This document shows, piece by piece, positions 1 through 64,000 of a stretch of 64,000 nt of DNA. This stretch comes from Malus domestica (lineage: Eukaryota; Streptophyta; Magnoliopsida; Rosales; Rosaceae), in the NCBI RefSeq assembly GCF_042453785.1, contig NC_091677.1, positions 34,021,001-34,085,000 of the forward strand, read 5' to 3'. Under the pieces are notes generated by a model that saw only the letters and a program-made list of their open reading frames with translations, was not told where the DNA came from and made no database searches. How positions within the stretch are numbered: position 1 is the stretch's first letter; every line of letters starts with the position of its first letter. The translations under genes and the position numbers were made by a program.

Positions 1-530
1 ATATCATTTGGCAACTTGCCACTCATGCCACCAACCAGGTAAAGAAGGAACTCATCTTCATGCCACCAACCAGGTGATGAAATGTACAACCCGCACTCTC
101 CTTCATGCCACCAACTAGGTATGTACAACCCGTACTCTAATATCATTTGGCAACTTGCCACTCATGCCACCAACCAGGTGAAGAAGGAACTCATCTTCAT
201 GCCACCAACCAGGTGATGAAATGTACAACCCGTACTCTAATATTATTTGGTAACTTGCCATTCATGCCACCAACCAGGTGATGAAATGTACAACCTGTAC
301 TCTCCTTCATGCCACCAACCGGGTGATGAAATGTACAACCCGTACTCTAATATCATTTGGCAACTTGCCATTCATGCCACCAACCAGGGGAAGAAGGAAC
401 TCATCCTCGTGCCACCAACTAGGTGATGAAATGTGATGAAAGGTGATGAAGGAACTCACATTCGTACCACCAACCAAGTGATGAAAGCAACTCACCATTC
501 ATTCCACCTACCAGAAGACGAGTGGTACAA
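1..530. repeat. Tandem repeat array with a CCACCAACCAGGTGATGAA core
   Basis: The stretch is built from degenerate copies of two interleaved modules. One contains CATGCCACCAACCAGGTGA, the other TGTACAACCCGTACTCTAA followed by a TATCATTTGGCAACTTGCC-like block. Copies recur about every 45-120 bases with substitutions and small indels. A 63-codon minus-strand reading frame crosses it only because the repeat lacks stops in that frame, and it shows no recognisable domain. The array runs off the left edge of the window. It resembles the repeat-rich interior of plant LTR elements, and its link to the element at 2.4-6.2 kb is inference. Confidence 0.8.
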
Positions 531-763
531 CTTGTACATATGAACTCCTAGCATTCACAAATAATAAAAAACCATTAAGCTTGACAACTCAACTAGGGGA
601 GCACTTATGCCTAACAAGAGTTATAGTCACCAACAAAGTCTTATTGCAAGCCAATAACAACTTCAGTGCATGGCATACGAAGATCAAGCTATTCAGCCCT
701 CTTGCATCTACTTCAAACATTTCCCCTCTGTAACAATGCAAACATTACAACTCGTAGAAAGCT

Positions 764-1400
764 TCACACACTCTTGATCAAGATAATGTGAAGCAAAACC
801 AATTTATAGTGCCAACAAGAGCTTCATCAATGGAGGGCAACCACAATTCTCAAGAGTTTCACACACTCTTGATCAAGACAGTGCGAAGCAAAACCAATTT
901 ATGGTGCCAACAAGAGCTTCATCAAAGGAGTTCAACCACAATTCTCAAAAGCTTCACACACTCTTGATCAAGACAATGTGAAGCAAAATCAATTTATGGT
1001 ACCAATAAGAGCTTCATCAATGGAGGGCAACCACAATTCTCAAAAGTTTCACACACTCTTGATCAAGACAGTGTGAAGCAAAACCAATTTATGGTGCCAA
1101 CAAAAGTTTCATCAAAGGAGTTCAACCACAATTCTCAAAAGCTTCACACACTCTTGATCAAGATAGTGTGAAGCAAAACCAATTTATGGTGCCAACAAAA
1201 GCTTTATCAATTGAGGGCAACTACAATTCTCAAACCTTCGAAGCAAATTCAAGACTGTTCGAAGCAAAATTAAATTTATATGGTTCATCCAAACCTTCGA
1301 CTACTACAAAGTGTGGCTTGCATCACAATCTCTTGCTCAACAGTGTGGAAGCAAAATTTGTGTATGTTGTCTCTCCCACATTTTCAAATTTCTAGTTTCT
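764..1400. repeat. Tandem repeat, about 92-bp units containing CTTGATCAAG
   Basis: About five units begin near 764, 856, 949, 1046 and 1140. Each holds GCTTCACACACTCTTGATC, then GTGTGAAGCAAAACCAATTT, then ATGGTGCCAACAAGAGCTTC. The end of the first block is roughly the reverse complement of the start of the second, so each unit carries an imperfect palindrome centred on TTGATCAA. This is the diverged relative of the perfect palindromes further right. Short open frames across it are repeat translations, not genes. Confidence 0.8.
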
Positions 1401-1468
1401 CAAAAAAAAAAAAAAAAGGGAAATTCAACAAAGCTTCATCAATAGAGGACAACTACAAAATCTCAAAA

Positions 1469-2330
1469 GCTTCACACTATCTTGATCAAGATAGTGTGAA
1501 GCAAAATCAATTCATGGTACCCAACAAAAGCTTCACCCATAAAAGCTTCACCAACAAAAGCTTCATCAATGGAGGACAACTACAGATTCTCAAAAGCTTT
1601 ACACTATCTTGATCAAGATAGTGTGAAGCAAAATCAATTCATGGTACCCAACAAAAGCTTCAACTCCAAAGCTTCACCTACAAAAGCTTCAACACAAAAG
1701 CTTCACCCACAAAAGCTTCACCAACAAAAGCTTCATCAATGGAGGACAACTACAAATTCTCAAAAACTTCACACTATCTTGATCAAGATAGTGTGAAGCA
1801 AAATCAATTCATGGTACCCAACAAAAGCTTCAACTTCAAAGCTTCAACTCCAAAGCTTCAACTCCAAAGCTTCACCTACAAAAGCTTCAACACAAAAGCT
1901 TCACCCACAAAAGCTTCACCAACAAAAGCTTCATCAATGGAGGATAACTACAAATTCTCAAAAGCTTCACACTATCTTGATCAAGATAGTGTGAAGCAAA
2001 ATCAATTCATGGTACCCAACAAAAGCTTCAACTCCAAAGCTTCACCTACAAAGCTTTAACTCCAAAGCTTCACCTACAAAAGCTTCAACACAAAAACTTC
2101 ACCCACAAAAGCTTCAACACAAAAGCTTGACGCACAAAAGCTTGACCCACAAAAGCTTGACCCACAAAAGCTTGACCCACAAAAGCTTCACCTACAAAAG
2201 CTTGACCCACAAAAGCTTCACCTACAAAAGCTTCACACTATCTTGATCAAGATAGTGTGAAGCAAAGTCAATTCATGGTGCCTAACAAAGTTTCAACCTC
2301 AAAGCTTCACCTACAAAGCTTAATATATAT
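1469..2330. repeat. AAGCTT-rich short tandem repeats with five 34-bp palindromes
   Basis: Short 12-15 base units of the type AAAAGCTTCACCCACA and AAAAGCTTCAACACA repeat dozens of times. They are punctuated by five copies of a 34-base palindrome at 1469-1502, 1596-1629, 1766-1799, 1964-1997 and 2230-2263. Its left half is GCTTCACACTATCTTGA and its right half is the exact reverse complement. Three copies are perfect and two have a single mismatch. Each palindrome is followed by CAAAATCAATTCATGGTACC or a close variant. Plus-strand frames of 75-110 codons here are repetitive peptides and are not annotated as genes. An AT dinucleotide run closes the array at about 2322-2345. Confidence 0.85.
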
Positions 2331-2863
2331 ATATATATATATATATTCGGAAATTCGAAAATTTAAAAATAAAAAAAAATTCAAAAATTCGAAAATTCGA
2401 AAGAAAAAAAAATTTTGCCTAGGCCTCATCTTCTTTGGGCCTAACAACTTTCATAACAAATATATATATGAAAGAGGAGTTTTGGGCTACCACTTAGAAA
2501 GGAAATGCCTCATTCGTCAACTTCCTCGACCGAAGACTTGGGGGACACCTATCATATGTTACCGTACCTTGATACTCAGAAGTCTCACGACCACTCAGTG
2601 ACTTGGATTTTTCAAGTCTCCAACCGAGAAGTTTTCCTCACTCGGGAAATTAAGGGAGCACTACCTCAACATACATGCTTCACTCTCAAAGGTTCAACAT
2701 ACAAGCTTCAACAAAAGAAAAAATTCAAAGAACTTAGTGAAGAAGGCATTGGTGTATTTAACACAATACATTGAAATGAAGCAAAGCTTGTTTATTGATA
2801 TCTCCGATAAGTTACAAATATGTACATATACATGAATCAAAATAAATAAACAAGAGAGAGCCT

Positions 2864-3537
2864 TCAAAAAGGTTGCTCATGAGAAGTCTCAGCAGTCGGC
2901 AGAGCCCTAGAAAGAGTAGACACCGGAGGGTGATCATTCAGAACCTTAGTACTAGGCAGAACCCCAGAAGGAGAAGGCACCGAAGGTTGATCATTCGGAG
3001 CTTCATTACGCGGTACAGCCCCAGAAGACGAAGGCAATAAATGCCTTTGGAACAAACCCACAAACCTCTGATGATCAAGCAAAATCTGACCATCAGATTC
3101 CTGCAGCTGGTCAAGCTTCCTCTTCATGTTTGTAGCATAGTCATGTACGAGCTTGTGCAACTGTTTATTCACATGCTTGAGCCCTCTGATCTCCTGTTTG
3201 AGACTTATCACTTCGGCCGCCAATGATTCAACTTGGTGGGTTCGAGCAAATAAGCGTTGGGCCATATTAGACACAGAACATGCACACCGAACACTGAGAG
3301 CCAGAGAATCCTTAACAGCCAACTCATCAGACCGTTTGGAAATTAATCTGTTATCTTTGGGAGTGAGAAGGTTTCTGGCCACCACCGCAGCGATCATACA
3401 TTCTTCATCACAGAGTCCCCAACGGTAAGAGGACCAGTAGGGGATAAAAAGGATGGGTGCCATATGTTGTCTTGAGAAGTCATGGCTGCCTCTTCACCAA
3501 AATTCAAGTCAAAACGACGGTCGGATGGGCCAGACAT
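2864..3537 (-). pseudogene. Antisense additional ORF of the retroelement, coiled-coil protein, frameshifted
   Basis: A minus-strand frame covers 2864 to about 3430 and encodes a charged protein of roughly 190 residues. It contains a leucine/lysine/glutamate-rich stretch (VESLAAEVISLKQEIRGL) typical of a coiled coil and a Pro/Ser-rich tail with three degenerate repeats around PSSSGAVPR. An upstream ATG at 3537 opens a second frame (starts MSGPSDRRFDLNFGEE) that hits TGA near 3424 just as the downstream frame takes over. The ancestral ORF therefore appears broken by one frameshift at about 3420-3435. A TATA-like box lies 110 bases upstream of that ATG, and AATAAA (2791-2796, minus) lies 70 bases past the stop, so it looks like a self-contained transcription unit antisense to the LTR. 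Similar proteins are, as I recall, common as uncharacterised retroelement ORFs in Rosaceae. No function is known to me. Confidence 0.6.
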
Positions 3538-3646
3538 TCTCAGAAATGATGAAGGAGAAATGAGGTGCAATAAATCTCTGAAGTAAAGGGAAAATTCCTA
3601 CAAGCAATAACTCTCTGAATGTACTTCTTGCACATAATTGGTGCCC

Positions 3647-3654
3647 TTATAAAA
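3647..3654 (-). promoter_or_regulatory. TATA-like box of the antisense ORF
   Basis: On the minus strand the sequence reads CTTTTATAAGGG, 110 bases before the ATG at 3537. This spacing fits a plant TATA box with an untranslated leader of about 80 bases. It is a sequence-only inference. Confidence 0.4.
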
Positions 3655-3924
3655 GAAAAGGCAACATGGTCGTTGGTTCAAAAATCGAAGAGGCACCACT
3701 TTCCACACGCAACATTAGCTTCTTGGGTACCACAGATAACTTTGCCAAAGATCTCTAACAAAGTTTAGACACATAAATTTTAAAGGTCCAGCTACCCTAC
3801 TATTACCCACAAAGGTAAAGGAACAGCACCACCGCTTGATAACTAAAAAGTCTCAATGTGTGCAACCTCCGTGCTCCGTGGCAAGGCAGACTGGCAAAAA
3901 TGTCCAACCTTTACTCACATTCGA

Positions 3925-4390
3925 GAAAACACTCCCAACAAGATTGCTTGCTCAAAAATCTTAGAGGCATCAGCCTCTGAATCTTGAGAGCCAGACTCCC
4001 AACAGGATTACTGTCTCAAAAATCGAAGAGACACTGCTATTCGAATCTCAAGAGTCAGACTCCTAACAGGATTGCTTTCTCAAAAATCGAAGAGGCACCA
4101 CCCTCCGAATCTCGAGAGCCAGACTCCCAACAAGATTACTTTCTCAAAAATCGAAGAGACACTACTCTCCGAATCTCGAGAGCCAGACTCCCAACAAGAC
4201 TACTTTCTCAAAAATTGAAGAGACACTACTCTCCGAATCTCTAGAGCCAGACTCCCAACAAGATTGCTTTCAAAATTGAAGAGGCACAGTTCTCTGAATC
4301 TCAAGAGCCAGATTCCCGACATGATTGCCTGTTCGAAAACCGAAGAAGCACCGCTCTCCGAACTTCGAGAGCCAAATTTCCTTGGATAAA
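3925..4390. repeat. About 62-bp tandem repeat containing TCAAAAATCGAAGAG
   Basis: Roughly seven degenerate units run through this stretch. Each carries GAGCCAGACTCCCAACA, then GATTGCTTTCTCAAAAATCG, then a GAGGCACCACTCTCCGAATC-like block, ending with CTCGAGAG. Units are spaced about 55-75 bases. The reading frames on both strands here are translations of the repeat. The flank from 4391 to 5389 is non-coding retroelement interior with no further gene. Confidence 0.8.
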
Positions 4391-5389
4391 GCTTATCTGC
4401 AATCTTCACACGCAACATCAGCTTTCCAGATACCACAGACCATTTTTTCAAAGTGCTCTGACAAAGTTAAAGCACGTGAAGCTTGCAGCTCCCACTACAT
4501 TGCTATGACCAAGAAGGTTAAAGGAATAGCACTACTACTTGTTGTTAGGGAGACTCCTATATATGTCGACCTCCATCCTCCACAGCCAGGCAAACCTGCA
4601 AATAAAAAAAATGCTCAACTTTTCTTCACATCCGAGAGGGCACTCTCAGCAGAGTCTCTTGAAATACTCAGCTTCTTTTCCTCCCGATAATACCTCTGCA
4701 AACAAGCCATACCAGAGCAAGAATATCTCATATTATCAGGGTTAAAAGCAAGAGTATCCCATATCATGTTTTTTCCCTGTCTTTTCTTTTGGCCTTGTTC
4801 TTACCTGCAAGACAAAGAGAAAGAGAGCAATCAGTCAGCAGTTGGAATCAAGCTTCCAGTCAGGAACTAACTGCTTGGAACCCCTTGCCTGATTACTTAC
4901 TTGACATTGCTCTCGAGTACTCATCTTCAACATCTTATGCTTCCAGAGAAGATACCACATCTGCCTGAGGAACAGATAGGGCAAGTGAGAAGGTTACAAG
5001 GAAGCATGTGGAGACAAGCATAACAAAATATGTGCCAATACATCCACTACTTTGTCAAAAGCAAAAGTATCCCATATCATCGGGTCGAACGTATTCTAGA
5101 TTTGATGGACTTGTTTTGACCCTCAAATTCTTGAGTCGGCCTTATACTCTGGAGGAAACCAGAAAACCCTCCAGCCCAGTTCAAGAATAAGCCTATGGAA
5201 AGTTACTTCTTCAAAAGCAAAAGTATCTCATATCATCTCTTCTCCATTTGCTTCTCCTTATCCTTGGTGCTATTTATGACACAAGGAGAATGAGAACAAT
5301 CAACTGGAAGCCAAAGTCAAACCTCCGATCCAGGTTGCTTGCTTGGAAGTCTGATTGCTTACCTTGTCTGTTACCTCCTTCAGCAAATC

Positions 5390-6211
5390 TCCTAACTTGG
5401 CAACTTGGGGGACTCCTACTATAGGGTTTTTATCGCACTTGACCAAGCCAGAAACTACAAGTAAGCTTCAAGTGAAATTGATACATTACCTTGTGCATCT
5501 TCATCGGTTAAAGATACCAACCCTGGATGGAGGAAAAGTACTTCCAGAGAATATGCCACATCTACATATGAGACAGATAAGGCAAGTGAAAATGATACCA
5601 CACTTCGGTACTTAGAAGTTTCGTGATTACTCAATAGCTTGGATCTTGCAAGTCCCCAACCGAGGAGCTTCCCTCACTCGGGAACTTAGGGGAGCCCTGT
5701 TTGTACCATACTTGACCAACCCAAAACTACTGAGCACCGGTCAACGTTATACCGTCAATGACCCAGAAGAGTTTCTCTCTAACCAGGAGGCCAATCACAG
5801 CGCGACATGTGTCGACATCAGAAGTCAATCATAACACGACATGTGTTAACATCAGAAGCCAATCACAACATGACACATGTCAATGTCAGAATGAAACTAG
5901 AAACTCTCTTCTATAAATAGAGATCATTCTCTCACAATATTTCCTAATGTCATTTGTACTAAATCACTCACTTGTACTCACTAAAGGAGAGCTTGAACCT
6001 ATGTACTTGTGTAAACCCTTCATAATTAATGAGAACTCCTCTACTCCGTGGACGTAGCCAATCTGGGTGAACCACGTACATCTTTTGTTTGCTTCCCTAT
6101 CTCTATCCATTTACATACTTATCCATACTAGTGGCCGGAGCAATCTAGCTAAGGTCACAAACTTAACATTTTCTGTTATACCAAAGTCCTCACTGATTTT
6201 GTGCATCAACA
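5390..6211 (+). repeat. Probable 3' LTR region with TATA box and TG/CA-type end
   Basis: The segment includes a duplicated motif around CGACATGTGT and TGACACATGTCAA (5800-5885). A TATA box CTATAAATAG follows at 5911-5920, then a likely transcript start and polyadenylation region near 6025, ending at GTGCATCAACA. The left boundary is uncertain because no TG terminus with a matching target duplication could be assigned. The five bases after the end are ACAAT, and I found no equivalent on the left. Confidence 0.5.
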
Positions 6212-6468
6212 ACAATAATCAAATTTGTTGACAAATATTGAACCTCAATGTCTCCTACTTAATTTGACCCTCTCTTGAGAAACTTCACATCTATTAATCT
6301 TGAAGTTAAAGTCCTCTTATAGTTTTTCGAGAAAAATACAACTGCATTGTTATCGCAAAACATCTTCAAAGGCCTATAACAGAATCAACAATCTTCGTCT
6401 CAGCAACAAAATTGCTTGTTTTATGCCTTCAAAACATGCTACAAACTCAGCCTCTACTGTTGGAGTTA

Positions 6469-7355
6469 CACTACAACAAATTGGTCCTTTAATGAGAAAT
6501 GTTTTAGCGAGGGAAACAAATCTTTCTCACGGTAGAATTACTTTTGGCGAGGAAAATTTCGAGTTCTTGCAAAAAGTGAGCACATTTTGATCTCCACACA
6601 TGTCTAAGAAACAACGAGAAAAAATTTCTTCATGCGAGAAAATATTTTTGTAGCTATACATAATGCTAGCGATGAAAATTTGTTTATCTCGTTATAGGTA
6701 TAGCAAGAATTAGTTCCCTTCCCTCCAAAATATTAGCGAGGAATTTATTGTTTTTCTTGCTGAAAATAAATTAGCGAGGAAAATGAGATTCCGTTGTAGC
6801 ACTCCAGTTGTAATTTTTCAATATTTTCAAATAAGGCGTCATTTTATTCACACTTTCTCGTTGATAGGCCAAGTTTTTCAGAGCCCAAACTTCTAAGTAT
6901 TAGAAGGGCAATATGAGTGGAAAAAAAATGAAATCCTAGATAACCTCATTCAATCACTCTGCTTTAGTATAACTTATAAATTCCTCGATGTAAAACTGAC
7001 ATACAAATTCCTCACCCAAAGATATCTATAATGATGAATTTGATTATTTTTGCGAGGGATTTTCTCCTTGCACAAGTTATGGGATGTCAATATTCAGTTG
7101 TCAAAAGACTTTGGCGACCACATTCCTACCCCTTTAGCAAGAAAGTTTTGCCGCTCCAACACCACCACGAGAATAAGTTCCACTCTCGCTATTTCATTTA
7201 GGTGAGGAAAAGATTTCTCGTTGTACACATTCCTTACGAGCCTACTACAAGGAACGAGCGAAGAAATAATTTCCTTGCTAAAAACTTACAGCAACTAAAT
7301 TACGACTATTAGCAAGGGAAATTTTTTATCACTAAACAACTATTTTGTTGCTGTG
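6469..7355. mobile_element. Non-autonomous CACTA-type transposon (887 bp)
   Basis: The left end reads CACTACAACAAATTGG. The right end reads, in reverse complement, CACAGCAACAAAATAG, so the termini are imperfect inverted repeats starting CAC. Flanking bases are TTA on the left and TTG on the right, consistent with an old 3-bp target duplication with one change. The interior repeats GCGAGGAAA and its variants (TTAGCGAGG, GCAAGGGAA) many times near both ends, like CACTA subterminal repeats, and encodes no transposase. The surrounding copia RNase H frame continues in register if the element and one duplication are ignored, which supports these boundaries. A GTTGTAGCACTCC block at about 6790-6803 also resembles an end, so a nested or rearranged copy is possible. 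Confidence 0.7.
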
Positions 7356-8712
7356 TTGTCACTAAAGTTTGCTTAGAACTCTACCATGAAATAGAACCTC
7401 CATTAATCATGAAAACATGCCCTCCGGTACTTTCGGTCGTTCATATCTCTAGCAAGATCAGAGTCAGTAAAACCAACTATTTCCAATGAGTCATCTCGGC
7501 CATACACTAGTGTAAAGTCATTTGCTATTTGCAAATACCATAAAACCTTCTTTGCAGCCACTTAATGAGCTTCACCTTGATTTGATTGAAATCTTCGCAA
7601 CAGCCCAACTATAAAGGTTGTATCTAGTCTAGTGCATTTGTTTGCGTACATAAGGCTGCCAACTAATGAAGCATATGGCTGGCACTTGGGATATTGATCA
7701 CCCGAGAATTTATCTCCCTTGTTTATTGGAATATATGCCTTGTTGTAGTTCTCCATATAAAACATGGTCAACACTTTTCAATGTAAATCTTTTGGGACAG
7801 AACAAGAAGTTTTCTCCGTCCATCTCTTGAAATTTCAATTCCCAAAACGTAGTGTGCCTCTCTCAGATTGTTCATTTCAAAACTAGTACTCATAATGGCC
7901 TTTGTTTCCTTCAAAAGTTACAAATCTAAACTTGCAAGCATGATCTCATCGACATACAATACTAGAAAGATGAATTTTGATCCCTAAACTCGAGATAAAT
8001 GTAATCACCCAACTTGTTCTCAACAAAGTCGTGTGTAGTAATCACTTGGTCAAATTTAAGATATCATTGTCTTAAAGCTTGCTTAAGTCCATATATTGAC
8101 TTATTGAGTTTGCAAACCATATTCTCCTTCATCCTTTCAACAAATCTAATAGGTTGCCTCGTGAAAATGTCTTCTTGTAACTCACCATTTAGAAAAGCAA
8201 TTTTAATGTCCATTTGATGCAATTCTGAATGAAAGTGAGTTGTCAAAGCCATTACAACTCTCAAACAGTCCTTGAAGAAACAAGTGAAAAGGTACCATTG
8301 TAGTCAATACCTTATCTTTGCCTTGTACCTTTCTACCCTTCCTGCAACATTCTTTTTTAGTTTTATAAATACACTTGTAGCTTATGGGTTTAATTTTTGA
8401 ATCTACCAAAGCCAAAATATTTTTTTTAAACTTTGATTCTAATACTTCTTCTATTGCCTTTTGCCATCAAATTACTTGATGATTGTTCATTGCTTACGGA
8501 TAGGTTATATGATCATCAATGACACCTATATCATATTCAGCTTCTTGAAAACATACATAATCTACTGAAATGGCCGGTTTCCTTGCTAGACTTCCTCAAA
8601 GTTGGGTAAAAAATTGGTGTTTGTTCAGTCTCCTGAACAGCTTGAATCTGATGTTCAGTTGACACATTTAGTTGTTTTGCTACAATTTGGGTTTGTGTTC
8701 CTTCCTTAGACT

Positions 8713-9175
8713 CACTACTACAAAACCATTTATTAGTGTCGCTATGATAACCAACAAGAAACATATATTACTGTCGGATATTAAGCAAAATCAAACAGAA
8801 AATAGATGCAATGACGGATATAATAAGCGACATAATTGCCAGCGTTAGGAAATGAATTTTCTGACAAAAAATACTCTAAAACCAACAGAATTTGTGTCGG
8901 ATATAACCAACAGAGAATATATTAATAATGAATATATAAAAGCATTCTCTGCCAGATAAAACCGACAGAAAATACTCTAAAACCAACAGAACTTGTGTTG
9001 GATATAACCGACAGATAATTTATTAATAATGAATAACTAAGAGCATTCATTGTCGAATAAAACTGACAGAAAATATATTAATAAATATATATATATATAT
9101 ATATATAAAGGAAAATTTAAATAAACATAAACAACACTAATAATTGAATATATAATACTAAAAATAAAACATATG

Positions 9176-9220
<45 letters not shown>

Positions 9221-11426
9221 ACATTCGACTTCCTTTTCATCTTCCTTAATCAAGTACCAATCCTTCGTCAAAGGAAAATTATACAATTTGGGATTCCACA
9301 GCTCCGAGTTCTCCGTTGAGGCATTGCTCCTTGTTAATAACAAAAAAACATTGGTGATGCATATTTACAAAAACAAAACCTACATAAAAGCTCTAAACAA
9401 AGACCAATTTTCAATTTATGCATAATATTTGATAAGGTATCTCAAATCAAGATTCAAAATACAAACTCGATTTAATAACATAATCAAAATTTAAAACACA
9501 AACTGAACGTATTACAAATAATTTAAAACGTACTTGTTTTGGAATGTTGCTCCTCGATTTGTTCATCCATGGTGATTGAAGAGAGAAGGAGAAGGGGAGA
9601 AGAGAAGGAGAAGGAAATGAGGAGAGGAGAAAAGGGGGAAGGAAGGGGGAAGGGAGAAGGCACCGGAGCAAGGAAGAGATGTAGGGGTTTTATTTTGGAA
9701 AATTTTCATTACTGTCGGTTAAAACAGACATAAACATTTTTTAAAATATAAACCGACAAAAAAATTTCATAACTGTCGATTATAACCGACAAAAAAAATT
9801 GGCGGCTAAAATCCCCTGAAAATTCCCTTCCAAAATTTTAAATTCCCCCCCCCCCCAAAATTTGTTACAATTTTAAAAAATAAAATAATAATTGTTTGGT
9901 TTAATAAATAAATAAATAATATGTATTTAGAATATGTTTTTAAAAATTAAATAAATAATTGTTTGGTTTAATAGATAATAACCCATGTAAAATATGCAAT
10001 AAAGAAACAAAAAGATAATTGTACAATGAAAATGTCATCACACAAACTAAATATTGTCTAATCAATACTTGAAAAACATAAATAAAAATATAGCACAAAT
10101 TGATTTTCCCACTTCAAAATTTAGGCAAATTTAACGAAGATATGCATTCTGCAAAACTAGTTTCAATGATCTAACCGTTAAACTTGTTTGTAGATACTAC
10201 AAAGATCGCATACGTAAAAAATCGCAAAAAAAAAAAACATTTAGAGATTAGGTAATGGAACAAAAGTTTTCGACGGTTAAAAATGAAAAATCACAATTTA
10301 ACGGTTATTTTAGCTCCGATTTTGATGATTTTTTTTACAGCTACACTCCTTAACCCTATAAGAATGCAATGAACAAATTCAATCTTCAATTTAAAATATT
10401 TACTCTAGTGGATGCCACAAAATCTTATTTTATACTTAATTGAAGCATAATATTAACTCTAAGTGTTTGTTTAATCTACCGTTTGGACGAGATATGCATT
10501 CTACAAAACGTTTTTCAACGATCCAACCGTCAAACTTATTTGTACACACTCCGAGATTGCATAAGTAAAAAATCGCAAAAAAAAAAAACATTCAGAGATT
10601 ACATAACGAAACAAAAGTTTTCGACGGTTACAAATGAAAAATCACAATTTAACGGTTATTTGAGCTCTGATTTTGATGATTTTTTACGGCTACACTCCTC
10701 GACCCTATAAGAATGCAATGAATGAATTCGATCTTCAATTTAAAATAATTACAATAGTGGATAAATCTTATACTTAATGGAAATATAACAAAAACTCTTT
10801 TAAGTGTTTGTTAAATCTATCAATTTGATAGGATATGCATTCTACGAAACTAGTTTCAACGATCCAACCATCGAATATGGTTGTATATACTCCAAGATAG
10901 CATGTGTAAAAAATCACAAAAAAAAAAAAAAAAAAAAAACATTCAGAGATTAGGTAACGGGACCCAAAATTTCGACGGTTATAAACAATAAAATCACTAT
11001 TTGTTTAATATAATATAATATTTTTTAAGAAAGTTTAATCAAAAGTAAGGGTTTAAAAAAATTGAGAATAATATAATATTTTGACACAATTTGTGTCGGA
11101 TATAATCGCCAGAATTAGTATAAAAAATTTTAAAATATTTGTGTCAATTAAAACAGCTAGAGTTAGTATAAAAATTTGAAAATAATTGACAGATTTGACA
11201 CATTACTTACTCATATCGGATATATCCGCCATAATTGGTTAAAATTATTTAAAAATGTATCTAATGGAGTTAAGGGCCCACTTCATTATTCTTGTCGGAT
11301 ATAACCGACAGTAATACTTTATTTTCCGACACTTTTTAAACATGTTGTCAGAAAACATTTTATCTGACAGTAACAGTATAAAACCACTACCACTAACCGA
11401 CACAATAAGCCAATTTTGTAGTAGTG
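8713..11426. mobile_element. Non-autonomous CACTA (En/Spm-like) transposon, 2714 bp, TSD ACT
   Basis: The termini are perfect 13-base inverted repeats: CACTACTACAAAA on the left and TTTTGTAGTAGTG on the right. They are flanked by a perfect 3-bp target duplication ACT (8710-8712 and 11427-11429). Subterminal regions are dense in GTCGGATATAACCGACAG-like motifs in both orientations, the binding-site clusters expected for this superfamily. No transposase frame is present. Internal features are an AT microsatellite pair (about 9085-9110 and 9178-9220), a purine-rich GA tract (9570-9660) and a three-copy 350-bp repeat (10130-10996). Outside the duplication, the copia linker continues in frame. This is a confident structural call. 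Confidence 0.92.
10130..10996. repeat. Three direct copies of a roughly 350-bp unit inside the CACTA element
   Basis: Copies begin near 10139, 10491 and 10832 with a GATATGCATTCT block. They continue through an AACGATCCAACCGT-like block, a TAAAAAATCGCAAAAAA tract, ACATTCAGAGATTA, TTTTCGACGGTTA and a closing TACACTCC. The third copy is truncated after the ACGGTTA block and has a longer A tract. Copy-to-copy divergence is modest, so the amplification may be younger than the host copia. A 75-codon frame in copy two is a shadow of the repeat. Confidence 0.8.
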
Positions 11427-13040
11427 ACTTCTTCATCTCCTGATCTTGTTCCTTCTTAGACTCATTCATCTCCTGATCTTGTTCCTTCCTTAGAGGCAAC
11501 ATAGATATGTAATTGTAGTTCAATGGAGATAAACCATTATATTTTCAGATTGATCAATTTCTTCTTCGAAAAAAAAAAAGCATCTGGAACCCAATCAACG
11601 CATCTTCATCCTCAAGAAAAATAGCATTATGTGTTTCTTGAATTCTTGTATGAGCTTGTGGATGATAAAACTTAAAACCTTTTTACTTCTCTACGTATTG
11701 AATCAAGTTTCTTTTCATTTGGATTGTAAATCTTGCTTCAACTTTGCATCCCTAAATATAAGAGTAGTCAAAACTTGGTCTTCTTCCATTCCACATCTCA
11801 AAGGGTGACTTTGGTACAACCTTTGACGGAACTTTGTTCACTATGCAGTTTGCAGTATTCAAAGCCTCTCCCCAGAGAAAAACATGCACCTTGGACCTTG
11901 AAATCAGATTTCTAACCATCGCTATTAGAGATTTCTTCTCTCTACTACTCTATTATGTTATGACAGTTGTGGTATATTGTGCCACTGTGCCTTGTTTCTC
12001 AAGAAACTATGCAAAATGACCTTTCTATTCCCAGCTTCAATACACCTACCAAAATATTCTTCTTCCTTATATGATCTAACAATCTTAATTACTAGGTTCA
12101 ATTGTTTATCAACCTCACTTTTAAAGATTTTAAAACGACTTCTTTTAGCATATAACATGCTAACATTTGTCAATTTACCTATGATACAATCAACACAATC
12201 GGACGCAATTTGAAATTGAAAGAGGGAATCAAATTTATTTTTGCGAGATGAAGAACTCTTTCTTTTGAAATATTACATAGTCTCTTATGCCATAACATGT
12301 AAGCATGACCAAAATCATGCATATTTTTAGTTTTGTTTTCTACAATGTTATGAAATTTTCATAAAATCATCATTCAAGTAAGCTTTTCCTAGAACTAGGT
12401 CAAGTGAGCCATTTTGGAAAAATTTGACACAAGCATCATCACCAAGAAAAACAAAACCTTGTTTGACTAACTTTGAAGAAGAAACCAAATTTCTTTTCAT
12501 GCCAGGCAAATAAAGATCATCATTAAGTTGGAAAACAAATTGAGAAGACAGTTTGAGTTTCACAATCTTTCCTATAGTGACCTTGGTTTTACAATGGAAC
12601 CATTTAACGTTTTCAATATTTTCAGTCATAATCCTACGATTGTTAGAATTAGAGGAATTAGAATTTTTAGTATACATACCAGACTTATTATTAGCATGCT
12701 TAGTAAGTTTAGAAGCTTTACCAGAAGTAGGATTGGTTCAAAGTTGACAACTTCAACTTCCTTACCCTTTTCTTACCTTTAGCAGTTCTTTTCTTGTACA
12801 CACTGAGCAAAGTTGACAGCTTGCACAAAGTTGCCGTTTTCTTACTTTTAGCAGTTCTTTTCTTGTACACACAAAGCAATCAGTTTATCAACGATCCAAG
12901 ATTTGTCCTGAGTGTTGTAGGATACCTTCAGTTGACTGAACATGTTAGGCAAGACTAGTAGGATCATAAAAACCAGTTGCTTTTCTCCAATACTAACACC
13001 AATGGAGTTAAGCTTCACAATAGCATCTGTCATCTTTCAT

Positions 13041-15022
13041 GATATGATATCGAAGAGAACCTCCTCCTTCAAACTTGTAAGTTGGAGAAAATATAACAAA
13101 ATGTCACGCCATTAGGGGTGTTATAACTTCTAACAAAAATTTGACACATTTTTTGTATAGTGTCATATCCACCTATCTTTATGATAGTTTATTGAAGTTT
13201 CGTGTTTGTGATATCATTTTCCATCAGTATGCCCCTTCTGGCTGCTACCATTTTGGAAATCATCTCTAAATTGTATTCCAATTTTCTTCTACTAACATTG
13301 TCATCCCACAGGCTAATAGCTGCTCATCATATGTCGAGTATAAAATCAACAAAAAACATTCTTCTGGAAGAAAATATATAGTTGACCGATATACGTCGGC
13401 GTTGAATTTGACGGCAGATGGACTTTTGGCCAATAACAGTGAATCTAATAACAGTGATACTTGATAATTACAACCAAGAACATGAGTGCTAATGACATGT
13501 TTTATATAATATTATACTATCCTTTGCCTGGTTAGTTGTCTTATTATATTCCAATTGAGAAGAATTTGCAAAACATGCAATGGATTAAGGCTAACTGCTT
13601 AGTTGACCCGTCTTATTTATGTTTGATATACAGGACTTAAATAAGGTCCAAACGTGTTTCAACTTCAAGGGTTGCGGCCGTTAGTGCTTAAATCCAAATT
13701 AACCTTTCAAGACTCAGCACAAATGTGTCTGTGCCAAATTCTTATTAAATTTTTTTAATACATTCTCACGTTTACTTTCTGTCAAATCTGTACTTATCAG
13801 TTGCACGAGCATAGCAGTCCTCACCGTCTTGTCCTAGAGCATCGCAAGTTACAAATTAAAGGACTCACAAAAATAATGTGAAACGTCAAAACCATGGACC
13901 CCTTTTCTTCTTATAACTCCTCTTCTTTAATATAGCAGCCATACCTTTTAATTTCAAAATGATCTTAGTTTTACCAAATTTTTCATTCACTATCATCTTT
14001 GATCTCATTCCTTATTAGAGGGGAAGTTGTCATGGTCGTGAGAGATTTCAGCGTGGCTTTTCAACATTTTGAGATCTCTATCATTCGAAAAAAAATGTTT
14101 GGTCATAGTCTGCCACACAAGATTAATTCCTTTACATACTTACTAAAACTGGGCAGCCTCATCTGCATAAAATTAACCTCAACTCAAAACAAAAAGAAAA
14201 AAAAATGCAATTATGAGTTTGGCCTAATTGGATTATTAGTCCCCGTGGTGAGACAGTAGTTGAAAGATAGCTCATGTGGGGAAGCCTGTTAGGATTTATG
14301 CTCAAAACTAAAAATTCCATAAACTTTCTGTTAATTAATAGTACATGGGCTACATATATTAGGTTAAAACAAAACTTTCCGTACACATATTAGGCTAAAA
14401 TGGAACTTTTCGTTAATTGTTAGCATGTTGAGCTGGCTCACGTACTAATAATCAATATAAAGTTGACGAAATTTTCAATTTTGGGCACAAATCGTAACAA
14501 ACTTCATCGCAAGGGCTTAAATTCTTGTATTTTTTTTTTTTACCCTAGTGGCTATCTTCCAACTACCTTATCACCATAATATATTGATGACTCAACGATG
14601 ATAAAACAACAGCGCAATGATGATATAATGATGACGTAATAAACACTGATTATTTTTACAATTAAATCTCAAAAAACTTATCATTTATGCTAATTGACAA
14701 AAAATTCATGGTCTTCCTCTACTTTGAGAATGCGTGCAACAAAAGTTTGTAAACTCAACTTTGCGAGAGATTTTTCAATATGACCGTTACACGAGGTGGT
14801 ACACTACGTGTCACTATATAAATAATGGGATATATGTGTTAAAAAGTTAATAACTTAAAAAGTAAAATTTTCCATCACGTACATAAAAACACATGGTGTA
14901 CCACCCGTGTTCCCGTCACAATAAAAAAATTTATCCAACTTTACAACTACAATTACGTCATGGAATCACCCATGCGTCACGTAAACAAACTAGCCCTCGA
15001 TGGCTCGATCCATTCACCAATA
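13041..15022. other. Intergenic, no gene recognised
   Basis: This AT-rich DNA lies between the copia remnant and the MYB stop codon. It may include the eroded 5' LTR of the minus-strand copia element (13040-13400), but no terminal motif pair or primer-binding site could be set. The last few hundred bases before 15022 would hold the MYB 3' untranslated region. Open frames up to 86 codons show no family resemblance. Confidence 0.5.
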
Positions 15023-16304
15023 TTAGTCATCACTAAGCTGTTGTTGCAAGAACCATATATTCTCTTCAGTCCACAAGTTCTCCACTGATGTGTCCCCACC
15101 GGTTGACCAATAATTGCTTTGCTCAAAGCCATCAATATCTGAATTTATACCATTTTGGCTACAACCCGACCCGTTTTCTGAACCATATTGACCGCTGCTT
15201 GGATAAGTCATGAATTCGTCACCACTGCTAGTTGGGTCGGCGGGAATTGAACAAACTTGAACCTGATCATATGACTCTGATGAAGTACTGCAAGAGGTTT
15301 CGGGCACGAAATTAGGATCAACCAAGTACTGACACTCAGACTCAGATGTCGTAGTGATACAAGTACTGGGTTGTTCTGGTACAGCTTCGGGCAAGGACCC
15401 GATCCGTTCAATTAGACGGGGAATCCAGACGTAACGCATGGCGTCTTGAAATTGTTTGCTGTTAACGTCACATTTGAGTTGTTTGGCTTGCTTCTGCACT
15501 CTTGTTCTCCAATAGTTCTTTATCTCATTGTCTGTTCTACCAGGCAAGTATTCGGCTATCTTGGACCACCTATTATTTAATTATGCCATTAAAAACAAAA
15601 CACACAGAAGATTAGAAACAACGTTATACGTGTATTAATAGAAATATATCATACACACATATATATGTATACATATGTACCTGTTGCCCCAGCGGGAATG
15701 AAGTTGAAGAATTATAAGTTGTTCTTGGAGAGTTATGTTTCCACGTTGAACATTTGGTCGCAAGTAGTTTAACCACCTTAATCTGCAGCTTTTGCCAGTT
15801 CGTTTCAGACCTGCATGACCATGTATTATCATATTAGTACTTTGTCAAAATTCATAGTGATCAGAATTGGCCAGGCATAAATCTTCCCAAGAATTTTGAA
15901 AATGAAGGATTGGAAACCATATATAGCTTTAATCTATGATGCATGTAAATTACTTTCCAAAATAATTAATAACGAATTCTGTTTATTCAAAGGCTTAAAA
16001 GGAAGAAATGGTAGATAGTACATACGACAACCATGACTAACTAAACAGTTATTGGTAAGCGGTATTTTCCTTCACTGTCTTGGAAGAGGGTCGGAAGAGA
16101 ATATGTACCTGCATGACAAGCCAAGGAATTCCAGCGACCTTCACCATGGATGTTGACGTAATCGTTGAGAATGGAGTCTTCCTCGGCTGTCCATGGACCT
16201 TTTCTTAAGTCCAGTCCTTCAATTGGTTGATCATGAGTTGCTGCTGCTGCTAATGAGCCATAACGTGCTGATCTCATCTGATCATGAACATTATTAATAT
16301 CCAT
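15023..16304 (-). CDS. R2R3-MYB transcription factor, subgroup 20 (MYB2/MYB78/MYB108-like)
   Basis: Three exons on the minus strand: 16304-16109, 15810-15681 and 15569-15023, giving 290 residues. The intron positions (phases 1 and 2) and the 130-base middle exon match the standard R2R3-MYB layout. R2 starts at about residue 35 with [10 protein letters not shown] and contains [14 protein letters not shown]3 includes [20 protein letters not shown] and ends [10 protein letters not shown], with Ile in place of the first Trp as usual in plants. After the DNA-binding domain, WIPRLIER (Trp157) is the subgroup 20 signature. The C-terminus is acidic with [16 protein letters not shown], a likely activation region. 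Family members are nuclear regulators of stress, senescence, wounding and anther dehiscence; the exact ortholog is not decided here. Long GA tracts lie in the leader and promoter. Confidence 0.93.
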
Positions 16305-16439
16305 TTCCTTTTGTCTGGTTTGAGCTGGGAGACAAAGAATACGGTTTAGTTTGGGATTTAGTGTGCACTGTACAGCAATTGAATAGTTGACCTTGTTAGG
16401 ATTTCCTTAGCTTGGGGATTACAACTCATGAGAAGAAGG

Positions 16440-16454
16440 GTAGATATATAGACG

Positions 16455-16493
<39 letters not shown>

Positions 16494-16660
16494 CTGAAAA
16501 AGGGGATTGGACTGACTAAATTTCTAAAGAAGAAAAAAGTGGCCGCATTTCTACCGTGCCTGTGATCGAACGCGGCCAAGACTCAAGACTCAAAGTTAAT
16601 AAATAATTAGTATTAATAATTCTAGTGAGAGAGAGAGAGAGAGGGAGAGAGACATCTTCC
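16440..16660 (-). repeat. GA/CT microsatellites in the MYB leader and proximal promoter
   Basis: Two AG-dinucleotide runs occur at about 16453-16490 and 16627-16652, reading as CT runs on the gene strand about 150 and 320 bases upstream of the MYB start codon. Pyrimidine-rich CT tracts are frequent near plant transcription starts and may bind GAGA-binding (BBR/BPC) proteins. A regulatory role here is inference. Confidence 0.6.
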
Positions 16661-18386
16661 ACGGCACAAACATACAAATCCTTCACTTGTTTATATATAT
16701 ATATATTTAATCTGAAGTTGACCCTTTGACCTTTGCACCAATCTAATTCTCACGCGTTTCAACTTTTAAATTTCTGAAACTAGTGGCTTTTTTCTCTTTC
16801 CTTTTTTCTCTTGGGTAACTTGTTAGTAGTGGTGGTTTTCTATTGTGCCTTTCATACATTGTTTTATGTGTGCTATTTGAAGGCCTTATTATATATGATT
16901 TGCACATGTGAAGAGAATGCAAGAGACAAATTTTCAGGAGATCTAAATGTTAATGTAAAACAAAGGCCTTGGGAGATGACCTACCAATTAGCTTCTTCCT
17001 CTAGAAACTATCATGGATATATATGGTTGGCGCATGCACTATAAATCCATGTCATTCGTCCATAATCCATAGTTCACCAACATTTTTAAGGGATGGTGGA
17101 TTTCGGTTGACCAGAAAAGACGATAGGATATATCTATATGTGGATTTAGAGCATCTCTAAATTTTAGATGGAATGTTAAGTAGTCGTTTTTAACTGTAAA
17201 CATTGTTTCAAATCAAACTAAATTTTAGGTGATCTAGATTGGCATTAATTTTGACTCATCTGTTTTAATTGCAATTTTATTCTTTCTCAAAACAAAAAAA
17301 TTGCAATTTTATTATTATTAATTCGTTGGGTCCCATCATCCACTAGAATATAAAATTTTTAAAATGGTTTTAATGTTTATTTTATTTTAATGTGGGTCCT
17401 ATATGATAATAATATAATAACTACCATTACCCGTTGGAATGGAATAAAATTTGATAGCTAACTTCAAAATGCCACATCAGTCATGAGTCAAAATTTGATA
17501 GGGTTGAAAGAATCATTGTGTGTCTAATTTATCATTCATTATGAACTCTGTGTTGTATACTTTCACCACATAACTCCATATGCCAGCCCTAGAGATATTG
17601 CTAAAGTTCATTATGCTTACTTTTATAGATAAATCTGCTGAAAAACTTAACTAGTTAGCAATTTGGTTTACTCTTATGTTAGGGTGTTGGTATATTATCA
17701 ATTATAGTTAGATTGTACTATATTATCTACTAGCGTTAGATTGTTTCCTGAGTTTGTTTTTACTCATCCATAACCTTGGGATGGCATTACCCCTTCTAGA
17801 ATGGTGTCGTGTCCATTAAACTAACCATATTTAGCCTATGCATTTAATTAAATCCTCATAGAAAAAGAAAATTAATATTGTTTTCATGTTTATTTCATAA
17901 TTATGTATTTATAAATAGGTGATGTTATCCACACATACCTTTTTACCTCTCACACACCCCTCTCTATTTTAAGTCGTCAAATTGAATGACCTGAAGAATA
18001 TCAAATGACAAAGTTAACAAGGAGTGTATGGGAGGTAAAAATGAGTATATGAATGGCACCACCAGTTATAAATACATCTTGTTAACGCATGATCATTTTA
18101 AACCCATTAAAATAATATATAGTTATTTGGCTTAACATATGGACCTAGAGAGAGCACACTAAAGGAAGAGGAGATCAAGACATTGTGCCTACAAGCTAGT
18201 CGAATGAATTCAAATGACAAAGCACCATCATGAGAATGAAAGACCACTGCAATAAAACGATCGATCCTAGTCATGGTTTGTCTATCAACAAGAAGAGATG
18301 AACACATAACTTAAGGTACTTTCGTATCACTTAAGCCAATTGGAAGACTTAATAACTTTCTAGCACCATAGCTCAAAAGACAGGTA
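16661..18386. other. Intergenic upstream of MYB, no gene recognised
   Basis: This is AT-rich sequence. A TATATATATATATT stretch lies near 16690 and a short ORF of 77 codons at 16811-17044 has no family resemblance. The part from 17150 to 17470 contains GAGCATCTCTAAATTTTAG and a related block, suggesting an old MITE, but inverted ends could not be set. Confidence 0.4.
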
Positions 18387-20433
18387 TGTCCAGACATCAA
18401 TCTCGAGCCATGTGTTGACCATTGATGGGGAAAAGAAGTCTATGAAGGGACATAAATACTGACATGCCTAATGCATGGGTAAAGTGATTTCCAACCATTA
18501 TTTGATAAGGGTTGTGCTAGAGACGCGTCGACCTGAAAAACCATGTAAGTAGTTCTATGTAAATATCACTTCCTTTCCACATGTCAAGTAGACAATACAG
18601 GAATAGTTGATAGGTTTGAAGGAATTATTTTGAAAAACATGTTCATTTGAATAACATCTATAGCATGCAATTAACAAATTAAAGGCGGAATCATGCTTGT
18701 ATGCATTCAAAAACAAAACATTACCCATGAAATTCAAAGCCTAGTAGATTGGTGAACCAATAATCAACTCAAAACAAAGTGAGTTGAAATTAATACCTTT
18801 GTAGATTCCTCTTTGCATAAGCAAAGGCTAATCACCCAAAGAGATAGGGTCTTCATTCCTTGCTTCTTAGATCCATGGATTTGGATGGAAGAATAGGTTC
18901 TCCAAGTTCCCAAAATTGAGAACCTCTAAGTCTCTTCACCAAGGTTTGATTGTAGAAGAAATGAGTGACCTTGGAGTAGTAGGATTGCTAGATGTACCCT
19001 CCAAGGTGTTGGCCTCTTTAGAGAGAAAATGGAGAGACAATTCTCACCCATTTTCACCCAAAATAAACCCTTAATCACCTTTTGAATATTTTGTTATAAA
19101 GTCATTTATATAGTCACTTCTTTAAGTGACCTAAATAACCAAACAACCCTAATTCATCTTCATGGCCGGCCTACCTTGGGAATTTTGGGCTTTTGGGCCT
19201 TTGTGAATCTTTATTCATTAAGTTGTCATACAACTTAAGTCAATGGGCTTGACGTTCGAAGCCCATTGGGCCTTAAGGTCCAAAACTATCCCGAGGTCTT
19301 TAACGAACTTATTCGTTTGATTAATTAACATATTAATTAATCCTTGCCATAAATTAAATGATTAAACCATTTAATCATTCTTACTCATTTCCGTTTAATC
19401 TCCAATCTCTACCTTTTACGGTGTGCGATCCATTAGGTTCCTTTTAGCGAGGCAGTGGGCGATTAAAACAATTTTACATCGATTGTGAATTGAAACAATT
19501 TTCAATTCTCCCTTTAGTGGTTATACACGTATAGGGCTTCCACAAACCATGGTTGACGCCTAACAGCATGTCATGGTTACCCAAGCTAATCAGAAGAGGT
19601 TAGAGAACCTATTCAGTTCGGGATTACAAATGCAATACGGTCCTTCTCTAATCTAATACTCTTGACCACATTGTTTGGTATGATAGTTTATTTATTCATG
19701 TCTACTATCCAATGTGATTCATTTGCTTATATGATTTCCTTGAATGTGATTTGGAACGCATTCCCCAATCTCATTCATACTCTGGCCAGAGATTCCAAAT
19801 CATATCATAGAGTATTCTCCCTCAACTGTTTGAAGGTTAGAGATCCCTTGTTGCGCATTTACTTGTCTCCATAGCTAAGTGGCTTAACCCCAACGATGCC
19901 GTGACACCCCTAGGGGGTGAATTAGACATAATCAAAGATTAAGGACTTAACCACAAGACAACTGTGATGCCTCAGGTCAAAGGACTACTTTGCATTATCC
20001 CAACCATGAGTTCTCATGTGACATGGAATATAAGAACTCTTCGTTGATCACGTTCAGTGAACTCATTCTCTTATTGAGCACCTACGTACTTGTCTTGATG
20101 TCACACACACCAATGACTCGAGACTAGTCACTCTCCCTGAGAGAAGACACAGTACGTACTGATCTTAACGGACTGTCAATGCCCAATTGGTAATCCTATG
20201 ATCAGGAACATTTAGGATGTGTCTACGAAAGAATGGTCTCATTAATCTAACTTCATTAGATTGCATTCTCCCAATCACATATTCCTTGGACTTTATCGTT
20301 TAAGCATATAACATTTATATGAGACGGCTCAAACAATAATCTTTGCCCTTTATATGTTAAACTAGATTAGTTTAACATTTGAAATGTCCGTAAAGTATCA
20401 TCATATGATTGGTTTTAGGGCACATTTCCAACA
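18387..20433 (-). mobile_element. Solo LTR (about 2.05 kb), minus orientation
   Basis: In minus orientation the segment begins TGTTGGAAATGTGCCC and ends GATGTCTGGACA, giving TG/CA ends. It is flanked by AGGTA (18382-18386) and AGGTT (20434-20438), a 5-bp target duplication with one difference. There is no internal coding region and no second copy in the window, so it is best read as a solo LTR. The start motif is, from memory, common at ends of long LTRs in many eudicots. The right boundary is well supported, the left rests on the imperfect duplication. Short frames inside (60-73 codons) are not genes. Confidence 0.65.
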
Positions 20434-20438
20434 AGGTT

Positions 20439-22099
20439 GTACCTACGTGTTAAGCCCATTAAATGATGGGGCGGTGAGAAAATTAAAAGCCCTAGACATT
20501 TGGGTCTCACTCAATGCCTATAGAAAGGGGCCGAATTGTTTATACATGTGCTCTACAAGCAAATTTCGTAATATTGAATATTATGTAACAACTAATTTTA
20601 ATTAATTAATAATAGGGCAAGATTAATTCATTTAGGAGTTTGACTTTATATTATGGAGATAATATACTATGAATGAGTCCATAGGACTTAAGGTATGGAA
20701 GCAATGCCATAAACGAGGTTATGATAGGGAGACTTGTATTCCATAATCACCAATAAGTTCTTAAACTAAGTTCCTAGCTATTTGGAAAGCCAACTGGACA
20801 TTCATTATCCCGGAAATGACGATGTATATCGCATTAAGGTTAGCAAGGTCTCAAGATACGCATGTTGGACACGTGTTGGATATACAGGTGCTTCTTTGCT
20901 GAACAAGTTCACTAAACATTGAACTCCAAGAAGCTTAAACTTATGAATGCGTACTACATGTCAAACGTTACAAACTTCGGGTTGTAGTATGTATATGGTT
21001 GTTAAACCTGAGGCATCCTCGATAGTGTTGTCTTCTTTGTTGTTTGTAGTATCTAATCAGGGATGATAATTTAATCCGTCAAATCTGATCCCCACAATAG
21101 ATTAAATTTTGGGTATTTTACGGTTATAGGTAACTGTGGGGTAAATTTTTGAATTTTCGATCTGATTATGGTTATTGAGGTGTCTGCCCCGAAACCAAAT
21201 CGTTTTCATTTTTTAATTAAAAAAATATATAAATATTTACTATATGGAGAAAAACTTATCAATAGTTATGCATTATTAAATATGGAAGTCCATGCTAGTA
21301 ATTATATGCAAAATTCATTAAAAATATAATTATATGCTTATCAATTATCAATAGTATAAATATTTTCTTGACAATATAAATATTGAATATTATTTTTTAT
21401 ATGCATAATAAGTTGTATTAATAATAGTAGTTTATTTAATCTCCTTTTTTAATTTAAAATTTACTATTGAATTAATAATATAAGTAAATATTAAAATATA
21501 TAAACATTATAATGGGAAAAATCTTTACCCGATGGAAATCTGTTATCTAAGGGGTTCAGTTACGGAAAAAACTCGTTCAAGGAATTCTATAGTTTCGAGT
21601 TCAGGGAAAATAAGCAGGTTCGAGTATGGGGTGACATATCCGAACCCGATCCACCATGTTGTCATCCCTACACCCAATAGTAAAATTCTCTAAGTATCGT
21701 CTTCTTCGTTGTAGCAGTAATGCTCTGCCGGGCTAACTTATAGGCCCAATGTCTTGATCTTCAGGCCCATCTATTGGATCAACCAACAACTATATATTAT
21801 CTTAATGGGTAAAAGAACCTTGCGCTAACACACGAGTCATAAAACCTTGTACTTTCTACCCATACCGACCGGGCGACTGCAACCACTGAACGTTCATCGC
21901 TGCTAGAAACTTTTGATGCTGCTTCTTTGCTTCTCACGATCGAATTATTTGCCAATTTCAGATTCTTATTTTGACACTCTAGTTTTGAATCGTAAATCAC
22001 AATATTTATAGAAAGCATTTTTTGTTTTGTGAGAAAGTTTTTGTTCGAAAATTCACTTGAAATTGTTTCTTAAAAAATCAAATAAAGTGTTGTCACATA
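20439..22099. other. Intergenic with a hAT-like element remnant, no gene
   Basis: From about 21058 to 21672 the sequence starts AGGGATGATAATTTAATCCG and ends with the reverse complement of AGGGATGACAACATGGTGG. These share the AGGGATGA..A core that often ends hAT-type MITEs. The interior is AT-rich and non-coding, and no clear 8-bp duplication was found. The rest of the interval shows no gene. Confidence 0.4.
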
Positions 22100-23023
22100 G
22101 GTCTCGTTTAGCAACTCAGACTGTACTGACTATTTCAGTTGGATATGATAAATGGTCGTCGGATAGTACTGATTAAATTAGTCAAGTGTTTAGTGTTGTA
22201 TCAGATTAATTTGTGCATCGGATAATACATCGGGCTATAATAATTTTTTTTAATTCATAGAATAATTGTTATTAAAAGGGAAAAAAATGAGAAAAATAGA
22301 AGAAAAAAAAATTTAACACCATTACAGACAAATTATAAAAATAAATAAATAAATAAAAACCAGGTCTTTTACCAATTGTGTCTTCCTTTCTTCACCATTT
22401 TCCCCACGCATCAAATCCCACCCTCGACGACCGATTACAAAGGAAAGCGGTCAGGGTCGAGAACTCGGAGCCAAAATCTGAATTCTTGTCCCCTTCCTCA
22501 TCGAAGCCCAGCTCCCTTCCTAGTCGAAGCCCAGATCCAAATTGTTATCCCCCTCCTCGTCGGAGCCTAGCTCATTTCCTCGTCATCCTCTTCATTCGTC
22601 GGAGTCCAAATCAGAAGAATTTGAATCATCGTCCTCCTCCTTCAACCCATGGAAAAAGTATTGTTGTCAAAGATCAAAGGTGAACGGAGGAGGTGGGAAG
22701 GGTGTGTGTGTAAAGGAGGAGGGAGGACCAGAGCAAAAAAGAAGAAGACTACGAAGACGAACCTGGGATCCAGACAAGAGATAGTAAGCAATGAGAGAGA
22801 GTTGAAGGAGAGTGTTGCGAAAGAGGGACAGAGTGAGCGAGAGAGGTCCACTCGACTAATAATACAGAAGTTTTGGATGAGATAAACAAGCAGATGCGAA
22901 GGGTACAAAATAAGTGGGGCCGGATTAAATAATCCGGTGCTTATTTATTATGAAGCTCACCAAACATCCGTTTTGTATTATTAGTAGTATTCGGTGGTCT
23001 TATACGATGTGCTAAACAAGGCC
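22100..23023. mobile_element. Putative TIR element (about 0.92 kb) with non-coding interior
   Basis: The left end GGTCTCGTTTAGCA and the reverse complement of the right end, GGCCTTGTTTAGCA, match at 12 of 14 positions. Internal DNA has a TCGTCGGAGCCC-like short repeat (22480-22640) and purine-rich tracts giving overlapping frames of 60-100 codons on both strands, with no recognisable domain. No target duplication was seen, so superfamily and exact ends are open. A short host gene fragment captured in the middle is possible but not shown. Confidence 0.45.
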
Positions 23024-24878
23024 AGAAAGTTCTAAAAGTGTTTGTTTAACCCAAAAACATTTCTAACTAGGCCAGAACACTTTTGAATCCTTGCAAAACT
23101 GACTTTTTAATGTATGCCCAAATAGTTTTATCACCTCATATAGCATCATTACACTTAGTATAGGCTTTTTAAATTATACACTTCATCTATTTATCGATAC
23201 TCATGTCTATGTATATACAGTATGTATATTCCGAGTTGTCTTACTCCAAACTTTAAAAGTCATGGTCCTACAATAAAATGTCATTACACTTACTCTTTTA
23301 AATTATACACTCATCTAAGTTAGATTTATGGATTTTCATGTCTAAAGTATATATTTGTCTGGCATTTCAATTAGGTAGGAAGACTAAATTTTGTAAACAA
23401 ATGATATGGAAGTTGACGATTAGATTATTACTTAATTATTGATTACGTGTTTATTTTTTATTAGTGACGCATCATTTAGTTTGTAAATTTAGTCTACAAA
23501 TTTAATCTCCATAGCATTACCCTTCCACTTAGAGAACTGTTAAAACACACCAAAAAATTCATCAAGCACTTCAACTTTATAAAAATAAATAATGTATTTG
23601 TATAAGAAATAGTGCAAGTACATGATGACATTTTTTTAGAGTGCCAAAAACAACTCATTTCACGTATATAGTGTGTCTATATATATATATGTATATGTAT
23701 GTATGTATATGTATGTATATGTATGTATATATATATATGTATATGTATATGTATGTATGTATATGTGTGTGTGTGTGTGATTGACGTATGGCTTTTTAAG
23801 TATCTATGCATATAAAAAAAATTATATATTTAAGTATGTGTGTATAGAAAAAAAAATTATGCAAACATTTTTTCTTCTCATGCATATGACCCCTATTTTT
23901 TTCTACCTATTTAATTGAAATATAAAAAGAGAATCGAGGGCCAAAATTAAAAAACGAGTGGAAAAATATTTGCATAAATTACTCCACAGGTGCAATTTTA
24001 TGGATTCGGCTTACATTTTGGCCCTAATTCATATTGTATATTTCTATATGTTACAAGTGAAATAGCCTGATTAGTTTTATCCAACAGTTAATTATACAGA
24101 TCAACTACATAAGCCTCGGCATACGTTCTTGATTTCTAATTAATTGATTAACCTGTCAGGGCACTTTAACAGAGAGCATTCCTATATTTCTTCTTATGAG
24201 GACTATTAGATTGGACAAGACAAGAGAGCTATTAGATTGTGAAAAATATAATCTAAAAAGAGCACTAAAATTATTCTTTGTTGCCTACGGAATACGGATC
24301 CCTCAATGCAGACTAGAAGGAAGGAAGAAAGGCCAACAAGGACCAGCACAGATTCTTATTTACCTTTCAAAGCACTACCTAAGATAAACACACAGATAAT
24401 GGAATTATTCCACATAAAATCAAAAACAGAAAGAAAAAAAGCAGTCAAAAGTTTTATTAGAAAAACACTTTGTAATGGATTAAGTGGAATTTAACCAAAG
24501 AAAAGCATGCAAGTATATAATTAAGAATCAAGAGTACGTGTAAAAGCCACATTACTTTGTTGGAACTTTTGGTCAAAACTAAAAGCAGTGTCTGTGTCTC
24601 GGAGGTCCATGGCATTTCCATGAAAAATGATTTGCACACATAAATGAGTACAAGGTTCCCTCCTACGATGCTAAAACCCTCCTTTGTTTAATACATTACC
24701 CAAAAATAATATTTAAAAGAAAAAGCTACAACGCAACGTCATCCATGACATACAAGGTGATCTCCATCTTAGCGCAGCAAAAAAAAAAGGTCATTTCAGT
24801 TAATTCAGTTAATTCTCTTAAAGGGATTAGATGCTTCAAATCACTTGAAGCATTATCGTAGTTGACCATATAACCAGA
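23024..24878. other. Intergenic, contains TATG/TG microsatellite, no gene
   Basis: A compound microsatellite of TATA, TATG and TG units lies at about 23675-23780. The remainder is AT-rich, with frames up to 63 codons and no recognisable product. Near 24831-24853 is a small inverted repeat, ATGCTTCAAATCACTTGAAGCAT. Confidence 0.55.
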
Positions 24879-24883
24879 GCAAC

Positions 24884-26531
24884 TGTTTGAATCAAAACTT
24901 GATTTTTTGGCCTAAGGATGGAGTCGGCCCAAAAGGAGGCCTGGAGGAATAGAAGATCAAGGTCCGGCCGAAACTTAGAGAAGCAGGAAAGGGCCTTTTC
25001 TGACTTAATACAATTCACAAGGGCCACTTGCCTACCTACCCAAGGACCAAGTGGTGTAGACTGATCAAACTGCACAGCCCATAAAGTACTTTATGGGGGC
25101 ATTACATATAATAAAACTGATGAGTCATCACCCTCAGACCGCATTCGGGCAAAGCTGTTGCTACAGGAGCCAAACCAAGTCGTCTATAAAAGGAGGAAGA
25201 GAAGACAAAGATAAAGACACTCAATCAAACAAACAAAAGCACAAACTCTGCTCAAAAAGCCAGATTTGCCTTTCAAAACGAAGCTGTAGTCAGCCCAAGC
25301 CTTCATTCCCCAAGGGATAATCTTCTCTCCCAACCTCTGTAATAGCTCTGCTACCTTGTGCAAACTTGTTATAGTATCAATTCACCTCTTGTATTCTCCT
25401 TTCCCCCCTTCCTCCCTCTAAAGCTTTCAGACTTTTGACAGAACTACAAAGATAGGGACCTGCAAGACGATCAGCCTTAACTGATAAGGTTTAATCTTGC
25501 CCGACCGGCTTTGTTCTGTCTTTGTCTTCTCTTTCTTTAAAGTCTAGCAATATGTTGTATATTTCTAGTTATATGCAAGTTGTTTCTAGCAAAATCACGA
25601 TGACAAAGCTTTCTCAGTACTTGGATCCGATTTAAATATATCTTCAGTGTTTAAATCAGATCCAAGTCATAAGCCCGCAGGCATGTAAATCTGATTAGTT
25701 TAAAAGTCCTTGGCCTCAAGGCATAAAAAAGAACTTTATGTGGACTTAACCCATCCACGACAATCCTTGATAAACGAGAAGTCCGAAGTTACTTGGGGCG
25801 CAAGTAATCGACCTACCTCTTGGTTTTATTTCTATTATATCATGATTATCATAGAACGCTTAAGTATGGAACGGATTCTGATAGGAAGCCTCAAGGCCTA
25901 CACCTAAGGCCCCATAAAGGCACTTATCTGGATTCATTCTATTCTGCGGTCTAAATGGTTTGAGTATAAGAACGGACTCTAATAGGAAGCCTCAAGGCCT
26001 ACACCTAAGGCCTCACAAAGGCACCTATTTGGGTTCGCTCTACCTCTCAGACTCGGATAATCAGAAATATAATAGTTATCAGACCCCGACAACCGTAAAG
26101 ACCGAATATAATATGCTCAAGTGCTGATTTAGTTTGACAAGAAGCCTCAAGGCCTACACCTAAGGCCCCACAAAGGCGCCTGTTATATCTAACACGGTTC
26201 CTCGGGCATATGCATATTCACAACTAAAACTTGACATCCATTCAACATCTGCCATGCTGAAGATGGCAGTGGCACGCCTGAGCACTAAAATGTTAACCTT
26301 GATTGTGAGCCTCAAGGCCTACACCTAAGGCCCCACAAAGGCACCTCTCAAAGTTAACGCTGTCCTTCTCTTTCAGTCTTGCCCGAAGAGTCTTGCCCGA
26401 CGAGACTTGCCCGACAAAGCCTGGAAACGAAGCAGAAGCCCGACAGCAGCCCTTAACCGGCGCCAACCTCCAGGGGAGCTGTGTGCTCGTCGGCCAGGAA
26501 ACATCCCCAACGGAAATTCCTGCCACGAACA
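24884..26531 (+). mobile_element. Solo LTR (1648 bp) with perfect 5-bp target duplication
   Basis: The segment begins TGTTTGAATC and ends CCACGAACA, flanked by identical GCAAC (24879-24883 and 26532-26536). A TATAAAA box at 25185-25191 followed by an AAACAAACAAAAGCACAAAC leader-like stretch sets the plus orientation. No gag-pol follows the end, so it is a solo LTR. The right half carries four spaced copies of a GCCTCAAGGCCTACACCT-type motif. The LTR fragment at 53167-53759 belongs to the same family, sharing the start TGTTTG, a TATA box, the AAACAAACA stretch and CTCTGCTACCTT with a TAGTATCAATT block. Frames of 62-81 codons here are not genes. Confidence 0.8.
25887..26345 (+). repeat. Four dispersed direct repeats with GGCCT/AGGCC hairpin potential
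   Basis: Copies start near 25887, 25987, 26143 and 26308. Each reads GCCTCAAGGCCTACACCT, then AAGGCCCCACAAAGGCACCT or a close variant. Within each, GGCCT and AGGCC can pair across a 7-base loop. Spacing is 100, 156 and 165 bases, so they are not a simple tandem array. They sit in the downstream half of the LTR. Confidence 0.75.
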
Positions 26532-26536
26532 GCAAC

Positions 26537-28724
26537 ATTTTATTCTTCTAGAGGAACGGGGTAAAAGAATTAAACTCATTGTTCAAGAGATTTGAACTTA
26601 AGAATTATTATTTACAAGTGAAAAATAATATCACTAGAATATAATATTAAATGGCAAGATTCATATTTAGATTGCATGAAGTTATTATTTGTTGATGTGC
26701 ACGAAAATCAGATCATCATACGGTGTAGTGAAGTTGACCTCCGCAGGGGAACTTCAGGTAGAATGACTAGGTGATTTGCAAGGAAAAGATAGCATTGAAG
26801 GGCTCCGTTGTAGTACCAGCCGAAAAACCTTCATTGCTTAGCAAAGTATGTTTAGGGTGACACATGGGCGTGTTTAGTAGTGGTGATTAGTAATTAACGA
26901 TTACTTTTGAAGGGGACTAAAAGTTACCCCTTTATAGAGGTGAAGTTGAAGGAACTTTGTGGAGTTGGTCAATGTGGGATTGACTACGCTTACTATGGCA
27001 TTGTCACTTATCCTGTCGTGATTGGTCTCTAAGTCAAAGGGAATCTCTCATCGAATAAATGATAGCCAATAAGTGGTTGACGCTTGTTTGAAGTTGGTTC
27101 GTGTGCTTCGGCAAGAGTGCCTCAATGGAGATGCTTCAATAAATTTATGGTGCCTTAATTACAAGTGACCGATACTCGATGATTTTAAGGTCAATCATAT
27201 ATGATACAAACATTATTCATATATCATAAAGTTTCAGCTCAAATATCGTAAGCCTAACGTTCAAATTTTTTTATACTTATCTTAAACTAAAAAATTCAAA
27301 ACAAGGTTTACAAGAATACAAAACACAATTGTCATTCACTACTTATAAACTTTCGTACTTCCCACGAACAAGTTCTAAATTTCAATTCTTTGAAGATGGA
27401 TGTCTGACCACTTCAAACTCAATGATGACAACAATTGAATCTATTGGTTTACTTTTCTCAGGGGCATTATTCCTGGTCATCACTAGGTAGATTCTTTGGC
27501 CTATTTATAATCAAACCGAAACATTTACATAAGATGCGAGGATATTAAATAACTATTCGGATTTAAACACATCTAATAGTAATAAAAATGTAAATATGAT
27601 GAGCCAAATTTAGAAATCTAGAAGCTTACGTGCAATCCTACGTTGATTTTCTCCCAATTTCTATCTTGTTCTCTCTACTCGTATATTTTATAATTTTTAG
27701 AAAGAATGATTTTCTTTTGTTTATTTGTTTTTATTTGCCTATTGGAAATGATGAGCCAACCTCCCAAAATTTGAAAAATGCGATAAAATTTTATATATCA
27801 AAAAAGCCACAATTCCTCAATGCCTAGAAAAAAGCTCTGCGAAATAAAAAGGCAAATATGAAAATCAATATGTAACTCGAATTGAATTACACGATGTGGC
27901 GCCAAGTCAAAACACCTTAATTAAAAGTTGAAAAACCAAAGTATTTAGTAAAAAAAAATTGTTATAGAAGAGATCAGAGATAACTTAGGATTCGCTCATT
28001 CAGAGTCAATTGAGTTCGCTCGACATTGCTAATCGTAAATTCACCAAACACAAATAAGCCCAACGGTTAATTATATAAGAAGAAAACACTCACTTCTTAG
28101 GAAATTTGAAATATATTATTTGACTAACTTGAACATACATTTGTAGCCTTGTAATTAAGGACATTACTTTAGTAGGATAGATAATTCAACTACATTACGT
28201 TACATTTTTACTTTCAAGTCAATACCGGAGTCGTATAGAAGTGCATTTAAAATGATTAAAAACTTTTTTTGTTAAAGAAGTCCATTTCGGAAGAAATACT
28301 TATGTGCTTCTTGCAGGAAGCGCTTCAAGTAATTTTTCAAGATTCAATTATATTTTTACTAAAAACTCGTTCCAAAAGCACTTTCATCAACACTTCAAAC
28401 ACACTATCATTGACTGCTCTCATTGGCTAAGGGGCTTTATATGTAGTCGGGTCGCAGTAAAGTTTTTCGACCCAAGCCTTTTTTCTGGAAAGAAACAGGC
28501 CCATATCTAATTGCAGTCCCGTGGCAACAACAAACCCAGAGAAGAGAGGTGGGCAGCCCGGACAGGTGAGGTGGCTCTGTCATCGTGATTTTGTGGCCTT
28601 CAGTCTTCTGAGTTGACTCGCGTAACTCGTTAGTTGCTCTTCGGTTTTGCTGCTGTTTCTGCTTTTATAAATCTCGTTTTTTTTTTCCGACCAAAAATAC
28701 GTTAGCTATTGAGTTTGTTTGACC
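26537..28724. other. Intergenic, possible second LTR fragment, no gene
   Basis: A stretch starting TGTTGATGTGCACGAAAATC at about 26692 and running to about 27200 looks like a further LTR in minus orientation, but no partner end or duplication was fixed. The rest is AT-rich non-coding DNA. The last 200 bases precede the SRPBCC gene and would include its promoter and leader. Confidence 0.4.
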
Positions 28725-31460
28725 ATGTCTTGTACTTCTGCAACTGCTGTAGCATCAGCCTACATTTCCAGGCCCAACTGGCCCGGCAGTCTCACCCACA
28801 TACCCATCTGGAGAAGCTCTTCTCTCAGACCGCCGCCGCCATCTTCTCTCTGTGACTTCTCCTTCAAGATCCCATGTGGGTCTTTCAGGCGGAGCTCCGT
28901 CCTCACCGGATTCAGAAGTACGTCCCCCGTCGTTATGCAATGGCAGGACTGCACGTAAGTTCCTAGATTTTCAGTTATTTATTTATTTTCATTCCTCTGT
29001 TTTTCTTGCCCACCAATTTGAATTTTATTGGCTATCAGTAAGTAGTTAATTTGGTACTTAAGAATACACATTAGCAAATAGTATTTGTTTGTCTGATACA
29101 AGCGATATTAGGGAGGGGGAATGGAACCTAGGATCTTGGATCTCGGGATAAATGCTCTTAATCAACTGAGTTACAAGCCCGTGCTAGGGTGCTACATAAG
29201 CAAATAGTTGCTGATTCAGTATGTACTGAAACTGTTTCTTATGTTTGGGATTTCCTACGATGCTTAATCTTTTCTCGGAATAGTTACATATTACAATGCA
29301 AAACCATGAAGAACGTGAATGAGTTCTTGGAGTGAGCTCTAGCGGTTTGTGCTCTAAATTTGGGCTGTTAATCCGAACGCTTACTAGCACTAATTACTAG
29401 GCAATGTGATCGATTGCAGAGTAAAGATGGAAATTGATGTGCCTATTTCAGTTGCCTATGATTGTTACTCTGACCGTGAGGCGATTCCCCGTTGGATGCC
29501 ATTTATTTCAACCGTGAAGGTGCTAAACAACTCTCCTGATACACTTTGGATGATCTATGATTATATTTGAAGCAAATTTGATGTTTCTTTCCATTGATAC
29601 TGGAAACATAATCGCTTGTTTAATACTTGTAGCAACTGAATACTGTGTTTTGCAGCCTAGATTTTAAATGTTGTGGCTGATATGATTTCAACTTGGCTGA
29701 TTATAGATTCAGTTTTTTCGTTTTTCGAAGATTGAAGCATGATTTTTTTTTATCACATTTTGAAAGATTGATATTTGATATGCTTTAAAAACAGATATTG
29801 GAAGACAAACCTGACTTATCACGATGGTCACTGAAGTATAAAGCTTTTGGTCGTAATATTGAATTATCATGGCTTGCTCGGAATATGCAGGTAAGACCAT
29901 ACGCATCACGTTTACTTAAAATTTATTTTGCCTTCAATAATTCCTCCATATACTGTAAGAGCTGAGTTCAATGATGTGTCCTTACAATGAACCCTTTCTC
30001 ACTGTTGTGCAAAACTTCATGCAGCCTACACCAAATCAGAAAATCCACTGGAGATCTTTGGAAGGTCTTCCTAACAGGTCAGAAAGCAAGAAATTTTAGC
30101 AGCAACTGTATACTTTAGTAACGCTTTTGCTCAAATTATGAATGTGTTCTTAGAGCTTACGTTACAAAATACCCATAATATCCTTTAGTCATTTGATTAA
30201 GATTTGTTGAGGAAAGTATGTTAACTCGACAAGTGAAAACTAGTGCACAGAAAATTTTAGTCATGTATCTGGTTTATCTGTGGGTACGTAGTAAACTAGA
30301 AGCTTAGTGGTTCATTCCCTAGCACAAACTTAAGGACAGGATCCTAGGTTCACCATTCGTCACCTTAAGTGGAAGTTGAAGGGAATATTTTTGCTTACCA
30401 CCCTCAAGTGATGGTGATCCTCACTATTCTACTTATTACCATTGGATAAGTTTAAATTTTGAGATCTATATTGTGGATTTCATAGGATGGAGATGAGTAC
30501 TTGACAAGAGTGTAAAATGTTCGATGTATCTTGTTTTGAATTTTCTTGAAGTCACTGTTTAGTGTATCACAAACAAAACGATGCTAATGTTATTGAGGTT
30601 ACAAAATAGGAAGATACAATGTTGAACGGGTGAATTTTAATATTACCGTAGTCTGCTGTGTGAAAATGAAGTAGACACAATTTCCTTTGTTTTATGTTGA
30701 TATCGAAATCTTGATAAACTGTGTTACTTATTGTATCCGCAGAGGTGCTGTTCGGTTCTATCCAAAGGGTCCTTCAGCATGCTTAGTAGAAGTGAGGCTC
30801 TTCTGTCATATATTGAATTTGGATGTTTGCAATTCTTATTTTGTAGTGTTATACATCTTTACGCACTTGGTCAGATCAAGCCATTCAATTGATGCCTTGC
30901 GCGAGGGGTGATCATTCGTTGTCGATTCAATTATTTTACAACCTTTGATCATTCCTTGGCCATCAATTGAACGGCCTAAGCGCACAGTAATTAGATTGGT
31001 AAAATGTAAAATAATTCCCATTGATGGGGTTTCCCGTTCTAGGCTTCTCATATCCAGGGAAAAGGCCATTTTTGCTTCTCATTTTTCAGTGTTGCTCATA
31101 TTGCTCTTATCAATTTTCAATTCCAGCTAACGGTGTCATATGAAGTTCCGCTGATTCTGTTTCCAGTGGCATCAGTAAGTAGTCTAACTGTGTGGTTTAG
31201 ATATTATACATTCTTCGGTCCGGACACCCTGTACAGTTCCAAATCAGTTAAAATACGTACAGATGTTTTTCCATTGCATTACTCAAAGAAACATAACGAA
31301 TGTTGTTTACTTTACGGTGGGGAAGAAATAATCCATCAGTATTTTGATTCTGATGTGAATCCTGCAGGCGCTTCAACCATTTCTCGAAAATTTACTTGGA
31401 CGTGGCTTGGAAAGGTTTGCGACGTTTGCAAGAACCTACAAAGCAGACTCACCAGTTTGA
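28725..31460 (+). CDS. Plastid-type polyketide cyclase/START-like (SRPBCC, COQ10-like) protein
   Basis: Seven exons: 28725-28954, 29420-29519, 29795-29890, 30025-30077, 30743-30791, 31127-31174 and 31368-31460, giving 222 residues with all joins in frame at GT-AG borders. The first 70 or so residues are rich in Ser, Pro and Arg with few acids (starts MSCTSATAVASAYISRP), which suggests a chloroplast transit peptide. The core has MEIDVPISVAYDCYSDREAI, then PRWMPFISTV, SRWSLKY, LSWLARNM, then IHWRSLEGLPNRG and a closing helix near FLENLLGRGLERFA. This is the helix-grip fold order of the polyketide cyclase/dehydrase and lipid transport superfamily (Arabidopsis At4g01650-like). Family members bind hydrophobic ligands, but the ligand here is unknown. 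AATAAA lies at 31624-31629. Intron 1 holds a SINE. The start was chosen because it is the first ATG and keeps the transit peptide; an upstream in-frame TTG is not a plant start. Confidence 0.88.
29083..29198 (-). mobile_element. tRNA-derived SINE in intron 1 of the SRPBCC gene
   Basis: It is flanked by a perfect 10-base target duplication AGCAAATAGT (29073-29082 and 29199-29208). On the minus strand it contains a box A-like TAACTCAGTTG (29173-29163) and a box B-like GGTTCCATTCC (29128-29118), spaced as in a tRNA-derived RNA polymerase III promoter. It lies antisense to the host gene within an intron and is non-coding. Confidence 0.8.
30296..30440 (+). mobile_element. Possible SINE-like insertion in intron 4 of the SRPBCC gene
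   Basis: The stretch AAGCTTAGTGGTTCATTCCC, followed 20 bases on by GGATCCTAGGTTCACCATTC, resembles the tRNA-like head of other SINEs here. The box B match is poor and no target duplication was found, so this is tentative. It would partly explain the length of the 665-base intron. Confidence 0.35.
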
Positions 31461-31692
31461 TGGTTGAAATGGGTAACCACTTAAACTTACCGAGTGATTT
31501 TGCCACTGAAGCAAGAAAGTGAGCACAACAGAGATTGCTTGGTATACCATTTGGGTCCAATGACCAGCTTCTGTAAGGCTGGCTTTTCCCTGTTTGTCAA
31601 TTACTTCCCAGAGAAAAAGAATGAATAAATTATCCATATTACACCAACTTTTTGCTTGAATTGTTAATCAATCAAATACTACTGTGCTCCCA

Positions 31693-31695
<3 letters not shown>

Positions 31696-31740
<45 letters not shown>
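31696..31740 (+). repeat. Compound TC/AC microsatellite
   Basis: A run of CT dinucleotides passes directly into a CA run. It lies about 240 bases downstream of the SRPBCC stop, beyond its AATAAA signal. The rest of 31630-32397, between two convergent genes, shows no other gene. Confidence 0.9.
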
Positions 31741-32397
31741 TGTCATTGCGCCAATCCTAATATTGAAAATATTTTGTCATCTCAATCAAATTACCAAGCG
31801 CGTCAGGGTTTATGTTGAGTATGAACGTTCGCAATGCTGAGAGAAGGGAATTTGCATGAACTTATAAGTAAGGCTACTATTCATATCATACTTGTCCCAT
31901 TTCAACATAACGGAAACGTAATTGCTTAATGAGTTTGTCTTCAGACTACTGGAGACTACTGGATGTCCGACATTTTATCAATTAGATTGACAAAGTTAAA
32001 AAAATTTAGCATTGTCCGGATTAGTGTGTGTCGATTGCCAAGTGCCAAAAGGGAAAAGCATATGTAAGAAAAGAATGAGCTAATAGAAAATGATCCCAAT
32101 AGTATACATAAATACACATGACCGGATTAGAAATGGACTACATCGGATGGACAATACAATCACTCTGGACTAACTAAAAGAAAGAATGTATCAGCATACA
32201 TCTTTTTACAACACTACACCATCCGATTCCGATCGACATGCCCTTTCTTATGTATGTACATCGATCCTGAGCTCACCGACGTATACACAAGAACCCAAAC
32301 ACCTACAAAACTGCTAGCTGCGCTTTTATCTCGCGACTGCAGCAGCCGAAACAATGTATGGTCGCTTATGAGGAAGACCTTTATTGAAAAATTGCAT

Positions 32398-34623
32398 CTA
32401 CAACCAGCCACTGGCACTGCTGTCCAGCAAGGCCCTCAAACTACAAAGGGCCTCAGCAGAGAGGCTGCAGCACCTTAATCTCTGTTCTCGCTGTGGTGAT
32501 GGATCCCGGTGATCAAGGGGGGAGAAGCATACAACGATAACAGTGAGGTTATCAAACGTCTTGAGGCGAAGAGCCTCCATTACAAGGTCCCTGGCACACT
32601 GGTCAGGGTCATCATGCCGCCTCAGCCCACGGCGAACAAGGCTAACAGCATGCTGACTAGACATCACATCCCAAATCCCGTCACACCCTATAATTAGAAA
32701 CTCATCATCCTCTGTTAAAACCACCTGCCGGAACTCTGGCTCGGCAATAAGGGGTGACGGAGATCCACGAGGAAACTTCATGTCCCAGTCGCCTAATGCT
32801 CGGGTAACTGATAAGACACCATTCAGATACCCATCATCAACATATCCACCTAATTCTTCAACCCGCCTCCTTTCTGAGGGATATATTGGCCTGTGGTCTT
32901 GAGACATATCGATTGCTTCTCCTTTCCGACAGAGTACTGCTCGGCAATCCCCAGCATTGGCCACCATTAAAAGCCTGGAGAAGAAGATGACAATGTCAAT
33001 TACAATGAAAAAAGAATAAAAGATAAATCTCTCACTCGGGGTATCTTAAATCTATATAACAGATTGACCAATCATGCAACAACTACTAGTTTCAAAAAGG
33101 TAAAACATCACCACATGATTTTGTGGATAGAAGAAAATACTAGTTTCAATAGTAAATATTGGAAATAAAGTCTAGTTAGGACAAGGAAACAGGTTCTTTT
33201 GGCACAATGAAAAAAGTGGAAAAAGATTTCTAGGCAGAAATATACCTTCCAAATATCATAGCAGTTAGTGCTGTTGTCCCCGAAGAACTGCTTACACTGC
33301 AGTCATCAGCCAAAGCAAGGTCAACCAGATGAAATGCCTTGCGGAGGGAGTTCTCAAGCTCCTCTGAGAAAATTTCATCAACGTCAGAAGTTCGGGGAAA
33401 TTTGGCACCTTCAAAAAAGAGTCTGAGCACATTTTTCCGGACATAAGCTGCTGCTTCGGGTCCTCCATGTCCATCAAATACCTATATGACATTTTCAACC
33501 ACAGTAAGCTCCAAGCAAAGAATCAACCAAATTCAAGGTCGTCGCAGTTACAAGTCCAAAGCAATATATTACCCCATAAAATGCATTTGGCTTGGGAAAA
33601 TTAGAGAGCGATCCCAAGTGAGAAGATAGATCATCTATTAGAATATGTTCATCTTCCATGTATCTACGGGGTCCAATGTCAGCAAAGCTACCAGAACGCA
33701 GCCTGGGGAAGAATTGCTGGTCGCCCGAGGCAGGAACCAAATCTGGAATTTTATCCACAGGTTTAACATCCTGGAAAAGGGAGTAAGGAAAGAGAAATTA
33801 AATGCCAAGATTTTCGACTGCAACACAAAAACTACTATGATTATGCCCTCAAGCATAGTTTCTAATGAGCAACAATTTACCCTGTAGAAGTTCAAGGCAT
33901 ACGACATAAATGCTCACAATTATAATTAAGCATTGATGATATCATAGTTATAGCTCATAAGTCATAATTATAATTAAGCATTGATAATATCATCACATAA
34001 ACGCAACCAAAAATCCCGCCTTATTACACTCGAAATTGACTACAATTTCATCTACATCAAAACCCAACTAATGTCAATCCAAATGTTTTATATTTACAGC
34101 CGAAAGATTGAATGCTGAAGCTAAACTCATTTTTAATAGATTTAAAAAGATAATTCACATCAATAAAAAATTAATTAGATTAGTTATCTAACAAGAACAA
34201 AAATTTAACATTAGCTATTCTAATTTTACCAAAAAGGTATATCTGATAACAGAATTCAGCTGCTCAGTAAGCTAAAAACCCCAATTTCGAAAAGTCAGAA
34301 ACCCAAATAAATACAACACCCAAATCATCAAATCTCAAAACCCAGATGCCTAAAGACAAAAAACCCACATGGAATTTAACAACTACAAGATTAAATAGTC
34401 CAAAAGCAGGGAACTTGAGGATCGGAAAACTCACGGCTTGGGAGCTCAAGAGGGCGGCGGCGGAGACCGGTTCCGAAGCATGATTCCTGTCAAAACTTTT
34501 GGGCGACGAAATCGATGGGGTAACTGCAACTACATCTTCAACCTCGTGAACATTTTTGGCAAAGTACTCAACATCCAGCACCGGCACGCTCTGCTGGCAC
34601 ACAACCTTAGTTTCCGCCACCAT
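32398..34623 (-). CDS. Protein phosphatase 2C, Arabidopsis PP2C 49-like (At3g62260 type)
   Basis: Four exons on the minus strand: 34623-34435, 33770-33573, 33481-33246 and 32974-32398, total 399 residues with all joins in frame. The N-terminal 85 residues are variable (starts [11 protein letters not shown]). The catalytic domain then carries the metal-binding motifs in order: YMEDEH (Glu102, Asp103), VFDGHGG (Asp132, Gly133), [41 protein letters not shown] (Asp306) and FDNLTVIVV (Asp349). It is a Mg/Mn-dependent Ser/Thr phosphatase with all key residues present, so probably active. The start MVAE and the order of segments agree with what I recall of At3g62260 and its relatives, which is outside the ABA-coreceptor clade A. 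Substrate unknown. The 5' leader runs to about 34800. Confidence 0.93.
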
Positions 34624-34829
34624 TTTCTATCAAATCATACCAAGCAAACAAACACCGCCAGACAATATTACGATCCCACAACGTTGTTAAGCTCGAACAA
34701 AACTTCGACAACCAACGACGACGACGAGGAGGAGAATCGGATAAATTTTTTTGTTATTTTCTCGCGGTTTCTGGAAAATTTTCTCGTAGTTCGGTTTTTT
34801 TCTGTTTCGCTGGATCAGCAAAAATTGAG

Positions 34830-37107
34830 TTAGTTAGGGTTGAACCGGTATTTAAAGGGACGGGGTGACGGGCGAGACCGGTTACCGGTGGCTACGGTTT
34901 GTTGGGTCATCGACACGTGTCACGTGTGTGTTCCCAGGAGCTTTGACAGTTCACTGTTGAGTACACGTTAAATGAGAAGATGGATTTGGCATATCGCTTG
35001 ACGGACACGTGACCATATTTAGGTCAGACGCGTGACCTTAAGATTGTTGTAACTTGCAAGGATGTTTCGTGGATACTAGTAATGCTCTTCATTCCCTCTC
35101 TAGACTCCAGCACGAATGAGTTGTCGCTTGCCGAGTTGACATTTCTATTTTCTTTACATTCATAATATAAACTCTAATGGTAGGCTAAAAATCAAATTAT
35201 CTCTCAAAATTTTTCCTTAAATTCAATCCAACCCAAGAGGAAAATTTGGGTTAAATGCTAAATGCTAAACCAAGACCAGATTCCCTCCAAAATTTAGCCT
35301 AGAAATAGGAATTTAAATTTTTCAATATTTATCGGAATTTAAATTTTTTTAGATTAAAATGTTCCTAAAATTAATTTATGATAGTCTACATTTTTTTTTT
35401 AAATTTAATTTATCCACAAAAATAGCCTAAGTTCATTCTTTAATAATTCAGAGCTAAAATTTTAGGCTAGAACGGTTGGAGCATAAAAGATGTTTCTGGA
35501 CTAAAATATTTAGCTTTTAGCCCAACAATTGGAGATGGAGTGGGCAATTTATATAAAACAGTTTTTCGTTTATATGGCGTTTCGATCCACGGATGCTTTG
35601 TTATATAGTGTTTCGATCACTAAGTCATTAGAGCACCAAAGTGGATGCTAAATTAAAGGCAGCAAGCAGGGAATTTGGTATAGCAGTTCATGTTTGTTTA
35701 CGTTGTATGTTTCTGTTGAAATGAATACGTGTTAGATGTAGGAAGTATGATTCCAAAAGTGACTTTAATTTGCCAATTCAAGCTCAACTCCGCACTTTAT
35801 GTAGCGGACCACCTACAGGTCAAGGAGCCCCGTGTGCTCTTTCTTTTCGTGGGACGATGTCGAGGAGTTATTTATGGGCTATTTGAAGAAGTGCAGATTT
35901 GGAACCCTATACAAGACTGTTCTCCAACTTTTATAGGTGTTGGTCTGGATCTCACTTGATCTTGCCCCCCTCGATGATTGTAAATTCAACATTGATTTTG
36001 TGCTTGAGTTTGAGCTCTCAACCCCACCCCCTCCATTCATCGAATTGTAATTCGTTATTTGAATTTATTTCGCCGCGAATCTCATGCAATATGCTATTTT
36101 TTTTCTCATGAATGTACCATTTGATATGTATTACTAATTAATCAAAAATTAATTGTTAAATCTTGAATATAAAAATTTAATAAAACTTACCAATGATTAG
36201 ATATTACGTAAAGTTCATACCACTAAATTAAACGTAATAACCGGGCTTACAAAACCGATCACATTGGTTAAGTATTTAAGTGTCCAACTCAAATTGCAAG
36301 TCATCCCACCTAACTAGAAATTAATTGAGTTTCTGAAACCTGAGACGAGGGCTTTGGTAGTTTGGCTTTTGATAACATACGTGCTTACTTTTTGGGTAAA
36401 TAAATTTGATGTGTTGAGATAGGAATTAACTTGGCTCAGCAGCCACTCCTCCTTACATTCAACCTCATGTGAATATGTGTTTAAGTTTTGATATTATTGA
36501 TTACCTGTTTTTATTTTCAGCAGCCAAGTTTTCTTCGTTGAGATATTATTGATTACCTGTCTTTATTTTTGGTAACTTTCCTCAATGTTGACACTTGAAG
36601 ACCTTTGCATGCATGATTGCCAGGTGGCATAGCAATCACCAGAATTATTGTTTCTGATTGTCTGTGGATTCTGGCAACCAGTGGCTGTAATTATTGTAGG
36701 TAACGTACCTTGTTATTCTTTAATTTCTTATCCTTGTTGGTATTAAGATTACTATTAGGTGTCCAATTATTTAGGGTTGCGGAGAATATTAGGTGACGTT
36801 TTACAAGTGTCTCTGCCCAAACGCCAAATACCTTCCTTTATTAGTACCAGATATGTGTGACTAGGCGACACACCATTTATTTATCTTATTTTTAAAAACA
36901 AATAAAAAATTATCATCGGGTAACTTTGTCACGACACTTCACTTCTTTAGGGAAAATGCTGCATTTTAGTCTTTCTTGGCCACTATAGTGCAATTCACAA
37001 AAGTTAAAAATTAAACCTAAAACGTATAATGTGAAATACGAACCTAAACCTCATATTCAACTGCTGGGTTACCCTTACCCAAAGTATTTGGCACACCATT
37101 AATTTTA
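34830..37107. other. Intergenic, AT-rich with MITE-like debris, no gene
   Basis: This would hold the PP2C promoter on the left. Near 35185-35540, AGGCTAAAA-type motifs occur in both orientations, as in non-autonomous DNA elements, but no clean inverted ends were found. Frames of 70-76 codons show no family resemblance. Confidence 0.4.
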
Positions 37108-37260
37108 AGGAAAACTAATGAAAAGAGTTTGAAAACTTTTAGTTTTAACGATAAAGACAAAATAAAGGGTAAAGTGAAAAGTACCAAGATTAAGTTTTTA
37201 GTGTAAAAATATGATTTTTCTTTAAAGTGAATAGTAGCGATAACTTTTCTTTAAAGTTAT
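37108..37260 (+). mobile_element. MITE-like repeat, same family as 61733-61879
   Basis: The 150-base stretch has AACTAATGAAAA, TTTGAAAACTTTTAGTTTTA, ACGATAAAGACAAAATAAAG and TTTTTAGTGTAAAAAT in order. The segment at 61733-61879 is its reverse-complement relative with the same block order. Two copies 24 kb apart identify a dispersed repeat. Terminal inverted repeats are not obvious. Confidence 0.6.
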
Positions 37261-37645
37261 CTTTATTTTAACTTATGCTATAAAATTAACTAAATCTTAG
37301 CTAAAATGCTGAAGTGTAAGTGGGTGGGTAATCCGACTAGTCAAGCCACACTATGGAGGATGATGATTGAATGACTGATGTCCCAAAAGCAAATGAATGG
37401 TCCTTATTCTTTAGGGTTATCGGTTCTAGATACATACCGGCAGCTGGAAAGCATGGAATGCCAACGGTGGGTCGACCACCAACAACCTAAAACTTTCACT
37501 GCCATTATATGAGTCTTTATTGTTTAAGGGTTGGTTGCCTCAATCACAAAACAACCAATTGATTTATGTAAGAATTAACTAATTAAGCAACACATTCATA
37601 GTTTCAGTTTCTCTACAACTGGATATCGAACACAATTTACGATTC

Positions 37646-37937
37646 TGTTTGGACCCGATTTTACACCATTGGCCCAAATAATCGAGGTCATTGAGTGAGC
37701 ATGGTTCTCAACCGTCGGATGAGAAAATGGAGATACTTTTGCTAAAGGATAATATTATGAGTTTTATCATAATAATTATTTTTTATGAGTTTGTTTGGAC
37801 CCGATTTTACACCATTGGCCCAAATAATCGAGGTCATTGAGTGAGCATGGTACTCAACCGTCGGATGAGAAAATGGAGATATTTTTGCTAAGGGATAATA
37901 TTATGAGTTTTATCATAATAATTATTTTTTATGAGTT
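37646..37937 (+). repeat. 146-bp direct tandem duplication at the LTR terminus
   Basis: Copies at 37646-37791 and 37792-37937 are almost identical, each starting TGTTTGGACCCGATTTTACA and ending TTTTTTATGAGTT. They differ at only a few positions (GGTTCTC versus GGTACTC, ATACTTTT versus ATATTTTT, CTAAAGG versus CTAAGGG). The first copy begins exactly at the LTR end. Confidence 0.92.
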
Positions 37938-39141
37938 ATCTTGACATATTCTTGAATGGGATAAGATAAGATGCAAGTTATACCTCCAAGCAAGCGGAAC
38001 AGTCTGGAATAAATTGTTGTTAGCTATGCATCGGATTAGAATGGCCTGGATGTATCTTCAAAAGATTGACATCACGTTCGTTGCATGCACCTAGTATGAA
38101 AGTATGGGGGAATGCCAAGATAAAAGTATTGGATAATGGTGACATTTAAGAAGCCTGGGGTGGCTAGGACTTTTTAGGGTGATTATGATGTTGTCAGACA
38201 TTATCAAATCAAAGACTAATTTGAAGATGAGATTGCATGCAGGAGATAGAATTGAAAAGCAATCCGTGGGGTATTAAGGATAATATTCCGAGGAATATTA
38301 TTTTAGCCTGGATGTCGCAGCAGATATACATCACTATAAATACGAGAGGTCGTGCACCATTCAAATGATCTCCAATTCAACACACAACTGCCCTGCGCAA
38401 ATTCTCTCAACAACTCTGAGATTTTTATTTTCTCTTTTCGCTGACACATCTTCCGTTGGCATCAATAGCACTGTGAAAGCAACCGGTGATATCTTAAGTA
38501 GGCATAGATAACTCTGTCGCCATAGAATCAGCCGATCTCGTAGCATTTTCCGTTGGCATCAACAGCACTGCGGCGAGGATGGTTGGTTACCTATCCAAGT
38601 CTCGGTCGAGAAGGATTTCCGAATCCTTATTGATTGAGGTCATCTCATTAGCCTTCTCGGCAAAGTGAGGTGTTACAGTTTACTGAGCTCAGCGCATTGC
38701 ACGCCGAGTTATTTTATGATTGGATACTCTCAAGTGGGATTTAGAGTTCGGCATTCAGACGGCTGAACCACGTTCACTATTAAGACTTATATTCGCTTTG
38801 AGTATTTGTGCCCTTACACTTTGGTGTCGATTTGGTGTGAGTTTACTCTGATGAATAACATCACTGTAACCGAATCCGACGACAGCGATTCGTGAACTTC
38901 GTAAGAATAGTAGCCTTGTCTTCAGGTTTGAGAACCCAAGAGGCCGAGACGTGTTCCTTCCTCGGTCGCAATCGCAAGACGCAGAAGTCAGTAGCGTACC
39001 CAACACAACATCAACAAATTTTACTCCTCGGCCGAGCTCGACCGACGAGTTGGCACGCCCCGCATTCATCGAATGACGTAATTAGCTTATAGATTACTCA
39101 GCCTGCGCGCCACGTAGGCTTGGTAGTTTTTAGGGTCAACA
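37646..39141 (+). mobile_element. Solo LTR (1496 bp) with perfect TSD GATTC
   Basis: The segment begins TGTTTGGACCCG and ends AGGGTCAACA, flanked by identical GATTC (37641-37645 and 39142-39146). CACTATAAATACGAGAGG near 38330-38348 is a TATA box, giving plus orientation with a U3 of about 690 bases. The first 146 bases are duplicated in tandem. No internal region or second LTR is present, so it is a solo LTR. Two TTCCGTTGGCATCAA blocks (38452, 38549) repeat within the downstream part. Minus-strand frames of 61 and 104 codons are not genes. Confidence 0.85.
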
Positions 39142-39536
39142 GATTCATTTTTACAATTCGGTTTTCACATTTTGTACTTAAGATATAAGATAATTATATA
39201 AAAAGAATGAAAATGAAAACAAAATCTTAAAAGTAAAAATAACTTAAAATAGTTTTTTATTTTTAGTTATCATTTTGTGTTTCTTTCCTTATACAATTCT
39301 TCTACGTCTCTCCAACCATCGTTCATCTAGTCTTAACCAGTCTTATTTTTCCCCATGTATTTTCATTAATTATCTTAACACAATTGCGAAATGGTTATCA
39401 AACGGGCTATTGACCATTAATTATCTCAACAAAACTTAGTTCAAATTGCAATTAGAGAAAAACATGTTAAACTTTGCATTTTCCACACCCTATCAATTTA
39501 AACCATTAGTAAAGTAAATATTCCCATCCTAACCAA

Positions 39537-39885
39537 GCATTGTCCATGAACGATAGAACGCTACAAAAGAATAACTAATAGATAAACATCTTTGGAGACA
39601 TCAGATTGAACTTCAAGTGTTTTGTTCGGACAGAGTGTTGCACACTGAGTACATATGCATTGTCCATGAACAATAGAACACTACAAAGGAATAAGTAATA
39701 GATAAACATCGTTATTAGACTTCCTATTATTTTGTTGGGAAGAATGTTGCATAATGAGTCCAATATGCATTGTCCATGAACAATAGAACAGTACAAAGGA
39801 ATAACTAATAGATAAACGTCTTTGGAGACATCAAATTGGACTTTCTAGTATTTATTTCGAACAGAATGTTGCATAATGAATACAT
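39537..39885 (+). repeat. Three-copy tandem repeat, units of about 110-120 bp
   Basis: Units begin GCATTGTCCATGAACRATAG at about 39537, 39657 and 39767. Each then has a CTACAAAGGAATAACTAATA-like block, GATAAACATC, an ACATCAGATTGAACTT-like block (changed in unit two) and TTGCATAATGAGTACATAT. The frame of 73 codons on the minus strand is a shadow. The surrounding 39147-40600 is otherwise promoter-side DNA of the kinase gene and includes an 81-bp direct duplication (TAAGAATTGGGCCTTGG at 40172 and 40253). Confidence 0.85.
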
Positions 39886-40794
39886 ATGTACTCAGAAAGA
39901 AAAAAAAAAAAGGGTCATTCTAGCACAACTGAAAACCAGATTCTATAGATGAAAAAGCATATGCCAATTTCATATGTTTAATATGTGAAACAAACGTGTT
40001 ATGCTTGGTAGATAAAAAACTTGGGTTCTATTTTGATTGAATATGTTCTCTTTTTAAGTCAAACTCTTTTTTAATTGAATATGTTAGTTTGCTCAAGTGT
40101 CAAGTTTGAGGAATCAAATTTGGGCCAAATATGACTAGGCTTAGTTAATTTATTGGGCCAGGCAACCCAGGATAAGAATTGGGCCTTGGAAAAATGAAGA
40201 GGGACAAAGAAAGTCATATGGAGAACGAGGCAAAGAGAATTGGGCCCCTCCATAAGAATTGGGCCTTGGAAAAAATGAAGAAGGACAAAGAAAGTCATGT
40301 GGAGGGGAGAGCAGACAAGTCTCCAACTGCCATCGTAGATTCATAATTGTGAATAAGGACAAAATTCTGAAAGGGAAGGTGGCGGTGGGGCCCCATGAGG
40401 GGTTTGACCGGTCAAAAAAGGGAGAGTGGCTGTTGAAAGTTGAAAAGAAAGAGATGATTGAGGACCGAAGAAGGAGGCAAAGAGAGAGATTATTAGTTGA
40501 TTACTGATAATTAATTAGTTGATTAATATTAAATGTTAAAAAACACATAAATGCTTGAGCTCCGCTTTTGAGTTTGACTGCCTCCCTCTCTCTCTCTCCT
40601 CTTCCTTCCACCAAACCAGACCAAATCCATTTCATTCAACTTGTATTTTCTCCAAATTCCATATCTCAAAAAATCTCATTTTTCTTTCTTCGTAGTTATC
40701 CTTCTCGGTTTGTACAATTATATCAATAGTTAGATTGAGTGATTGATTGACATCAAAGTTTCAGAATTTCACATCGCCATCTAATCGCCGGCTC

Positions 40795-41279
40795 ATGTCT
40801 CCGTCGCGCCGATCCCCTCACCTCCGCCAACTTCCCAGCCAATCGGTAAATCTCTTCTCTTTTTTCAATTTTGATTTTTGTGTGCTGAATTTGTACGAAT
40901 TCTAATTTGATTTCATTGAATTGCTTAATCAAATGTGAAATTATGAACTTTTTGAAGAGTTGATTTGTTTGGAAACGAATTCGGTTTGGATTCTTTGGCT
41001 TCTGATTTCCGACTCTTGTTTAATTAACTAATATCCTTGAAACTACAGTTCATAGATTCACCAAATAAGGAATGTAGTTAATACAAGGACCTGCTTTAGG
41101 TTTTTTATTTTTTTTATTTTAATTAACGGCACTAGTGTGCGCGATAGAGGATTAGACGAGCAGAACTAGGCAGATTTTGACCTATGAAAATTTGAAAATG
41201 TTATGTTGCGCGTAATACTTCACTGCATTTTGGGTGAATGCTTGATACGTGGTTGTATTTTCGGCAGGAAAGTTATTGA
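40795..41279 (+). promoter_or_regulatory. 5'UTR intron and split upstream ORF of the SHAGGY-like kinase
   Basis: A leader exon ends at 40845 before GTAAAT. An intron (40846-41267) ends in TTCGGCAG, and the leader resumes at 41268. An ATG at 40795 starts a 17-codon frame that, after splicing, reads three more codons and stops with TGA at 41277-41279, making a 20-residue uORF (starts MSPSRRSPH, ends SESY). The main ATG is 66 bases further on. A leader intron is common in this kinase family, while the uORF is a direct reading of the predicted spliced leader. It depends on transcription starting upstream of 40795. Confidence 0.55.
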
Positions 41280-41345
41280 TTTGTTTTATTGAGCTGAGAA
41301 GGGGAATCCAGAAGGCGATTCGCTGAGTTCTTTTCGTCTGAGATC

Positions 41346-44562
<3,217 letters not shown>

Positions 44563-45039
44563 CCGTTCTTTGTAGTTGATGTCTGATCTGCACAGAAACA
44601 AGTGGGATGCTGTAGAACCGTAGCTTCTGTCCCATCTATATGCCATCGTCGATTTGAAGCTGTAATATTTGTTTTTTTTATTAATCCCTTCTTCTTTGGC
44701 CCCTTTATTTGTCTTTATATTTATCCGATTAAGCCTTGTATGTAAAAGAAAGTAGATTAAGAAGTTTATTCTGCTTATTATGTGCCTCAAATCTTAATGG
44801 GTTTGCACACCCTTGAAGTGAAAATATTGGCAAGGAGGTTTTGTATCAGAAAATGAGTTGATCGTTAAAAGTATTTCCTTTGTTCTGTCCACCAACCCTA
44901 TTAGTTAACATTCCTAACCCTAATAAAATTGGCAAGCAATCCATAAGAGGCCAACATTGGCACTCTCTCCCAATATGGGGGGCACTTGGGTGAAATGTTC
45001 CATTTGAAATGCCACGGCCTAAAGCTAATACTACTACTG

Positions 45040-45204
45040 ATCATGCTACTCAGTACTTCGGTATGGTGGTATTGCTCTTCATTTGGAAGTGAGAGGTTTT
45101 AAGTTCGAATCTTGTGGATGGCGAATTCGATACTAAATTAGACTGCTCATTGTGAGGCTTAGCCGAACTCCTCTCCTTAGTGTAAAAATATCGATATACT
45201 AAAA
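45040..45204 (+). mobile_element. tRNA-derived SINE, plus orientation
   Basis: The head carries GGTGGTATTGCTCTTCATTT followed by a perfect box B, GTTCGAATC (45103-45111). The body contains ACTAAATTAGACTGCTCATT and GGCTTAGCCGAACTCCTC, ending in an A-rich tail that has been invaded by a second SINE. The copy at about 62335-62470 is a diverged relative. Confidence 0.75.
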
Positions 45205-45350
45205 ATGTCGTACCCAGTGCACAAGGCTCCCGCTTACGCAGGGTCTGGGAGAGGTGAATGTCGGCTAGCCTTACCCCCATTTATGGAGAGGTTGCTCCCA
45301 AGTCTCGAACCCGAGACCTACCGCTCATGGGCGAAGGCACTTGCCATCGC
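45205..45350 (-). mobile_element. Au-type SINE inserted in the tail of another SINE
   Basis: On the minus strand the element has a tRNA-like head with box B GGGTTCGAGAC and ends GCCTTGTGCACTGGGTACGA, the 3' end I recall for Au SINEs, which occur widely in flowering plants. It is flanked by a perfect 15-base duplication, ATCGATATACTAAAA (45190-45204 and 45351-45365). The left duplication is the A-rich tail of the neighbouring SINE, so the insertion order is clear. Confidence 0.88.
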
Positions 45351-45365
45351 ATCGATATACTAAAA

Positions 45366-47681
45366 AAAATAAAATAAAAAATAAAAAAAACTACCGATCA
45401 TAATGGTTGAGATAAAGTTCAAGTATACAAGTGCCAATTACAACATTTACAACCTCTGCACATTCATACAAGGCATAAGGTAATGCTGTATTTTTAAGTT
45501 ATCACAAATGGATAGCGTAGTGTATTATCCACCGCCCCACATAGAGTTCAAAAATAAGCTATACGCAGCTGAGCCCACCTAATCATTTCACGATTTCAGG
45601 CAGAAATTTAGAAGATAGAGGAAGGGTTGGACCAGTTTGAAGAAGCAGCAAGCAACTGAGAATCCCTGGCTGAGAGAGAGAGAGAGAGAGAGAGTGAGTG
45701 TGAGATCAATGGGTCGGCGAGATCAGATATACCACACACGTATATATGTATATAAATATTGGAGATGTATAGCTGATGGTGGGCTGCCTAACTCAAGAGA
45801 GAGATAAACTCGATCTGGAATCCTTTTCGGCCGAAGTCACACCCCATTCCTAATAGCACTTGGAAAACCGAAAGGGACTGCATTATGCATTATGCAAGTG
45901 TGTTTGCTGTTTGGTGTATGGGGTTTGGTTTAATATATATACTACAACACAAACGTATTACGTTGCAAAAAACTGCCAGAATTCCCTAGTGATTTTCATG
46001 ATTCTCCAAAAAATGGACTGCAACCATGGCGCATATCATTGCAAACCAAATTTGTAACCCTAGATTGCCACAAATGAGGAAGAAACAAACCATTAGGGAA
46101 AGGGAATAATTGCCTACACTCACTCACTCTTATGAGACATTATATAGGGGGATCATGTCAATGTCACTATTGTCAAAAGGAGAATTTGCAATGAAGAGGA
46201 AATAAACTTTTCTAGTTACTTGCAAGTGGCCCTTTACCACAGTGATGGAAAAGTTTTGAGCCCTTGCATGACGGCGTATGTTCGAATCTCGTTGGTGACT
46301 AATCTAACATCTAATTTAACAAAATCTATCATTTGAAAAAAAAAAAACAAAAATTCTAATTACTCAATCTTAACGTAATAGTTCACTTATTGTAAGCCAT
46401 TTCTAGTATAGAATCGTAATATACTGACCTCGTGATCTCACTAGATTTTCTGACGCAATGCGACAATAAGAACGGGAAATTAAGCAACAACTTTTAAAGC
46501 ATGAGAAAACCTCAAAAAGTATGATTGAAATAATATAAACAATAATTACCCTAACACCAAGGGATGAGAAATTTATTCTTTTGTCTTAGTTAATCTATCT
46601 CGACCCTAGGAGGGACAAGAGTCACAAGCTAGGCACCCGCACATGATGCTTACTCCCAAAGATGTCGAGTGGGATCAAATTGGAAGTACTTTAACATTGA
46701 TACAGTGATATATAAATCATTAATTTTTTTTTTTCAGTTTTAGTTTATATTTTCACTTTTAAAACTAAAAACTTTGTTAAAAAAAAAAAACTAAAAAAAA
46801 CTAAAAACTTGTTCGATAATTATCAATTTCCAAAATAATAAAAATTAATTTCAATTTGACTTTTATGATTTTTAGGAACTTGAAAACTAAAATAGTTATT
46901 AAGCAGAATTGTTCAGTTTTCAAAAAATAAAATTAAAAACTGAAATGATTATCCAACGTTCAACTTCATATAAACACATGAGCTACGGGGATGGCTCTTA
47001 AGTGTGTAATTGTTTTGATCTCTATAATTCAGTTAGTCTATCAAACCGGACTTTTCCTTACTTGTTTTGGGTCAATTAATTTTCAATAGTAAAAAAAAAA
47101 AACTGAAGGAGGGATCGTGCCACTAACTATATTTGAGACCAAAGAAAGTGACAGTTATGGGAAGAACATGGGGCGCTTATGGATTTTCCCACCTTACCCA
47201 CCCATTTCAATGAATCTTGTTATTTCGTCACCTTTTTCCAGAACCCACAACAAATAATAAAAGTTAAATAAATTAAAAAAAGAAGGCCAATGCCTGAATG
47301 GTATTGGTCGGCTTCCTTTTCCCGCCCCATCAAAGTATTAAATTAAACAAGAGGAAGAGAGAAAACTATAAGTTGGACTGGCCTTCCACTAACCCTGGCA
47401 ACACTTGCTAGTAACTATTATATATAGAGACTCATCAGCCTTTCTGCATATATATATTCTGCATGAATTCTAAAACCCAATAAGCTCAACTTCTCACCTT
47501 GTGCAACTTGCTCTCTTCTTGTCCCACTAGTTTCTACTTCCCAAAATATAGGGTGCAATTTGTTCTCACATTTGTTTCATGACATTGACATAAATTTGTT
47601 GAATTTCATCCATATATTTCAAGTGAAAAGTAGAACTTTTCTCTGTTATTTATAGAATCAATTTAAATTGGGCAACCCAAC
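45366..47681. other. Intergenic with a further SINE, promoter of polygalacturonase
   Basis: At about 46240-46345 a stretch with TTTTGAGCCCTTGCATGACG, box B GTTCGAATC (46280-46288) and a terminal A run is a plus-strand SINE. A GA microsatellite lies at 45671-45694. Frames of up to 65 codons are not genes. TTATATATAGAGACTC near 47417 is the best TATA candidate for the downstream gene, 260 bases before its ATG. Confidence 0.55.
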
Positions 47682-49522
47682 ATGAAGAATTGCAAGTTGT
47701 CACTGCTTGTTTTCTGCATTTCATTCTTTTGCTTCTTATTAATGTCCACCCAAGCCAGATGGCATAACCATACAAAACACAAGCACTCTCACAAGCAATC
47801 CAACATTTCACAACCTCCTTCCTCCTCACCTGAGCCTGCTAGTCCTCCCGAAGAGCCGCCTACCAATCCGCACCATTCCTCCGGTGCTTTCGATGTAAGA
47901 TCATTTGGTGCTGTTGGAGATGGCCAAACTGATGACACCGCGGCGTTTAAGATGGCATGGGACACAGCCTGCCAAAGTGATGAATCTGCTGCAAGGATCC
48001 TTGTTCCCCAAGGTTTCTCATTCATGATACAATCTACAATATTCACTGGTCCCTGCCTTGGGGGCTTGGTGTTACAGGTAATGTACTAATTCTAGGCCTT
48101 TGTTTGGATTAACCTTTACTTTATTTCAGGACTTTAGGCCGATTAGTTGATGAAGTACTAAATATTTTTTTGTTGGTTTTGTGTATATTTGGTACTGAGA
48201 AGGTTGATGGAACTCTAGTACCACCTGATGGACCAGAGTCCTGGCCAAAGAACATCAGCAGGCACCAATGGCTGGTCTTTTACCGAGTCAATGAGATGTC
48301 ACTGCAAGGCGGCGGTGTAATTGATGGGAGAGGAGAGAAATGGTGGAATCTTCCCTGCAAACCCCATAGGGTATTTTTTTTTTAAATTGTTCAAATCCTG
48401 TCTGATATATATATATTTATTTATTTTGGTGGTTGCGGGGTTGGGGTGGGCCCCGGGGGGTGTGGGGTTTGTGATTCAAGCAATTTCTGATCCTTTGAAA
48501 ATTTAATGACACAGGGGATAAATGGAACCACATTGCCAGGGCCATGCGATAGCCCAATTGTAAGTTGAAACCATTGCTTTTGATACGTAATCATGTATAT
48601 ATGTTTAGTAATGAGCTTGAATGACATGAATTTGAATAATGCAGGCCCTGAGGTTCTTCATGAGCTCCAACTTGACAGTTCAAGGACTTAGAATTAAGAA
48701 TAGTCCCAAATTCCACTTCAGATTTGATAATTGTAAGAATGTGCATATAGAATCCATTTCTATATCCGCCCCTGCAAAAAGTCCGAATACAGATGGGATT
48801 CACATAGAGAACACAAATGATGTCCAAATTTATAACTCAGTCATTTCTAATGGTTAGCCTTAAACTACTTCCAAATCTTCTATTTTTTTTCTTTCTCAAT
48901 TTTACCTGTTTGTTATTAAAACCTCTCGTGTTGTGCAGGTGATGATTGTATATCAATTGGATCAGGCTGTTATGATGTAGACATACGGAACATCACTTGT
49001 GGACCTGGTCACGGAATCAGCATTGGGAGTCTCGGAAATCACAATTCGCGGGCATGCGTCTCTAACATTACAGTTAGGGACTCGATAATCAAAGGGACGG
49101 ATAATGGAGTTAGGATCAAGACATGGCAGGGCGGGTCTGGATCGGTATCTGCAGTAACATTCAGTAATATTCACATGGATAATGTTAGAAACCCTATTAT
49201 GATTGACCAATACTATTGCCTTACCAAAGGGTGCACAAACCAAACTTCAGCAGTGTTCGTATCTGACATACTCTATTCAAACATAAAGGGGACTTATGAC
49301 GTTCGGAGTTCACCAATGCATTTTGCCTGCAGTGATGCTCTCCCATGCACTAACTTGACACTCTCAGAAGTTGAGCTCCTTCCTGCGGTAGGAGACAAGG
49401 TATCCGACCCGTATTGTTGGAATGCTTATGGAGAGCTGCAGACGCTGACAATTCCACCAGTCTCTTGCTTGTTGGATGGTGTTCCTCGATCCCTACTGGA
49501 CAAGTACGTTGAGCGTTGCTGA
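47682..49522 (+). CDS. Secreted polygalacturonase, GH28 (PGX3/At1g48100-like)
   Basis: Five exons: 47682-48077, 48203-48370, 48515-48559, 48645-48852 and 48939-49522, giving 466 residues with in-frame joins. The signal peptide is hydrophobic ([14 protein letters not shown], cleaved after about STQA). A His- and Pro-rich linker follows ([12 protein letters not shown], then a [16 protein letters not shown] stretch) to about residue 67. The right-handed beta-helix begins at [16 protein letters not shown]. All four GH28 motifs are present: SPNTDG (first catalytic Asp), DDCISIG (Asp pair), [10 protein letters not shown] (His) and RIKTW. So it is probably an active enzyme hydrolysing de-esterified pectin in the wall. 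The linker and overall order agree with At1g48100 (PGX3), which acts in cell expansion and stomata. Paired Cys in [11 protein letters not shown] and the terminal VERC fit a secreted protein. Tissue of expression is not decidable here. Confidence 0.94.
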
Positions 49523-50245
49523 TTAACTGGTCTGATTTGTAAACTTATCCACGTTTGTAAAAAATTAGTAGAGGGATCATTATGTGAGTATAGAGGAGTT
49601 GTTTTATGTGCTCCTATAAAAAAAATTATGAAGTATGTTCCTTTTCTTTCTTCCTCATCTTGATGTCCTATATATGTATTGTCTTTTCTTCTAATTGAAA
49701 AAGATAATGAAATTGAGTCCTAGCTAATCCACTACAATCCATCAGTAACCTAACACTCTGCAAGCATTTGTTGGAAAATATACAAACCGGAAAAATCAAG
49801 AAAAATGATTTCTGCACCTATCTCTTTTGAAACTTTTTTTTGTCTCTTAATTTTCTGTTAGTTTATTCAATCCAAAAGGCAAAAAAGGGAAGTAGAAGTG
49901 CAAGCAGAAAAGGTGTAAATTAAAGAATGAAGATACCCATAAAAAAATATCTTCTTTCCTCTGATTCAGTGCACAAACACAAGTATGTGAAAGTGCATAT
50001 AATATTGATAAATCGAGACATACCATGCAGACACAGGGCGGCCACCAGTTTAGAACTGTTCTGCAATATTGCAACTTAAAAAAATATATGTACTCCACCA
50101 TTCTAGAATTCCCCATAATTCTTTCAAATGTTTGCTTCAGATCACAAATTACAATGAAAATACTAACCTTAGATTGAGCATGGTTTCTCTTCTTAAAAAA
50201 AAATCAGTAAACCAGAAAAAGCCAACCATATTAACTGTAGGGAGC
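49523..50245. other. 3' flank of the polygalacturonase gene, no further gene
   Basis: It contains the likely 3' untranslated region (candidate AATGAA signal near 49708) and AT-rich DNA. The 83- and 89-codon frames have no family resemblance. Confidence 0.5.
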
Positions 50246-50259
50246 GTTAAAAAACCAGT

Positions 50260-50516
50260 CGTAAAAAGGTCGTACCCAGTGCACAAGGCTCCCGCTTTAC
50301 ACAAGGTCTGGAAGAGGTGAATGTCGGTTAGTCTTATCCCCATTTATGGAGAGGCACTTGGTGCGATGGCAAGTGCCTTCGCCCATGAGCGGTAGGTCTC
50401 GGGTTCGAGACTTGGGAGCAGCCTCTCCATTAATGGGGGTAAAGCTAGCCGACATTCACCTCTCCCAAACCCTGCGTAAAACGGAAGCCTTGTGCACTAG
50501 GTACGACATTTTTAAT
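50260..50516. mobile_element. Head-to-head pair of Au-type SINEs with a shared 14-bp duplication
   Basis: A truncated minus-oriented copy (about 50268-50354) starts at its 3' end with GGTCGTACCCAGTGCACAAG. It abuts a full plus-oriented copy (about 50358-50510) with box B CGGGTTCGAGAC and end TTGTGCACTAGGTACGAC. The copies differ at several positions, so they are not a fresh duplication. The whole pair is bounded by identical GTTAAAAAACCAGT at 50246-50259 and 50517-50530. Short frames here are SINE translations. Confidence 0.82.
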
Positions 50517-50530
50517 GTTAAAAAACCAGT

Positions 50531-52520
50531 ACTAATAAAAAACTTAATCCTCTCTGAGATTTGTTGATACATAGTAAGCTTGAATACTTTAGTTCACCCT
50601 CTCAGCCGCAACAACAAACTCCCACAATTTAAAAGTCTAAAAGTTTTTAAAATTTGTGGTTGCTATAACTTTGTACTATTAAATTATAGACGTAAAGTTT
50701 ATGTGACATAGTTAACTAGTCAGAATTAATTAATTAATGATGGATTTGGCAACATGATGACAGAATTATAAGACCCTTTGCTTCTAAGTGATTAACCCTT
50801 AAAAAAGTAGAAGATTCCAGTTTTCTGCATGCCGATTTTATTTTTGTATGTTAGATAGAGACAATTATTATATAAAAAATGGGGTTCAAACTAAAAAAAA
50901 AAGCATAAAATATAAGATACCGGGAGTGACAAGATGAGAAAGAAAGGAAGATAATAAAAAAAAAGTGTGATATTCACACATCATTTTTTACATCTCACAC
51001 ACTTTTAAAAGTGAGATTCTCCTGTCATTTCATATTTTTGGCACAATAATTTATAATGTTAGCATGAGAATTGATGTCAACTTATAAAGTGACAAAGAGT
51101 CCATAAAGAATTTCAGTTTGAGAGAGTTATCTTAGCATTTCCCGTAATAATGTCCAAGACTGTGCAACTGAGAAAATTAGTGTGAGAGTGAGTGAAGTTA
51201 CGAGGATTGTCGACCACAGATGCAGTCAGCAGCACTAGCTTTAAACCGAGAAAGGATGTGGGTGTTGAAGTGGAGGGGCGGGGGACAAAAGACAATCTTC
51301 TTTATCTTTCTTTTCTTGCACGCGCAGTAGCTACACACACTAATATAATCATATATGTGTGTGTGTATGGTATGATGCTTCAAGAATCAATTGTCTATGG
51401 AGTTGATATGTGAGGATCCATTAGGGCTTGTGTGTAGACTTTATATATATGTATGCTCTGACAAAGTGTAGGTCGGTGCACGGGCTAATGTCCAATGACC
51501 ACCAACCAAACTTCCCTTTGCACTCTCTCCCTCTCTCCCTCTCTCCCTCTCTCTCTCTCTCTCCACATAGTTAATATAATAGACCCCTCAAAGGCCTCAA
51601 CATTCATCTTGTACTTTCCTAGTATCTCATTTGTATATTAGTTTACATTCAGTGATGGGGCATACTTGTAGTCTTGTACAAAATTCTCAGCACCAATAAG
51701 AGTTTCTGAGAACTCTGAAGCTGGGATTTATGTATAGGAAAATTCCCATATAACTATAAGGTCCCCTACCTTTTTCTATACCTATGAAGCTCTTTTCAGG
51801 CCCATGACATTTTCTTCTCAGAACCTTAATTAGCTTCTTCATCCAACCATATTGAAATACTAATACAACTTACATGTTTTGGGTTAATACGGGTCTAATG
51901 ATTATCTAATTAACATCGTGTTGGTACATTTTTAATATTAAATTAATTAAAATTGTCATTATTTGTTGTATGTGGGAAATTAAGATGATTGTCATAACTT
52001 GTTGTTAGTCGGAAATTAAGATGGTTGTCATTATTTGTTGTTATTGAAAAATTAAGATGAAGTCTTTTAGCCTTTCATATTTTGTAACTCTTATAACCTT
52101 TGTTTTGTTAGTTTGTGTTTATTACCATATTCATTAAGTGTGAGAATAAATCTATAATTAGTAGCATTTTCTCCACCATCCTTTTATTGATTATCCCACT
52201 AGTAATTCCTCGACAACAATTATTCTTTATTCCTTCATCTTTTCTGTTTTACTTATTGGCCAAAGAAGGGTGTTTTCATGTGGTGGAGCTTTAGACTCTT
52301 CCTTTTTGTGCAGATAGGTTTGAGTCACTCAACAATTCAGTTGGGTTATTGTATCGTGGAGAGGACAAGTCAAGAGATATACTATTGGATCGGTTTGTGG
52401 ACTTTTGTTAAACTGCAGTGGACTTCAATCTCCTTAAAAAGAGCGAGATAATCGCACCTTAGCCTAATTGTCTTTATGCTTCTTAGAATAACATCATATT
52501 TCCTTGTAATTTTCCACACA
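50531..52520. other. Intergenic, includes a probable copia-type LTR end
   Basis: The part from about 51875 (TGTTTTGGGTTAATAC) to 52518 (TTTTCCACA) may be an LTR, as a primer-binding motif follows directly. No TATA was assigned with confidence and the start is a guess. Before it lie AT-rich DNA, a TCTCCC/CT tract (51525-51563) and frames of up to 73 codons without family resemblance. Confidence 0.4.
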
Positions 52521-52532
52521 TGGTATCAGAGT
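52521..52532 (+). promoter_or_regulatory. Primer-binding site, initiator-tRNA-Met type
   Basis: TGGTATCAGAGT matches the plant copia/gypsy primer-binding motif TGGTATCAGAGC at 11 of 12 bases. It sits two bases after a CA that could end an LTR. Downstream, 52533-53166 shows no gag frame, so the element is a remnant. Confidence 0.65.
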
Positions 52533-53166
52533 TTTCAAACATCTTAGTCCATGCTCTCAACTTATTTTTTAATGTGAGGTTTAATGTGAGGGATCGATCG
52601 ACGATAGCGCATTCGGTATGCATGATACATTGCCGAGATATTCCCAAAAGGTTAGAGTATTTTTCTACGTATAGAACATGCATTAATTATTTGGAAAGTT
52701 GGAAGGTAAATAATGGCAGAGTACGAGATAGTGCTTGTGCTAGAAAGAGAAAGAAAAAGAAAAAAAATGAGAGAGGATGAAAAAAATGGAAAACATTTGA
52801 ATAGGAGAGAATCTTACTCCGTCGTAGAAATGCCTGAAGTCGCGTGAATATTAGCATGGCAGGCTGCCTAAAGTTTACCCATAAAGAGAAAGGAATCTGG
52901 CTAGCCCACTAAATCCTTTCTCATCTACCCACCACAAAACAAACATAAATATATCGCAGTACTAGCAATTGCCTAAATATGGCATGTAAATAAACAGTCA
53001 TTTGCCATGGATATAATGAGAGGTAACACCGTACGTAACTATAAGAACATCAAGAACAAAACATCACTCATCCATCACTCATCCATCACTCATCATCTGT
53101 TGTTGGTGTCTATATGACACTTCTAAAGGCTCAACACTTAGAAATTCACCATTAATTAAATCATAT

Positions 53167-53759
53167 TGTTTGGGTTAATATTTAACTCTGGGCTTAAAAG
53201 GAGAGGAAGCCCAAAAGAGTTCAATAGTGAAGATTTTGCCCGAGGCCCAGGGTTAAGTCCAAATACCCATTTCAAGACAATGTGACAGCTCCCCATTAAA
53301 TGCAAAGGGTAGGTGTTTACAAGGGAAGTGACAACTAATGGAAATCAACCAATTCCTAGCCCAAAAGCACTTTTCCGAATGGCAGAACATGTAAAAATGC
53401 TGATGACTCACTACCCTCCAGTTGCTTTTGGGCAAGAGCAGAAACAACGCAGTCGGGTTAATTCATTTATAAATTAGGGAAGAGGGCCCAGAGATAAGGG
53501 CACACAAACAATCAAACAAACAAACATACAACTTGTCTCTCAGTCAAGCAAATATCCAGAAAGCTGTGCTTTGTCCAGATTCTGCACCCCTTTTAGCCTT
53601 AGACTCCCCCTAGAAAGACATCTTTTGTCTATGTAAAAACTCTGCTACCTTCTTCGAATGTTGTAGTATCAATTTTCTTATGTAAACCTATTTACTTTTC
53701 AACCCTCTTTCAATACCTAACTCTTTAGAACTACACCAAAGAGATTACAAGGCGTTTAA
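53167..53759 (+). mobile_element. LTR fragment, same family as 24884-26531, truncated by insertion
   Basis: It starts TGTTTGGGTTAATA. It has a TTATAAATTAGGG TATA box near 53468, a CAATCAAACAAACAAACATA leader-like stretch, CTCTGCTACCTTC and GTAGTATCAATTTTC, all in the order seen in the LTR at 24.9 kb. It stops at GGCGTTTAA, where a second LTR begins. In the full-length copy this position falls within the region after AGAACTACAAAGA. So the downstream long LTR inserted into it. Confidence 0.65.
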
Positions 53760-56118
53760 TGTGAAATCCCATTCCTGGATTTCACTGTGATAATCTATGT
53801 ATTTGTATTATTGAGGTTCTATATTATTTTTCGAGAATTTATATTAATTTATTTGAAATTAGGTTTTAATTAAACTAGTTATGAGGGTAGGGTAGAAGTT
53901 TGGAAATTAATTATCTAAAATCCATAGACCTTTCGAGGTCACGGTTTATATTTTCGAATAGATCTCAAAGCCACGAGCACATAGGCGAAAGCCATTTGTG
54001 AGTCCGAATTATAACGGTATAGTTACAAACGTTTGAAGTTGTGATACTATAGATTTTATGAATTAATTATATCCCACTTTGTGGGTAAGAGGCCCAGATC
54101 GATCGATATGGGGTTAAGTGGACCATCATAATTGAAAAAAAAGGAGGGGGAAGCAACCTATCAGGTGGAAGGGAAAAAGAAAGGAAAAAGAAAAGAAAAG
54201 AGGGATTTTTCCCCTTTCCATTTGGTCAACCCGTGCACCCACAAACCCAACTTCAACCCGAATGAATTCCAGTCAATCTCCACCATTTTCAAGCCATTCT
54301 CACCCCTCAACCACCTGCAACTTATTCCACAACCTCCCATCTACCATCTCCACCCAAATTTGGTGATTTTTAAGCCCAAAAACAGTGCGGGTGATCAGAG
54401 GTGTTTGAGGGCGATTCAGCCGTTTCGGCAAGTTTTACCACCCACCACCACCCCTAATCAACTTCCCTTGGATCCAGGAATAAGACCCAATCAGTTGTAG
54501 GGGTGTTGGAACATCGAGGAAGTCGAATCGAATAACACCCATCTTAGGGTTTCCGGCGGGTTTGAGTGATTTTGGGGTTTTTCCCGGTCGAATTGAACTT
54601 CAGCCCAGATTGGATATGGATCACAAGTAGTGGAACTATTGACAAGATTGGATATGGATCACAAGCAGTGGAATTATTGACAAAATATAAGGAGTGGCTG
54701 ATGTGGACATTCTAGTGATACCTCTGGTATGTATTATGTGTTATGTGAGTGACATTGGACTACTCTTGTTGGGGATCTAGACATAAGGAATGTGTGTGAT
54801 ATGTATAATGTGTGATGATGAGATTGCACCATGTAGTAGTGGTACATGGATGGTCCTGCTTGGTATATCCGCGATGGGGGACCATACACATGCTAGGAGT
54901 GATCATGCTTGGTATATCCGCGATGGGTGATCACTACCTAGAGCTATATGATACAGTCCTACTTGGTATATTCGCGATGAGGGACTGTTATGGGTGATCA
55001 TGCTTGGTATATCCGCGATGGGTGATTACTGCCTACGGTATTAGACTATGCATATGGTTCTGCTTGGTATATCCGCGATGGGGAACCATACACATGCTAG
55101 GAGTGATCACGCTTGGTATATCCGCGATGGGTGGTCACTACCTAGAGTTAGAATGTGGTCCTGCTTGATATATCAGCGATGGGGGACCATATGTATTCAG
55201 GGGTAATCATGCTTGGTATACCGCGATGGGTGATCACTGCATGTACAGTACGATGAGATTATGCCTATGGTTCTGCTTGGTATATCTGCGATAGGGGACC
55301 ATACGCATTCTAGAGGTGATGATGATTAGGTGATGATGATTAGTTATACTTGGTACATTTGATAGCCGATCATATTTAGTTTGGTTCCGTTGAGTGGTCC
55401 GGAACCCGAGGTTGTTGAATTTCGTGGAGTAGTCTAAAATCCCATTATTTGGAGAAGTAGGCTTGGTCTAACCATGTCACTCTAACCTTAGTTTTATATA
55501 TATTTGTGTCAATGGTTTCGAGAATCTTGTGAATTGAGTTAGAAAAGATGTTGGACGTCTGAGTGACTCTTTCGGGATTTTCTATGATTCGATTATGATT
55601 TCATAAGGTATGAATTTAGAAGATATGGAAATAATTGTTATTACTTTGATCAAATTAATTAATTAATGTGGCTAGAGAATGGTTTTGTGTTTCGTCGGTT
55701 CTTAAATATGATGTATGTTGTGAATTACGATATCATGATGAGACATAATGATTTATATGTTGGATGGGATAGAAATCATGTTTTCATGGGGGTTGGTTAT
55801 GTAGCCTGAGTCCAGGAATTACATGTTGTCGGGTTATAATAAATGATTGAGGAATGCTATGCTTTTCTGCTTGAACTAAGTGGAATAAACGTCTGATTTT
55901 GTGATGAGTGAACTACGAATGGCTTGATCCTTATTGAGGGTACGTAGGCAGTCTAACGAGGAGGTTATATGCAGCCATAAAGTAAAGGAAAAATTACATT
56001 GCAATTTGATTCTCGAGTTGTGATTTGCCATATCTCGAAGATGGGGTATGTGAGATATACGAGTATTTGGTGACGTCACGTGTCGATCCTGGACGTATGT
56101 CGGGATCGGGGCGTGACA
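53760..56118 (+). mobile_element. Long LTR (2359 bp) of a Ty3/gypsy-type element
   Basis: It begins TGTGAAATCCCATTCC and ends CGGGATCGGGGCGTGACA, typical TG/CA ends for this class, followed at once by a degenerate primer-binding site. It is therefore a 5' LTR. No 3' LTR or gag-pol was found, so the element is incomplete or a coding-less derivative. A 122-codon frame at 54132-54500 (Lys-rich start, Pro-rich body) has no recognisable domain. From 54850 to 55303 it carries the array of nine hairpins. No TATA box was assigned with confidence. Confidence 0.72.
54850..55303 (+). repeat. Array of nine hairpins with constant 22-nt loop and covarying stems
   Basis: Each unit has inverted arms around a 22-base loop containing CTTGGTATATCCGCGATGG. 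Arms by unit (left/right): 1 ATGGTCC/GGACCAT (54850); 2 AGTGATCA/TGATCACT (54898); 3 ACAGTCC/GGACTGT (54953); 4 GTGATCA/TGATTAC (54994); 5 TATGGTTC/GAACCATA (55053); 6 AGTGATCA/TGGTCACT (55102); 7 AATGTGGTCC/GGACCATAT region (55153); 8 GTAATCA/TGATCAC (55203, loop 21); 9 TATGGTTC/GGACCATA (55266). Two stem classes alternate, and units 1-4 and 5-8 form a super-repeat of about 204 bases. Units 1, 3 and 5 differ by paired substitutions that keep all base pairs. Units 4, 6, 7 and 9 have a single G-T pair, which as RNA is G-U. Only unit 8 has one true mismatch. Function unknown. Confidence 0.88.
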
Positions 56119-56138
56119 ACTTTTTGTGGTACTAGAGC
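56119..56138 (+). promoter_or_regulatory. Degenerate primer-binding site after the long LTR
   Basis: The stretch reads ACTTTTTGTGGTACTAGAGC. TGGTACTAGAGC differs from the usual TGGTATCAGAGC at two adjacent positions. Its place directly after GTGACA supports the LTR end. Confidence 0.6.
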
Positions 56139-57560
56139 TTAGGTACTAGGTCCTTGTACCTTTACCTTAGTGTAGGAATGATTTTTGGGTAATGCCATTT
56201 GTAACTTTGACGGGACACTACTTAAGCGTTTGATCTTGTCAGTTTGAAGCCTTGTGTTGCTTATGTGACATTGCTCTTGGTTGGTATCGATGTGTTGAGC
56301 TCATGTATTGTGCTAATTTATTTCAAAGCATGTTGATAGTGCGTTGAATAAGTGGTTCAATTAATTTTTACTTAATCCTAGAAAATGTGATGTGAAATTC
56401 ACATGCATCATCATTACTTCAAATAGTAGTTAGAATGCCTTCATTTAAACCATGGATATGGATGATTGTGAAATGGTTGTGTTCATATGATTGAATGGGA
56501 GAATAAAAAATTTTAAAATATCATATTTCATGTTATAGCTTCAAAGATGAGTGTTTGATTAAAGTCTCGAATTAATCTTGAATTGGGTTGATATTATGTT
56601 ATGCGATATTAAAATTTTGAACGTTAAGATGATTGTGCAATTGTGATAAGTAGATAGAAATGTCGTATTATATCTGTGCAATTGAGAAATGTTGAATTGG
56701 GCGGCCAAGGCCGTGGATGTTAATTCGGGCAAAAAGGCCTGTGGAATGTGAGAAATGGATGAGTGGGCACAAAGACCCAATGTTTCTGGGGAGAAGCTCT
56801 ATGTGTGGGCTGCGAGAATAAATTATCAAAGTGATAAATATGTGTGACGTGTTTTGGCCAGGTATATTATAATCTTTTCCAAACTACTAGTCACTTATGT
56901 GGATAAAAGAAAAAGATGATGAAATTGTTGTTTCGCCAATGATGATTATGGCTAGAAATTTTCAAATATTATGGCCATGCTAATTATGGCTGAAAATTTT
57001 AATATTTATGAAAGTCATGATGATTTTATGAGCGGGAATGAAATCGCAACCCGATGCTATGATTGGTTTAATATATAATGGTGAATAATTGTGATTTGGA
57101 ATTCCAATGAATTTGGTTGGAATTTTTTATATGTGATTTACCAATTCTGATGGTTTGGCTTGAAATTCTGATATTTATTTGACCAATGAGGGTTATGGCT
57201 GGAATTTATGACATTTGTTTTGCTAATGATGAGTATGGTGAATTTTTTTTGATGTTGGTATCACCAGTGAGTGTGGCTAGAAATTTTGAGGAAGAATCGT
57301 GGTAACGGCTATGTATAGTCAATGATGGTAAGTGGTTTTACCAACGCTTGTGGTTATTATGCTAATATTTATCTAGCCAATGGTAGATGTGGTTTGATAA
57401 TTTGGTATTTATTTAGCCAATTCGGATTGCTGCTTGATGTTTGATACATATTTTGCCAATGTGTATGGCTAGAATTTCTAATATTTATTCTGCCAATAAA
57501 TGTTGCTGGGAATCTGAGTATATGGGTGAGAATCATGATGATCTATCCGTTAATTTATTT
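56139..57560. repeat. Retroelement interior with degenerate minisatellite
   Basis: After the primer-binding site there is no gag-like frame. From about 56930 to 57520 a degenerate unit of 55-75 bases repeats, with blocks such as CCAATGATGATTATGGCTAG and AAATTTT followed by ATATTTATTT. No product is recognised. From here to 58080 is AT-rich DNA with a 79-codon frame of no resemblance. Confidence 0.5.
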
Positions 57561-58087
57561 ATTTTGAGCTTGAACAAACTCGTAGACTGAGGTTATGATT
57601 TTATTTACAATAAATGGAATGATGGGGAAAGTTTGTAATTATAAATTTGGTTGGTTTGGTTGCCATAATCATGAGGGTTTAGGTGAGAAAAAAATTAGTT
57701 TATATGAAAGAGTTTTCTACACAATCATAGTTCATTGGAATTTTGTAATTTGGAGTGCTACTATTACAAAGATGTTGTTGTTGTATTTTAGAAGTCAAGC
57801 GCCGATCAACTATAAGCATTGTAATGGGGCGTAAACTTATTTTAAAAGCAGAATGTCTCACATTTGTCTCGACCAATTTTCTAATTTTTCTAATTTATTA
57901 TGTCATGTTCATTTAACATTTAGTTAATCACGTACATGCTTTAAAGTGTGTACTCATTTGCATGATAATTTATAAAAAAAAATTTAAACAAAGATAATTC
58001 AAAATTTGTATAGGTATTTAATATGGCAATTACACTTTAATTTTCCAACAGGACACTTGGCAGGAGCAAGGGTCCAAGCCATGTTGA

Positions 58088-58312
58088 GAGGATCTCGCCA
58101 TCCTCCTTGTAAGGATTCGGAGATCCTCCAATCACATCTATTCATCATACATCATGCGTTTAGTTTTTTGTTAAATACTGTTTATATTCAATTTTAAATT
58201 AAAAAATTTACAATGATTCCTGACCGCATGATGTACAATAAACAAATGTGATTTGAGGATTTTTAATACCCTCACAAAAATGATCCGATGATAATCTTCC
58301 TGGAAAAGATGC
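58088..58312. mobile_element. MITE-like long imperfect inverted repeat
   Basis: The left arm has GAGATCCTCCAATCACATCT and ATCATACATCATGCG. The right arm, reverse-complemented, has AATCCTCAAATCACATTTG, TTATTGTACATCATGCG. The arms face each other across a short AT-rich centre (58160-58220). The outer ends are not exact and no target duplication was fixed. Confidence 0.55.
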
Positions 58313-59105
58313 AGTTGGAACAGGATTAGTATAACTGGGCTTTCTGTGAGGGACATGTTTATAGAGTCGAAGTTGTCAGGGCCTAAATGCGGTTTTGAAG
58401 TGCGGTCCCTTGGTATTTATTTCCGAGTTGGGTACCGAGTCTAGCCATCGCATTTTTTATTTGCCACAAAGCCCATCACATTTTCAAAGTTTCAAAAAAT
58501 GTAACAAATTGTACAAAAGTAATTGTTTTTACCTCATTTGAACTATAAGCCTCTTGCAAATGTAGCAAAATCATATAAAAATGTTGTAGTATGAATTTAG
58601 AGAGGGAAGAGAGAGGGAGATCGGCAGAGAGAAGAGAGAAAGAGAGAAGGACTGGAGGAATTTTGTGTTGATATTCCTTATATCTTATGCTTTTATTTAT
58701 AGTAAACATGATGGACTTTACATGTCGTACAAATAATACAGAGTACAATAGGAAATATTTAGAAGATCTCATAGAATTTTTGTATACAATCTACTAAAAT
58801 TTACAAAATCACATTCTTAATTAAATATTAACTGCAACAAAAACATAATTTTAAAAGAATCTATATCCAATCCATGGTCCAGAATATTGGAGAATCAGTA
58901 ATTTACATACTTTTATAATTAGTTGTCAAGTTTCATTCTCAAAAAAGTACAACAAACAATTATGAAGCTTTTCTCTCTAATAATCTTTCCATGTGTTTTT
59001 TTTTAATACAAATGACATTCTACACTAATATATATTAAGAAGAAAAGGGGGAAGGTTTAAATTTTAGAAGAGAAAGGTACTAACCATCAAGTGTTGCTCA
59101 GAATT

Positions 59106-59304
59106 GGGAAAGGATCCTCTTCGGATCATTTCCACCAAGTCCACCAAGGCACACAATTCAGACTTTTGAAATTTGATCAAATAACTAAAATTATTATAAT
59201 TTTTAAAGTGTGTCCCTGTTTGTAGTCATTAGATCAAGTTTCAAAAGTCCGAATTATATGTTTTGGTTGACTTGGTGGAAAGAATCCGAAGAGGATACTT
59301 TCCC
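59106..59304. mobile_element. MITE (199 bp), long TIRs and 8-bp TSD TCAGAATT
   Basis: The left end GGGAAAGGATCCTCTTCGGA and the right end in reverse complement GGGAAAGTATCCTCTTCGGA differ at one base. The inverted arms continue for about 65 bases (CCACCAAGTC, then AATTCAGACTTTTGAAA on the left). Flanks are identical TCAGAATT (59098-59105 and 59305-59312). An 8-base duplication suggests a hAT-type origin, although Mutator-like MITEs (9 bases) can look alike. It is non-coding. Confidence 0.9.
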
Positions 59305-59312
59305 TCAGAATT

Positions 59313-60372
59313 AGTGGTGATGTGATGGAGGAACCATTGAATTGTCAAAACATTGCAAATCGAGATCTACATGTTAACTAACTCTCTTTTTTTCTTCATA
59401 CAATTAATAAACCCTTAAAAACCTAATACTTAAAATACCTAAAATATTATCATTTTTCAATAAGTTTTTGTTCTATGTTCTCATTTCATCGGCACAAGAC
59501 ACAATGTGAAGATGTAAGGTATACATGGCATGGAAGTTATTCCACATAAGTTAGTCTCTATTATATACAAGGATGTGATATTCACACACCCTATTTTACT
59601 TCTCACACATCTTTTTAATTTTTGCAAGAGGTCCAATATTTCTTGGCTGAGATGTTAAATGCCAGTTATGAATTTAGAAATATTCAAGGGAGACAGAACT
59701 TGAGGTCCAATAACATTAACAAACGTTAGTTGTGTGTGCATAACGCTAACAACCGTTAATATCTAATAATTAATGAATTTGTTTTTGTTAATAAAAAAAA
59801 AGGATGAAAGGACAATTTAATTTTCTATAATACAAAAAAAATAATGGGCAATAATGTAATTTCATAGATCTAAATTTTATTGTATGATGTTAAAATATCT
59901 TTAATATTTAAAATTAAAAAAAATTAAAAAACAAAAACTTCCTACTCTCCCCCATGTTCTCTCTCTCCCCCTCTCTCCTTCTCATTAAAAAAAAACATAT
60001 GTTCATACACAAAAAGTGTGTAGGCAAATGCTAGTGATGAATAAATATCTTATACATACGAGTAATGCTAAAAAAAATCAAATTTAAAAATAAAATAATA
60101 TGATTATAAATGATTGAATTATTAATTAAATATCGATCAACATATTTATTTCTTATTAATAACGTATTATTTGATTTAAATATTTAATCTTCGTAGAATT
60201 ATCCCTTATATATATATATATATGCCTTCCTTCCCTGTTCCCAGACGCAGATTGCGATGGTCAAAATCATCCTTATTTAATAAATACATTAGGGTCAAAA
60301 AATAAAAAATGAGGGTCCAGTTGTAAATATCAGATCATCTGTCAGTCCGAAACGCAAGCCGGGGGTTTGGGA
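59313..60372. other. Intergenic, no gene recognised
   Basis: AT-rich DNA with a TCTCTC tract near 59960 and a TA run at 60211-60222. No frames with family resemblance. Confidence 0.5.
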
Positions 60373-60483
60373 CGTCAGCTGACATGCGTCACGCCATACG
60401 CAAAATCCACCCAACTAATTAAAAAAGTAGCAACTGGTAGTACTAGAACAGAATAAAGTCACGCTCCATTCCCGGTGACGTCA
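60373..60483 (+). promoter_or_regulatory. as-1-like TGACG cluster upstream of the NIMIN gene
   Basis: Two TGACG motifs on the minus strand (CGTCA at 60373-60377 and 60387-60391) are spaced 14 bases start to start, near the 12 of the classical as-1 element. A palindromic TGACGTCA lies at 60476-60483. These are binding motifs for TGA bZIP factors, the DNA-bound partners of NPR1. The cluster is 170-280 bases upstream of a TATA box (60654-60660). Confidence 0.65.
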
Positions 60484-60653
60484 TATGTTCTTTGCAGCTG
60501 GATTTTACCATTATCTCCATCCAGTTAGGGTACAAATATGAAATATGGAGTTCTCTGCAAGGGCCGGTGGGGGTGATTTCGTCTTTCTGTCCTTATGCCA
60601 AATCGGACAGTGGGCCGGGCTCCTTCTTAATTGATCACAGGATTCACGGTGCA

Positions 60654-60660
60654 TATATAA
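60654..60660 (+). promoter_or_regulatory. TATA box of the NIMIN gene
   Basis: TATATAA at 60654-60660. Transcription would start at about 60685-60695, which argues that the ATG at 60492 is not used and decides the translation start in favour of 60687 or later. Confidence 0.6.
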
Positions 60661-60686
60661 TGATGATGGTTTTTGGTGACCTCAAT

Positions 60687-61250
60687 ATGACTACGTCACC
60701 ATGCATGTATAACTCTATAAGAAGTCTAAGATTAGAGAGCAGCACGGTACCCCAACAGTTGCCAACCATGGAAAATAAGAAGAAGATTGAAGACGTTGAC
60801 CAGGTGTGCTGGAAACATCAGGATGATGATGGACTCAAAGAAGAAGAAGAAGAGAGCGAGGAGATGAAGATGGAGAAGTTTTATTCGTTGATTCGGAGCT
60901 ACCACGAAGCTCGTAATCGTCTAAGATTAAGGAACGCAACACGGCCGCCGCCGCCGCCACCACAAGTTCATAGTGATGATCATGAAGTATTGTCGGTCAA
61001 CAAGGTCAACAGCAACAAGAGAAGAAAGAAAATGGGTGGTGATGATGATGATGCAGGAGGAGGAGGAGGTGGAGGGAAAATTTGGGTGCCAAGTTTTGAG
61101 GTGGGGGATTTTGCCAACGAGGTGGAGTTTCGACGTTCTCTCTATTCTTGTAATAATATTATTACTAGTACAGGAAGTACTGCTAGTTCTGCAGAACAAA
61201 AACAAGATGATGGAAAGAACGAGTTCCTGGACTTGAGGCTCACCCTATAG
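60687..61250 (+). CDS. NIM1/NPR1-interacting (NIMIN-type) protein
   Basis: A single exon of 187 codons from this ATG. The frame is open back to 60492, but the TATA box at 60654 makes that start unlikely. ATGs at 60705 and 60768 (160 residues, MENKKKIEDVDQV) are alternatives, the last having a good ACCATGG context. Counted from 60768: an acidic stretch (LKEEEEESEE), then MEKFYSLIRSYHEARNRL at 35-52, like the amphipathic NPR1-binding segment of NIMINs; Pro6 and Lys/Arg-rich NKRRKK, a possible nuclear signal; a Gly7 run; IWVPSFEVGDFANEVEF; and a C-terminal LDLRLTL, an EAR repression motif. NIMINs are small nuclear proteins that bind NPR1 and damp salicylic-acid-induced PR gene expression. Low complexity makes the domain call rest on three short motifs. 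Confidence 0.78.
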   Translation: MTTSPCMYNSIRSLRLESSTVPQQLPTMENKKKIEDVDQVCWKHQDDDGLKEEEEESEEMKMEKFYSLIRSYHEARNRLRLRNATRPPPPPPQVHSDDHEVLSVNKVNSNKRRKKMGGDDDDAGGGGGGGKIWVPSFEVGDFANEVEFRRSLYSCNNIITSTGSTASSAEQKQDDGKNEFLDLRLTL

Positions 61251-62942
61251 ACCAGTGTGTGATTTGCAAGTACATCTTAAATTAACCTGTAATTAACTAA
61301 TTGAAGTTTCTTGATGTGTTAAATTAGGGTTCTCAGTTCTTGATGATGTTTAATTTGAATGTTAATATTTTGATCTTTACTCTCTCCTGAAATATGAATC
61401 CAAGATGGATGAATTGGTTACTTGAGGGAGGCAGCCGCAGAAGAACCTCCGACTCGGTTCCTTGAGAAAACAGGCGAAATGATTTTAGGTAGGGATAACT
61501 AATTAGGGGGATGCACCGTGCATTTTGTGCTTTTGGCGCAAGAAATGTTTGTTTTATGATTTAATCACGCCCCATGACATCCGGCAATCATAAGTTTGCG
61601 ACTTTTTTTATTTTAATTTTATTTTAATTTTTTTTATGTTAAAGAACATAATAAACCAAAGAATAAAAAACAGAATCGACAGGGAAAAAAAAAAGAAATA
61701 AAATATAACAAGGAAATTAAACAAGAAAATTTTAACAAAAAGCTTCCGGTACTGTTCATTTTAACGAAAAATCACATTTTACACTAAAAAGTCAATCCTG
61801 ACACTATTCACTTTACCTTTTATTTTGTCCTTATCGTTAAAATTCAAAGTTTTCAAACCATTTTCATTATTTTTCCTATTAAACAAATGCCCCTTATATG
61901 AATAATGTGTGTTTTTAGGCAGTGGAATTGTACATGCGATGCATGCATTCGGAGGAGTGCAGAAGAAGAAAAAAATATAGAAAAGACGGTTTTCTTGATA
62001 GTAATATGCATAGATTATTTTATTATTCACTTATATTGCATCACGGGAATGAAGAATATCATGTGACACTTTATGATAGCCACAAAACAAAAATCGTCTT
62101 GTCTTCCAAAAACACAAAAAAAACAAAAATCGTCTTAATTGTCAGACCCTAAATGCTTTTCTAGTGGTTGAAATACATTCGTGTCTGCTTCGCTAGCCCC
62201 ATTGTTTGGCATTAGTTTGTCAAGATGCAAGAGGCATGAGCGCTTTAAATAGACTACTATGGACATATTATTCAAAGAACCGCATAGACCCTCGATTTTG
62301 TTTAGAAACAAGAAGATTACAGCCTAGTAGTTGGTGAGGGCGAGTCACTTAGCACTATGGTTTAATAGTATTCTTCTTCATTTGTAAATAAGAGATCTTA
62401 GGTTCAATATTTATCAAATACGAATTTGAATCATATTATTGTTAATCCGAGTATAAAAAAGCCAATTGGAAGAACATTTATCACGAGATACCGACACCCA
62501 CAAGGATGAGATGGTTATCAATAATTGGTCCATATATAATAAGAACAACACATCATACAACGTGATATCTTACATTTTTAATCTCGAAAATCATTTACAT
62601 GATATGAGTACAAAATTATCATGACATCTTCTGTCAATGATATAACATCATATAGAAAAAACTTCACATAAGGCCACAACATACTCATCCACACCGCTGT
62701 ACGCGGATCATAATTTGACTGAAAAAAGAGGAGGACAGTCGAGAAGGAAAAGCCATCGCAAGAAGCAAAGTGTGCGTCACAGTCTCACTGACAATCCTGC
62801 ACCTTCCGCGAAATATACAAAATGATATATAGCGCTTCGGTTTTGCAAGTAACCCAAAACCCGATGCACTAATTCGTTTTTTGGCCACAATCCATCTTCT
62901 CTCCATACTTTTTTTTTTGGAAGCTTCTTCTCTCCATACTCC
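61251..62942. other. Intergenic with MITE and SINE copies, no gene
   Basis: The first 150 bases are the likely NIMIN 3' untranslated region. At about 62335-62470 is a diverged plus-strand SINE of the type at 45040, with TTAATAGTATTCTTCTTCAT and a mutated box B (GGTTCAATA). Frames of up to 103 codons (62685-62996, minus) have no family resemblance. Confidence 0.5.
61733..61879 (-). mobile_element. MITE-like repeat, same family as 37108-37260
   Basis: In minus orientation it reads GAAAATGGTTTGAAAACTTT, GAATTTTAACGATAAGGACA, AAATAAAAGGTAAAGTGAAT, GTGTAAAATGTGATTTTTCG and GTACCGGAAGC in the order of the other copy. It retains some blocks better than the 37-kb copy. Ends are approximate. Confidence 0.65.
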
Positions 62943-64000
62943 TACCCAAGGAAGAAAATATCGGTAGTATCGGAAATATCGGTAGTCCGAAAACACGAAA
63001 ATATCGATGGAAATATCGGGATAATATCGATATCGATAAAAATTACATGGAAACCACGGAAATTGTAAGAAAAACTTGGAAATTTTATTTGAAACTTTGC
63101 AGGATGTTTATTTAGTCAATTATCTATTAGTTTATCACAAAAAATTGGAAGGAAATGCATTGCATGATGAATTTAATTGATTTAAGTTGATAATATAGCG
63201 AGCTGGCAAACATTGTGAATGTAGAAAATATGTAGTAATTAATGAAAAAAATTTAAACACACCAAAATCATTTATATATAATGAAATTAACAAATGTGGA
63301 ACAAACAATTTGAAAAGTAAGAGAAAAACTGACAATAATATATACATGTGCAATATGGAAACTTTCACACGGCATTTCTAGCGGTGCTGCAGAGATTATT
63401 GTCATGTGAGATCTGACAACACACGCACACACCACAATTTCCTTTAGCACATGACAATAATATATACATGTTTTTTCTTCCTTTAGCACTATTTCCTCTC
63501 TCGATCCTTCTCCCAGTCTCCTTGTTTCTTCTTATGCCCCCATCTCTTCTCTGCAACACACCCACACACCACACACGCACACACCACACACCACACACGC
63601 AGTCTCTCCTTCTCTCCCTCAGTCTCTCCGTCGTCCGTCCATTCTTCTCCCTCAGCCTCGATCTCGATCCTTCTCTCCCTCAGTCTCTCCGTCCGTCCAT
63701 CCTTCTCCCTCAGCCTCGATCTCGATCCTTCTCCCTCAGTCTCTCCGTCCATCCTTCTCCCTCAGCCTCTCCATCCTTCTTCTTCTCCCTCAGTCTCTCG
63801 ATCCTTCTCCGGTTCTCCCCCCCTATCAAATCCGAGCGGGTTTTAGGATCTGGAGAAAGGGATTGCTCATTTTCAGGGTCTGAGCGTGGATTGCAGAGAG
63901 AGGATTGCTCATTTTCAGGGTCTGAGCGTGGATTGCTCATTTTCAGCTGTCGTTGCGACGACGACGGAGGATCCTCGGCGATATTATGGTTAATATCGCA
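62943..64000. repeat. ATATCG-rich repeat DNA and pyrimidine-rich tandem tract, cut by window end
   Basis: From 62958 to 63045 an ATATCG motif recurs about ten times (ATATCGGTAGTATCGGAAAT and similar), and TTAATATCGCA returns at the window edge, so both may belong to one element. Between 63480 and 63830 lies a TCTCCCTCAGTCTCTCCGTC/CATCCTTCTC tandem tract with a CACACACC microsatellite near 63546-63600. At 63850-63945 GGATTGCTCATTTTCAGGGT repeats. The CT-rich tract could be a leader of a gene to the right of the window, but no coding sequence is seen. Minus-strand frames (76-87 codons, Glu/Arg-rich) are repeat translations. Confidence 0.55.

Follow-up and report, generated by a model that had tools for sequence, protein, structure and literature searches.

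The hairpin array and its putative long terminal repeat

The window analysed here, a 64-kb stretch of DNA, holds a putative long terminal repeat (LTR) in whose presumed U3 nine short hairpins follow one another around a common loop. The array was delimited from the sequence and a covariance model, and the features on which the following account rests are these.

53760..56118, + strand: putative long terminal repeat, TGTGAAATCC...GGCGTGACA, 2359 bp, with TG...CA ends and a presumed 5' end
54850..55302, + strand: hairpin array of nine units, presumed U3
54850..54885, + strand: unit 1, type A (ATGGTCC/GGACCAT)
54899..54934, + strand: unit 2, type B (GTGATCA/TGATCAC)
54953..54988, + strand: unit 3, type A with two further paired changes (ACAGTCC/GGACTGT)
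54994..55029, + strand: unit 4, type B, one G-U
55054..55089, + strand: unit 5, type A, one paired change
55103..55138, + strand: unit 6, type B, one G-U
55155..55190, + strand: unit 7, type A, one G-U
55203..55237, + strand: unit 8, type B, 21-nt loop, one A-C mismatch
55267..55302, + strand: unit 9, type A, one G-U
55340..55369, + strand: possible decayed tenth unit (weak; 11.6 bits, E 1.3), whose place fits the A/B alternation
55495..55503, + strand: TATA-box-like TATATATAT, the sole TATAWAW site in the LTR
55838..55889, + strand: two AATAAA motifs (55838, 55884)
56127..56138, + strand: primer-binding-site-like TGGTACTAGAGC

The borders of the LTR are drawn from its TG...CA ends, with TGTGAAATCC at 53760 as the presumed 5' end and GGCGTGACA ending at 56118. 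Between them the TATA-like site precedes the AATAAA motifs, which is the order expected of an LTR, and the TGGTACTAGAGC at 56127 agrees at 10 of 12 positions with the plant initiator-Met primer-binding site. Plant Pseudoviridae are described in PMC3601003 as having no conserved polyadenylation signal. The array ends 192 bp upstream of the TATA-like site and, because this is the only such site in the LTR, it is probably located in U3, with a U3/R border that is a guess.

No second LTR copy was found within the 64-kb window, and gag-pol was not seen among the 24 open frames of 56118-60400 (at least 40 aa on the + strand and at least 60 aa on the - strand), the longest of which has 104 aa. Pfam searches with 18 of these 24 frames gave no retroelement domain, and the same 18 frames together with two frames of the LTR gave only two matches, both below the cut-offs. 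The copy is thus incomplete or non-autonomous; it may be truncated, decayed or extend beyond the window end. A search of Rfam with 53700-58000 returned one match, below the gathering score and outside the array. The G+C content of 36.7% and an NPR1-interacting (NIMIN-type) gene at 60492-61250 on the + strand (Pfam PF15699, E 7.9e-18) mark the window as plant DNA by content.

Each unit consists of 7-bp arms that enclose a loop of 22 nt in eight of the nine units, unit 8 (55203-55237) being one loop base short at 21 nt, and the commonest form of the loop is TGCTTGGTATATCCGCGATGGG. The pattern CTTGGTATATCCGCGATGG, with at most three mismatches, matched eight units, compared with a mean of 0.00 in 100 shuffles. 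A covariance model trained on the same nine units that it recovers scored them at 52.7-63.3 bits, with the next best match in the whole window at 12.5 bits; the candidate tenth unit scores no higher than matches elsewhere. Successive units are spaced by 49, 54, 41, 60, 49, 52, 48 and 64 nt over a total array length of 453 bp. In all nine units G29 stands opposite position 8, which is C in unit 6 and T in the others, so that a U-G or C-G pair can lengthen the stem. Two other duplications lie nearby, a perfect 14-nt tandem duplication at 55314-55343 that adjoins the possible tenth unit, and a 38-nt tandem duplication at 54607-54683, within the LTR and upstream of the array.

Pairing and covariation of the arms

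The stems fall into two types that alternate along the array, type A in units 1, 3, 5, 7 and 9 and type B in units 2, 4, 6 and 8, with two-sided differences between the types at pairs 1, 4 and 7. Counted over all units, the arm cells comprise 58 Watson-Crick pairs, four G-U pairs (units 4, 6, 7 and 9), one A-C mismatch (unit 8) and no other combination, so that 62 of 63 cells are paired while six of the seven pairs show two-sided change. An earlier note on this DNA, made from the sequence alone, had described nine hairpins with a common 22-nt loop and stems that differ while pairing is kept, with two paired substitutions between units 1 and 3, one between units 1 and 5, G-U pairs in units 4, 6, 7 and 9 and a single mismatched unit; our counts reproduce each of these observations, and the A/B alternation with its three further two-sided differences is an addition to them.

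Pairing of this extent is above chance. The cells are paired at 98.4%, compared with a mean of 81.6% in column shuffles (none of 500 as high), and shifting the 3' partners by one to three columns lowers pairing to 18-60%. The covariation score behaves in the same way, at 0.734 against 0.388 in shuffles (again none of 500 as high) and 0.06-0.15 in slid structures; further pair types are no more numerous than expected (10 against 9.5, with 234 of 500 shuffles as high). On one parsimony tree out of 45 of equal length, with the two types constrained to stay separate, the arms carry 15 changes at 14 sites and the loop 8 at 22 (P=0.0095), which means that the arms change per site at about three times the rate of the loop and still keep their pairing. 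Neutral simulations on the same tree, started from the arms of unit 1 and run under three transition settings, reached 62 paired cells at a frequency of 0.00005 to 0.0066, depending on the transition share, and six double-changed pairs at a frequency of at most 0.000005, and met both measures together in none of 200,000 runs at each of the three settings, under a model of stepwise change and not of whole-arm replacement.

The true matching of arms is better than permutation among all units (P=0.0012), and within types the same permutation is not significant (P=0.13). The covariation signal is mostly the A/B contrast, with unit 3 in addition, and the independent events are few, namely the A/B split (possibly one event), unit 3 and unit 5. 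The principle that random decay would strike the two arms independently, from which the earlier note had argued, is right, but it applies here to only these few events. The loop is 0.91 identical between A and B whereas the outer flanks are unlike (0.15-0.23), so the B arms may be a replacement instead of stepwise descendants of the A arms. In unit 3 the adjacent change from TG/CA to CA/TG could be produced by CpG decay in each arm. Pairing of the flanks continues the stem in some units, for instance as CTAGG/CCTAG around units 2 and 6, and is marginal overall, with P=0.0066 for 10-nt flanks, 0.04-0.22 for 6, 8 and 12 nt, and 0.05-0.63 within types. The array also has a dimeric higher-order repeat, units 1-2 matching units 5-6 at 95% identity over 97 nt.

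Related copies and known palindromic arrays

The translated array stretch matched two short predicted proteins, and an alignment with both then found ten, at E values from 3e-36 to 0.034. These ten proteins read like translations of the same array, and this resemblance indicates that the array is a feature of its family, present in other copies through what their protein translations reveal. Among them, P0006 (E 2.8e-6) is a hypothetical protein of Malus domestica whose 99 aa run through four loops and appear by eye to be colinear with units 6-9 and the sequence that follows. In 28 hand-placed units from the ten proteins, the codons force pairing in 90 of 196 arm cells, permit it in 101 and exclude it in 5; with a register placed by hand and with A and B stems that encode the same 3'-arm residues, to which the codons are blind, this count is a weak test of pairing and a fair test of family membership. 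In the hand placement the codons of P0001 force the C-G pair of unit 3, so that this change is probably older than the present insertion and was probably inherited through transposition. P0002 and P0005 have a third stem in common, in which the outer pair is certainly T-A and pair 4 certainly mismatched.

Searches farther afield returned scattered single occurrences. The exact loop 19-mer had one match in IMG/VR, which we take to be chance, as it lies inside an open frame of a phage-like contig that has no tandem repeats; a looser loop pattern gave nine matches there, the exact one included. Prokaryote genomes gave no match to the exact loop and six to the looser pattern. The 15 prokaryote and viral contigs with the loosened loop, which amount to nine distinct sequences (six loci are identical, as are another two), contain one occurrence each, with one to six of the seven arm positions paired and none with all seven. 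Plasmids gave no match to 53700-57900, relatives of P0001 in viral contigs yielded 11 stretches that fit a pattern, none of them confirmed, and a second array query found no homologue. The letters of the motif turned up in one paper of the literature, once, as a reverse-complement fragment, and no description of this array was recognised among titles and abstract openings.

The nearest known design is that of the Sireviruses. Bousios and colleagues (PMC2829016) reported 8-32 palindromic boxes in each of 13 elements, 3-14 of them in the 3' LTR; 117 of 127 LTR copies lie in the upper half of the LTR, spread over 300-500 bp, a figure legend places the boxes upstream of the TATA box, and a role in transcription control is raised there as an untested possibility. 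Like the nine units in 453 bp described here, these boxes are palindromes clustered in an LTR upstream of a TATA box; they differ in having conserved arms with a short spacer or none and a CGG-CCG core in 12 of 13 elements, whereas in the present array the 22-nt spacer is the conserved part, the arms are variable and none of them carries CGG-CCG. The statement of the earlier note that no element of this kind had been described is thus too strong in view of the Sirevirus clusters (PMC2829016), even though their arms are the conserved portion. Later work, as cited in PMC10760457 and PMC5311732, describes palindrome regions of Sirevirus-type LTRs as small-RNA hotspots; such clusters resemble the present array in lying in an LTR regulatory region with predicted structure, and differ from it in motif and design. 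The array matches the known palindromic LTR cis-regions in place and number, with the design inverted to a conserved centre between variable arms. The comparison with Sireviruses is one of array design alone, and no coding remnant was found in the window copy. For the U3 repeats of Tnt1 or of retroviruses, no stem covariation about a fixed loop is known to us. The tandem-repeat enhancers of Tnt1 and retroviral U3 regions (PMC3601003) share with our array the placing of repeats in U3 before the TATA box.

A proposed sense-RNA structure and competing readings

Folding of 54840-55310 separates the strands, with a z of -4.2 against shuffles on the + strand and -1.5 on the - strand. When the pairing span is limited to 60, eight of the nine units form their hairpin on the + strand with a probability of 0.83-1.0 (mean 0.87), compared with a mean of 0.68 on the - strand; at a span of 200 the means are 0.58 and 0.43. 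At a span of 800 the order is reversed (0.49 on the + strand, 0.63 on the - strand) and units 4, 5, 7 and 8 hardly fold into their own hairpins on the + strand, a reversal that is probably due to cross-pairing among units of the same type. The four G-U pairs against one A-C lean to the + strand as well, in counts too small to test. Together, these results suggest that the array may function as sense RNA. Kissing of the loops through their CGCG was considered and judged weak by inspection. Strong folding on both strands was also seen at the 3' end of the LTR (56000-56119; z -6.2 and -3.9, 120-nt window, 40 mononucleotide shuffles).

Structural selection on the sense RNA is the reading that we tentatively place first, with template switching between the arms as its serious rival. 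Under this reading the array would be a module that acts in cis from the U3 of a plant LTR retrotransposon and displays nine, perhaps ten, copies of a 22-nt sequence, each in the loop of its own short hairpin. The loop would be kept by sequence and the stem by pairing, the stem having been rebuilt with at least two arm sequences and, in relatives, probably three. The level at which it works would most likely be the element's sense RNA, since U3 would form the 3' end of the genomic transcript, where the multiple loops could be recognised by Gag, or by an RNA-binding protein of the host, for packaging, export or stability. This reading is favoured by the pairing of 62 of 63 cells with two-sided change at six of seven pairs, by arms that change faster than the loop and stay paired, by the better folding of the + strand, and less so of the - strand, relative to shuffles, by the 4:1 ratio of G-U to A-C and the span-60 + strand hairpins of at least 0.83 in eight of nine units, and by relatives that keep the design (90 cells that must pair, 101 that may, 5 that cannot). 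It is weakened by the within-type matching (P=0.13) and an A/B contrast that maybe reflects few events, by the unexceptional number of further pair types, the span-800 strand reversal and the marginal outer flanks, and by a 4:1 ratio drawn from too few cells, a codon test placed by hand and the lack of an Rfam match at the gathering score. That the array is a new kind of retrotransposon cis-acting RNA element, a multivalent array whose interchangeable stems, located at the genomic RNA's 3' end, display an invariant 22-nt loop to an RNA-binding protein of the element or the host, appears rather doubtful to us.

Selection on structure and template switching were the two options named in the earlier note, and they are the right pair, neither of which is favoured decisively. 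Monttinen and Loytynoja (PMC8794818) described patterns consistent with template switching that repairs stems, a mutational process and not an element, which could explain paired changes of several bases; the accompanying loop inversions are extremely rare, so that the lack of inverted loops here makes no case against it. Template switching in replication or reverse transcription enters the somewhat unlikely alternative that the array acts as DNA, as a promoter or enhancer array whose 22-nt core is a transcription-factor site, in the way put forward for other plant U3 repeats, and whose paired arms are a by-product. An array that ends 192 bp before the sole TATA-like site would suit such a role, as do the palindromic LTR motifs of 13 Sireviruses drawn upstream of the TATA box (PMC2829016) and the possible transcription role of U3 tandem repeats, those of Tnt1 included (PMC3601003); patterns in RNA-gene histories that agree with stem pairing being fixed by template switching (PMC8794818) speak for the by-product, and pair 7 passes from C-G in A to A-T in B without a wobble intermediate, which suits a one-step copy. 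However, a site in duplex DNA would not require matched arms, and the U-G at positions 8/29 has stayed uncorrected in eight of nine units; that none of the nine loops is inverted has little weight, loop inversion being extremely rare anyway (PMC8794818).

A history with no function at all, in which a quasi-palindrome was amplified by unequal exchange and its arms homogenised by template switching, is in our estimate distinctly unlikely. The dimeric higher-order repeat of units 1-2 and 5-6 (95% over 97 nt), the small number of independent events, the decay visible in the window copy and its relatives (5 of 196 cells impossible to pair) and the adjacent paired changes of unit 3, which CpG decay in both arms could yield, would all fit it; against it stand a loop that is kept among units with unrelated outer flanks (0.91 against 0.15-0.23) and that recurs in other contigs and in apple. 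Very improbable, and disfavoured, is a coding origin of the pattern, in which the repeats would encode a peptide (MVLLGISAMGDH / VIMLGISAMGDH) under codon constraint. The three A/B differences of the 3' arm all fall, by eye, at third codon positions in the LGISAMGDH frame over 54850-54934, which by position alone has a chance of 1 in 35 and is probably coincidence, and the predicted protein P0006 of Malus domestica, 99 aa long, spans four loops. Uneven unit spacings shift the frame, though, and stops lie inside each forward frame; by eye, P0002, P0005 and P0010 change frame between units and several unit changes are non-synonymous, and the database matches were selected by frame and hence prove nothing about coding.

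If pairing is selected, as in the sense-RNA reading, the U3 of plant LTR retrotransposons, usually discussed in terms of DNA enhancers and small-RNA hotspots, would contain a multivalent RNA signal. If the arms instead stay paired through template switching, the family, with its many units in each copy, would be a natural test bed for separating compensatory selection from template-switch repair, a live question wherever covariation is taken to prove RNA structure.

The window also contains other repeats at a distance from the array. Two inverted repeats, at 50262-50514 (arms of 94 nt with 65 nt between them) and 59106-59304 (arms of 85 nt with 29 nt between them), are perhaps miniature transposons, and the former is also 91-95% similar to 45200-45351. 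At 758-2321 lie tandem arrays rich in AAAGCTTCA units, inside which an inverted motif can be made out by eye.
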